A stretch of 39,525 bases of DNA from a virus. Location of the stretch: the IMG/VR virus record IMGVR_UViG_3300042560_001063, positions 1 to 39,525 of that record; one strand, written 5' to 3'. Shown piece after piece: positions 1 to 39,525 of the stretch. The translations under genes were made by a program, and so were the position numbers. Each line of letters opens with the position of its first letter. Positions within the stretch are counted from its first letter, which is position 1. The notes below the pieces were generated by a model. That model worked only from the letters and a program-made list of their open reading frames with translations, had not been told where the DNA came from and did no database searches.

Positions 1-127
1 AACAAGCAGCGCAGTGATGTCACCGGACCCTGACAGGCTGGCCGACATCGCGCCGGGGTTCTGCTCGCCACCCTGAAAGTACCCACCGGGGAAGAACCGT
101 TCCGGGAAGTACTTGTTAGGGAAATGG
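1..127. repeat. Terminal redundancy, copy 1 (assembly overlap of a circular genome)
   Basis: These 127 bases are identical to 39399-39525. The reading frame of the gene interrupted at the window end continues perfectly across the joined ends, so the molecule closes into a circle. An overlap of exactly 127 bases equals a common largest assembler k-mer, so it is better read as an assembly overlap than as a biological terminal repeat. Confidence 0.93.
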
Positions 128-138
128 TCCCCGCTCAC
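1..138 (-). CDS. Start portion of the tail/capsid accessory protein split by the circle junction
   Basis: This is the amino-terminal part of the gene whose remainder lies at 39063-39398 (or 39525). Read across the junction, a GTG start at 138-136 gives 157 residues. The start follows the TAA of the upstream gene after only three bases (TAA ACC GTG), in the same frame. The first 30 residues contain an aromatic/proline repeat (NKYFPERFFPGGYF), a pattern common near the ends of phage tail and linker proteins. The function is not known. Its position, between tail-like genes and the scaffold gene, suggests a structural or assembly role. Confidence 0.75.
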   Translation of the reverse strand, partial: MSGDHFPNKYFPERFFPGGYFQGGEQNPGAMSASLSGSGDITALLV

Positions 139-141
139 GGT

Positions 142-942
142 TTAGCTGTCCGTCAGGTCGTAAGTGATAGCCGTGCGATTGCCTTCGCTGCTGACCGTGG
201 CAATGATCCGATCCTTGTCATCCACAACCGCGTTACGAATGGTAATCGTGGTCGTATCCGCGCCGCTGATCTTGCCCGCAGTCGCTGCAGCAATGAGCCT
301 CAAGGCGTGACGCACTGTCAGCCCCTCCTCTACCCCGTCCAGAGCGTCCAGAATGGCGTTAGCGACGTTGCCTGTGGTCAGCACATCGCCCGTGACGTTG
401 ATTGCCGCTGCAAGCGTTCCCAAGGCCGTCAGGGCCGTGGTCCCTGCTACCGTGCCTTCCGCCTCTACAGCCGCTGCAAGGTGGCCTATAGCGGTTAGCT
501 GAGCCGTTGCACCGCCAGAGCCTGATAGAGCCGCAGCAAGCTGCAGGAACGCCTGGAGTTGCGCCCCTGAGATAGTACCAGAGCCGCTGATGGTCGCAGC
601 CATCGAGATGATAAGCTGGCCGACACCTGTGAGCGTGCCAGTTCCCGCTATCGTCGCCTGCCCGTTCACACCGCCAGCTACTGAGCCTGTCAGATCGCCG
701 TCACCGGATATGTTCTTACGAGCCGCGAGAGCGCCTGCCGTGATGGGCATAACCCACCAATATGGGTCACGATATCCGTCTGGAACGCCTGAGAGCGGAT
801 CCCAATACTCTGAGCAGAACGCGCCGCGAGATTGGCTGATCTTGTTGAAGTCGCTGCGGTTGTTACCTAGCCCGATAGACCCACCCCCAATGGAGCGGCC
901 CGGGTCTTTGGATAGAACCGAGTAGTTGCCGATCAGGGCCAT
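142..942 (-). CDS. Glycine/alanine repeat tail-type structural protein (266 aa)
   Basis: The first 75 residues are non-repetitive and contain aromatic residues (GYRDPYWWVMP). From about 80 to 190 follows a degenerate repeat alternating small hydrophobic strands with G-x-G turns (for example TISGSGTISG), typical of beta-rich phage fibre or tail-tip proteins. The last 40 residues (NAVVDDKDRIIATV to the end) resemble a C-terminal module seen in other phage structural proteins. The ATG at 942 is preferred to the upstream in-frame TTG because GGTGGGG precedes it and it lies just after the TGA of the preceding gene. Exact role unknown; a virion surface or tail protein is likely. Confidence 0.7.
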   Translation of the reverse strand: MALIGNYSVLSKDPGRSIGGGSIGLGNNRSDFNKISQSRGAFCSEYWDPLSGVPDGYRDPYWWVMPITAGALAARKNISGDGDLTGSVAGGVNGQATIAGTGTLTGVGQLIISMAATISGSGTISGAQLQAFLQLAAALSGSGGATAQLTAIGHLAAAVEAEGTVAGTTALTALGTLAAAINVTGDVLTTGNVANAILDALDGVEEGLTVRHALRLIAAATAGKISGADTTTITIRNAVVDDKDRIIATVSSEGNRTAITYDLTDS

Positions 943-943
943 A

Positions 944-2083
944 TCAGCCCCACCCAAAATCCAGATGGCCGTAGAATGCCGATGTGACCGGAGTTGCCGC
1001 GCCTGCGTACATCAGCCATGTGAGACAAGCGCCGTCATAAACGCGGGGCATCGAAGGCAGCTGGTTCACGAGGTCACGCTCTGCTGCAACGCCTACGGTT
1101 GTCATCGGAAGTGTGAGCAATGGTCTGCAGAGGACAAGGTTCGTAGTGCCTGACGTGTGGGTCACGTTGTAACTGAACTGCTGCACTGAGCGAATGCCAC
1201 TATCACCAGCCGCTAGCGGGATGAACGGGCCAAACTTGCCTGCGCCCGTGCCTGAATATTCAATCTGGCCGATAGGCGCAGTTGCGTTCGAAATGGGCTG
1301 CGTGGTCGGTGTCGTGTTGCCCGTGTTTCCGGCTGCGTCCGTGTAGGTTAGCTGGATGTTCGGTGTGCCTGCACCGAGTGCAACGGATGGGGTCATGTAA
1401 GCCTGAACGCCTGCACCATGTGTGGGTGCACGGTCGCCGAGATAGATCGTGGCTGTGTGCGTACCCGTGCCAGCGTCGGTGAACGCAATGACCGTCGCCG
1501 TATCCACGTTCGCCATCGAAGTTGCAACGCGGCAAGTCGTGGCCGATACCCTGACTGCGTAATAGGTCGTGTTGAGTGAGAGACCCGTGGGCAGTGTCGT
1601 GGTCGTCGTGAACCGAAGCGGGGTATATGATTGGATGTCCCAACCTGCGTAGGTCAGGAGAAGTCCAGAGGACGAAGAGGCCGTGACCGTGGCGGAGTTC
1701 ACAAGCGCCTGGTTGCCTGACGTGGTCGTCGTCGTGACCGGATACCAGCCAAGCATGTCCACAAGCATGAACACGGCGGGCATTGTCGTAGCTGCCGCGC
1801 TAAACGCCGAAGCGTTCAGGATGCGTTTGATGTCCGTGCTTACATCGCCACCGTGATAGATCGCGCCCTGCAAGCGGTCATGTGCTGCGTGGAAAGCCAA
1901 GTTAGTGCCAACCGCGCCCAAGGTCATAGCAGCGGGGTTTCCCGTCGCATGAGGCAGCGCGTACCACGTGCCTGCCGCCTGAGTACCCACGGCATGGGTC
2001 AGCTTGTTCCAGTCTGCACGCCAGAACTTGCCGTTGACGCTGATTTCGTTAATCAGGTCATCAAGTGAGGTAAAGCCTGGCAT
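944..2083 (-). CDS. Structural protein, larger member of a tandem paralogous pair (379 aa)
   Basis: This is a paralogue of the next upstream gene (2093-2965). Both share a G-N-P-A segment near residue 45, a GPF...L.AGDSG[IV]RS block in the C-terminal third, an L-V-L-x-[RK]-P-L block, an [ER]KD/ERD segment and a final F-x-W motif. This copy has about 90 extra residues near 135-220, rich in Thr/Tyr strands (TGLSLNTTYYAV), that look like an inserted beta-sandwich domain. The family function is unknown. Both genes lie between portal and scaffold, so they are probably virion proteins such as capsid decoration or tail appendages. Confidence 0.7.
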   Translation of the reverse strand: MPGFTSLDDLINEISVNGKFWRADWNKLTHAVGTQAAGTWYALPHATGNPAAMTLGAVGTNLAFHAAHDRLQGAIYHGGDVSTDIKRILNASAFSAAATTMPAVFMLVDMLGWYPVTTTTTSGNQALVNSATVTASSSSGLLLTYAGWDIQSYTPLRFTTTTTLPTGLSLNTTYYAVRVSATTCRVATSMANVDTATVIAFTDAGTGTHTATIYLGDRAPTHGAGVQAYMTPSVALGAGTPNIQLTYTDAAGNTGNTTPTTQPISNATAPIGQIEYSGTGAGKFGPFIPLAAGDSGIRSVQQFSYNVTHTSGTTNLVLCRPLLTLPMTTVGVAAERDLVNQLPSMPRVYDGACLTWLMYAGAATPVTSAFYGHLDFGWG

Positions 2084-2092
2084 GTATGGTCC

Positions 2093-2965
2093 TCAAGCCC
2101 AAACAAACGAGCAGTCACCAAGTAGCGGAATGCCGCTCAGTGAGCCGTTGGGGCATGTGATGAAGTTGACATATGCGTTGTCCTCGACTTCCGGGAGTTT
2201 GCCCCCGGCATCAAGGTAGAAATCCTTCTCGGTCGGGGCGTCGATACCCCTAACCGTCAGTTCAGCAAGCGGCTTGACCAACACAAGCGTGAACAGACCC
2301 ACGTCTGTCCCGTTCGTGCATTGCACCGCTTCGATAGACCGCACACCGCTATCACCCGCCTGAAGCGTCATAAACGGCCCGTTCCGGCCCGTTCCGGCCT
2401 GTCCAGTGCAAAGCAACGTACCGTTGACACTCGCCGCCGTGGTCATTGTGTGCAGTGGTGTGACCCTGCTGCCAACACCCGCTGAGTTCGTGTAGGTCAC
2501 AAAGAATGTGTCGCCTACTAGCGAGTGAGGGGCCACGAGAATGGGCATGATCTGCACGCCTGCGCCCGTAGTCGAGCGGGTCAAGACCTCGCTATTCACC
2601 ATTGGCTGGCTGTCTGATGTTCCCATGTCTACGAAGGGGTAGAACATTAGGTAATCAAGCATAGTCACACGCTGCGGAACCGCTGCGGCTGTGACTGCCA
2701 TAGCCGTAATCTTGCGCAGATACTTTTTCCCGCCCGATACGTTGCCACCGTGCTGGATGCCGCCGTCACCTGAACGGGTCAGCACCTTGGCTTCTAACGG
2801 AGCCGCCGCGTAATACTGCGGGGCCGGATTGCCCGGAGCCATCGAGTAATCAAACCAGACGCCCGCCACTGTCGTGACAGCAGGCACCTTTCGATAGGTC
2901 ACATAGGTAGAGTTGCCAGCAATCTCAGCGTCAACAAATGCCGCGATATTGGCAAAGCCTGCCAT
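2093..2965 (-). CDS. Structural protein, shorter member of a tandem paralogous pair (290 aa)
   Basis: It shares N-terminal and C-terminal blocks with the gene at 944-2083 but lacks that protein's inserted beta-rich segment. The ATG at 2965 directly follows the TAA of the 54-aa upstream gene with no spacer, so translation is probably coupled. It contains a stretch of direct 10-base repetition around 2378-2402 that encodes Gly-Arg-Asn-Gly-Pro. No enzymatic motif is seen. Its location and composition suggest a virion component of unknown role. Confidence 0.7.
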   Translation of the reverse strand: MAGFANIAAFVDAEIAGNSTYVTYRKVPAVTTVAGVWFDYSMAPGNPAPQYYAAAPLEAKVLTRSGDGGIQHGGNVSGGKKYLRKITAMAVTAAAVPQRVTMLDYLMFYPFVDMGTSDSQPMVNSEVLTRSTTGAGVQIMPILVAPHSLVGDTFFVTYTNSAGVGSRVTPLHTMTTAASVNGTLLCTGQAGTGRNGPFMTLQAGDSGVRSIEAVQCTNGTDVGLFTLVLVKPLAELTVRGIDAPTEKDFYLDAGGKLPEVEDNAYVNFITCPNGSLSGIPLLGDCSFVWA

Positions 2966-3130
2966 TTAGCTCGCCACCTTGCTCTCGCCATAAGCCGTTG
3001 CGTGCAGGCTGGCAACAATCCCGCCATTGCACTCGCAGCCGCGAATGAACTCGTCGCGCTCGCGTTTCACCTCAACACCGCATTCCTTGCAGGAGTAAAT
3101 GGTCGGGGGCTTCTGTTTCACGTCAATCAT
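2966..3130 (-). CDS. Small zinc-ribbon-like protein (54 aa)
   Basis: An ATG at 3130 overlaps the preceding stop as ATGA, and the TAA directly abuts the next gene's ATG (TAAATG), which strongly supports a real gene in the late operon. It has four cysteines arranged as C-x2-C at 14-17 (YSCKECG) and C-x-C at 32-34 (GCEC), suggesting a small metal-binding fold. Similar tiny zinc proteins in phages can be structural or regulatory, such as Com-type translational regulators. No specific function is claimed. Confidence 0.7.
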   Translation of the reverse strand: MIDVKQKPPTIYSCKECGVEVKRERDEFIRGCECNGGIVASLHATAYGESKVAS

Positions 3131-3561
3131 GACTCGCTCACGTCCAAAGCGCCAGCAGCGAACTGTGGCTGAATGCCGTTAGCAACCGCAAGGCTTGATG
3201 TGAGAGCGCCTGCATACAGCACCAACCCCGTGCCGCTCGCTCCCGTACCAATGGCGACGTGCGTCAGCGTAGCGCCCGAAGCGCCGCACTGGGCGAACTG
3301 TGCCAAGGCAGCGTTAGCCGTCGCGCCACCTGACGGGACATCCCAGCCTGACGTGGTGCGGACAATAGCGATGCGGGCATAGTTCGTGTAGCTCGTCTCG
3401 TTGGTCGTCTGCGAGCCACCGACACCGGGATCTGCCGTGTGCAGCGACAAATAGAGGTTCGTCGCAGGGCTGGAGCTATCGTTCTCGGCGATGTCAGCCC
3501 ATGCCGTTGCGTTGAAGATAAGCGCCAGGATTGAGTTGCTGGCAGATGTTGACTTAGGCAT
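3127..3561 (-). CDS. Tail fibre-like structural protein (144 aa)
   Basis: The ATG overlaps the portal stop (TGATG) and the TGA overlaps the next gene as ATGA. The segment LYLSLHTADPG followed by a Thr-rich region and SYTNYARIAIVR is characteristic of a widespread small phage protein usually annotated as a tail fibre or minor structural protein. The rest is Ala/Gly-rich with a TLTHVAIGTG strand. The call rests on motif resemblance and on its place directly after the portal gene. Confidence 0.65.
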   Translation of the reverse strand: MPKSTSASNSILALIFNATAWADIAENDSSSPATNLYLSLHTADPGVGGSQTTNETSYTNYARIAIVRTTSGWDVPSGGATANAALAQFAQCGASGATLTHVAIGTGASGTGLVLYAGALTSSLAVANGIQPQFAAGALDVSES

Positions 3562-5699
3562 CAGGTTATCCCTTGTGCGCGGCCATCAGGGCCTCTGAGA
3601 ATCTGTTTTGGCTTGGACAATGCAGACGCCAAGGCTTCCTGACCCCGCCCAATGGCAAGAAGGCCAGCACCCAAGGCTTCCATTGTCCGGTCAGGCTGTA
3701 CCGGCTGCATGACTTCCTGAGACGCCTTCGCAGTCTCGCGGGCTTCGTGCCTCTGGGCTTCCATGCCCTTAAACTCGAAGTCCATCTGCTTGGACTGCAT
3801 GTTGAACTCAAGGTCGGCCATCTTCTCCTGGCGCTTGATTTCCAGCATGGCTTGCGCCTTGCCAGTTTCAATCTCAGCCTGCCGGTTAAGCCGCTCCATG
3901 TCATACTTAAACTCGAGGTCTGCCAATTGCATGGCCCGCTCTGTCTTGCGCTTGTCCGCTTCGTCTTGGCGCAGTAGCTCTTGCGCGTCAGCCTGCGCCT
4001 GCATCTCAAGCTCTTGCTGCTTGGCCTGCATCTGCATCTGAGCCTTCTGCGCCTCGGCTTGCATGGCCATGTCTGGCTGCTGGCTTTGCTGCTCTTGGGC
4101 CTGCTTCAGCTTGTCAAGCAGCAACTTCTTCTTCGGCAGCGAAGAGGCTTCAATCAGCACGTCAGGCGGGATAGGCATTCCGGCCTGCACGAGTTCCGCA
4201 AGGCGCTGGAACTGTTCCTCTTGGATAACTGCAGTGTCTGGCGTGCTGTCGATGACGATGTCCACATCCATGTCAGCAGGGCTATTTGCCTTCATGACAG
4301 GCTGGCCGGTCATCGGGTCGATCTGTGGCATACCCGTCTGCGGGTCAATCACAGGTTCCGGCATGTTCAAGCCAACAAAGCGCGGGGCGTTCTCGTCGTC
4401 CGTGACCCGTATCCACTTTGGGGCCGTCCAGAATTGCTTGATGGACTCCCACATGGCGCGGTAGCACCTGAGCTTCCAATCGTCGAAGCCAGCCAGCAAC
4501 GGAGCTTGTTCGGTCATGCCAGCTTGCTGTTCAGCGAGGATAGCCCTGCCGGACTGAGACTGACCGCTACGGCCTACAATGCCCGGTGTCGGGGACTGAC
4601 GGCGCATCTCTTCCTTGGCATCGCGGAGCAGTTCGAGATGGGCAGGCGTCAACTGCCTGTCGCCCAACTCCTCAATCTGGCCTTCGCGGGCTTCAATGAT
4701 GCCGTCCGGCTTGGCCCATTCCTTGCGAACCGCGTCAACGTCCAGAACCCCAGGCTCTACCCGGAGTTTGGCCACGTTCAGCAGATGGATCGCCTTCGAC
4801 CGACCCTTGTTGATTGCGTCTTGCGGCGAGATCATGTCCTTGACCGCGCCGTACCGCTGGTTGTCGATGTCCACATATGCGGACTGAGCGAGGATCGGAT
4901 TGCGCGGCTGTTTGGTCTTGCTGTCGAGGTACTGGCTTGGGCCTTCTTCCAAGACGCCGCCATAGACAAACACGCACTTGTTCCAGATGCCACCTCTGCG
5001 GCTGTACATCTCAAAGCACATGATGCGGCGGGACTTCACGTCAATCCATGACCAGCCGTCCTTTGGCCGATCCTTGAACGTGTCGCCGGTTGTCGCGATG
5101 TCAAAGGACTGCTTGATCTTGTCTTCAGCGTCTGGATAGAGGTCAATCAGGTCCTGCTCATCCATCCACTTGGCGATGCCCATGTATCTGGCGTCGCCGA
5201 AGTCCCTGTCCCTTGAGTACGGATCGTAGAAAAACTCTTCTGGCCTGATGCGCCGGATGCCAGGCTCTTGGCCCTCGTTGATTTCGTTGATGCCCGCCAC
5301 CACGCCCCAAATCAGGAAGTCCTGCAGGCATTCTCTCGCTGTCGCATTGAACCGGGTCACGTCGCTGACGTAGCGCAGGCCGTCCGTGGCTACTTCAGCA
5401 GCCTCTTGGTCCTGCGGGGTTCGGCCCCAGCCTTTTGGATCTGTGCGGCCACGTTCTACAATACCGATGATGGCATTCACAGCAGGCTTGATATGGTTGA
5501 ACGCAAGTGCGGGCTGGCCACGGGCCTCAAGTGTCCTGCGCTCGCTGTCCGTCCACTGGTCGCCGTCGTAGTACCGCTGGAAGACCTGAGCCGCGCGCCT
5601 TGCAGCGTCGAGCATGTCCATCGACACAGTAGCTTTGCGCTTTACCGTTTCGAGGTAGTTATCCTCGGCCTTCTGGTCTGCAATCTTGCGCTTTGCCAT
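3561..5699 (-). CDS. Portal protein, P22 gp1-like (712 aa)
   Basis: The portal forms the dodecameric DNA channel at one capsid vertex. Characteristic P22-like features are an early YYDGDQWTDSER segment, PALAFNHIKPAVN, and a RIRPEEFFYDPYSRD block near residue 165. The C-terminal ~200 residues form a Gln/Met/Glu-rich coiled coil matching the long barrel helix of P22-type portals. Length is close to P22 gp1 (725 aa). The ATG at 5699 overlaps the terminase stop (TAATG). An in-frame extension to 5801 runs through the end of the terminase gene and is rejected. It follows terminase in the packaging cluster. Confidence 0.92.
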   Translation of the reverse strand: MAKRKIADQKAEDNYLETVKRKATVSMDMLDAARRAAQVFQRYYDGDQWTDSERRTLEARGQPALAFNHIKPAVNAIIGIVERGRTDPKGWGRTPQDQEAAEVATDGLRYVSDVTRFNATARECLQDFLIWGVVAGINEINEGQEPGIRRIRPEEFFYDPYSRDRDFGDARYMGIAKWMDEQDLIDLYPDAEDKIKQSFDIATTGDTFKDRPKDGWSWIDVKSRRIMCFEMYSRRGGIWNKCVFVYGGVLEEGPSQYLDSKTKQPRNPILAQSAYVDIDNQRYGAVKDMISPQDAINKGRSKAIHLLNVAKLRVEPGVLDVDAVRKEWAKPDGIIEAREGQIEELGDRQLTPAHLELLRDAKEEMRRQSPTPGIVGRSGQSQSGRAILAEQQAGMTEQAPLLAGFDDWKLRCYRAMWESIKQFWTAPKWIRVTDDENAPRFVGLNMPEPVIDPQTGMPQIDPMTGQPVMKANSPADMDVDIVIDSTPDTAVIQEEQFQRLAELVQAGMPIPPDVLIEASSLPKKKLLLDKLKQAQEQQSQQPDMAMQAEAQKAQMQMQAKQQELEMQAQADAQELLRQDEADKRKTERAMQLADLEFKYDMERLNRQAEIETGKAQAMLEIKRQEKMADLEFNMQSKQMDFEFKGMEAQRHEARETAKASQEVMQPVQPDRTMEALGAGLLAIGRGQEALASALSKPKQILRGPDGRAQGIT

Positions 5700-7189
5700 T
5701 ATGCTGTCTTCCATCCGCCCTGAGCGGCCAAACTTCTGTTTCTTGTGTACCTGTCGACCGGGTTGCGTGAGTGGTCGACCTTGGTGAGCAACGCAGGCCA
5801 TGCCTCGTAGACTGCCCTGCCTATCAGCGAGCAGCAGTCAACGGCGTCGTCATGCTTGCCGGCCGGAAAGCGGATTAGCTGGTCAACAACCTCGCCAGCC
5901 CAAGGGGCCTTGGGGAAGCTCACCTTGCCGTTAGCCGCAAGTGCCTGGAATGCTCTAGCGCGTGTCGGCTTGTCGTGGATGGATGCCACCCACTCGATCG
6001 CCGCCCACGTTCGGCGTTCGTCCATTCGCTTCTTCAGCGGCCCTTCGATGGCTCGCTTGATGACACCACTTTCAGCAAACCATGTGAGCGGCTTGTGTTT
6101 CCCGATGAGGTCACACCACTTCTCGATCCAGACACCTGCGTCTGTCTGACCACGCCACCAGTCAACGGCGTATATCGTGCTGTCAGCGCCCACACCCCAA
6201 ACCGCGTGTTCGGTATAGTCGCCGCCGCCGTCCGTAACCGCAAAGTCGCTAGTACCGAAGAGGTTGACTTTGGGCCGGTCTTCATGGGTCTTGAACCATT
6301 CCCTGCGGAAGAAGTCGCCGTCTTCAGGCGCAGGCCGCTGCTGATAGAGCGCCGCCCACATCATCGCGGTCGTTTCCCGCTTCCGCTGTTTCAGAAAGCT
6401 GGGGTAGTCGTAATTAGCATCGCCAGCCCAAAGGAACTCGCCAGGCTTGCGCCCTAGCACGTCACCCTGCTCTGCCTCTGCGCGGATCTCCAAGACCCTG
6501 CCTTTGACATCGCCCGAAGCGATCTGTTCCAGAACCCGGCCCGCAACGTCTTCTTCATGCCAGCGGGTGTTTATCAGGATGCGCTTGGCTCCCGGCTTCA
6601 GACGGGCGGAGAAGTCGTCCTTGTACCAATCCCACCGCTTGCGCCGGATGGTCTCCGAGAACGCATCCTCACGACTGCCGAAGAGGTCATCAATGAGGCC
6701 AAGGTCTGCGCGGTAGCCTGAGATACCGACGCCAGCACCTACTGCGTAGTACTCGCCGCCCGACTGCAAGGCCCAACGGTCAACCGCTGTGCTGTCGCCT
6801 GACAAGGCAATGCCCAACACATGCCCGTCGAAAGCTATGTCGTTCCTGATCTTGCGGCCCCAGCGTCCAGCAAACTCGCCGTTGTGGGTGCCGAAGAGAA
6901 CTTGGTTCTTCGGGTACTTGCCAAGATACCAAGACGGCAAAAGGTGGCTGATGTAGGTACTCTTTGCGCTCCCTGGTGGGGCAAAGATCAGCAGAACCTC
7001 TTCGTCTGACTCCAGAAAGGCTTCGACATTGTCGATAATGCACTGGTGATGCTTTGCAGGCTCAAAGCCCTTGAAGCGTGCCCATTCAGTGAGGCTTCCC
7101 CGTATCTTGCTGCGGCTCAACAGTTCCTGCGCGGCTGTCTTCCTCGGCGATGATGGCGAGGAGTTCTGCGTCTGTGGCTGTGCGTACAT
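5699..7189 (-). CDS. Terminase large subunit (496 aa)
   Basis: This is the ATP-driven DNA packaging motor and headful nuclease. A Walker A motif lies at 69-78 (FAPPGSAKST), a Walker B at 163-168 (LGLIDD) and a coupling motif at 206-214 (INTRWHEED). The C-terminal nuclease domain begins near FGTSDFAVTDGGGDYT (311-326), with a later HDDAVD acidic motif. The ATG at 7189 overlaps the small subunit gene by about 100 bases. A TTG at 7120 with AGGA upstream is an alternative, but the AAQELLSRSK segment before it looks like part of the normal N-terminal domain, so the longer form is kept. The stop overlaps the portal start. Confidence 0.93.
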   Translation of the reverse strand: MYAQPQTQNSSPSSPRKTAAQELLSRSKIRGSLTEWARFKGFEPAKHHQCIIDNVEAFLESDEEVLLIFAPPGSAKSTYISHLLPSWYLGKYPKNQVLFGTHNGEFAGRWGRKIRNDIAFDGHVLGIALSGDSTAVDRWALQSGGEYYAVGAGVGISGYRADLGLIDDLFGSREDAFSETIRRKRWDWYKDDFSARLKPGAKRILINTRWHEEDVAGRVLEQIASGDVKGRVLEIRAEAEQGDVLGRKPGEFLWAGDANYDYPSFLKQRKRETTAMMWAALYQQRPAPEDGDFFRREWFKTHEDRPKVNLFGTSDFAVTDGGGDYTEHAVWGVGADSTIYAVDWWRGQTDAGVWIEKWCDLIGKHKPLTWFAESGVIKRAIEGPLKKRMDERRTWAAIEWVASIHDKPTRARAFQALAANGKVSFPKAPWAGEVVDQLIRFPAGKHDDAVDCCSLIGRAVYEAWPALLTKVDHSRNPVDRYTRNRSLAAQGGWKTA

Positions 7190-7433
7190 CTTTCACAGTG
7201 ACCGTTGATGACTGATGAGCCTTGCCATCAATTCGGTCGCCTATCTCCTTGATGCATTGAATGTCGCCGGAAAGAGCGAGTTCGACCACTTTGTCAGCAA
7301 CGAGTTCAAGTGACTGGTCAACGCCTTTTCCCTTCCCGGCTTTCCGTGCCAATGCGCGGCGAAGGGCTTCGCGCCAAGGCTTGTCTGATCCACGACCGCC
7401 AGGATTGCCTGACTGTCCTTTTGAAAAGGCCAC
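7086..7433 (-). CDS. Terminase small subunit-like protein (115 aa)
   Basis: It starts with FSKGQSGNPGGRG, the signature of a DUF5681-type N-terminal segment often found in proteins directly upstream of large terminases. A helical region with several short amphipathic helices follows (VADKVVELALSGDIQCIKEIGDRIDGKA). The GTG start has a weak AGGG about ten bases upstream. The gene is immediately upstream of and overlapping the large terminase, which supports a DNA-recognition role at the pac site, though small terminases are too diverse for a firm call from sequence alone. Confidence 0.75.
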   Translation of the reverse strand: MAFSKGQSGNPGGRGSDKPWREALRRALARKAGKGKGVDQSLELVADKVVELALSGDIQCIKEIGDRIDGKAHQSSTVTVKDVRTATDAELLAIIAEEDSRAGTVEPQQDTGKPH

Positions 7434-7466
7434 TGCTGTGAACCCTAAATTGTTGATGTTGAAATA

Positions 7467-9953
7467 TTATTGCGCCTTCTGCTTCTTCAAGTTTTCGATT
7501 TCAGCTTTAAGGGCTTCGACTTGCTCGTAGACGGTCTTGAAGGCTGCTGTCTGCAACTCAAGCGCCAGGATGATCCTGTTCGTGCGCGTTGCGTTGCTTT
7601 CCTGATTTGGAACCCAGTTGGCCTTTGTCTTCAGGCCGGGAAGGGCTTCGTCCGCCAGCATTTTGTCGAAGTAGGCTTTGGGGTCGCGAGGGTCAAAGCC
7701 TTGGTCAAGCATGGCCTTGAACTCGTGAGCCAGCTCGTTGCGCCGCTTGATAGTGCGGGCAGGCTTTACCTTCCTGACCGTTTGCGGCACCCACTCAATG
7801 CCAACCTGCTCGCCCTTGTCATCAAGGACAGGAATAGCATCCAGCGGGGTTGCTTTCTTGCTTGTGACCTTGACCCGCTTGAATGACCCATCTCGCTGCC
7901 TGACAGTCTGCTCTTCAGGCTCCGTCAGTTGCACGTCAATTTCCACAAGTTCGTCATTCACAACTTCCGGCTCAACCACATCGATAGCGTAGCCGTCCCA
8001 CATTGCTGTGTTGACTGTGCCGGACTTCATGAATTCCACAGGAGCGCAAAGCAGGACGCTGTCATCGTAGACGGCGACGGCGTTAAGGGTTCCTGCCCCA
8101 CGGTCGCCGCCCGTGGGTGAGCCAACAACGACGCCTTGGCTTATCCACATGCGAGAGGCAAGCGTTCCGGCATTGATGACGTTGAAGTCTAGCCTTCCAT
8201 CTTCGGAGCCGTCTGTCGGGTCCGATATGGTTGCCCCCAACGACGCATATTGCGTGTTAACGGCGGCTGTGTCTCTTCCTTGAAACAGGAAGCTGCCGAT
8301 CTGGTCGTTTGCCGCAGGGCTAGCACTTGCGCGCCTCACCGTCAGGAGCGGACCAGCAACGGCACCAGCATCTGTGGACTCGGCAATGATGACAGAGCCG
8401 CCTGCGGTCGTGACCGTCACAACCTGCTGCGCCGTGAATGTGTTGGACGCTGAGGTCGTGACGACTGCGGCAACGTCTAGCGTCCTGTCAGCGTCACCAG
8501 TAGTCAGGGTTAGCGTTCTGGCCGCTGTAAGGTTCGAGCCAGGGGCAATTGTCAGATAGTGGCTGCTGTCTGTGTCTAGAAGGCGCAGGCCTGTATTGCC
8601 AAACTGCGCACCCATGTAGGTCTGGGAGCCGATGTACAAGCCACCGTCTAGTATGCTTCCAGCGGTAGACCCTGGCAGGTATGTCAGGCTCTCGCTGCCT
8701 GTGTCGATAACGCCCAAGAAGTGCGCCAAGAATCGCGGCCCGGTCGCGGGTCCTGAGAACGTAATGGAAGGACACTTTATTTTGCCTTCGGACACTCCCG
8801 CGAAAAAAGCAGAGAATGCCGGTGTGCCCGTGATGGTAATCGTGTTTGACGTGACATAGATCAGACAGCCGGTGCTGTCCGAATGCCAGTGATAAGCCCC
8901 ACCACCCGATATGGTGTAATTGGACAGGCAAAGCATCGTGCCGGATTGTGCGGCGTACCAGTGACCCGTGACACACGCCCCGAAGTCCATGACCCCGACA
9001 ATCATGGTGGAGCCGTATTCAGCGACAAGGCCCAGACCAGAAGTCGTCGTCTGCACCTTGAATCCCGTAATCGTCACATACGTCCCGGCAGTGGCCCGGA
9101 AACAATGCCCAGACGTTACAGACACCACCACGTTGGAAGGCGTTGTCGTATCGCCTTGGATGACGACTGCGCCAGCACCAAAGAACTGGCCTGTAATGAC
9201 GTTAGCGCCGGTGTAGGTGCCCGCCCCCACCTGAATGGTGACTGTGTAGCCAGCCGTGTCGATGGTTTCTGCGACAACGTCAATGGCCTTCTGGATCGTC
9301 AGAAACGCGCCGCCTGACGTATTTGCCAAACCTGCGTTGCTGTCTGACCCATCCGTCCTGACGTAGTAGGTTGTGTTGGCGTTGAGGACAGTGCGGCGAG
9401 CAGGGACGCGCTCAAAGATAACCCCGTTTTGAGTCGTGAACGTGTCTGGGTAAACCGCAGATGTTGTCCTGCGGTAAACAGCGTCTTTCCCATCCCCAGC
9501 GGAGTCATCGCCAGACACCCAAATGTAATTGATGCCATCCCCAGGGCTGCTTTGAGCAGCTTGTGCAGGGGTTGGAAAGAACTGCGCGGAATTCTGCGGG
9601 ACGCTAGCTATACTGGGTAAAAAAAAAGCGCTTCCGGCTCTTGGCTGGATCTTGATGCGGAACTCTTCAATGTCCCCGCTGGATGTCGTGACCTTGAAAT
9701 CGACGAAGCCGAAGCCTTTGAGGCGCTGGGTCAGACGCGTGGTGGTGTTGGATGTGTTGGATACCGTGACGCCGGTAGGGGTCCGGGTGACGCTGGATAT
9801 CGTAGCGCCGTCCAGATAGCTGGACATGTCCACGATGTAGGTCAGGTCGTCATTGTCTTCCTGGTAGGCGGAAAACTCTTGCGGGTTGACGACAGTGAGC
9901 CCCCGGACGGCATGGCGCTTGTTCGTGGCGAGAACTATGGTCCTGTCAGCCAC
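7467..9953 (-). CDS. Tail fibre/tailspike with beta-helix region (828 aa)
   Basis: A receptor-binding candidate. The N-terminal ~200 residues form Ig-like or virion-attachment regions. From about 200 to 450 it carries TYYVRTDGSDSNAG and a repeated hydrophobic-strand pattern (VTIQVGAGTYTG, VVIQGDTTTPSNV) typical of right-handed beta-helix spikes. The C-terminus has a charged region and a final coiled coil (VYEQVEALKAEIENLKKQ), probably for trimerisation. The GTG at 9953 is preferred because GAGGAG sits eight bases upstream; a GTG at 9962 touches that Shine-Dalgarno sequence. The position upstream of terminase, apart from the other virion genes, is unusual. No catalytic residues can be identified. 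Confidence 0.82.
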   Translation of the reverse strand: MADRTIVLATNKRHAVRGLTVVNPQEFSAYQEDNDDLTYIVDMSSYLDGATISSVTRTPTGVTVSNTSNTTTRLTQRLKGFGFVDFKVTTSSGDIEEFRIKIQPRAGSAFFLPSIASVPQNSAQFFPTPAQAAQSSPGDGINYIWVSGDDSAGDGKDAVYRRTTSAVYPDTFTTQNGVIFERVPARRTVLNANTTYYVRTDGSDSNAGLANTSGGAFLTIQKAIDVVAETIDTAGYTVTIQVGAGTYTGANVITGQFFGAGAVVIQGDTTTPSNVVVSVTSGHCFRATAGTYVTITGFKVQTTTSGLGLVAEYGSTMIVGVMDFGACVTGHWYAAQSGTMLCLSNYTISGGGAYHWHSDSTGCLIYVTSNTITITGTPAFSAFFAGVSEGKIKCPSITFSGPATGPRFLAHFLGVIDTGSESLTYLPGSTAGSILDGGLYIGSQTYMGAQFGNTGLRLLDTDSSHYLTIAPGSNLTAARTLTLTTGDADRTLDVAAVVTTSASNTFTAQQVVTVTTAGGSVIIAESTDAGAVAGPLLTVRRASASPAANDQIGSFLFQGRDTAAVNTQYASLGATISDPTDGSEDGRLDFNVINAGTLASRMWISQGVVVGSPTGGDRGAGTLNAVAVYDDSVLLCAPVEFMKSGTVNTAMWDGYAIDVVEPEVVNDELVEIDVQLTEPEEQTVRQRDGSFKRVKVTSKKATPLDAIPVLDDKGEQVGIEWVPQTVRKVKPARTIKRRNELAHEFKAMLDQGFDPRDPKAYFDKMLADEALPGLKTKANWVPNQESNATRTNRIILALELQTAAFKTVYEQVEALKAEIENLKKQKAQ

Positions 9954-9973
9954 TAACCGCACTCCTCAAACGC

Positions 9974-10002
9974 AAAAAACCGGGACGCGCCAACGCCCCG
10001 GC
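9974..10002 (-). terminator. Intrinsic terminator between early and late leftward genes
   Basis: On the minus strand CCGGGG-CG and CG(T)CCCGG form a GC-rich stem around a short loop, followed directly by TTTTTTG (9979-9974). It lies between the stop at 10108 and the fibre gene, only about 10 bases before that gene's Shine-Dalgarno sequence. Late transcription coming from upstream must therefore read through it. Confidence 0.75.
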
Positions 10003-10107
10003 TTCAATTCTTGCCACAACCCAAAAGAAGAAGCGCCGAATCAGTACGCAATCCGACCACTTCCATTTTTCTACGTTAGAGCTTTTCGCTGCGCAATGAT
10101 ATTTGGT

Positions 10108-10617
10108 CTAACGCGCCAAGCCGTAGTGACGGGCGAGCGCGTCGGTGAATCTCTTAAGCCACACAAGTGCTTCGTGGGGTGACCCGCCCACATGCTCCAT
10201 GATCCACCGCCCTGCGCTTTTGCCGTTGATAGCCACAGCGTCAACCATCGGCACAGCGTACTTGCTCAGGTTCGTCAGGAAGATGATGGCATTCGCCCTT
10301 CTGGCAATAGCAGCGACCCGCATGTCGCTAAACTCAGTCGTGCCGCCGTTTACCGTCTGGCCGTAGCCGCCGATGCAGGCAGGCATCAGCCCCGCAAGGT
10401 AAGCATCCGCCTGCCATTTCTTGAGCGCGTCAGCCTGGGTGACGGTGATGTACTGGCGGCGCAAGTACCATTCCACCATGTCCTGCTCCACCCTTACCCG
10501 CCTCGTCGACCTGTCGCCCGGGTCGGGCTGTTCGACAATGTGGAACGCTTGGCGGCGGGCTTCGACCGTGCCGAAGTCGCTGCCTTGGGGGTCTTCGGCT
10601 TGTTTTCTTTTCGCCAC
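10108..10617 (-). CDS. Possible late-gene regulator in the Q position (169 aa)
   Basis: Last gene of the early leftward cluster, directly before an intrinsic terminator and the late operon, which is where phages keep Q-type antiterminators. The basic segment RSTRRVRVEQDMVEWYLRRQYIT followed by QADALKKWQADAY resembles small DNA-binding regulatory domains (DUF6456-like by eye). The C-terminal half (IIFLTNLSKYAVPMVDAV, then an amphipathic helix) is helical. The regulator call is inference from position. The GTG at 10617 makes the gene overlap the preceding one by 124 bases, so the true start is uncertain; an internal ATG lies at 10479. Confidence 0.5.
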   Translation of the reverse strand: MAKRKQAEDPQGSDFGTVEARRQAFHIVEQPDPGDRSTRRVRVEQDMVEWYLRRQYITVTQADALKKWQADAYLAGLMPACIGGYGQTVNGGTTEFSDMRVAAIARRANAIIFLTNLSKYAVPMVDAVAINGKSAGRWIMEHVGGSPHEALVWLKRFTDALARHYGLAR

Positions 10618-10769
10618 TTCTCAAACTCCGCTGCTGTTGCGTGTGCGCCATTCACTGCTTTGGAGCGGGAGGAATAAACCTCCGCGCTGTCGCTTATGAC
10701 CTCGCCGTTTGGGCTGCGGCAGGTCCAGAACCACTTGCCGCTGTTGGTCTTCCAAATTTCAATTGGCAT
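10494..10769 (-). CDS. YegP/DUF1508-like small protein (91 aa)
   Basis: The N-terminal half (KTNSGKWFWTCRSPNGEVI, then SDSAEVYSSRSKAVNG) matches the pattern of the UPF0339/DUF1508 fold: a substrate-like strand, an NGE-I turn and a Y-x-S-x2-x-A segment. The function of this family is unknown. The C-terminal third is Lys/Arg/Pro-rich, and its coding region overlaps the next gene in another frame. The ATG at 10769 has AAGGA upstream. The in-frame extension up to 10925 runs through the 5-base periodic tract and is not considered coding. Confidence 0.65.
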   Translation of the reverse strand: MPIEIWKTNSGKWFWTCRSPNGEVISDSAEVYSSRSKAVNGAHATAAEFEKWRKENKPKTPKAATSARSKPAAKRSTLSNSPTRATGRRGG

Positions 10770-10789
10770 TAGTGATTTCCTTATAAAAC

Positions 10790-10934
10790 TTCCTTGCCGT
10801 GCCTTGCTTCTCTTTGCCCCGCCTCGCAGCGCCACGCCAGGCATCGCATAACCAAGCCTTGCCGTACCCAGCTGAGCCATTCCTTGCCTCACCTTGCAGA
10901 GCCATGCATCACCTAACCACGCCACGCCATGCCC
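10790..10934 (-). repeat. Pentanucleotide-periodic leader tract (29 units)
   Basis: On the + strand every fifth base from 10792 to 10932 is C, 29 times in a row, usually as n-G-C-C-n. The base after the invariant C is never G. In the minus-strand transcript this reads as a G every five bases. The tract fills the gap between the stop at 10943 and the Shine-Dalgarno sequence of the gene starting at 10769. A 5-base period does not fit coding. It is degenerate rather than an exact tandem repeat, and is related to the tract at 11570-11667. Confidence 0.9.
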
Positions 10935-10942
10935 GGATAAAC

Positions 10943-11536
10943 CTACTCAGCCGCCATCAGTTGGGGCCTTTGCTGTGCCCACTGTGTGACCTTAAACTTG
11001 CCATATGGGCCTTTTGTGGATGGCCGGAAGTCACCCAGCCCGATCCGCGCGCCTGCGTCGTCCACAACATCACGCAGCAGCTTTTCAGTCAGGATGCCCG
11101 TGTCGAGGGTCGCAACGAATGTAAGCGCCCAGTCGTCAAACATGGGGCGATGCGACAAGATGCGACCGCCTGTTGAGGGAATGCGAACAGCCCGTGTGTC
11201 CACTCGCCACTGCTGCTTGTGTTCAATCTCGATTTCTGCGCCATCGATGTCAAAGCACGAATACAGAACGGAACTTTTTGCCGTTGTTAGCTGCTTCTTT
11301 CCGACCTTGTGAAACTGCCCGCCGTCAACGAGGCAGCGCAGCAGGTTGGGCTGCGGAATTGTCGGCTTGCCGTTCAAGCCAATGTACAGCTTGCCCTCGG
11401 CAATATCCTGCGGGGAGCCTCGGTCTTGCCCTAGCGCACTGGACCTTGTGCCGGATGTTGCAGCCAGTGCCGCCGCGTCCGTGAACTTGTTGCAAATCAG
11501 CGGGGTGATGCCCGTAATCTGAATCTCGATTTTCAT
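10943..11536 (-). CDS. Unrecognised protein flanked by periodic tracts; possible RAMP-like fold (197 aa)
   Basis: The ATG at 11536 has a very strong AAGGAGG upstream. The protein begins with a strand-rich MKIEIQITGITPLI. It continues with KPTIPQPNLLRCLVDGG and ends with a glycine/aromatic motif IGLGDFRP (165-172) and GPYGKF (176-181). An opening strand plus TPL, an IP...LR..L segment and a late G-rich loop resemble the general pattern of RAMP/Cas7-type RNA-binding proteins. This is a visual inference only and could be wrong. It lies alone between two 5-base periodic spacers, in a region where most other genes overlap, so it may bind nucleic acid and regulate its own mRNA. Confidence 0.6.
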   Translation of the reverse strand: MKIEIQITGITPLICNKFTDAAALAATSGTRSSALGQDRGSPQDIAEGKLYIGLNGKPTIPQPNLLRCLVDGGQFHKVGKKQLTTAKSSVLYSCFDIDGAEIEIEHKQQWRVDTRAVRIPSTGGRILSHRPMFDDWALTFVATLDTGILTEKLLRDVVDDAGARIGLGDFRPSTKGPYGKFKVTQWAQQRPQLMAAE

Positions 11537-11569
11537 GCTTAGTTCCTCCTTGAAAATGCTTCGAAAAAA

Positions 11570-11667
11570 CGCCTTGCCTTGCTTTTCTGCACCTTGCCGC
11601 ACCGCGCATCGCCCGACCGCGCCACGCAAATACGCGCATCGCCACGCCTCGCACTGCCAATCAAAAC
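11570..11667 (-). repeat. Pentanucleotide-periodic leader tract, second copy (19 of 20 units)
   Basis: On the + strand C occurs at 11572, 11577 and every fifth base to 11667, with one exception (A at 11632). It fills the spacer between the stop at 11668 and the Shine-Dalgarno sequence of the gene starting at 11536. It shares the n-G-C-C/A-n style of the tract at 10790-10934 without being a copy of it. No reading frame with codon periodicity is seen. Confidence 0.85.
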
Positions 11668-11892
11668 TTAATTCGGCTCCCCGTTATCCACATGCCCCGC
11701 AAATCCATTCAGAGCGTCGCTGGCGGGCGATTTGGGCTTTGGGGTAGCCGTGCGCGGCTTGCGTGTCTTCTGGGGCTGTAGAGTCAGCGCAGAGGGTCTG
11801 GAGGCCATTTGAATTGCGGCGTGCAGGTCTGCTGCCTTCTGGTAGTCCGTTTTTGCGGACTTCAGAATTTCAAGAATTTCGTCGAACGTCAT
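11668..11892 (-). CDS. Hypothetical protein, basic C-terminal half (74 aa)
   Basis: The ATG overlaps the initiator stop as ATGA, so it is translationally coupled to replication initiation. The first 30 residues are an amphipathic helix (FDEILEILKSAKTDYQKAADLHAAI). The second half is Pro/Lys/Arg/Thr-rich (KTRKPRTATPKPKSP), consistent with a flexible nucleic acid-binding tail. No family is recognised. Its place immediately after the initiator suggests a replication accessory role. Confidence 0.6.
   Translation of the reverse strand: MTFDEILEILKSAKTDYQKAADLHAAIQMASRPSALTLQPQKTRKPRTATPKPKSPASDALNGFAGHVDNGEPN
11684..11692 (+). promoter_or_regulatory. Perfect DnaA box
   Basis: TTATCCACA matches the strong DnaA box consensus exactly. 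It lies within the end of the small gene after the replication initiator, about 470 bases from the repeat-rich candidate origin. A second perfect box at 8141 inside the fibre gene shows that one match alone could be chance. Confidence 0.45.
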
Positions 11893-12617
11893 TGCTGCTC
11901 TCCTTTGGTTTTGATCTGGAACGCTTCACCGAAATGGGCCTGTAGTTTCGACCCGTACCTTGCCGCCAACTGCTCGGCAGCAAACTGACTTGGAACGACC
12001 AAGGTGGTGATGGAACCGTTGGGGTGGGTTGTTGAAAACCACGCCTGCCATTCGCTGACCGATAGTTTTGATTTGAAGTCTGACCACTGGGGGATTTCGT
12101 CTGCCCAATCTGTCGGGGTGGCGGGCTGCGCAACCGCTTGCGTTTGTGCAGCAGCCCGACGCCCCCGACTTAAAGCCCTAGTATTGGGCTTTAAGTCGTG
12201 GCGTCTGGCGTCTGGCGTCTGGGCTTTATCCCCCCCGTTATCCGAGGGGTTAACCCCCCCCTTAACCCACGGGTTGCCCCCACGCCTTCCGTTTTTGGCG
12301 TCTTCCCGCGCTTTTTCTTCGTCGCGGACCATCCTGCGTGACGTGATGACCCCGGCCTCAGTTTTGGTAAAAACTCCCGCACTTTCCAATTCTACCAGCA
12401 AGTTTTTTAGTTCTTTCTCGCTATCTCCAAGGATAGCCGCGAGTTGCTTAGTGGTCGGGGCTTTGCCGTTTATCAACAGATGCCCATAGGGGTCTGCGTC
12501 GTGCATCAGGCCGATCAGGTCCACCCAAAGGGACCGGGCTGCGCGGCTGCACATGCGCAGGGATGGCTCTGAACGCCAGTCAGACGGATACCATTTAAGC
12601 CACGGTCTCTTGCTCAT
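11889..12617 (-). CDS. Replication initiator with DnaA domain I-like C-terminus (242 aa)
   Basis: The N-terminal domain (RPWLKWYPSDWRSEPSLRM, then AARSLWVDLIGLMHDADPYG) matches the DUF1376-type family of phage replication initiators, with winged-helix features (APTTKQLAAILGDSEKELKNLL). A low-complexity linker (105-170) overlaps repeats in the DNA. Residues 178-235 (W-x-D-F...EWQAWF, then ITTLVVPSQFAAEQLAARYG) resemble DnaA domain I, the part that binds the DnaB helicase. No helicase or loader gene is seen, so this tail may recruit the host helicase (inference). The ATG at 12617 has AGGTGG upstream and overlaps the previous stop as ATGA. Confidence 0.75.
   Translation of the reverse strand: MSKRPWLKWYPSDWRSEPSLRMCSRAARSLWVDLIGLMHDADPYGHLLINGKAPTTKQLAAILGDSEKELKNLLVELESAGVFTKTEAGVITSRRMVRDEEKAREDAKNGRRGGNPWVKGGVNPSDNGGDKAQTPDARRHDLKPNTRALSRGRRAAAQTQAVAQPATPTDWADEIPQWSDFKSKLSVSEWQAWFSTTHPNGSITTLVVPSQFAAEQLAARYGSKLQAHFGEAFQIKTKGEQQ
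12166..12261. other. Candidate origin of replication inside the initiator gene
   Basis: A perfect 13-base inverted repeat (CGACTTAAAGCCC at 12166-12178, complement at 12186-12198, 7-base loop) is followed by three exact tandem GGCGTCT units (12200-12220). Then come a C7 run (12230-12236), a 12-base palindrome GGGGTTAACCCC (12246-12257) and a C8 run (12254-12261). Repeats inside the initiator gene are the arrangement of the lambda O-gene origin. The segment corresponds to the low-complexity linker of the protein. Confidence 0.55.
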
Positions 12618-12955
12618 GCTGCCCACCTAGATTTGCCGCGCTGGTTGAACCTTGGCTGCAGCTTCATGATGAGCCTGGCTTCCCACATCAAATGCTCGCC
12701 GTACCTACGTGGAACTCTGTATTTCCCGGTGATGCACTGGTCCGCGCCGCCGTTTTCAAAGTCGCCCCAAGGCGTGTGTATGTTCTTCGCGTAGCCGTGC
12801 CTGATGTTGTGCCCGCCACCACCCCTTGAGAACCGCTGCCTCAAGTTGAGGGATTGACCGACATAAACAGCCTTCCCGTGAAGGAAAATCACATAGACGC
12901 CAGCACGCGCGGGCAACTCATTCCCCGTGGGGTCAAATTCAATCCAGCGGCTCAC
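12614..12955 (-). CDS. GIY-YIG nuclease-domain protein (113 aa)
   Basis: A single GIY-YIG domain: AGVYVIF and AVYVGQS form the GIY/YIG strands, followed by NLRQRFS with the catalytic Arg. WEARLIMKLQPRFNQRGK supplies the Glu and the distal Asn. The GTG at 12955 overlaps the methyltransferase stop as GTGA. Possible roles include a homing-type or anti-restriction nuclease, or a repair/recombination nuclease acting with the neighbouring DNA-modification genes. There is no separate DNA-binding domain, so a free-standing homing enzyme is less likely. Confidence 0.8.
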   Translation of the reverse strand: MSRWIEFDPTGNELPARAGVYVIFLHGKAVYVGQSLNLRQRFSRGGGGHNIRHGYAKNIHTPWGDFENGGADQCITGKYRVPRRYGEHLMWEARLIMKLQPRFNQRGKSRWAA

Positions 12956-13764
12956 AGCAGCGCCTCCTGCTTTGGCTTGGGCGGCTCGTCCTTGAACAGC
13001 CGGGGTTGGCGGTAGGCGTCGTCGATGCGCTTGCAGGCTATGTCGAAATACTCCCGTTGCCACTCTATGCCGATGAACTTCCGCCCAAGGTTGACGCACG
13101 CAACGCCAGTCGTCCCACTGCCCATAAATGGGTCTAAAACAATATCGTCTGGCCTTGATGTCTTTTCTACAAGCCACCTCATCGCCCCGATTGGTTTGGG
13201 ACAAGGATGCCCATTTTTTTCAGCGGCCTCTGTTAAAGCGCGACCTGTAGGCAAGATGCCGCGCCCCGCTCTGAAATCGTTGCCATAAAAAAGAATTGGC
13301 TGAAAATTTGTGAAGCCCCACGGGCCGTGCGTGACTGATGCAGGAGTCCAAAAACATCCGATGTCTCTTGGCCTTGGGTACAGATGCAAGCACCTTGTGC
13401 CGGGTGTAATGGCCGCCCAGTTACACTTTTGAAGGCACATCTCGACAACTTCAATTACAGTGCCGGATATATAATCTTCCGTGTCAGCCCAATCGCCATT
13501 GTAAGACCCCTTTCCATTTTTTTTTGCGTCCCCGCCTCTGCCACCGTCAATTCCGTAAGGCGGGTCAGTGATGACTGACTGAACTATTGTGAGGTGGGGG
13601 ACGATTTCCCGCGCGTCCCCAAAGTATAAAATAGCGTCCCCAATCGTTGTGCACTCCCCATGCCGCAACAGTTCTTGCTCTCTTTGGCGCATCTCCCGCA
13701 TGGCATCTATCGCCACATCGTAGGATTTGCGGGAATTTTCGGCAGGGTCGTAATCGTCAGCCAT
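12952..13764 (-). CDS. DNA methyltransferase A, beta-class (270 aa)
   Basis: An N6-adenine or N4-cytosine methyltransferase: motif IV DPPYGID comes early and the AdoMet motif I region LDPFMGSGTTGVA comes late, the beta-class order. The first ~25 and last ~65 residues are almost identical to methyltransferase B (14658-15410), while the central target-recognition part differs. The ATG at 13764 overlaps the previous stop (TGATG). Likely roles are protection of phage DNA from host restriction or regulation. Target specificity cannot be read from sequence. Confidence 0.88.
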   Translation of the reverse strand: MADDYDPAENSRKSYDVAIDAMREMRQREQELLRHGECTTIGDAILYFGDAREIVPHLTIVQSVITDPPYGIDGGRGGDAKKNGKGSYNGDWADTEDYISGTVIEVVEMCLQKCNWAAITPGTRCLHLYPRPRDIGCFWTPASVTHGPWGFTNFQPILFYGNDFRAGRGILPTGRALTEAAEKNGHPCPKPIGAMRWLVEKTSRPDDIVLDPFMGSGTTGVACVNLGRKFIGIEWQREYFDIACKRIDDAYRQPRLFKDEPPKPKQEALL

Positions 13765-14045
13765 CAATGCATCCTCGTCACTGTGTACGTGCCGTCAGGC
13801 TTGGTCCGTATGCTTCCGCACATTCCTTTCACATACAGGCCGCTGACCTTCGCCTTAGCCTCACGGAAGGTTGCGAAGGTTCTGACCTCGCCTATCTTCC
13901 AATCCCTCAACGGCGACCATCGCGCGTGCACCCGCTTTTGTTCGTAAGCTGTGCGCAGCTTCATCTGGTCTATCTCTTGCTGCGTCGGTGCGCGCCTTGG
14001 GTGAACGCCAGGGTCGCCCATGAGTAGTGCGGTAAGGTCCTTCAT
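13764..14045 (-). CDS. Hypothetical protein between methyltransferase genes (93 aa)
   Basis: Overlaps its neighbours as ATGA (start) and TGATG (stop). It is basic and mixed alpha/beta, with a C-terminal strand pattern (GSIRTKPDGTYTVTRM) and a central FATFREAKAKVSGLY. No family is recognised. It belongs to the DNA-modification/replication cluster by position only. Confidence 0.55.
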   Translation of the reverse strand: MKDLTALLMGDPGVHPRRAPTQQEIDQMKLRTAYEQKRVHARWSPLRDWKIGEVRTFATFREAKAKVSGLYVKGMCGSIRTKPDGTYTVTRMH

Positions 14046-14347
14046 GCGCGCACCATCAGATGCTCGCTGCGGGGCACAATTGCCGACCGCTGGGGCACAA
14101 TTCGGGGCGCATGTATCGGGGCGTTGGGGTCACGGGGCGGAAGCCCGCCGACCATGTTCGACCGGACGCTGTAGATATGGCTTCCGCTTGGGTATGTCTC
14201 GCCCAACTCTGACAGGCCATACACCTCCGTCTTCACGGTGTAGCCGCGTGCAAACCAATAGTTGCGGATTTTCATTGCAAGGAACTCGCTGTCCTCTCTG
14301 GACGCGGTCCACATTTTGGTTGGAAGCATTGATTGAGTGCCGCCCAT
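14042..14347 (-). CDS. Hypothetical protein (101 aa)
   Basis: The ATG at 14347 overlaps the DUF1064-like gene stop as TAATG, and the 3' end overlaps the next gene as ATGA. The N-terminal half (SEFLAMKIRNYWFARGY, VKTEVYGLSE) suggests a small alpha/beta domain. The C-terminal half is Pro/Arg-rich. Not recognised. Confidence 0.55.
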   Translation of the reverse strand: MGGTQSMLPTKMWTASREDSEFLAMKIRNYWFARGYTVKTEVYGLSELGETYPSGSHIYSVRSNMVGGLPPRDPNAPIHAPRIVPQRSAIVPRSEHLMVRA

Positions 14348-14661
14348 TAGACTGTCTCCACGTCGATGTTGAGGAAGGCCCGCATCATCTTGGCCTTCAG
14401 TTTGAACTCGGATGTGATGAAGCCCTTCACGTCACAGACAACGCGGCGCTGGTTCTCGAAGTAGACGAAATCGGCCACGTAATCGCAGATGTGAATGCCG
14501 TTGTGCTCAAGCCGGAACCGCACCTGGCGTTCCAGCTTGGAAATCTCTTTGGCGCGCTCGCGCAGTTTCAGCACCTGCCAGTGCTTGTGTTCTTTCTTGC
14601 TCGCAAAATAGCCATCCTCATCACGGACTGGCTGGGCTCGATATTTGTTGACGATCTTCAA
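14347..14661 (-). CDS. DUF1064-type nuclease-like protein (104 aa)
   Basis: Matches the DUF1064 pattern: NKYRAQPV at the start, DGYFASKKEHKHWQVL, then I-x-K-L-x2-Q-V-x-F, ICDYVADFVYF and VVCDVKGFITSEFKLKAKMM. E23 with D60/D75 and K77 in the VADF and VCDVKG motifs are consistent with a PD-(D/E)xK nuclease fold. The TTG start overlaps the methyltransferase B stop (TTGA). Such proteins accompany phage replication and recombination genes. A Holliday-junction or replication-fork nuclease role is possible but not shown. Confidence 0.7.
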   Translation of the reverse strand: MKIVNKYRAQPVRDEDGYFASKKEHKHWQVLKLRERAKEISKLERQVRFRLEHNGIHICDYVADFVYFENQRRVVCDVKGFITSEFKLKAKMMRAFLNIDVETV

Positions 14662-15410
14662 AGCAGCGCCTCCTGCTTTGGCTTAGGTGGTTCGTCCTTG
14701 AAAAGCCGGGGCTGGCGGTAAGCGTCGTCGATGCGCTTGCAAGCTATGTCGAAATACTTCGGCTCCAACTCAATCCCGATGAACTTCCGCCCTAGCTTGG
14801 CACAGGCAACACCTGTAGTGCCGGAACCCATGAAGGGGTCTAGGATGGTGCGCGGGCTTTCGAGTTGCTCTATCGACCACTGCATAATTTCGACGGGCTT
14901 CTGCGTCGGGTGCTGCGCGCCGTCAAGCATGAGGGCAACGCGGTTTAGTTCAAAGATGCGCAACGCCCCTTGACGGCTGGTCCAAGCGAGTTCGCCGTCT
15001 GACTGATTGATGCGTTGCCCCTTATCCCAGACAAGCCACTTCCCGGTCGGGGGGAACAGGTCTGCAAAGTAATTCCCGCCCCAAATGACGTGCTGTGCGC
15101 CCGCACTCAGTAAGGCGGCGAACGTTTCAGGCTCAGGGCGTGAGGCGTCCCAGCCCATGAAGTCGTAAGCCTTGCGCCCACCGTGCCCGCCTGTTGTCCG
15201 CTTCTGCCCGTCCTTGCCAATCCCATAAGGCGGGTCAGTAACCACAGCATCCACCTTCGGAAGCAAAGGAAGGATTTCCCGGCAGTCGCCCAAATACAGC
15301 GTGGCATCCCCCACCCGCTCACACCTGAACGAAGCGAGTTTTTCCCGCATGGCTTCTATCGCCACGTCGTATGACTTGCGGGAGTTTTCGGCGGGGTCGT
15401 AATCGGTCAT
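14658..15410 (-). CDS. DNA methyltransferase B, beta-class (250 aa)
   Basis: Motif IV TDPPYGIG lies near the N-terminus and motif I LDPFMGSGTTGVA near the C-terminus. The central part contains HVIWGGNYFADLFPP and QHPTQKPVEIM, as in D12/CcrM-like N6-adenine methyltransferases. It shares nearly identical termini with methyltransferase A but has a different middle. It starts at 15410 with AGGTGACGG upstream, just after an intrinsic terminator. Probably protects phage DNA against host restriction. Confidence 0.88.
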   Translation of the reverse strand: MTDYDPAENSRKSYDVAIEAMREKLASFRCERVGDATLYLGDCREILPLLPKVDAVVTDPPYGIGKDGQKRTTGGHGGRKAYDFMGWDASRPEPETFAALLSAGAQHVIWGGNYFADLFPPTGKWLVWDKGQRINQSDGELAWTSRQGALRIFELNRVALMLDGAQHPTQKPVEIMQWSIEQLESPRTILDPFMGSGTTGVACAKLGRKFIGIELEPKYFDIACKRIDDAYRQPRLFKDEPPKPKQEALL

Positions 15411-15421
15411 CCGTCACCTGA

Positions 15422-15449
15422 GAAAAGGGGGTGAGCCGAAGCCCACCCC
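15422..15449 (-). terminator. Intrinsic terminator upstream of methyltransferase B
   Basis: On the minus strand GGGGTG-x-GC closes on GC-x-CACCCC around a TTCG loop, followed by CCTTTTCT. The stem is strong and the U-tract short. It sits between 15494 and 15410 in the middle of the leftward operon, so downstream replication and late genes need read-through or another promoter. Confidence 0.7.
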
Positions 15450-15493
15450 AGTTGACCCCGCGACAAGGGGAGGTTAGCCGCGAGGCAGTGCCT

Positions 15494-15784
15494 CTACATT
15501 CCAGCCTTCTTGGCGATCTGTGCCGCCTTCAGGTCGATCGGGGCTTCTGTCGGCAGCGGCTCACGAATGGCCGGGGCCGGAGCGCGTGGGATCACATTCC
15601 TGACCTTCGCAATGCACATGCGGTGATAGGCCAGGATGTCATCAATGATGCGCTCCCTGACCGAGTGATCGCCCATCCCCGACAGTGGGTTGTTTTCGTG
15701 AAGGGCAAAGATTGCCTCCACTTCGTGCTTGCTGAAGTCTGCTGTTTCCGCGCGCTTGCGGAACATGTCATTCCACTTGACCAT
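15494..15784 (-). CDS. Hypothetical protein (96 aa)
   Basis: Overlaps the DnaA-like gene by 17 bases. The N-terminal two thirds are helical and charged (KHEVEAIFALHENN, then ERIIDDILAYHRMCIAKV), followed by a Pro/Ala-rich linker and a short C-terminal helix. It lies just before an intrinsic terminator in the early leftward operon, the place where an antitermination or replication accessory factor could be. No family is recognised and no function is assigned. Confidence 0.55.
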   Translation of the reverse strand: MVKWNDMFRKRAETADFSKHEVEAIFALHENNPLSGMGDHSVRERIIDDILAYHRMCIAKVRNVIPRAPAPAIREPLPTEAPIDLKAAQIAKKAGM

Positions 15785-16226
15785 TGGTAGCCTCTCCTTC
15801 TGTTGGTGTGTTCCCCACCGCTTTCCGCTGCATCAAGGCAGCGAATTTCCTGTATTCCGCGATCCGGCCAGACCTCGGCTGAACGCCGCGCATCATCAGC
15901 GCATGGACGATTGACGAGTGGTCGCGGTTGAAGATCTTGCCGATGCGCGGGAAGCTCATGTCCGGGTAAGCAGCCGCGACAGACGCGATGGCATCGAAGC
16001 GTGCGCGGCACACGTCACGAGGACGGGCGCGGCTCATGATGGCTTCGTAGGTGACGCCGTTGTCCTGTGCGGCTTTGGCGATGAGCGACTTGATGTGCGT
16101 GCGCTTAGTCTGCGCGGGTTCCGTCGCGTATGGTTCGCAACGGTCGTTGGCACCACCTGCCCCGGCTATCACAGTATCAACGCTAACCGCTTCATTCACA
16201 TTGATGTTGTCAGTGTACGCTTTCAT
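15768..16226 (-). CDS. DnaA domain IV-like DNA-binding protein (152 aa)
   Basis: Residues 67-109 carry the DnaA C-terminal signature: ARPRDVCRARFDAI, SFPRIGKIFNRDH and HSSIVHAL, the DnaA-box recognition helix-turn-helix. The ATPase domains of DnaA are absent; only the duplex-binding domain is present, after ~60 residues of unrelated sequence. The protein may bind DnaA boxes or act as a regulator of phage or host origins (inference). The ATG at 16226 has AGGGGA upstream. Second gene of the leftward operon. Confidence 0.82.
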   Translation of the reverse strand: MKAYTDNINVNEAVSVDTVIAGAGGANDRCEPYATEPAQTKRTHIKSLIAKAAQDNGVTYEAIMSRARPRDVCRARFDAIASVAAAYPDMSFPRIGKIFNRDHSSIVHALMMRGVQPRSGRIAEYRKFAALMQRKAVGNTPTEGEATNGQVE

Positions 16227-16234
16227 ATGTTCCC

Positions 16235-16465
16235 CTAACTTGCTGCTAATTGCTGAGATGCAGCAGACCGCGACCGCCAGCGAAACGCCCAGTCATCCGC
16301 CGTCACGGCATCTTTCGTTGCCAAGCGGATGCGCTCGATGGTGTCCCAGTCAGGGAATGTTTTCCCATTCACCAGCCGGTTGACTGAGGACGGAAGAATG
16401 CCGATTGCCCGAGCCAAAGCTGACTGGGACGTGTTGGTTTCTAAGAGCCATTGGTCTAACTGCAT
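16235..16465 (-). CDS. Cro-like HTH protein (76 aa)
   Basis: A small XRE-type helix-turn-helix: TSQSALARAIGILPSSVNRLVNG, followed by a dimerisation-type tail. It is the first gene of the leftward operon. The ATG at 16465 lies only seven bases after the -10 element of the leftward promoter, so the mRNA is probably leaderless or nearly so. An upstream start at 16501 would lie inside the promoter and is rejected. By analogy with Cro it should bind the duplicated operators and set lytic gene levels. Confidence 0.78.
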   Translation of the reverse strand: MQLDQWLLETNTSQSALARAIGILPSSVNRLVNGKTFPDWDTIERIRLATKDAVTADDWAFRWRSRSAASQQLAAS

Positions 16466-16471
16466 GAGGCC

Positions 16472-16507
16472 GAATATGTCTGTGACGCATATGGCTGTCA
16501 AGCAATG
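16472..16507 (-). promoter_or_regulatory. Leftward early promoter/operator module
   Basis: On the minus strand TTGACA, a 17-base spacer and CATATT make a good sigma70-type promoter. The 36 bases match the module at 16913-16948 in 30 positions, in inverted orientation. The shared GCATAT/CATATG half-sites within and next to the promoter look like binding sites for the Cro-like or repressor protein. Confidence 0.75.
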
Positions 16508-16540
16508 ATTTATGGGGCGGGCTTATGGCATCCTCGGCCC

Positions 16541-16858
16541 ATGTCAGAGAAGAAGCGCACCCTCAAACGCACCTTTATCCGCGAATGGCGGGAATATAAG
16601 GGGCTGACCCAAGTCCAACTCGCCAACCGCCTGGAGGGGGTCGTCGGGCAATCCACCCTCTCCCGGCTTGAGCGCGGCGATTACGCCTACACCCAGCCAA
16701 CCCTTGAGGCTATTGCTGAAGCCCTTGGGTGCGAACCTGCTGACCTGATTGGGCGCTTGCCGGGTGCGCCGCACGAACTGACACTGCTGGTTAACAAGCT
16801 GTCGCCAGAAGCCCGCAAGAAAGCCATCGACATCATCAAGGTAATGGTCGCCGCCTAG
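16541..16858 (+). CDS. Repressor-like XRE HTH protein (105 aa)
   Basis: A helix-turn-helix lies in residues ~12-55 (YKGLTQVQLANRLEG, STLSRLERGDYAYTQPTLEAIAEALG), followed by a short helical tail. There is no S24/LexA-type protease domain, so it is too short to be a RecA-cleaved CI. It lies between the two inverted promoter modules, with its own transcription running towards the rightward one. The ATG at 16541 has no clear Shine-Dalgarno sequence and may be leaderless. The most likely role is maintenance of lysogeny by binding both operators; repressor versus activator cannot be settled from sequence. Confidence 0.75.
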   Translation: MSEKKRTLKRTFIREWREYKGLTQVQLANRLEGVVGQSTLSRLERGDYAYTQPTLEAIAEALGCEPADLIGRLPGAPHELTLLVNKLSPEARKKAIDIIKVMVAA

Positions 16859-16912
16859 CTGCGACAACTTGGCGCACTAAAATGTGCATCAAGCATATCG
16901 TTTTGCCTTGCC

Positions 16913-16948
16913 CATTGCTTGACGCGCATATGTGTGACAGGCATATTC
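16913..16948 (+). promoter_or_regulatory. Rightward early promoter/operator module
   Basis: TTGACG at 16919, a 17-base spacer and CATATT form a promoter for the early rightward operon, followed by a leader of about 20 bases with GGGAGG before the ATG at 16974. It matches the leftward module in 30 of 36 bases, with CATTGCTTGAC, CATATG, ACAG and CATATTC conserved. Confidence 0.75.
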
Positions 16949-16973
16949 TCCTCCATACAAGGGAGGAACTGAC

Positions 16974-17156
16974 ATGACCTACGCAGTCGAGATTACGAAA
17001 GACGCCGACACCCGCTTCTTCGGGTTCAACACAGAAGACCGTGCAGACCGCTTCGCCGCCAAGATGGTGAAGGAAGGCTTTTCAGTGACGCGCTCAACCC
17101 GCGACACAGCCGATGTCCTGCGCTCCATGTTCCCAAGCAAGTTTGCGGGAGGCTGA
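16974..17156 (+). CDS. Small early protein (60 aa)
   Basis: First gene of the rightward operon, with a perfect GGGAGG Shine-Dalgarno sequence. Small alpha/beta protein (YAVEITKDADTRFFGFNTEDRADRFAAKMV). No family is recognised. As the first product after induction, it could be a host-takeover or anti-defence protein (inference from position only). Confidence 0.65.
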   Translation: MTYAVEITKDADTRFFGFNTEDRADRFAAKMVKEGFSVTRSTRDTADVLRSMFPSKFAGG

Positions 17157-17157
17157 C

Positions 17158-17331
17158 ATGACCCCATTCAACGTATCAGCCGTAGCGGTGGCTTCAGCCA
17201 TCGTCTTTGGCTGCATGATCGTCTCGTTCAACTTGGGACGATACGACGCCGCCGTGAAGATCCGCTCAGCTTGTGATGTCGAGACGCGGCATCACCTCAA
17301 GGCTGGCTACTACGTCGAGGTGTCGCGATGA
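17158..17331 (+). CDS. Small membrane protein (57 aa)
   Basis: The N-terminal ~25 residues are hydrophobic (VSAVAVASAIVFGCMIVSF), predicting a single membrane helix with a short basic cytoplasmic or periplasmic tail. The ATG follows the previous TGA after one base and the end overlaps the next gene as ATGA, supporting translation. Function unknown. Confidence 0.6.
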   Translation: MTPFNVSAVAVASAIVFGCMIVSFNLGRYDAAVKIRSACDVETRHHLKAGYYVEVSR

Positions 17332-17546
17332 CCTACGACAGCGCAACCGTCGAGAACGACCCGTTCCTGATTGACATACGGGAACAGCTTATCGGTCTGG
17401 AGGCTTTGAAGGACGCCACATACATCGTGGCCGACAAAGACCCCAACAATGTTAAGGCGCGCATTGCTTACGATGCCGCCCTGATGCGCTGGGCGCACGC
17501 CAAGTGCGCTTACGAGCGCGCGCTTAAAGCGGTGATCGGGCTATGA
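17328..17546 (+). CDS. Small helical protein (72 aa)
   Basis: Both ends overlap neighbouring genes as ATGA. Mostly alpha-helical (IREQLIGLEALKDATYIVADKD, ARIAYDAALMRWAHAKCAYERAL). No family is recognised; part of the early rightward operon by arrangement. Confidence 0.6.
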   Translation: MTYDSATVENDPFLIDIREQLIGLEALKDATYIVADKDPNNVKARIAYDAALMRWAHAKCAYERALKAVIGL

Positions 17547-17770
17547 GCAAGATCAACGACACGCCCTATGGCGACCCGGAGGCCGACCCTGTTGACCTCT
17601 GGGGGCCGAAGCCACGCCACACGATGCGGGACATGGTGCGCTACTTCGAAGCCCGGCGTGAGCCGACGCAGTGCCACCTATCGACCTGCTGGTGCGGGCA
17701 TTTCAAGCCTGACTGGCTTGACCTCTGCTTCACGTGCAGCCCGATGGAGAAGCCACGATGGGTGAAGTGA
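17543..17770 (+). CDS. Cysteine-rich small protein (75 aa)
   Basis: The ATG overlaps the previous stop as ATGA. The C-terminal third carries C-x4-C-x-C ... C-x2-C (CHLSTCWCG and LCFTC), a likely zinc ribbon. The N-terminal half is acidic and proline-containing. Function unknown. Confidence 0.6.
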   Translation: MSKINDTPYGDPEADPVDLWGPKPRHTMRDMVRYFEARREPTQCHLSTCWCGHFKPDWLDLCFTCSPMEKPRWVK

Positions 17771-17973
17771 AACAATTCCCATCAAGCCCGCGCATGTCCC
17801 TTTTCTTGGCAGAGGAACAGGCCAAGTCCGACATCCGCCAAGAACTGGGCGCATGTGTTGGGCTGCTTCACGGCAACCCCACAAACGCAGACCTGTTTGA
17901 GATCATGGCGCGCATGAAGGCGGCGTCGTTCTTGGTGGATGCGATGATCGGCATTCGGGAGGCGTGCAAGTGA
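17758..17973 (+). CDS. Small helical protein (71 aa)
   Basis: The ATG at 17758 has GGAGAA upstream and overlaps the preceding gene's end by 13 bases. It is mainly helical, with a C-terminal amphipathic segment (LFEIMARMKAASFLVDAMIGIREA). An upstream in-frame start lies inside the previous gene and is less likely. Not recognised. Confidence 0.55.
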   Translation: MGEVKQFPSSPRMSLFLAEEQAKSDIRQELGACVGLLHGNPTNADLFEIMARMKAASFLVDAMIGIREACK

Positions 17974-18374
17974 AGCGACCCACTATACCGCACCGCGTTA
18001 TGGTCAACGTCGCCATCAGTCAGGGAGAGCGCGGGGAAGTCCGCTGCCCGATCTGCCACACAGGGCTGGCGGCAATGGATGACCGCATTCTTGAACACAT
18101 GGTCCCGCATGAACTGGGCGGCTCAAGCGACGAAACAAACTTGCGCTGGGTTCACAAGGAATGCGCCGCAAAGAAAACCAACGGCAACAAGGCCACGGTA
18201 GCAGGTGGCGACATTCACAAAATAGCAAAGGCCAAGCGGCTGCAGCGCGCCCATGAAGCGCATGAGGCAGTGGTGCTTGGCGCGGCTGAGAAGCCCCCAG
18301 GCACGATCAAGAGCCGGGGCTTCGACAAGACGCTTCGCAAACGCATGAACGGACAAGTGGAGAAAAGATCATGA
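17970..18374 (+). CDS. HNH endonuclease-like protein (134 aa)
   Basis: The core VRCPICHTGL (C-x2-C), LEHMVPHELGGSSDETNLRWVHKECAAKK carries the His-Asn-His arrangement and a further Cys for the zinc knuckle. The tail is basic. The GTG at 17970 overlaps the previous stop as GTGA and has GGGAGG upstream. It lies directly before the ERF annealing gene, so a recombination-associated nuclease is plausible. Confidence 0.8.
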   Translation: MKRPTIPHRVMVNVAISQGERGEVRCPICHTGLAAMDDRILEHMVPHELGGSSDETNLRWVHKECAAKKTNGNKATVAGGDIHKIAKAKRLQRAHEAHEAVVLGAAEKPPGTIKSRGFDKTLRKRMNGQVEKRS

Positions 18375-19012
18375 GACAGTCAGAGCAAGTAAACGAGATC
18401 GCCGCCGCCCTTGCGGTCGCACAGGGCAAGATCAAAAGCGCCCTGAAGGGCAACGTGAACCCGCACTTCAAGAGCAAGTACGCGGACTTGGCGGCAGTCA
18501 AGGAAGCCTGCGGGGACGCATTGTCAGCGAACGGCATTGCAGTCGTTCAGGCGCATGGGTTCGAAGGCGAGCGGTTCATCCTCACAACCCGGCTCATTCA
18601 CAAGTCGGGCCAGTGGCTCGAAAGCCAGTACCTTATCAAGCCGGTCAAAGACGATCCGCAGGGCTACGCCTCGGCCACGACTTACGCGCGGAGAATAAGC
18701 CTCTCAAGCATGGTGGGCGTGGTCGCCGACGAGGACGACGATGGAAACGCAGCCAGCCAGCGCGGGAATTACGAGCCGCCAGCAAAGCCCGCACCACGCG
18801 AGGACGCCACGCTGGCAAAGGCCAAGTCGTTTGTTGATGACGCTATTGCCGCCATCGGCACGCTCACGGACGCCACTTCGCTGAATGCCTGGGTGGAAGC
18901 CAACAAGACGAAGCTGGAGCGCCTTCGCGATGTCTATGACGAAGGCTCGCGCCAAGTGTCGGGGGCTATCCTTGAGACGCGCAAGGCGCTGATGCGGGGC
19001 GCAGCTGAATGA
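18371..19012 (+). CDS. ERF-family single-strand annealing protein (213 aa)
   Basis: Typical ERF N-terminal domain: IAAALAVAQGKIKSALKG, NPHFKSKYADLAAVKEA, then GYASATTYARRISLSSMVGVVADEDDDGN near residue 120, the most conserved segment of the family. The C-terminal part is a variable helical domain. ERF forms rings on ssDNA and pairs complementary strands, supporting recombination and circularisation of headful-packaged DNA. ATGA overlap with the HNH gene. Confidence 0.9.
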   Translation: MRQSEQVNEIAAALAVAQGKIKSALKGNVNPHFKSKYADLAAVKEACGDALSANGIAVVQAHGFEGERFILTTRLIHKSGQWLESQYLIKPVKDDPQGYASATTYARRISLSSMVGVVADEDDDGNAASQRGNYEPPAKPAPREDATLAKAKSFVDDAIAAIGTLTDATSLNAWVEANKTKLERLRDVYDEGSRQVSGAILETRKALMRGAAE

Positions 19013-19344
19013 GCAACCGCCGCCCCCAGTCTGAGGTTTATCAGGAGGCTTACGAGCGTTTCATTGCGCTCGATGCCACGGCCAGGATGCTGGAAGAAAC
19101 CAAGTCCATATTTTTCAACCAGCTTTGCACAGACATGGCGGGAGACATCCCCGGCATATCAGTAGCGAAGGTAGAGCAGAAGGTTCGGGCCTCAGATCGC
19201 TACGAACAGTTTGTCCGCAAGATGGTCGACAGTAGGACTGAGGCGAACAAGGCAAAGGTGGCGGTAGAGGTGGCCCGCATGAAGTTCTGGGAGAGTTCTC
19301 AAGACAGAGCCGATGAGCGGTTCACAGCGAGGATCGCGACATGA
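19009..19344 (+). CDS. Hypothetical partner of ERF (111 aa)
   Basis: ATGA overlaps at both ends. Highly helical and charged (ATARMLEETKSIFFNQLC, SRTEANKAKVAVEVARMKFWESS), typical of small helical-bundle or coiled-coil proteins. No family is recognised. Directly after the annealing gene, so an accessory recombination role is possible. Confidence 0.6.
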   Translation: MSNRRPQSEVYQEAYERFIALDATARMLEETKSIFFNQLCTDMAGDIPGISVAKVEQKVRASDRYEQFVRKMVDSRTEANKAKVAVEVARMKFWESSQDRADERFTARIAT

Positions 19345-19544
19345 CCATCGTACTGACACTCTACCTAGCCGGAATGCCTTTGGCCCTTGTGACGCTCATC
19401 TGGGCGCTCTGGGATGTCCCGCATGAAGACAAGGTCGAGATGATGTCTCTGGCTGGCTTTGCGGCGGCAGTTGTCACGGTCGTGCTGTGGCCGGTGCTTT
19501 TCGTTTGGTATTTGTATCAGGTTTTGAATGAGGGCAGCGAATGA
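19341..19544 (+). CDS. Small two-helix membrane protein (67 aa)
   Basis: Two hydrophobic segments (TLYLAGMPLALVTLIWALW and GFAAAVVTVVLWPVLFVWYLY) separated by a charged loop predict two membrane helices. ATGA overlaps at both ends. Function unknown; superinfection exclusion is one possibility, without direct evidence. Confidence 0.65.
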   Translation: MTIVLTLYLAGMPLALVTLIWALWDVPHEDKVEMMSLAGFAAAVVTVVLWPVLFVWYLYQVLNEGSE

Positions 19545-19774
19545 GCAGTGACATCGTGAAGGGTATGGCAGCGCATTACGAGAACCTTGCCATGCCTATC
19601 GGCAGCAGGCTTTCTGTCGTGGAAAGCGAGGAAGCAATGCGCGCCGCGCTGCTGTGGCTTGCGGACAATGTCAGCGATGAGATGGCGAAAGCCGTGTGCG
19701 ACGAAGGGGCAGACGAATACTGGAGAGAGCGCATCAGTGCAGCCATTCGCGCTGCGGCAGGGGGTGGGGGCTAA
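19541..19774 (+). CDS. Hypothetical protein (77 aa)
   Basis: ATGA overlap at the start and TAATG overlap with the C5-methyltransferase-like gene. Acidic and helical (SEEAMRAALLWLADNVSDEMA) with a glycine-rich C-terminus. Not recognised. Confidence 0.55.
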   Translation: MSSDIVKGMAAHYENLAMPIGSRLSVVESEEAMRAALLWLADNVSDEMAKAVCDEGADEYWRERISAAIRAAAGGGG

Positions 19775-20346
19775 TGCGCTGCTTAATTGCCTGTGAATTT
19801 TCGGGCGTTGTCCGTCGCGCCTTCCGCGCCAGGGGGCATGACGCTTGGAGTTGTGACCTTCTTCCGGCTGAAGATGACAGCCCGCATCACATGCAGCTTG
19901 ATGTTCGAAATTGGTTTGAGGACGATTGGGATTTGATGATCGCTCATCCCCCCTGCACACATCTGGCGGTATCGGGGGCGCGTCATTTCAAATACAAGGC
20001 GCAGGAACAGGCGTATGCTTTGGAATTTGTGCGCAACCTTCTTGACGCCCCCATCCCACGCATTGCCCTTGAGAACCCTATCAGCGTCATCAGCAGCCGG
20101 ATCCGCAAGCCTGACCAGATCATCCAACCTTGGCAATTCGGGCACGGGGAGACGAAGGCAACTTGCCTCTGGCTCAAGAACCTGCCGAAGCTGGCCCCCA
20201 CCAACATCGTGGAAGGCCGCGAAGCCCGCGTGCATCGCATGCCGCCAGGGCCTAACCGATGGAAAGAGCGGTCGAGGACGTTCGAGGGAATTGCAGAGGC
20301 AATGGCAGACCAATGGGGCAGTCTTGACCAAGCGGAGGCCGCATGA
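19774..20346 (+). CDS. C5 cytosine methyltransferase-like protein (190 aa)
   Basis: Starts with LIACEFSGVVRRAFRARGHDAWSCDL, a motif I-like AdoMet loop with S-C-D in the motif II position. It then has AHPPCTHLAVSG (motif IV with the Pro-Cys dipeptide) and ALENP (motif VI). The remainder is much shorter than in full C5 methyltransferases, lacking a clear target-recognition domain. Phages often carry this short form. It may methylate cytosine with relaxed specificity or be inactive. The ATG at 19774 overlaps the previous stop (TAATG). Confidence 0.78.
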   Translation: MRCLIACEFSGVVRRAFRARGHDAWSCDLLPAEDDSPHHMQLDVRNWFEDDWDLMIAHPPCTHLAVSGARHFKYKAQEQAYALEFVRNLLDAPIPRIALENPISVISSRIRKPDQIIQPWQFGHGETKATCLWLKNLPKLAPTNIVEGREARVHRMPPGPNRWKERSRTFEGIAEAMADQWGSLDQAEAA

Positions 20347-20519
20347 CTGACCGCCGCGCGCCATCCTACAGCCAAGCCGAAGTTCAACGCGCCATGCGGG
20401 CCGCGAAGAAGGAAGGCTTTCAGGTTGTGGAACTGACCCCTACCCCTCATGGGCTAAAGATCGTGGCGCGGGTTACTGATAATGAAACCCACGAAGAGGA
20501 CAACGGGAAGCTGGATTGA
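20343..20519 (+). CDS. Small protein upstream of integrase (58 aa)
   Basis: ATGA overlap with the preceding gene and TGATG overlap with integrase, so it is certainly in the operon. It has a helix (SQAEVQRAMRAAKKEG) followed by strands (FQVVELTPTPHGLKIVARV). Small proteins of this kind often sit directly before integrases in this type of phage. An excisionase or recombination-directionality role is possible, but there is no direct motif. Confidence 0.65.
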   Translation: MTDRRAPSYSQAEVQRAMRAAKKEGFQVVELTPTPHGLKIVARVTDNETHEEDNGKLD

Positions 20520-21547
20520 TGCCGCGCAGGACATTCAAGAATGTGTCCAAGTTCACGGACGCCTATGGGAAGGTGCGCTGGAGGTATCGGCGCAGGCATT
20601 GCAAGGCGGTCTATCTGACGGGGGAATACGGCTCACCTGAGTTCGTCAGGGCCTATGAAGCGGCGGTAAGCGGCAAGCCCCAGCATGACAGCCAGAAGCT
20701 GCTGAAGGGCACCATAGGCGCATTGGTGGCGGGCTACCTTGCCAGTTCAGACTTCAGGATACTGGCCGACAATACAAAGCGGACTTACCGCTACCACTTG
20801 GAGCGGTTCAGGAGGGCGAACGGCGACAAGGGAATTTCCCAGATAACGCCCAAGAGCCTGCGGGAGAAGATCGACACCTACGCGGACAAGCCCGCCACGG
20901 CCAATATCTTCCGCAAGGTGATGCGCGCCCTGTGTCGCTTCGGGGTGGATCGGAACTACATGCAGACGGACCCGACTGTAGGTGTCAGGCGGCTGCGGGA
21001 CCGGACGGATGGAATTGCCACATGGACCGATGCGGAGGTTGCGGCATTTGAAAAGCGCCACCCGGTCGGGACCAAGGCTAACCTTGCCTTGAGGCTGCTG
21101 CTGTACACGGCACAGAGGCGTTCAGACGTGGTGAGGTTCGGCAGGCAGCACGAGCGGGGCGGGTCGTTTCACGTCAGGCAGCAAAAGACGGGGTCATGGC
21201 TAGTCCTGCCCATTGTGCCGGAACTGCGGGAAGCCTTGGACAAGACGCCTATCGGGAACATGACCTATCTGGTCACGGACTTCGGCCAGCCGTTCAGTCA
21301 AGCAGGGTTTGGGAACTGGTTCCGCGCGAGGTGCAATGAGGCGGGGCTTCGGAGGGTAAGCGCACACGGGCTTCGGAAAGCTGCGGCGCGGCGCATGGCA
21401 GAGGCGGGAAAGAGCGTTCACGAAATCATGGCGATAACGGGCCATAGGTCGCTTGGGGAGGTTGAGCGGTATACACGCGCGGCCAGCCAGGAACGCCTCG
21501 CAAAGACTGCGGCCACGGGCCTGAAGGGCGAACGGGAGCGTGGCTAA
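20519..21547 (+). CDS. int: Tyrosine site-specific integrase (342 aa)
   Basis: Catalyses attP x attB integration and, with an excisionase, excision. An N-terminal SAM-like core-binding domain spans roughly 60-165 (NTKRTYRYHLERFRRANG). The catalytic domain has Arg at 200/201 (YTAQRRSDVV), Lys223 (QQKTG), H283-G-L-R286, H309 (TGHRS) and Tyr318 (VERYTR). The ATG at 20519 overlaps the previous stop (TGATG). It is the last gene before a ~270-base noncoding segment that likely holds attP. Confidence 0.93.
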   Translation: MPRRTFKNVSKFTDAYGKVRWRYRRRHCKAVYLTGEYGSPEFVRAYEAAVSGKPQHDSQKLLKGTIGALVAGYLASSDFRILADNTKRTYRYHLERFRRANGDKGISQITPKSLREKIDTYADKPATANIFRKVMRALCRFGVDRNYMQTDPTVGVRRLRDRTDGIATWTDAEVAAFEKRHPVGTKANLALRLLLYTAQRRSDVVRFGRQHERGGSFHVRQQKTGSWLVLPIVPELREALDKTPIGNMTYLVTDFGQPFSQAGFGNWFRARCNEAGLRRVSAHGLRKAAARRMAEAGKSVHEIMAITGHRSLGEVERYTRAASQERLAKTAATGLKGERERG

Positions 21548-21719
21548 GTTCAGTACCTCTTAGCCAATCTTTTACCTAACCCATTGAAAGCCAATAATTA
21601 TTTTTCGAGGTTGGTGAGCCCAGATGTAAGCGACTTGTCGTTGTATCTCAACGGCTTACGCTGGCTAACAGGGTTTTCTGCCCCATTGATTGCATTGCGT
21701 GAATTCAGGAATGGCTAAC
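21541..21719. other. Putative integrase arm sites / attP region
   Basis: TGGCTAA occurs at 21541-21547 (the integrase stop), inverted as TTAGCCA at 21560-21566, and as TGGCTAAC at 21662-21669 and 21712-21719, the last two exactly 50 bases apart. Between them lie AT-rich sequence and an inverted GTAAGC/GCTTAC pair (21626-21631, 21653-21658). No gene is seen in 21548-21815. Repeated short sites next to an integrase are typical of arm-type binding sites in attP; the core crossover site cannot be identified. Confidence 0.45.
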
Positions 21720-21757
21720 GTGTTGGGCGCATGATGCCCGTGCTTCAGACATGAAGC

Positions 21758-21792
21758 GGCCCCGCCCGTCCCGGCAAGGACGAAGCAGGGCC
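21758..21792 (+). other. Nested hairpin downstream of integrase
   Basis: GGCCC/GGGCC encloses CGTCC/GGACG around a CGGCAA loop, and another GGGC/GCCC pair lies just upstream. There is no U-run, so it is more likely a structured RNA element than a terminator. Confidence 0.35.
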
Positions 21793-21815
21793 TAACGCAA
21801 CACATGAGGTAAGTC

Positions 21816-21920
21816 ATGCGTCACGCTTCGCTGTTCCTATTCGTCCTGTCAGCCTTAATCAACACCGTCATGGCCCTGCTGGGCCTGGTGCTTATTGCGA
21901 TCTGGGGGACGACCCCATGA
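21816..21920 (+). CDS. Small membrane peptide (34 aa)
   Basis: Mostly one hydrophobic helix (FLFVLSALINTVMALLGLVL, then LIAIWG). The stop overlaps the next gene's ATG as ATGA. GAGG lies a few bases upstream of the start. Small coupled membrane proteins after integrase could act in exclusion. Function unknown. Confidence 0.55.
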   Translation: MRHASLFLFVLSALINTVMALLGLVLIAIWGTTP

Positions 21921-22069
21921 GCCGGGTTATCAAACGCCCTGCCAATGGCTGGGACCGCCGCCCCAATCACCTGCTGCCGGATGCGCTTTGGCTGCTGGCC
22001 TTCGGCTTTGGGTTCGCGTGCTTCTTTAACTGGACTAGCGCGGCTCTGGACGTGCTTGTGAGCCTTTAG
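21917..22069 (+). CDS. Small membrane protein (50 aa)
   Basis: The start is coupled to the preceding peptide as ATGA. After a basic N-terminus it has one strongly hydrophobic, aromatic-rich helix (LWLLAFGFGFACFFNW). It is followed by a GC-rich hairpin at 22079. Function unknown. Confidence 0.55.
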   Translation: MSRVIKRPANGWDRRPNHLLPDALWLLAFGFGFACFFNWTSAALDVLVSL

Positions 22070-22078
22070 AGGCCAAGT

Positions 22079-22108
22079 GGGGATGGCTGAAACGCTCAGA
22101 CCATCCCC
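22079..22108 (+). terminator. Hairpin after small membrane genes
   Basis: GGGGATGG-CTGA pairs with TCAG-a-CCATCCCC around AACGC: a long, nearly perfect stem just after the stop at 22069. No U-tract follows on either strand, so termination would be imperfect or factor-dependent. It could end the rightward operon or act on converging late transcripts. Confidence 0.5.
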
Positions 22109-22137
22109 CGTGCCCGACAACCGGGAGACGCCAAAGG

Positions 22138-22159
22138 TTTAACATGTGGGCATGTTAAA
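22138..22159. promoter_or_regulatory. Operator-like perfect palindrome
   Basis: TTTAACATG, four bases, CATGTTAAA: a perfect 9-base dyad, the form expected for a dimeric HTH regulator. It lies 26 bases upstream of the -35 of the promoter at 22186 and upstream of a cassette that encodes a small HTH protein (22454-22663), so autoregulation is plausible. Confidence 0.55.
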
Positions 22160-22185
22160 GCCAAAAAATAATTTCAGATGGGGGC

Positions 22186-22214
22186 TTGCAATCCAAATAG
22201 GTATGCCCTACATT
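22186..22214 (+). promoter_or_regulatory. Promoter for the small HTH cassette
   Basis: TTGCAA, a 17-base spacer and TACATT form a good sigma70-type promoter about 50 bases before the ATG at 22267. No other promoter is seen for that cassette. Confidence 0.55.
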
Positions 22215-22266
22215 CAGGACATGGCGCAGGGCAATCAGGCCCACGCTTTCAGGGCTGGAGGCTCTC

Positions 22267-22461
22267 ATGCTTTCTCTTTCCGCTACGTGCCTTTCCATCG
22301 CAGTCGCTTCGAAGCGTGGCACGCTTCGCCTTGAAGAAAAGGCTTCGCGCCTTGGCGGCACTTACGTCGCAATCTGCGACGAGCAGGGCATCATCGAGGC
22401 CGCTCTCGACATGGTCGAGGCGCAGCGCCGAGTTGCAGATGTGGAGGCGCGCATTGCGTAA
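22267..22461 (+). CDS. Hypothetical protein (64 aa)
   Basis: The ATG has GGAGG at ideal spacing and follows a good promoter. The sequence is mixed (LSIAVASKRGTLRLEEKA, YVAICDEQGIIEAALDMVEAQ), perhaps a small alpha/beta or helical protein. The stop overlaps the next start region. Not recognised. Confidence 0.6.
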   Translation: MLSLSATCLSIAVASKRGTLRLEEKASRLGGTYVAICDEQGIIEAALDMVEAQRRVADVEARIA

Positions 22462-22663
22462 CCACCTAATCCAAGTCGGCGAGGCTCTCTACGGGCCTCG
22501 CTTTCAGCGTGAACTAGCCGCCGCCCTAGGCGTCAACGAGCGCACCATGCGCCGATGGGTGGCGGGAGACTTCGAGCCGCCTGAAAGCCTCAAGGCTGAC
22601 TTGCTGGCCCTGCTGCGAGAGCGGCGGGGGCAACTTGGTTCCCTGATAAACAGTATGAAGTGA
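22454..22663 (+). CDS. Small HTH DNA-binding protein (69 aa)
   Basis: FQRELAAALGVNERTMRRWVAGD is a clear helix-turn-helix of a type common in small phage regulators, followed by ESLKADLLALLRER. A TTG at 22454 with GGAGG six bases upstream is the most likely start; an ATG at 22439 lacks one. The 3' end overlaps the 3' end of the Rz1 gene, which runs the other way, by 74 bases. Perhaps a lysogeny or excision regulator acting at the palindrome upstream. Confidence 0.7.
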   Translation: MRNHLIQVGEALYGPRFQRELAAALGVNERTMRRWVAGDFEPPESLKADLLALLRERRGQLGSLINSMK

Positions 22664-22901
22664 CCCAGCCCTGAAGCGCCGTGTGCTTGGCTCTCAGGGC
22701 CTCAAAGCGGCCTATATCGCTTGCCCATGTCTCTACGACGACTGGCAGCGGTATAGGCTCAGGAAGGCTTCTGGAGGCGTCAAGGGGCGGCTCTGCCACT
22801 AGCAGGCTGGGCGGGGGCTGCGGGCATGACACCCGCTCGTAAGTCACGCAGCCCGTTAGAGACAGGAGCAGCAATGCGGCAGTCAGGCTTGTCTTGTACA
22901 T
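22590..22901 (-). CDS. Rz1-like outer-membrane spanin lipoprotein (103 aa)
   Basis: The signal peptide ends in a lipobox, LSLTGC, so the Cys at 18 would be lipidated. The proline-rich segments CPQPPPSLLVAEPP and LPEPIPLP are characteristic of Rz1. The gene starts inside the Rz gene in another frame (overlap 22780-22901), the classic Rz/Rz1 arrangement. With Rz it fuses inner and outer membranes at lysis of a Gram-negative host. At 103 residues it is longer than lambda Rz1. Confidence 0.85.
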   Translation of the reverse strand: MYKTSLTAALLLLSLTGCVTYERVSCPQPPPSLLVAEPPLDASRSLPEPIPLPVVVETWASDIGRFEALRAKHTALQGWVTSYCLSGNQVAPAALAAGPASQP

Positions 22902-23148
22902 ATTCGCGTACAGTCTTGGTTACAATTCGCACACCTGTTCCGATGCGTGCCTCGGCTTCGCTGAGTTTCACCTGAAGGCTCAAGCGGTCAGCGTCCGCTC
23001 GCACCCTGCGCTGCAGCTCGGCTCTTAGCTCGTGCTTCAGCACCGCCGCTTCCGCAGCCCTGATGCGCCACCCATTGGCAGCCCATCCCCCGTAGAGGAG
23101 CGCCGCCACGATAAGCGCAGCGCCCCCCAACTTGAGATAGTTAAGCAT
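22780..23148 (-). CDS. Rz-like inner-membrane spanin (122 aa)
   Basis: An N-terminal membrane anchor (LGGAALIVAALLYGGWAANGW) is followed by a long charged coiled coil (AAEAAVLKHELRAELQRRV, SLQVKLSEAEARI) and a C-terminal periplasmic tail. The ATG at 23148 overlaps the holin-like gene stop by 8 bases. The embedded Rz1 confirms the assignment. Confidence 0.85.
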   Translation of the reverse strand: MLNYLKLGGAALIVAALLYGGWAANGWRIRAAEAAVLKHELRAELQRRVRADADRLSLQVKLSEAEARIGTGVRIVTKTVREYVQDKPDCRIAAPVSNGLRDLRAGVMPAAPAQPASGRAAP

Positions 23149-23353
23149 TGGGCTTCGGCAGGTTGTTGGCGACCGCTGCGCGAAGCGTTGCGGCTGTGCC
23201 AGCGCCAATCCAGACGAGGACGTATGTCGGAACGTCGGGCAAGTCGCCCATTCCCGTGAAGACGAGAAGCTCGTCGACCGACATATAGACGCCGACGATT
23301 GACGCAAGAACGGCGAGGATGTAGGTCCGCGCCCCGATGAGTTTGTCGAGCAT
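23141..23353 (-). CDS. Holin-like membrane protein (70 aa)
   Basis: Two hydrophobic segments (ARTYILAVLASIVGVYM and VPTYVLVWIGAGTAATL) and a short basic C-terminus just upstream of Rz/Rz1 fit a small two-helix holin or related membrane protein. The ATG at 23353 with GGTGGA upstream is preferred to the extension starting at 23377. Topology and function are inferred from position and length. Confidence 0.6.
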   Translation of the reverse strand: MLDKLIGARTYILAVLASIVGVYMSVDELLVFTGMGDLPDVPTYVLVWIGAGTAATLRAAVANNLPKPNA

Positions 23354-23396
23354 ATTCCACCTATCAGTTAAACGCACAGACCCGGTGCGCGCGGGT

Positions 23397-23597
23397 TTAC
23401 TCGTTCTGCATCAACTTGGATGCACGAACGCCTATCTCGTACAGGTGCCCATCTAACTCGCTGCCAGACTTGCCGCGCGCCGTGATGAATACCTCAAAGG
23501 GGATAGTCCAGTTTCCAAGGTGGTCTTGCTTGAAGCCCACGCTGACAGCAAAAGGCCCAACCTGCTCCGTGACTGTGAAGCGCCTTGCGGGTATCAC
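23397..23597 (-). CDS. Hypothetical protein (66 aa; longer form from 23642 possible)
   Basis: A GTG at 23597 overlaps the previous stop as GTGA, with GGTGG upstream. It is strand-rich (RRFTVTEQVGPFAVSVGFKQ, WTIPFEVFITARG), probably a small beta domain. An in-frame GTG at 23642 would give 81 residues. Not recognised; in the lysis region. Confidence 0.55.
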   Translation of the reverse strand: MIPARRFTVTEQVGPFAVSVGFKQDHLGNWTIPFEVFITARGKSGSELDGHLYEIGVRASKLMQNE

Positions 23598-23842
23598 TTG
23601 ACCACCTTCACCTTCGGCTCCTGCATTCCGTTCTTCTGCCACTGGAAAAGATCCTCATAGAATTGGATGGTGGCCTTGTTCATGGGTGTTTCGGGGTGGA
23701 AGCATTCCTTGATGATCCACTGCCGCCGCAACTCGTCCGCGTTCTCCACGTTGATCTGAGTGAATGGCAGGGCCTCGACCGCAAGGGCCATCCGCGCGTC
23801 ATGCACTTCGGGGTCTTCGTGGTCGGTGATGTCGCTAGTCAT
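23594..23842 (-). CDS. Hypothetical protein (82 aa)
   Basis: Overlaps the metallophosphoesterase gene by 8 bases. Acidic N-terminus (TDHEDPEVHDARM), a helix (NADELRRQWIIKECF), and a basic C-terminus. No family is recognised; translated within the late lysis operon. Confidence 0.55.
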   Translation of the reverse strand: MTSDITDHEDPEVHDARMALAVEALPFTQINVENADELRRQWIIKECFHPETPMNKATIQFYEDLFQWQKNGMQEPKVKVVK

Positions 23843-25109
23843 GATCCACCCTCACCTTGCGCATTGTCGTCAGGCCCCACTTAGGATGGGTCCACCACAT
23901 GGTTTGCGTGGGCGGTTCAGGCTCGCAGCGCAGTTCGGTTCGCGCGTATTCGTTGAACCCGGCTAGTGAGCCATTCACGATCGCGTTAGGCAGAACCATT
24001 GCCGTGTGGAAGTGCCCAACATCCACATAGTCAACCTGCTTACCCATGCGCGCGTATTGCGTGCGGACCTTGTGGCTTCCCTTGGAAATATTTGCTGCAG
24101 GGCCTATGAAGCCACCTGACCCCCGTGACCCGATCCGGTCCCCGTGCGTGAGAACGTGCGTGGTGCCGTACACCTGATAAAGCGCGTCACCCGATGGAGG
24201 AGCGCAGAAGGTGATGCGGGTTTCGCCCTTGGCCTTGAAGTAGGACTCAATGGCCCAAATTGCGAGGTAGTCATAAGTCAGGGCAACGAAACGCTTGGCC
24301 CTTGGCTTGAAGGTTGTCCTGTCGTGGTTCCCTGGCACGCTATACACCGTGACCCTGGGGACCATCTTCAGCAGTTCTTCGAGGCCCCGGATCTCTTCCT
24401 CGGCCACCATCTGCGTCTGCTCGGTCGGGACCGTGTCCTGCGTCTCGCTCAAGTCCGCGTGAATGTCCCCTGACACTGCGTCCCCGCCCCTGAGATAGAC
24501 AAGGCCCGGATAGCGCATCTGCGGGTCTTCGCGCTGTAGCAGCTTGCCCGCTGTGTTGATGAGCCTGCGGTATCTCTCGCGGAAGATGTCGGGGTTGTAG
24601 TCGTTCGGGAAGTCTAGTTCCGCGCTGCGTATGACTTCGCCAGCTTGAAAGTCAGAAGTGAAAAGCGTCGGTATTTCAGGCTGTGATTTGCCGGGCGTTG
24701 TCTTTATTTGCCAAGTTGGAATACTAAGGCTTTCGGGCTGAAGGTTAAACACCGACTTGCGGATGTCTTCCAGCTTCGAAGCGTACTCAAGCGCATCGGT
24801 CAGGCGCTTCTGCAGGTCAGCGACTTGGTTGCGGGTTCTGACCGTATCCGGCGTCTGCTGCTCAATCTTTGCCGCCTCAGAGGCTTTGTAGAGGCTCCAC
24901 TTGGGCGGGGCAAACTTCAGTATCTTGGCCCGGTGGATTGAGTTCTGGAGGCTTGCGGGGCCAATGCCAAGGGCCTCTGCTGCTATCGCTATGGCCCCTC
25001 TGATGTGTGAGCCAGCCGTTCCCGGTGGTGGGTGTCCCTTGCGTAAAGCGTCTTCGATAACAGCCTTGCGGCGAGTCCATTCCTGCTTGTTCAGCGGAGG
25101 AGTTGGCAC
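23835..25109 (-). CDS. Calcineurin-like metallophosphoesterase with N-terminal HTH-like region (424 aa)
   Basis: Metal-binding motifs of the phosphoesterase fold are SDFQ (152-155), GGD (208-210), GNHDR (260-264), THGD (321-324) and GHFH (365-368). An N-terminal region (RRKAVIEDALRKGH, AIAAEALGIGPASLQNSIHRAKI) looks like a helix-turn-helix, followed by a coiled coil around 90-120. Such fusions occur in many phages and their role is unclear; a nuclease or DNA-end processing function is likely. The GTG start has AAGGTG upstream. Its position in the lysis cassette is notable. Confidence 0.82.
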   Translation of the reverse strand: MPTPPLNKQEWTRRKAVIEDALRKGHPPPGTAGSHIRGAIAIAAEALGIGPASLQNSIHRAKILKFAPPKWSLYKASEAAKIEQQTPDTVRTRNQVADLQKRLTDALEYASKLEDIRKSVFNLQPESLSIPTWQIKTTPGKSQPEIPTLFTSDFQAGEVIRSAELDFPNDYNPDIFRERYRRLINTAGKLLQREDPQMRYPGLVYLRGGDAVSGDIHADLSETQDTVPTEQTQMVAEEEIRGLEELLKMVPRVTVYSVPGNHDRTTFKPRAKRFVALTYDYLAIWAIESYFKAKGETRITFCAPPSGDALYQVYGTTHVLTHGDRIGSRGSGGFIGPAANISKGSHKVRTQYARMGKQVDYVDVGHFHTAMVLPNAIVNGSLAGFNEYARTELRCEPEPPTQTMWWTHPKWGLTTMRKVRVDHD

Positions 25110-25143
25110 CGTGTCACCTTTTTACCGTTCGGGGCAATATGAG

Positions 25144-25308
25144 TCAGGTATGCGATAGAATTGTGTAAATCAGCGCGAGCGGGAAAAATGCGAGCGTGCA
25201 GAACACAAGGCTGGGCGCAGTCCATAGCCACTGCAGCTTCCAGATGTCCCACCTGCGGGGATTCCTATAAAATATGCGCTCTGAGGCCCGCTTCGTTGTC
25301 TTCGGCAT
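25144..25308 (-). CDS. Small membrane protein, lysis cassette (54 aa)
   Basis: The ATG follows the upstream TGA after one base and has GGTGG upstream. A basic N-terminus (PKTTKRASERIFYRNPRRW) precedes one hydrophobic hairpin or helix (LVFCTLAFFPLALIYTIL). With the neighbouring membrane protein it may form the holin/antiholin unit, which is unproven. Confidence 0.55.
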   Translation of the reverse strand: MPKTTKRASERIFYRNPRRWDIWKLQWLWTAPSLVFCTLAFFPLALIYTILSHT

Positions 25309-25309
25309 G

Positions 25310-25561
25310 TCAGCCACCAGGCCCGACGATAGCTTTAAGGCCGAAATAGCCAAGCACCGAAGCAATGGTGCCCACGATTCCGGGGACAAGGAAGATAACG
25401 TATTTCGCACCCTTGGCTTGGTTCAGGAGCGCGGTCAGTTGTGTCACCGTGTCCTTTAGCTCTTTGACCTCCGTCTTTAGGTCTTTGACCTCCCCGGTAA
25501 GCGAGGCCACGGTTCCTTGCAATTGCCCGAAGTCACGGTGCAGATCCAGTTCACTGCTCAT
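25310..25561 (-). CDS. Coiled-coil membrane protein, holin candidate (83 aa)
   Basis: An N-terminal coiled coil (LQGTVASLTGEVKDLKTEV, KELKDTVTQLTALLNQ) is followed by a C-terminal hydrophobic segment (YVIFLVPGIVGTIASVLGYF). The ATG overlaps the endolysin stop as ATGA, the tight link expected of a holin-endolysin pair. Membrane topology, and hence whether it is holin or antiholin, is not clear from sequence. Confidence 0.6.
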   Translation of the reverse strand: MSSELDLHRDFGQLQGTVASLTGEVKDLKTEVKELKDTVTQLTALLNQAKGAKYVIFLVPGIVGTIASVLGYFGLKAIVGPGG

Positions 25562-25950
25562 TTATAAACGCCTCTGCTCAACTCGATGTGGGGATAGTCC
25601 TTGAACGTCTTCCATTCAGACCCGCTGACAATGGGGACATTGAGTTCAGCAGCAGCCTGACGAAATGCTTTGATGACGGGCAAGAAAGCCGGGGTCTTCC
25701 ACGTCACCTCTCTGTCCCCGTCCCCGTCCGTGTCGATCAGGGGCGCGAAGTCGACCGCGAGGCCGTACAGGTGGCGGGAGTTGAGCGTCTTGCTGAGGCC
25801 CTTGGCAAACAGGATCCGCTGGCGTTCTTTGGTCCTCATGCCTTCAGTGATGATGAAACCGCCGGGCATGATCTCAGCAGCCCGCTTGACCACAGCCACC
25901 AAGTCAGGATGCACGCCCACAAGGGCTTTCAGACTGCGTTCATTCAGCAT
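25558..25950 (-). CDS. Endolysin, M15 L-alanyl-D-glutamate peptidase family (130 aa)
   Basis: Cuts the peptide cross-links of peptidoglycan. Zinc ligands: H60 and D67 in SRHLYGLAVD, and H121 in DYPHIEL. EGMRTKERQ and SEWKTFKDYPH are typical of T5-like endolysins. The length matches the family (~130-140 aa). No signal peptide is seen, so export depends on the holin. Confidence 0.88.
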   Translation of the reverse strand: MLNERSLKALVGVHPDLVAVVKRAAEIMPGGFIITEGMRTKERQRILFAKGLSKTLNSRHLYGLAVDFAPLIDTDGDGDREVTWKTPAFLPVIKAFRQAAAELNVPIVSGSEWKTFKDYPHIELSRGVYK

Positions 25951-26011
25951 TGTAGGAGATCCAACTCAGGAGAAGCAGCAGGCCCAAGAAGGCCACAAGT
26001 TCAGGGGTCAT
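25940..26011 (-). CDS. Possible 23-aa membrane peptide before the endolysin
   Basis: A single hydrophobic helix (ELVAFLGLLLLLSWIS) ending within the first codons of the endolysin gene, with a modest GAGAG upstream. The overlap with the endolysin start and the composition suggest a small lysis regulator, but a chance reading frame is also possible. Confidence 0.35.
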   Translation of the reverse strand: MTPELVAFLGLLLLLSWISYNAE

Positions 26012-26031
26012 GATGTAGCTCTCACATGAAA

Positions 26032-26061
26032 CAAGGCCCGCGCACTCACGTGGGGCGCGGG
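26032..26061 (-). terminator. Hairpin downstream of the fibre-associated gene
   Basis: On the minus strand CCCGCGC pairs with GCGCGGG around a CCCACGTGAGT loop, followed by CCTTGTTTC. A moderate intrinsic terminator or attenuator between structural and lysis genes. Confidence 0.5.
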
Positions 26062-26067
26062 TATGGC

Positions 26068-26091
26068 AGAGCGCGTTGCAGGGCGCGCTCT
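26068..26091 (-). terminator. Second hairpin adjacent to the stop of the 206-aa gene
   Basis: AGAGCGCG and CGCGCTCT form a perfect 8-base stem around an 8-base loop that overlaps the TAG at 26090-26092. It has no U-tract of its own and works, if at all, with the next hairpin downstream. Confidence 0.45.
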
Positions 26092-26710
26092 ACTGAGCCT
26101 GAGGAAAAGGAGGGTAAACCCCAGGCTGTCTTAATTCGTCCAGCCAAACGCGGCGCAACTCTGCATCGTCGCGCGCGTTCGTGATGGCGGTCTGAAACTC
26201 CGCCTTGTTCAACTTGATCTCTGGCTTTCCAAACAGATCCGCCGCCCTGCGTGCGTTTTCGCGTGAAACAGCGCCCCGCAAGCGTTCCCACTGGATGAGC
26301 CTTGCGGCTTCCATGTCGACACGCGGCAGGCCAGAGTTCGACCCCTTGCGTGTCCATGCGTCACGGAACCAGCGGTCTGGCAGTTCGTCGTTGCGGATCA
26401 CTTGGGCGTCGTAGCCGAAGCGGTCGCAGTCATGCAGCCGGATGACATTCCAAGCCTCTGCGGTAGAACACCCACCCCACTGCATCGCCTTGACGAAGGT
26501 CCATGCAGCGTCTTCGGTGATGGCGTTGCCCTTCTGCAATTCGGGGCAAGTCTTGCGCCTGACAAGTTCAGACAGGAACCCGCGCGGTCTGTCGTCCCAA
26601 AGCCCCCCGCCCCCTGTCATGTAGCCCAATGCCCACCACGTGGGACGGCAGACAGTTACGCCGCCATCAGCCCTGCGCGTGTAGACAATGCCGTGTGTAA
26701 GGGGCGTCAC
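26090..26710 (-). CDS. Fibre-associated hypothetical protein (206 aa)
   Basis: A GTG overlaps the fibre stop (GTGA). The part VIRNDELPDRWFRDAW, followed by VDMEAARLIQWERLRG, resembles a recurrent phage protein family found directly after tail fibre genes, whose members contain a (D/N)DELPDR-FRDAW motif and a VDM-A segment. The function is unknown; an assembly or chaperone role for the fibre is one possibility. The N-terminus (MTPLTHGIVYTRRADGGVTV) is strand-rich. Confidence 0.65.
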   Translation of the reverse strand: MTPLTHGIVYTRRADGGVTVCRPTWWALGYMTGGGGLWDDRPRGFLSELVRRKTCPELQKGNAITEDAAWTFVKAMQWGGCSTAEAWNVIRLHDCDRFGYDAQVIRNDELPDRWFRDAWTRKGSNSGLPRVDMEAARLIQWERLRGAVSRENARRAADLFGKPEIKLNKAEFQTAITNARDDAELRRVWLDELRQPGVYPPFPQAQ

Positions 26711-27894
26711 TGATCGCCAAGGCCCGCCAAGCAGGTATTGGTCAGGCCCGTTTCGTTTGCCGTGCCGTCGAGGAAGAAGGCGTTTATTTCGACCGTGCCC
26801 GCAGCCATTGAGCGCGAGTTGGACTGCTTCGCCTGTGTCGCTTCAGCCGTCACAAGTGCCGACCAGAATGCGCTCGAGAAGTCCGTGGCAATGGTCACGG
26901 TATAGCGGCAGACGCCCGTGTCAGCCGTGGAAGTTACATTCCATGACCCGTTATCGACACCTGCGGGAGTGACGTTTGCCCACACTTTCCCCATGCCCCG
27001 GTGGTGCTGCATGTTGCCGACTGTGGAGAATAGGGACGTGCTGGTCCCCGTCTCCAAGTCAGTCTGCGTGGCTGTGAAGGTGGTGAGGTTGAGCGGTGAG
27101 CCAGTAGCCCGCTGATAGCTAAAGCAGCGCCAGTTCGAGCCAGAGCCGTCAGCCGCAGCCTCGTTGACGAAGATGGCCGTGTCACCTGCTGCTGTTGTGA
27201 TATTGGCAGCGCCCGGAAGGATCAGGCTGGTGCCGTTGTGGGTCATGGTCAAAGCACCCGCAAAGCGCAACTTGATGCACCGCCCGCCCTGCGCCGATGA
27301 GATGCCCGTGACGCCTGTTGTGCCTGTGACGTTGAACACCCCACCGCCACCCGCTGGGAGCGACAGCGTCGATGCAGAGGCAATGTCTGGCCCGCGCTGC
27401 CAAATGCCTGCAAGTGCGTCAGGCGTCACAACAACGGATGTGCTGGTGCCTGTCAGGACTTCAGACACCGTGGCTGCGTTGCCGATGGAGTCGACGGGGC
27501 CTTCGTTGATCCAGGCGCTGTTGGCTGCGTTGCGGCGGTACACGTTACCGTCGGTTGTATTGTAGTAACGTAAGAATGCGTAAGTAGTCGCAGGCGCGCT
27601 TGCTGCCGTGATGAGCTGCGATGTCCCGTCTACCGGGTCCAGCGTGTCAATGGTGACATCGGCAGAAGTGGTCAGCAGGACCTTAAACCGCTGGGCGGTC
27701 AAGTAAATGTCAGGGAACCTGCCGTTAGCATCCGCGACAACCGGGTTCGCATTCGCCGACGTTAACCCTGCATTGCTGTAGGTTGTCTGCGGGGTTGTGG
27801 TCCCGGTGGCGTAGAACCATGCCTTGGCTGCTGCATACGGAGCGCCGTTGCCGTCTACGAGTGTCTGGCCGGAAAGGTGGAAGAGTTGAGCCAT
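26707..27894 (-). CDS. Tail fibre/receptor-binding protein (395 aa)
   Basis: The N-terminal domain contains DGNGAPYAAAKAWFYATGTT, then NPVVADANGRFPDIYL, a motif pair found in many phage tail proteins and similar in style to tailspike head-binding domains. The rest is Gly/Thr/Ser-rich beta structure (TLSLPAGGGGVFNVTGTTG). The ATG at 27894 with AGGA upstream is better than the extension to 27939. It follows the ejection proteins, the place of the P22 tailspike gene. Confidence 0.75.
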   Translation of the reverse strand: MAQLFHLSGQTLVDGNGAPYAAAKAWFYATGTTTPQTTYSNAGLTSANANPVVADANGRFPDIYLTAQRFKVLLTTSADVTIDTLDPVDGTSQLITAASAPATTYAFLRYYNTTDGNVYRRNAANSAWINEGPVDSIGNAATVSEVLTGTSTSVVVTPDALAGIWQRGPDIASASTLSLPAGGGGVFNVTGTTGVTGISSAQGGRCIKLRFAGALTMTHNGTSLILPGAANITTAAGDTAIFVNEAAADGSGSNWRCFSYQRATGSPLNLTTFTATQTDLETGTSTSLFSTVGNMQHHRGMGKVWANVTPAGVDNGSWNVTSTADTGVCRYTVTIATDFSSAFWSALVTAEATQAKQSNSRSMAAGTVEINAFFLDGTANETGLTNTCLAGLGDQ

Positions 27895-27895
27895 C

Positions 27896-30004
27896 TTAGT
27901 TTCCTGACGTGATGGGTTGAACAGCAACGCCTTGAACAAGGCCCGCTTGTGCCGCCCCGGTTCGGACCTGAGACGCTTGCGCGCGCTTTGCAGCGGCTTC
28001 GATTAACTGAACTGCACGCCTGATTTGGGCCGGGTCATTGGTGGTCAGCATCTCTGCCACCCGCTCCCGCACCTTCTCGCTCAGGAAGCGCACAGGGCCG
28101 TCTTGGAACCGCTGGAGGAGCGACCGGCCAACGGCCTGCCTTCCGCCCAAGGCAGCCGCCGTGAGCAGGTTTTCAGGGGCTGCGCCGCCTGTCACTGCGC
28201 CTTCCAAGTCCGCTTCGGCTGCAAGCCTTTGCTGGGTAGGGCTGCCGCCCAACTCGCTGTAGGTCCGGTAAAGCCGGTCCCGGCCCATCATGCGCTGCAT
28301 GAAGGCTTGGTATTCGTCCGGGTCGTCAAAAAGCGCCTGCAACTTCTGCTGCATGTCGGGTCTGTTAAGGAACTTTGCCGCAGCGTTCCCTTTGCGTCCG
28401 ACTCTCGTTACAGTGTCCCGCAGCGCCTGTGCGGCACCCGCCTTGAACGCCTGGATTTCGCTTTGGCTCGTAAGTCTCGAAAGATTGTCCGAAATATCTT
28501 CGGCAGACACGGTGCGCTGCAGAATACCCTTGCCGCTCTCAAGCGCATTTATGACAGCGGAATTGCCCGCAAAGTTCTGGCGCGCCTGACCGTAAAGCCC
28601 GTCCGTGACTTCGTCCATTTCTGTAAGAAGGCGCTGCTGCATCGAAAGAAGCGAGCGGGCTTGCCCCTTCTCCCCGCTTCGCGTCGACGCCCCGATCATG
28701 TCGTCAATCGCCTGCTTGGCTTGGTGCCATACCTGAATGGGCAGAGGCTTGGACAGGTCCAGCTTGTAGTCAGCCGGGAGCGTGCCCTCCTGCTTCGCCA
28801 TTGTTACGCCGCGCTGAAGCGCAGACTTCATCGTCGGAATGCTGCCAAGCGTTCGGAGCTTCTCACTGACGACGCTTCCGACCTCGAACGCCTTATCATA
28901 GAGCGGCTTCGCTTCGTCGGCACGTTGAGTGACCATCGCCTCGGCAGCACGCTTTGCACTGACAGACGGGGAAACCTTGGCGGAGATGTCGTCGAGCATG
29001 TCAGCCCATTGACCCCCACCGGCCTGACCAAGAGCCGGGTTGCCTTCCTGTCGCGCGCGAAGAAAGTCCCCGACAATCTCACGCCCCTTGCCGGGCGACC
29101 GGGCAACCGCCCCCGTAAGTGATGTCAGCTCGTCCGACAGGTCAGCAATAGTCGCGTTCGTGACGCCTGACTGCTGCAGGTCGTTCAGGGCCTGTGTCGG
29201 ACCCGCAGCGCCCGGTGTGAGGCTGGAGCGCCCCACGGCCTGCCCTAACACTTCCGCCGCCCTGCGCTCTGCATTAACAGTGCCGGGGAACAAGGCCGAC
29301 TGAGCGCCACGCCATGCAGAACCGATGCCGGATGCTGCAACAGGCAATGCCCCGCCCAAGGTTCCACCCAGCACACTACCGACCACGCCACCCGTGACGC
29401 GCGATGTTGCGTCTGTCCCGCCGCCGCTGCCCGCAATGCCGCCGCCTAGAGCGCCAGCAACTGAGCCTTGCACCGCACGCGCCCCAAGCCCCGCAGCGCC
29501 TGAACGAAGCGCAGCGGCTGTCGCAGGAGCCGCGCGGCCAATGATGTTCGTTGCCGCCTTGGTAAGCCCCGCGCCGCCCGTCAGGACGCCGCCGCCGATC
29601 TGCGTTGCAATTGTCTCGCCTGGCCGCTCTTCCCACATGCGCTTATCAATGTTGCGCGCTAGGGCAAGGTTCTCGTTGTAGAGGTCGTCATAGGACTTGT
29701 TTCCGCCCACGCCCCGGATGCTGTCCAGTGTGGCTGCAAAGTGAGCAAGCCCTTCGTCGCCATAATTGAACAGCAGGCCCTGCAGCACGTTTTGCGCACG
29801 GCCCATGCCAAGTGATGAGCCTGTCAGTTCCCGCTTTTGAACGCCGCCCTCGTTGGTGACTTGCTCTTCAAGCCCAAAGTTCTGTGGCGCGGGCTGTTGC
29901 GGCGGAGGTGGTGCAGAAGGCTCTGCCGGAATGCCGCCAAACCGCGACCCACCCTGCGTTTGCGCGCGAGGCTCTGCTACCGGGATGCCCCCGAACTTGC
30001 TCAT
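27896..30004 (-). CDS. Ejection protein, P22 gp16-like (702 aa)
   Basis: Third and largest of three adjacent ejection-type genes (order gp7-, gp20-, gp16-like). The N-terminus is Pro/Gly-rich and flexible. Residues 120-240 are Gly/Ala-rich with repeated hydrophobic stretches (TIATQIGGGVLTGGAGL, GGVVGSVLGGTLGGALPV) suited to membrane insertion. The rest is helical, ending in VRKRVAEML-type helices (LSEKVRERVAEMLTTND). No sequence-specific catalytic motif is seen. The role, internal virion protein injected with DNA, is inferred from order and composition. Confidence 0.75.
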   Translation of the reverse strand: MSKFGGIPVAEPRAQTQGGSRFGGIPAEPSAPPPPQQPAPQNFGLEEQVTNEGGVQKRELTGSSLGMGRAQNVLQGLLFNYGDEGLAHFAATLDSIRGVGGNKSYDDLYNENLALARNIDKRMWEERPGETIATQIGGGVLTGGAGLTKAATNIIGRAAPATAAALRSGAAGLGARAVQGSVAGALGGGIAGSGGGTDATSRVTGGVVGSVLGGTLGGALPVAASGIGSAWRGAQSALFPGTVNAERRAAEVLGQAVGRSSLTPGAAGPTQALNDLQQSGVTNATIADLSDELTSLTGAVARSPGKGREIVGDFLRARQEGNPALGQAGGGQWADMLDDISAKVSPSVSAKRAAEAMVTQRADEAKPLYDKAFEVGSVVSEKLRTLGSIPTMKSALQRGVTMAKQEGTLPADYKLDLSKPLPIQVWHQAKQAIDDMIGASTRSGEKGQARSLLSMQQRLLTEMDEVTDGLYGQARQNFAGNSAVINALESGKGILQRTVSAEDISDNLSRLTSQSEIQAFKAGAAQALRDTVTRVGRKGNAAAKFLNRPDMQQKLQALFDDPDEYQAFMQRMMGRDRLYRTYSELGGSPTQQRLAAEADLEGAVTGGAAPENLLTAAALGGRQAVGRSLLQRFQDGPVRFLSEKVRERVAEMLTTNDPAQIRRAVQLIEAAAKRAQASQVRTGAAQAGLVQGVAVQPITSGN

Positions 30005-31077
30005 GGTTTGGTGTACCTCTTGCCGTCATCTTCCATGTAAACACTGCCTGAAGGCAGGGCATCAAATTGGGCCTTGGTGCTGACGCGCGGAATGCTCGTT
30101 GCGGAAGCAGCCGCGCCCGGCTGAGGAGTTCCAGGCAAGCCCTGCGCGACCGTCTCGGCTGTGCCGTAGTTGCTTGGCCCAGACGAAACATAAAGGTTTT
30201 CAAGCGCCCTCTGTCTTGCAAGGCGTTTGCGCGCCAACACTTCGGGCTTGTCTCCATAAACCGGGATGTACTGCGCGCGAGCGTTGGCAAATTCCGATTC
30301 CGCAATCACTGCGCCTGATTCACGGCGCAACTGAGCGTTGATGAAGTCCCGCACCGCTTGGTCAGCCATCTGGTAGCCTTCCGACACAAGAGCGTTACCG
30401 ACGAGCGGAATTGAGGCTGCGACGTTTTCCTTGCCGCTCAACAGCGCCTGCTGGTAGCCGGGGTCTTCAAGAACTGCGTTCGCGTCACCGATGCGCTTTG
30501 CGAAGCCAAGAGCCTTGGCCTGCTCGTCGTTCATCTTCTGGCGCTGCGCTTCTGCGGGACCGCCCTTAATCGGGGCAAGCGACAACGAGCCGTCTTGCGC
30601 CCTTACCCACTGATACCCAGCGGGCGGCTTGCTTCCACCGTCGCCACCAGCCCCACCGCCACGGTTCGACCTATTGGTCGCCGCAATCTGTGCCCGCTTG
30701 TATTGCAGATCCAGTTCCGCCGCCGTCTGCCCCGTCTGCATCTTGATACGCGGGATGTCTGCCATTGTGATGTGTGCAACGTCTTCCGGTCTTGCCTCAA
30801 AGTCTTGGATAAACCGTTGCTTCGCCATGATGAGACTTTGCTCGTTGGCGGGGTCAACGCCTGACAGTATTTCGTTCAGTGCATCGGTTCTGGCCTTGGC
30901 CGTCTGAATCTTGCCAAGGTCCATCTGCATGTCAAACTGCTGTGACGCGCGCTCGTCTGCCACGTCCTGACGCTGCATGTTGCGCTGACGGTCTGCATCA
31001 GCCTGCGTTTTCTGCTGGGCTGTGTAGTAGCTGCTAAGGAAGTTACCCGCGATGTCAGGCATCTGAAGTTCTGGCAT
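30001..31077 (-). CDS. Ejection protein, P22 gp20-like position (358 aa)
   Basis: ATGA overlap with the next gene. N-terminal 130 residues are helical and Gln/Asp/Arg-rich (QKTQADADRQRNMQRQDVA, QFDMQMDLGKIQTAKARTD), followed by a Gly-rich linker (RGGGAGGDGGS). The C-terminal half contains VIAESEFANARAQYIPVYGD, seen in other phage internal or structural proteins. Likely part of the DNA-transfer channel. Confidence 0.7.
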   Translation of the reverse strand: MPELQMPDIAGNFLSSYYTAQQKTQADADRQRNMQRQDVADERASQQFDMQMDLGKIQTAKARTDALNEILSGVDPANEQSLIMAKQRFIQDFEARPEDVAHITMADIPRIKMQTGQTAAELDLQYKRAQIAATNRSNRGGGAGGDGGSKPPAGYQWVRAQDGSLSLAPIKGGPAEAQRQKMNDEQAKALGFAKRIGDANAVLEDPGYQQALLSGKENVAASIPLVGNALVSEGYQMADQAVRDFINAQLRRESGAVIAESEFANARAQYIPVYGDKPEVLARKRLARQRALENLYVSSGPSNYGTAETVAQGLPGTPQPGAAASATSIPRVSTKAQFDALPSGSVYMEDDGKRYTKP

Positions 31078-31080
31078 GGA

Positions 31081-31779
31081 CTACCCCCACGGACGCGGTG
31101 TTGTCGGAACACTGTACGGAAGGCGCTCAATGGTTGACGGGTCCGGGGGCGGCGAATACTGCTGCCCAAACGCCCCGCCCTTATATGCCCCGTAAAGGCT
31201 CGCCCCCTGGCTGAGTGCGTTGTTCACGCCGTTGGCCATGTTGATGTAACCGCCCGCCTGTGCGTTGCCTGCCTGCTGGGCTGCATTAGCGCGTCCTGCA
31301 GCGGCATTGGCCCCAAACTGGCCCGTCTGTGCGGCTGCGTTCTGACCCGTGTCTACGAGGCCTCCTACGCGGCTCAGGTAGTTGTTGAAGTCGCCCATGT
31401 AGAGGTTCGCCGTGCGGTCACCGATGGCCTGCGCCGTTGCCCCTGAGAACAAGCCCCCACGTGCTGCGCTTGAAGCGTCAACCCCCCGCTGCGTGTCTTT
31501 GACAAGCTGGGAGAGGAATGGTGACTGCTGGTAATCGTTCAGGCTGGACTGATAGGCGTCCTGCCCGTTCATCCCCAGCAGGTTCTGGTAGCGGCTGAGT
31601 GCGTTTGACCCCACGTCACGGTAAGGGGCGAGGTCACCGCGCGTCTGCTCAAACTGCTGCCGCTGGATGTCGCCTGCCTGTTGTGCGGCCTTCTTCTGCG
31701 CGCTCGCGGCCTTGTTGGCACCGTATGCGGAAGCGCCAGCCCCGATAAGGGCTGCGCCACCAATTGCAACTGCGACCAT
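31081..31779 (-). CDS. DNA transfer protein, P22 gp7-like (232 aa)
   Basis: N-terminal Gly/Ala-rich hydrophobic stretch (VAIGGAALIGAGASAYGANK), a helix, then RGDLAPYRDVGSNALSRYQNLLG, the typical segment of gp7-type ejection proteins (P22 gp7 is 229 aa). Repeated AAxAxQxG helices follow. Only two bases separate it from the previous stop. Confidence 0.8.
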   Translation of the reverse strand: MVAVAIGGAALIGAGASAYGANKAASAQKKAAQQAGDIQRQQFEQTRGDLAPYRDVGSNALSRYQNLLGMNGQDAYQSSLNDYQQSPFLSQLVKDTQRGVDASSAARGGLFSGATAQAIGDRTANLYMGDFNNYLSRVGGLVDTGQNAAAQTGQFGANAAAGRANAAQQAGNAQAGGYINMANGVNNALSQGASLYGAYKGGAFGQQYSPPPDPSTIERLPYSVPTTPRPWG

Positions 31780-31780
31780 G

Positions 31781-32239
31781 TTATTCTCCGATGTACTTCA
31801 CAAACAGCCTTTCGGCCTCTTCCCACCCGCCGCGCTGGAAAATCAACGCTGCGTCTTTAGACAATTTCGTGCCCGTAAACAGCCGCTCAACCCCGCGCTG
31901 CTTCAAAGCCTTCTCGGCATGGGCAAACAGGCTCACACCCGTCATCCAGAGGCGATGGCTTGGCTGCACATAGTACAGGTCGTAGAAGGCACTCAGTGAC
32001 TGCGAGTAATGCAAATGCGGCCTGACAATCGCCGTGAGGTAGCCGACGCACTCGCCACCGTCCCGCGCCACTGTCACATGAAGCTGCCCGCTTTCATGCA
32101 GCCTCTGGTACTCGCCATAGTTCGGCCTGAGCGCAATCTTGTCCTTGTGCATCGCGACTTCCGCCCAATGCCTCGGCCAATGCTCTGCCAACTCCCCCAC
32201 CACATCCGGCCATTGCTCGGTTGCGTAGGTCACAAGCAT
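31781..32239 (-). CDS. GNAT-family acetyltransferase (152 aa)
   Basis: The core ECVGYLTAIVRP strand, DLYYVQPSHRLWMTG, the acetyl-CoA pyrophosphate loop region, and LFAHAEKALKQRGVERL follow the GNAT layout. Phages often carry a GNAT among virion genes, sometimes next to an aspartyl hydroxylase, as here (10-base overlap). The acceptor is unknown; it could be a virion or host protein. Confidence 0.78.
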   Translation of the reverse strand: MLVTYATEQWPDVVGELAEHWPRHWAEVAMHKDKIALRPNYGEYQRLHESGQLHVTVARDGGECVGYLTAIVRPHLHYSQSLSAFYDLYYVQPSHRLWMTGVSLFAHAEKALKQRGVERLFTGTKLSKDAALIFQRGGWEEAERLFVKYIGE

Positions 32240-32775
32240 GGGCGGATGTCCACGATCAGGGCTAGCCTGTCGTCTGCGCTGTTGTTCACAACCTCATGCT
32301 CTATCGAATTGTCAAACCACCAGATGTCACCCGTTCGCATGGCGACTGTCTCATCACCCGCCCGGAACACAACGCCCGGAAGGCTCTGCAAGGCGATCTG
32401 GTATCGCTTGTAGTAGCGTGCGTGTTCCCCGCCATCGACGTGCGGGTGAATGCGGCCGCCAGGGGCTAGCCTGGAGATAAGCACCCGGCCAAGCCTCTCG
32501 CCCTCCACCTGTCTCATCAGCCCGAAAATGATAGGCCGAAGCCCCGGCAACTCTGCCAAAGCGGGGTAGTTGATGCTCTCATGTGCATCCACCACCTGCT
32601 CTACCGTCATGCCTTCAGGCTGGAACCTGACCCAGATGTCATCGCACTCTTCATGCGGTGTTCCGGGGTACTCACGCCGAAGCGCGTTGCGGTTCCAGAG
32701 TTCCGGCCTTGAGTGCAAGGCATGGACTATCGACACAGTGTCTATGCCTTCGCATAGCCTGTAGAAGTTTTTCAT
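32230..32775 (-). CDS. Aspartyl/asparaginyl beta-hydroxylase-like 2OG oxygenase (181 aa)
   Basis: The iron-binding HxD (H112, D114 in PHVDGG) and distal H160 (SIEHEVVNN), with R170 for 2-oxoglutarate, define the fold. LAPGGRIHPHVD is the family signature. It overlaps the GNAT gene. Its substrate is unknown; modification of a virion or host protein is possible. Located between the collar protein and the ejection genes. Confidence 0.85.
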   Translation of the reverse strand: MKNFYRLCEGIDTVSIVHALHSRPELWNRNALRREYPGTPHEECDDIWVRFQPEGMTVEQVVDAHESINYPALAELPGLRPIIFGLMRQVEGERLGRVLISRLAPGGRIHPHVDGGEHARYYKRYQIALQSLPGVVFRAGDETVAMRTGDIWWFDNSIEHEVVNNSADDRLALIVDIRPCL

Positions 32776-32784
32776 ATTCCCTCT

Positions 32785-33045
32785 TTAGGTTTTGATTACG
32801 AAACCTGCCTGCACAGGCAATGTTGTCCCGCCTAGCGCAGTTGCTAGGGCTGGATACTCAGTCGCAGAGAACGCAGAGCCGTCACACGACAGATACCCGT
32901 CTGGAACCGTCAGGGCGAAGTTACGGACTGCAACACCTGTCGGGACGAGTGACCTTTGATAGTCCAGAAGGGACTGGAAGAAGCCAAGCACCTCGCGGTC
33001 ATCTTGGTGGATCTTCTGGGGGACGTTGGAGCGGCGGCGGGTCAT
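32785..33045 (-). CDS. Tail-collar domain protein, short (86 aa)
   Basis: VPDGYLSCDGSAFSATEYPALATALGG is the phage tail collar motif, normally at the end of fibres. Here it is nearly the whole protein, with a ~45-residue helical N-terminus. ATGA overlap with the ADP-ribosyltransferase-like gene. Probably a small tail-tip component. Confidence 0.72.
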   Translation of the reverse strand: MTRRRSNVPQKIHQDDREVLGFFQSLLDYQRSLVPTGVAVRNFALTVPDGYLSCDGSAFSATEYPALATALGGTTLPVQAGFVIKT

Positions 33046-33971
33046 TTGAACAACTCGCTCAACAACTCCAGATCAGCGTCGGTCAGTTTCACCTTTTTCT
33101 GTTCTCGCGGCGGCAAGTCGGTTTTGATGGGGGCGATATTGCTTTGGTCAAATACCATGTCGATGGTCGTTGGCTCTCTGGTCGTTGACCTTTCGCCCCA
33201 TCTGCTGTCGTGCACATCTCTGACCGTTATTGAATCATACCCAGCCTGACGCGCGGCGTGCGCTATCTCATCTGTGGTTGCAAACTTACCCTCTCCCGAT
33301 CGAATAAGGCTTGCGACTTCCGGCGGCAATTCGTCGATCGGCACTGCGTTGAAGTTGTTCCCGCCCGCGCTGAGAGACAGATTCTTACCGAGCCTCAGAT
33401 GCGCCGCGACGACATGCGGGCCGTATTCTTGAGCGTCATCGAGCGAAGATGTGAAGGTCTGATAATAGCTTTTGTGGGACGGGTCATATGGCTTTGTTAA
33501 GCCGCGATATACAACTCGGCCCTCATCAAACTTGGCAACATCGTCTGTTTTGCCTGCAATCTTGCCGATGAGCGGGGCGGCTGCAAGAGCAGTGCCCCCC
33601 GCCGCCATCTGCGGGTCAATAAGGCTCGGCAAATCACTCAGGAACCCACCAATGGAACGGCTCATGCGCCCTGTGTTGCCCGCCGCTTCAAGCCTCTGGT
33701 CCCATTCCTCGCGGGTTGGAAAGAACGCAAGCGGATGTGTAACCAGCCCTGCAAGCCCTAGCGCCTTCATGCCCGCCCCTGTGAGTGGGTCAGTGTTGGG
33801 GTCAACGGCTTGGTTGAGAAGTGCAAGCGAGGCGTCACGCTGCGCGCCTGAGCGCCTGCCATAACGCTCAAAAGCGCCTATAGCCTCATCAGCCATGCGG
33901 GAGAGGAAGTTGCCCTGACGCTCCGGCATCTGCTGCGTCGGAATGCGCGATAGGACATTCTTCTCAGCCAT
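33042..33971 (-). CDS. Virion protein with ADP-ribosyltransferase-like domain (309 aa)
   Basis: The C-terminal half has VVYRGLTKPYD (R156), then YQTFTSSLDDAQEYG (172-184), IAHAARQAGYDSITVRD and VFDQSNIAPI. This order (R, S/T-S, GYD-x-I, late VFxxSNI) is that of ADP-ribosyltransferase-like domains carried on injected phage polyvalent proteins. A clear catalytic Glu is not identified. The N-terminal 150 residues are helical, with a hydrophobic stretch at 70-85. The ATG at 33971 overlaps the gp10-like stop (TAATG); the 57-residue upstream extension is rejected. Possibly ejected to modify host proteins (inference). Confidence 0.65.
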   Translation of the reverse strand: MAEKNVLSRIPTQQMPERQGNFLSRMADEAIGAFERYGRRSGAQRDASLALLNQAVDPNTDPLTGAGMKALGLAGLVTHPLAFFPTREEWDQRLEAAGNTGRMSRSIGGFLSDLPSLIDPQMAAGGTALAAAPLIGKIAGKTDDVAKFDEGRVVYRGLTKPYDPSHKSYYQTFTSSLDDAQEYGPHVVAAHLRLGKNLSLSAGGNNFNAVPIDELPPEVASLIRSGEGKFATTDEIAHAARQAGYDSITVRDVHDSRWGERSTTREPTTIDMVFDQSNIAPIKTDLPPREQKKVKLTDADLELLSELFK

Positions 33972-35401
33972 TAGTGCGCCCCTACTTTGACATCTGCCCA
34001 AGCCCCCAACATCACGACCTTCACAGGGTCGGACACGCGGAACTTGATGATCCGGTTTCGATATGAGCCAAGCGCATTCCACACGGCCCGGTACTTGTAT
34101 TGGCCGATCTGCCCCATGCTTGCATTGCGCGGGTTGCTCCACGTCATGCCGCCATCGTCGCTGTGGCTTTCCATGACGATAGGGCTTGAACCCTGCCCAG
34201 AGGAAAGGCCGACGCCCGCTTCTATGTCCAACTCCAGGCGGGACATGAACGCGCGCTTGCCGTCATGACTGATCTGCGTTGACGTGGCCTCGCGGACAAT
34301 GCCTTCACTGTTTTCCGTGAAACTGTCTGCAAGCAGTTCGTAAAGATTGCCGTCAGAACTGCCGACGATCTGCTTGACGCCGTTGATGGCAAATGTCTCT
34401 GCATCCCAACCGCCTGTAGGATCTGACCCCATCGGCCAAGATCCCGTCTTTCTGTAGCTCCACATATTAGTGGAGATGTCCCAAGCGACTGACCATTCAT
34501 CCGGCAACTGCAGGCAGTAGAACAGATGCCCGCGCTGCTGGTACGCAAACGCATTGAGCATGGACAAGTCTGTTACTGATTCGAGCAGCGTATCCACTTC
34601 AGGCGGGCTGATCTTGCGCGGGGCGTAGCCCTCTGCCCGGTAGACAGACACGCCCCCTGCCTTTCCATCCCGTCCAACCCATGTCAGGCCGCTATCTACG
34701 ACTAATGCCGTATCGCGTGACGTGCAGCCGATGTTGGCCGATGCCGTGGCAGTACGTGCAAAAGCATTTGCACCACTATCACCCGTAGGCCCCCACCATT
34801 CCGTGGTTTTCGTGCCAAGCAATGCCACGTCATTGGCCACTGCACGGACTGCCACAAGGTTATCACTCTCAGCTTCAGCCGTGGCGAAGTCGAGCGCGTC
34901 GAAGGTGAAGACGTTTGTGAGCCGCCAGCGGAAGCGGCCTGTGTCTTTCACTGCGATGATTGTGTAGCTAGCCAGGGAAGTGCATGACGTGGCCTGTTCG
35001 TAGCCCCCGCCAGAATGCTCGGTAAGCGTCAGGGTTGGCACATCGAAGTAGTAAGACTTCACCCCCGCTGCGATGTCGATCTGGTTCGAGTTGTAGGACA
35101 TATCCACATGGCCAGCGCCCTCAACCGTCCCAAGGCTTGACGATGTGCCGTCAGAGTTCACCTTGTAGAAGGTTGTGCCTACTACTGCGTAGTGAACGTC
35201 AGCCGCCGTAATCTGCCCGCGCACTTCCCCGCCGCCTATGGTGGCGAACAAAGAGCGCGCAGGCGTGCCATAGCAAACGAAGTCGGTGCGTCCTTCGCCC
35301 TCGACAGGCTCGCCGTAGAGGTTGACGAGCGACTGCATACCCGCAGCGTTCGAGCGGCCCTTGTTAAAGCTGCGGCCAAAGGGAATACGGACGCGAGGCA
35401 T
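33971..35401 (-). CDS. DNA stabilisation protein, P22 gp10-like (476 aa)
   Basis: Starts with PRVRIPFGRSFNKGRSNAA, LVNLYGEPVEGEG, as in P22-type Phage_stabilise proteins. Repeated beta-rich blocks follow (TKTTEWWGPTGD, GLTWVGRDGKAGGVSVYR), fitting a beta-propeller-like hub. Length nearly equals P22 gp10 (472). It plugs the portal and connects the tail needle. TGATG overlap with the preceding gene. Confidence 0.85.
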   Translation of the reverse strand: MPRVRIPFGRSFNKGRSNAAGMQSLVNLYGEPVEGEGRTDFVCYGTPARSLFATIGGGEVRGQITAADVHYAVVGTTFYKVNSDGTSSSLGTVEGAGHVDMSYNSNQIDIAAGVKSYYFDVPTLTLTEHSGGGYEQATSCTSLASYTIIAVKDTGRFRWRLTNVFTFDALDFATAEAESDNLVAVRAVANDVALLGTKTTEWWGPTGDSGANAFARTATASANIGCTSRDTALVVDSGLTWVGRDGKAGGVSVYRAEGYAPRKISPPEVDTLLESVTDLSMLNAFAYQQRGHLFYCLQLPDEWSVAWDISTNMWSYRKTGSWPMGSDPTGGWDAETFAINGVKQIVGSSDGNLYELLADSFTENSEGIVREATSTQISHDGKRAFMSRLELDIEAGVGLSSGQGSSPIVMESHSDDGGMTWSNPRNASMGQIGQYKYRAVWNALGSYRNRIIKFRVSDPVKVVMLGAWADVKVGAH

Positions 35402-35859
35402 CAGGCGTAGGTGATATTGAGAGCGATGACATCACCAGCCGTCAGAGCGCCCGTGTCGGCGTCTGCTGCTGCGGTCGTGAGCGCGTAGCCAATGCCCGCC
35501 GAGAAGTCCAGTGGCTGGCTCATGAAATTGTAGAAGAACTGCCCGCCATTGACTGCCGTGGGTGGCAAATAGAGCGTGGCAACCGGCGTGTCCGTGCCAA
35601 CTGTCGGCGCTGTTGCCTTGTTGTAGATCTTGAGGTATCGCGCGGCAGCGTTGACGTTCACACCCACAATGGTGAACAAGTTGCCGGGCGTAGCCTTCAC
35701 AACGGTGGCATTGGTTGATGCCGCAGCCGACAGAAGCCTTGCCACCAGCACGCTTTCGTTTGACAGGCGGACAAGCAATTCACCACGGACGGAAGACTGC
35801 GCCTCGACCGAGGTTCCGTTAACAACGGTTGGGGGCGTTGCGTTGTACTGCATCAGCAT
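35401..35859 (-). CDS. Structural protein near the connector (152 aa)
   Basis: Beta-rich and Ala/Thr-rich (LFTIVGVNVNAAARYLKIY, VGTDTPVATLYLPP), without charged clusters. TGATG coupling at both ends. It sits between the connector-like gene and the gp10-like gene, so a tail-connector or capsid role is likely. Not recognised. Confidence 0.6.
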   Translation of the reverse strand: MLMQYNATPPTVVNGTSVEAQSSVRGELLVRLSNESVLVARLLSAAASTNATVVKATPGNLFTIVGVNVNAAARYLKIYNKATAPTVGTDTPVATLYLPPTAVNGGQFFYNFMSQPLDFSAGIGYALTTAAADADTGALTAGDVIALNITYA

Positions 35860-36206
35860 CAGAAATACTCCACCATGACAGGCTCTTTGCTAGAGCGTTG
35901 GGAAACATGACGCTCAAGCAAGCGGTAGCCCGTCTCGCCAAGCAAATAGGGGTTGTCAGAATTGGGGCCGCGTCCGAAGGCTTCAGCGCACTGGCCTGCA
36001 ACCACTTGAGCATAGGGGAGCGCAGCGGCGTCGGGGATGGCGTCAGAAATCCAGTACGCGATGGCCTCTTCGATAAGCCAGGCTCTGACCTTTGTCTCCC
36101 GGCGCGCAATCATGTCGCTCGTGTTCGCGTCGAGCGTCTCACCATTGCTGATGAGGCCCAACTCTTCAGCGACTAGCGCGTAGAGTTCCACATTGCTCGT
36201 CGTCAC
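35859..36206 (-). CDS. Putative head-tail connector protein (115 aa)
   Basis: Mostly helical (ELYALVAEELGLI, REKVRAWL-type ETKVRAWLIEEAIAYW), comparable in length and position to connector/head-completion proteins of short-tailed phages (the place of P22 gp4). No specific motif is seen. ATGA overlap upstream. Confidence 0.6.
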   Translation of the reverse strand: MTTSNVELYALVAEELGLISNGETLDANTSDMIARRETKVRAWLIEEAIAYWISDAIPDAAALPYAQVVAGQCAEAFGRGPNSDNPYLLGETGYRLLERHVSQRSSKEPVMVEYF

Positions 36207-36499
36207 TCTGCGGCATCCTCAATCATGACAGCGTCGTCAGCCACAACCTTGGCGGGACGTCCGCGCTTGGCCTTCGGGGCGTCCAGCACCTCAAGCGTGC
36301 CGGGTTCGTCGTTGACCGTCTGGAAGAACTGGTGCGTTTTCAGCTTCGCAATCGCGTGCTGGAACTTGGCATCGTCGGCGAAGTTGGCCGGAAGCACGTC
36401 CTTGGCCACGCCTTCAATAAACTTGATGCCGTACATGGTGACGGATGCGGGCATTTCGGTGCCGTCGAATTCCATCCCGCCTGTATAAATGAATCTCAT
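36203..36499 (-). CDS. Hypothetical late protein (98 aa)
   Basis: An ATG with a strong CGGAGGG upstream, just after a terminator. N-terminal strands (RFIYTGGMEFDGTEMP, VTMYGIKFIEG) and a C-terminal basic/acidic tail (KAKRGRPAKVVADD), an AT-hook-like GRP. Function unknown. Confidence 0.6.
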   Translation of the reverse strand: MRFIYTGGMEFDGTEMPASVTMYGIKFIEGVAKDVLPANFADDAKFQHAIAKLKTHQFFQTVNDEPGTLEVLDAPKAKRGRPAKVVADDAVMIEDAAE

Positions 36500-36511
36500 A
36501 AACCCTCCGTG

Positions 36512-36546
36512 TCAGAAAAAGAAAGGGGCGGATTGTGGCCCGCCCC
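36512..36546 (-). terminator. Strong intrinsic terminator after the 142-aa gene
   Basis: On the minus strand GGGGCGG and CCGCCCC form a 7-base stem around an 8-base loop, followed by TTTCTTTTTC. The placement after the coat and decoration-like genes would lower downstream connector expression relative to the coat protein. Confidence 0.8.
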
Positions 36547-36553
36547 CTCATGC

Positions 36554-36982
36554 TTACGAAGGCTGGCCTTCAAAGCGACCAACGAGCGAGAAAATCAGCG
36601 TGCCGGTCGTCGTCGCCGGTCCCGCCGCTGCCACTGCCGTGATGACAGTGTCCGCCGTGTAGATGTGATGCTGGCCCGCAACCAGCAACGTGCTGGAGGC
36701 CGTTCCTGCCTGACCAACGGTCGACGCCGAGAAGAACCGAGTCGCAGACCCAGCATCCCCAACGTTGATCGTCAGGGTGGTGCCGCTGTCCATGTCGGTG
36801 GCTTCAAGACAACCTGACAGAACGCGGAACCCCTTCGGAACAACGCCGAAGTTGATAGTGTCCGAGGTCGTCAGTGCAGTCGTGATGGGTACTTCCCAGT
36901 AGAACGAGATCGTGTTCCCTGGGGTAGCGCCGACGCTCGCGTTTGGCGAGTTGGCGTACTGCTTGGAGTTATAGGTAGGCAT
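36554..36982 (-). CDS. Capsid-associated protein, decoration candidate (142 aa)
   Basis: Beta-rich with a G/S/T-rich sequence (GNTISFYWEVPITTALTTSD, TLTINVGDAGSATRFF). It follows the coat gene and is framed by terminator-like hairpins, which is how highly expressed decoration proteins are often arranged. GAGGACC lies upstream of the ATG at 36982. A tail or capsid surface protein; not recognised with certainty. Confidence 0.65.
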   Translation of the reverse strand: MPTYNSKQYANSPNASVGATPGNTISFYWEVPITTALTTSDTINFGVVPKGFRVLSGCLEATDMDSGTTLTINVGDAGSATRFFSASTVGQAGTASSTLLVAGQHHIYTADTVITAVAAAGPATTTGTLIFSLVGRFEGQPS

Positions 36983-37011
36983 GTTTGGTCCTCACCAAAG
37001 AGAAAAGGGAA

Positions 37012-37036
37012 AGCGGCCAGCCATAAGCCAGCCGCT
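37012..37036 (-). terminator. Hairpin after the major capsid gene
   Basis: On the minus strand AGCGGC and GCCGCT enclose further partial pairing, followed by TTCCCTTTTC. A weaker terminator that would set coat versus decoration levels. Confidence 0.5.
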
Positions 37037-37041
37037 CAAAC

Positions 37042-38196
37042 TCAGTCAGCAACGCCTGACGAATAGACCGTCACGATGCCCTGCTGCTTCGAAGCCGAGG
37101 ACGACCCGGTTCCAAAGTGCAGCTTGGCAATGCCGCGCAGTTCTTCGATGGCAACACCCGGACGGAACTTGTAGTCCGCCTGCATGTCGGTGATTGGCAT
37201 CGGCTCCTGACCCCAAACCACGCCCATGGCCTGCTGGCCACAGAGGAAGCCCGGCTCAACCGGAATCGACGAAGCACCAGCCGCTGCGAAGATGCTCGAC
37301 GTTGTGATGAGCGTCGAAATCTCTTCAATCTGGCGGATGATGACGCCGTCAATGATGAGGTCGCCGTCCTGGAACAACGGGTTGTTGTCCATGCCGTTGC
37401 CTTCGCGTGCGCGAGCGTCACGGTTGGCATTGACCATGTTCGAGTCCAGCTTGAGGTCGCGGAACGCGCGAGCGCCCACGAACATCACGAAGTACTCGCG
37501 GCCATCTTCCAGACGGAACGGACGAATTGCAGGTGACGCATTCTTCGCCATGCGCTTGGCAAGGCTGATCTGCGCTACCGTCAACTTGTCGTTCGTGCTG
37601 TCGACAGTGGCCAGACCCGTTGCATGGGTGGCCGAGTAGTTGCTCGTGGCCGCACCGTAAAGGATGCGGTCAGAGTTGGCAGCGGACCACGTGTTGTAGT
37701 TCGCAGCCGTTGCACCCGTGACAACCACGTTTCCGTCAGTGTCAACGATGTCAACTGCCGGAATGCTCGACGTGGTGACCGTGGGGCCAGCCATGTACTT
37801 GATCATGTCGGCACGAAGCGTGTCGGCAGACCAGAGCTTGAGCATGTCACGACCAGCGTTCAGCAGGTCGATTTCCGTCTTGTACGAAGTGGACTTCGGC
37901 ACCTTTACGGCGTTACGAATCCAGTCGACCGAAATGGCGCAGTTGTAGTTGCCAAGCTGCTCTTCCTTGCCGTCCAGCACGCCAGAGCCACGAACGCCAG
38001 CGGCGTTGAGCTTGGTGATGAGCGGAATGTTGAGCGTCTTGCCAGCTTCGCTTGCGAGTTCGTACATGGTGCAGATGACCGAAGTCTTCTTGCGGCCCAT
38101 GTAAGGAAGGAAGCCAGACTCGCGAACGTATTCTGCGAGGTAGTCCTTGGACCAAACTTGTTTTTCCAAGGCAGATGAAAGGGCTGTCTCAGCCAT
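37042..38196 (-). CDS. Major capsid protein, N4 gp56-like family (384 aa)
   Basis: Starts with SSALEKQVWSKDYLAEYV, and contains KTLNIPLITKLNAAGVRG and DMLKLWSADTLRADM, typical of the N4_gp56 coat family, then RPFRLEDGREYFVMFVGARAFRDL. A HK97-type fold is expected. AAGGA lies in a hairpin loop upstream of the ATG at 38196. It is preceded by the scaffold gene. The coat family differs from P22 gp5, so the head module is a mosaic. Confidence 0.88.
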   Translation of the reverse strand: MAETALSSALEKQVWSKDYLAEYVRESGFLPYMGRKKTSVICTMYELASEAGKTLNIPLITKLNAAGVRGSGVLDGKEEQLGNYNCAISVDWIRNAVKVPKSTSYKTEIDLLNAGRDMLKLWSADTLRADMIKYMAGPTVTTSSIPAVDIVDTDGNVVVTGATAANYNTWSAANSDRILYGAATSNYSATHATGLATVDSTNDKLTVAQISLAKRMAKNASPAIRPFRLEDGREYFVMFVGARAFRDLKLDSNMVNANRDARAREGNGMDNNPLFQDGDLIIDGVIIRQIEEISTLITTSSIFAAAGASSIPVEPGFLCGQQAMGVVWGQEPMPITDMQADYKFRPGVAIEELRGIAKLHFGTGSSSASKQQGIVTVYSSGVAD

Positions 38197-38197
38197 A

Positions 38198-38223
38198 GCA
38201 GTGTGTCCTTATTTGAACACTGC
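38198..38223 (-). promoter_or_regulatory. Hairpin presenting the capsid Shine-Dalgarno sequence
   Basis: GCAGTGT and ACACTGC form a perfect 7-base stem; the loop (minus strand TCAAATAAGGAC) holds AAGGA and the scaffold stop codon, and the stem ends two bases before the coat ATG. Ribosomes finishing the scaffold gene would open it, so coat translation may be coupled to scaffold. Confidence 0.5.
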
Positions 38224-38994
38224 GTTGAACGCTTCCCCTGGTCCGACCGGAACGTTCGAGGTCTTACCCCCGGCGCTAGGCGCGGATGCGAGTGAAGGTC
38301 TAGGCAGTGTCGATGGGGGGGAATGTCCCGTGACACCTGCGCTCTGTGGCTGCGTTGTTCCGGCTTTCACGTATCCGTTGGCCTCGGCCCATTTCTGAGC
38401 GTAGGCATCGGGGTCGTCGTCGCCGATCTTCTGCAGTCGTAGAGTTCGCTGGTGTTGCGAGACCACGTAGTCGTAAGGATCGGGCTGACGTTGGATTTGC
38501 TGCCAAATGCCGGGGTTCTGCTGCAGTTCAGACTGCAACCATTCCTCGGCGGCTTTGACTTTGTCGGCTCCATGATGCCGCGTAGCAGCAACAAGGCTGG
38601 CGTTTGTTATTGCGTCCCAACGAACACGCTCTATGCGTTCGTTCAGTGAGCGTTCGAAGGCCTCTGGGTCCGCGATGGGGTCCAAAGGTACGGGGGGCTT
38701 TCTTGTCGCCTCCTCGTATTTACGCCTGAAGTCTTCAGCTTCTCGCTGTGCGGCTTGGCGCTTCTCTCGCTCATCCAGAACCGCTGCCATCGGAATGTAT
38801 CCAGGCGGCGGCTGTACGGGCGCGCTGCTCGGCTGTGATGGGGCTGGTTCCAGTGTCGGGGCGGGCTGTTCTGCAACAGGCGGCTCCGGTGCAGGCGGCG
38901 GCGGCTCGGCCACGGGCTGCGAATTGTCTTTTGACGCAAAACGTCCGACATCGTCTCTGGGCTGGTCCAGAAACGACAGTTTATCCTCTGTCAT
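38209..38994 (-). CDS. Scaffold protein (261 aa)
   Basis: Acidic/proline-rich N-terminal half (AEPPPPAPEPPVAEQPAP, TLEPAPSQPS), then a helical segment (VLDEREKRQAAQREAEDFRRKYEEA) and a basic C-terminus, as in phage scaffolds. It is directly upstream of the coat gene. The ATG at 38994 has AAGGGA upstream; the 14-residue extension to 39036 is less likely. Confidence 0.7.
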   Translation of the reverse strand: MTEDKLSFLDQPRDDVGRFASKDNSQPVAEPPPPAPEPPVAEQPAPTLEPAPSQPSSAPVQPPPGYIPMAAVLDEREKRQAAQREAEDFRRKYEEATRKPPVPLDPIADPEAFERSLNERIERVRWDAITNASLVAATRHHGADKVKAAEEWLQSELQQNPGIWQQIQRQPDPYDYVVSQHQRTLRLQKIGDDDPDAYAQKWAEANGYVKAGTTQPQSAGVTGHSPPSTLPRPSLASAPSAGGKTSNVPVGPGEAFNAVFK

Positions 38995-39062
38995 AGGTTC
39001 CCTTGTGTTCGCCCGATGAGCCTCGGCGGCAGGCACTCAGCGCCCTTAACGATGGCGGCTCG

Positions 39063-39525
39063 TCATGCTGCGAGAAGCAGCAGGTCTAGGTCGTCCTCTT
39101 CGTCGTCGCGAAGCCGTTTGGCCTCTGCGCGGATGAGGGCGTAAAATTCGTTTATCTCCCTGAGCGCCTTCTGCATGGCCTCAAGTTCAGCAATCTGAAG
39201 CGCGAGCCTTGCGGCTTCGAGCGCCTCCTGTGCCTGCTCTCGTATCTCGACAGGTGCTTGTGCAAGGGGGGCTTCGGCCACCTCTTCGACAAACTTGACC
39301 ACGTCCCTGCGTTGGTCGCGGCGCTTGTTGCGCTTTTTGTAGTAGTAAGGATCCCACCCGCCCCGGCCGCCCGTGTCCTCTGCTTGGACTTGGACGCCAA
39401 CAAGCAGCGCAGTGATGTCACCGGACCCTGACAGGCTGGCCGACATCGCGCCGGGGTTCTGCTCGCCACCCTGAAAGTACCCACCGGGGAAGAACCGTTC
39501 CGGGAAGTACTTGTTAGGGAAATGG
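39063..39525 (-). CDS. Tail/capsid accessory protein, remainder of the split gene
   Basis: Continues from 138 across the junction (full length 157 aa). The middle is basic (YYYKKRNKRRDQRRD) and the C-terminal half is a long helix or coiled coil (EALEAARLALQIAELEAMQ), ending in an acidic run (DDEEDDLDLLLLAA). The true GTG start is outside this end of the window; the first in-frame ATG visible here (39446) is internal. Function unknown; next to scaffold, it could be an assembly factor. Confidence 0.75.
   Translation of the reverse strand, partial: HFPNKYFPERFFPGGYFQGGEQNPGAMSASLSGSGDITALLVGVQVQAEDTGGRGGWDPYYYKKRNKRRDQRRDVVKFVEEVAEAPLAQAPVEIREQAQEALEAARLALQIAELEAMQKALREINEFYALIRAEAKRLRDDEEDDLDLLLLAA
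39399..39525. repeat. Terminal redundancy, copy 2
   Basis: Identical to 1-127; see the first entry. Trimming one copy gives the circular genome. Confidence 0.93.

Follow-up and report, generated by a model that had tools for sequence, protein, structure and literature searches.

What is encoded by a stretch of phage DNA in which one base is fixed every five nucleotides over 29 consecutive units, while other bases of each unit vary? This question is raised by an intergenic track in the window, as we call the whole stretch of viral DNA analyzed here (39,525 nucleotides, IMG/VR record IMGVR_UViG_3300042560_001063). Judging from its gene content, which includes an integrase, a portal protein, a terminase and head genes, the phage appears to be temperate and tailed, and no near relative was found among cultured phages by the searches made.

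Pentamer arrays around the gene of a 197-aa protein

On the plus strand, C occupies 29 of the 29 positions 10792, 10797 ... 10932, is found at neither 10787 nor 10937, and is never followed by G; the position count agrees in every particular with the original prediction of 29 units with an invariant C. The probability of such a run is 5e-16 if the C content of the genome is used and 1.5e-11 with the local one (42%), so that the periodicity is not due to chance, as had been claimed (order 10^-15). A period-5 chi-square scan of the window gave its top value, 100.5, at this track, named array A (mean 12.4, s.d. 6.5), and a second peak of 73.0 at 11568. The informative strand is the minus strand, which is the coding strand of the flanking genes. 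Array A (10788-10932, minus) consists there of 29 uninterrupted GCNNG-type units reading G-[C/T/A]-N-N-[G/T/A], mostly GGC-NN. The NN bases, in RNA order, are AT GT GT TA GA AT TC AA GA AA (units 1-10), AT TC TG AC AA TT TA GA CT GT (units 11-20) and GC GA GG AA GA AA AC AA AG (units 21-29). Shuffled versions fold slightly less well than the array itself (z -1.16), which speaks against the structure-free spacer formerly proposed, and no special stability of its secondary structure was detected in this comparison. No Rfam match at gathering score was obtained with the arrays of the window or with those of four other loci, and nothing relevant turned up in the literature on pentanucleotide repeats.

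The second peak corresponds to a sister array, array B (11568-11661, minus), which had previously been overlooked and is the only other such place in the window. It lies about 0.6 kb upstream of array A and comprises about 18 units, one of which, TATTT (11632-11628), departs from the pattern. A 14-unit stretch (11657-11588, minus; NN bases AG GA GT GA GC TT GT GC CG GA GC GC AA GC) is followed by three AA units and then by a tail. In the sequence, this AU-rich tail and the ribosome-binding site (AGGAGG) of the next gene occupy positions 11537-11567 (minus). The two arrays flank this gene (10943-11536, minus), which encodes the 197-aa protein P0001. Array A is followed by an AU-rich stretch (10770-10787, minus), presumed to be an RNA 3' tail, which contains the ribosome-binding site (AAGGA) of the gene downstream; comparable AT-rich stretches also follow the arrays in relatives. 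The downstream gene (10494-10769, minus) encodes a 91-aa DUF1508 protein. This protein was considered as an accessory component, and its membership in the system is unsupported because the gene is not kept beside the P0001 gene in relatives; none of the neighbors checked is. The ERF protein, which had been put forward as a partner, does not fit this role: its gene (18371-19012) is on the plus strand, about 7 kb away and outside the operon. Upstream of the locus, the window also carries two N6/N4 DNA methyltransferase genes (12952-13767 and 14658-15410, minus) and, at positions 12199-12275, short tandem repeats (TGGCGTC x3.4 and TTAACCCCCCCCTTAACCCACGGG x2.1) located in a gene showing a weak match with the N-terminal part of DnaA.

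P0001 has no Pfam family, and its only PHROG match is phrog_4652, a family of unknown function. When a profile of 20 relatives was run against the PDB with hmmsearch, the sole convincing match with a solved structure was 36pp, the 'SUSP1 Vipr protein' (six chains, E 5.3e-11). The AlphaFold model of P0001 (pLDDT 79) matches the Csm3/Cas7 backbone subunits of CRISPR effectors over its length (Foldseek E 2e-5; VIA Z 11.3, 142 residues, rmsd 2.9 Å). P0001 is thus a homologue of the SUSP1 Vipr protein with a predicted Csm3/Cas7 RAMP fold, and the suggestion that the adjacent 197-aa protein might be the binder of the track is strengthened by this homology and fold.

VIPR (Viral Interference Programmable Repeat) is a phage system of RNA-guided DNA recognition described in a 2026 preprint (PMC13142463; bioRxiv 2026.04.26.720920). 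It combines a small RAMP protein, Vipr, with vrRNAs composed of 9-16 YNNGG repeats, in which GGY is conserved and NN is hypervariable; the NN bases pair with double-stranded DNA, one target base being skipped between pairs (PMC13142463). The Vipr-vrRNA complex represses transcription, and the natural guides are aimed at competing phages (PMC13142463). The features by which the system was defined include a vrRNA of about 100 nt co-purifying with Vipr and a conserved structured 3' tail, and an accessory gene, vap, is typical but not universal (PMC13142463). Seven types have been distinguished, staggered arrays with overlapping vrRNAs are mentioned, and the experiments were carried out mainly on the systems of phage SUSP1 and of a Pseudomonas fulva prophage (PMC13142463). 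In a positive control on SUSP1, the array finder used here recovered the four published arrays (13-16 units each), of which one precedes the two genes and three follow them.

Arrays in relatives and the one-skip code

Relatives of the 197-aa protein are encoded at 27 IMG/VR loci, one of which (L002) is identical to the window. Period-5 arrays occur around the gene in all 27, before it, after it or on both sides; the absence of the period in related phages, which was to have refuted the original prediction, was therefore not observed. What these relatives preserve is the period and the fixed bases, not the sequence itself: between close relatives such as L009 and L010, whole units have been gained or lost in phase. 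Without interruption, arrays run to as many as 71 units (L015). In a set of 474 arrays, taken from both viral and cellular loci, G is the first base in 96% and the closing base in 79%, C or T comes second in 92%, and the entropies of the two free bases are 1.9 and 2.0 bits. On 11 larger contigs, 38 arrays lie less than 1 kb from vipr (31 kb of sequence), as compared with 23 in the other 447 kb, and those near vipr are all on its coding strand. Arrays were also present near the gene in seven of seven cellular homologues found in bacterial genomes with a protein profile, although one of these genomes (G040) had originally been drawn in by the array pattern, unlike the other six.

Some loci show additional features. 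A member of the clade on a bacterial chromosome (G262, L458) contains one in-frame TAA and is apparently broken, with two arrays downstream. A single 52-kb contig (G008; L393, L395) carries two vipr genes, each flanked by arrays. Solitary arrays of 13-24 units are located far from vipr across the genomes of relatives (e.g., L395:825-929, L396:11014-11098), and two such arrays supply the best target matches of all. In L048, L055, L107 and part of L016 (e.g., L048:5446-5710, minus), the period-5 arrays have a fixed G and no closing G (GCGTT GCGGC GAGAG ...), and may follow a different consensus of this kind. Period-5 arrays of the GANNG, GAACN or GACNN type on other viral contigs (L131:13637-13721, L120:4093-4197, L139:1257-1411) may be either further guide arrays built on another fixed motif or repeats of an unrelated kind. 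Two cultured Gordonia phages, Trine (L464:3119-3195) and MakoManhole (L465:2864-3090), encode distant relatives of Vipr that bear the annotation hypothetical protein, with short array-like stretches downstream; the gene after the Vipr relative of MakoManhole is annotated as a DNA binding protein.

The code was examined by reading guides from the arrays, masking the arrays and searching the remaining sequence with 0-3 skipped bases. With 114 guides and 1.35 Mb (both strands counted), there were 12 matches scoring at least 18 with one skip, versus 0, 1 and 0 with skips of 0, 2 and 3, and none in each of three shuffles of the unit order; these 12 matches are not independent, as they originate from six guides. 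When vipr genes were taken as targets, 24 guide-gene pairs scored at least 13 at one skip, versus 0, 1 and 1 at the other skips and 0-3 in 24 shuffles; these pairs come from few guides, four of which reach 14. In all but one of the 24 pairs, the skip falls on codon position 3, and the spectrum of the free bases agrees with that of codon positions 1-2 in the sense direction (r 0.81) better than with any other phase or strand. At the level of sequence matches, the published one-skip rule therefore holds in the Vipr clade to which the window belongs.

Candidate targets and alternative explanations

The names given here to target genes were read off translations and not obtained by a family search. 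Between a guide of G008 and a VRR-NUC-like gene of G010, 27 of 28 bases agree (14 units); in the opposite direction, a G010 guide agrees at 28 of 30 bases (15 units) with the gene of a 512-aa protein of G008 and G009, so that the phages G008 and G010 would appear to target each other. Units 34-47 of the 55-unit array of L020 match a serine-recombinase-like gene in three relatives, which suggests that guides can be read from inside long arrays; such arrays probably carry several guides. Foreign vipr genes are matched as well, by guides of L020, L017, L026 and L003. The vipr copies of L020 and L017 themselves mismatch their own guides at 4/20 and 5/20 bases, respectively, as against 1 and 2 in the best foreign copy. 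The owner of the guide itself has a homologue of the target, with 43-71% identity, in each of the three target families checked.

As regards the guides of the window, no convincing target of A or B was found in IMG/VR, where exact 8-unit scans gave extensions at chance level only, and neither guide matched any of 389 genomes of one bacterial order at up to 3 mismatches. The best match of array B (24/26 bases, 13/14 guide units), in a small gene encoding DLEAWVAREAAKA in L312, L317 and L322, is not claimed, as there were 74 conditioned hits and the number expected by chance is near 0.1. The layout of array B is that of the best-supported guide (14 units, AA units, tail), and the 29 units of array A could hold two guides. 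The middle units of guide A would fit the codons of a [FL]Y[DE]LVA[DE]G-like peptide, which bears some resemblance to excisionase-type helix-turn-helix proteins.

In view of the protein homology, the fold, the anatomy and position of the arrays and the code tested in the clade, the periodic track is very probably a vrRNA array of a VIPR system. The idea of an RNA loading track with 5 nt per subunit came close, since the data are best explained by an RNA read at about one subunit per 5 nt; what did not stand is that it should be merely a leader. A cis-acting leader, in which Vipr or a TRAP-like ring would bind the GGC-N2 repeats and repress downstream translation with no targeting, is nevertheless worth considering, because the arrays of the window end beside ribosome-binding sites and because the sites of TRAP (the trp RNA-binding attenuation protein), which consist of about 11 (G/U)AG triplets with 2-3 nt spacers, have a similar period. 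We consider this explanation quite improbable: the free bases are informative and match genes of rivals at a one-base skip far above shuffles, which also tells against the translation-rate device or spacer formerly envisaged; array lengths reach 71 units; solitary arrays are located far from vipr; and the triplet is GGC or GGT, not (G/U)AG.

Still less probable is a simple tandem repeat or recombination hotspot joining phage modules and maintained by slippage. The gain and loss of whole units between L009 and L010 and the position of the arrays between genes would be expected in that case, but Tandem Repeats Finder detects no array there, the units being unlike one another, and a fixed G is combined with NN bases of nearly maximal entropy. 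Nor would such a repeat account for the location of all the near-vipr arrays on the vipr coding strand, or for target matches in relatives exceeding those of shuffled guides. A decayed coding sequence that has kept its codon periodicity is hardly credible, even though pentapeptide-repeat genes yield DNA with a period of 5 or 15 and were seen among the pattern matches: the period here is 5, not 3 or 15, no reading frame is needed, and the relatives retain the period without the sequence or the frame, in agreement with the original argument that a period of 5 rules out coding.

Proposed function and comparison with known systems

In the VIPR reading, the function of the locus in this phage may be outlined by analogy with the published SUSP1 work, from which RNA processing, complex formation, DNA binding and repression are inferred. 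The minus-strand transcript would bear the two arrays of GGY-NN pentamers, one on either side of vipr. The single-domain Cas7-like Vipr would coat this RNA, with one subunit per pentamer, gripping the fixed GGY and presenting the free NN outward, and the NN pairs would jointly read the target DNA, passing over each third base. As the skip falls mostly on the wobble position of codons, a guide would track the encoded protein and tolerate synonymous changes. The bound complexes may then repress the transcription of genes of competing phages.

This kind of system is already known, from a very recent preprint, and the locus in the window is a new member of it. VIPR has been proposed, very recently, as the forerunner of CRISPR. 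Since the clade is distant from SUSP1, the one-skip code could be checked independently of the original data, and was found to hold. The clade also offers a pair of phages that seem to target each other and matches within arrays of up to 55 units, and the diverged copies of the targeted gene held by the owners of the guides make self-avoidance testable.

Among the known systems, TRAP sites are similar in that their triplets are 2 nt apart, with a period of about 5, and the locus in the window differs from them in its mostly GGC or GGT triplet, its open-ended number of units, its informative spacers and a protein that is a RAMP and not TRAP. The Class 1 CRISPR effectors share the RAMP fold of their Csm3/Cas7 backbone and, presumably, oligomerization on a guide RNA, whereas the bases of the guide in the window are interrupted after every 2 nt; direct repeats of the CRISPR type with spacers are absent at the locus, and no Cas family was detected in the neighboring genes scanned. 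The differences from the published VIPR systems are the following: the Vipr of the window is only distantly similar to that of SUSP1 (profile E 5e-11), the triplet is GGC and not GGT, the units are looser than GGY (D-G-H), 29 of them follow one another without interruption (in relatives as many as 71), against the published 9-16, the presumed tail is short and AU-rich, and none of the neighbors checked as a possible accessory gene is conserved beside vipr. It can be proposed, although only tentatively, that the clade is a distinct one-gene variant of VIPR, with no accessory protein, long uninterrupted arrays placed in the vipr leader and in that of the following gene, scattered solitary arrays, reciprocal targeting between sister phages and diverged copies of the targets kept by the guide owners. 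What the clade has in common with VIPR (SUSP1, type II and relatives) is the Vipr RAMP homologue, the flanking GGY-NN arrays on the same strand, the one-nucleotide-skip code with its skip at the wobble position, and candidate targets in competitors, including other vipr genes.
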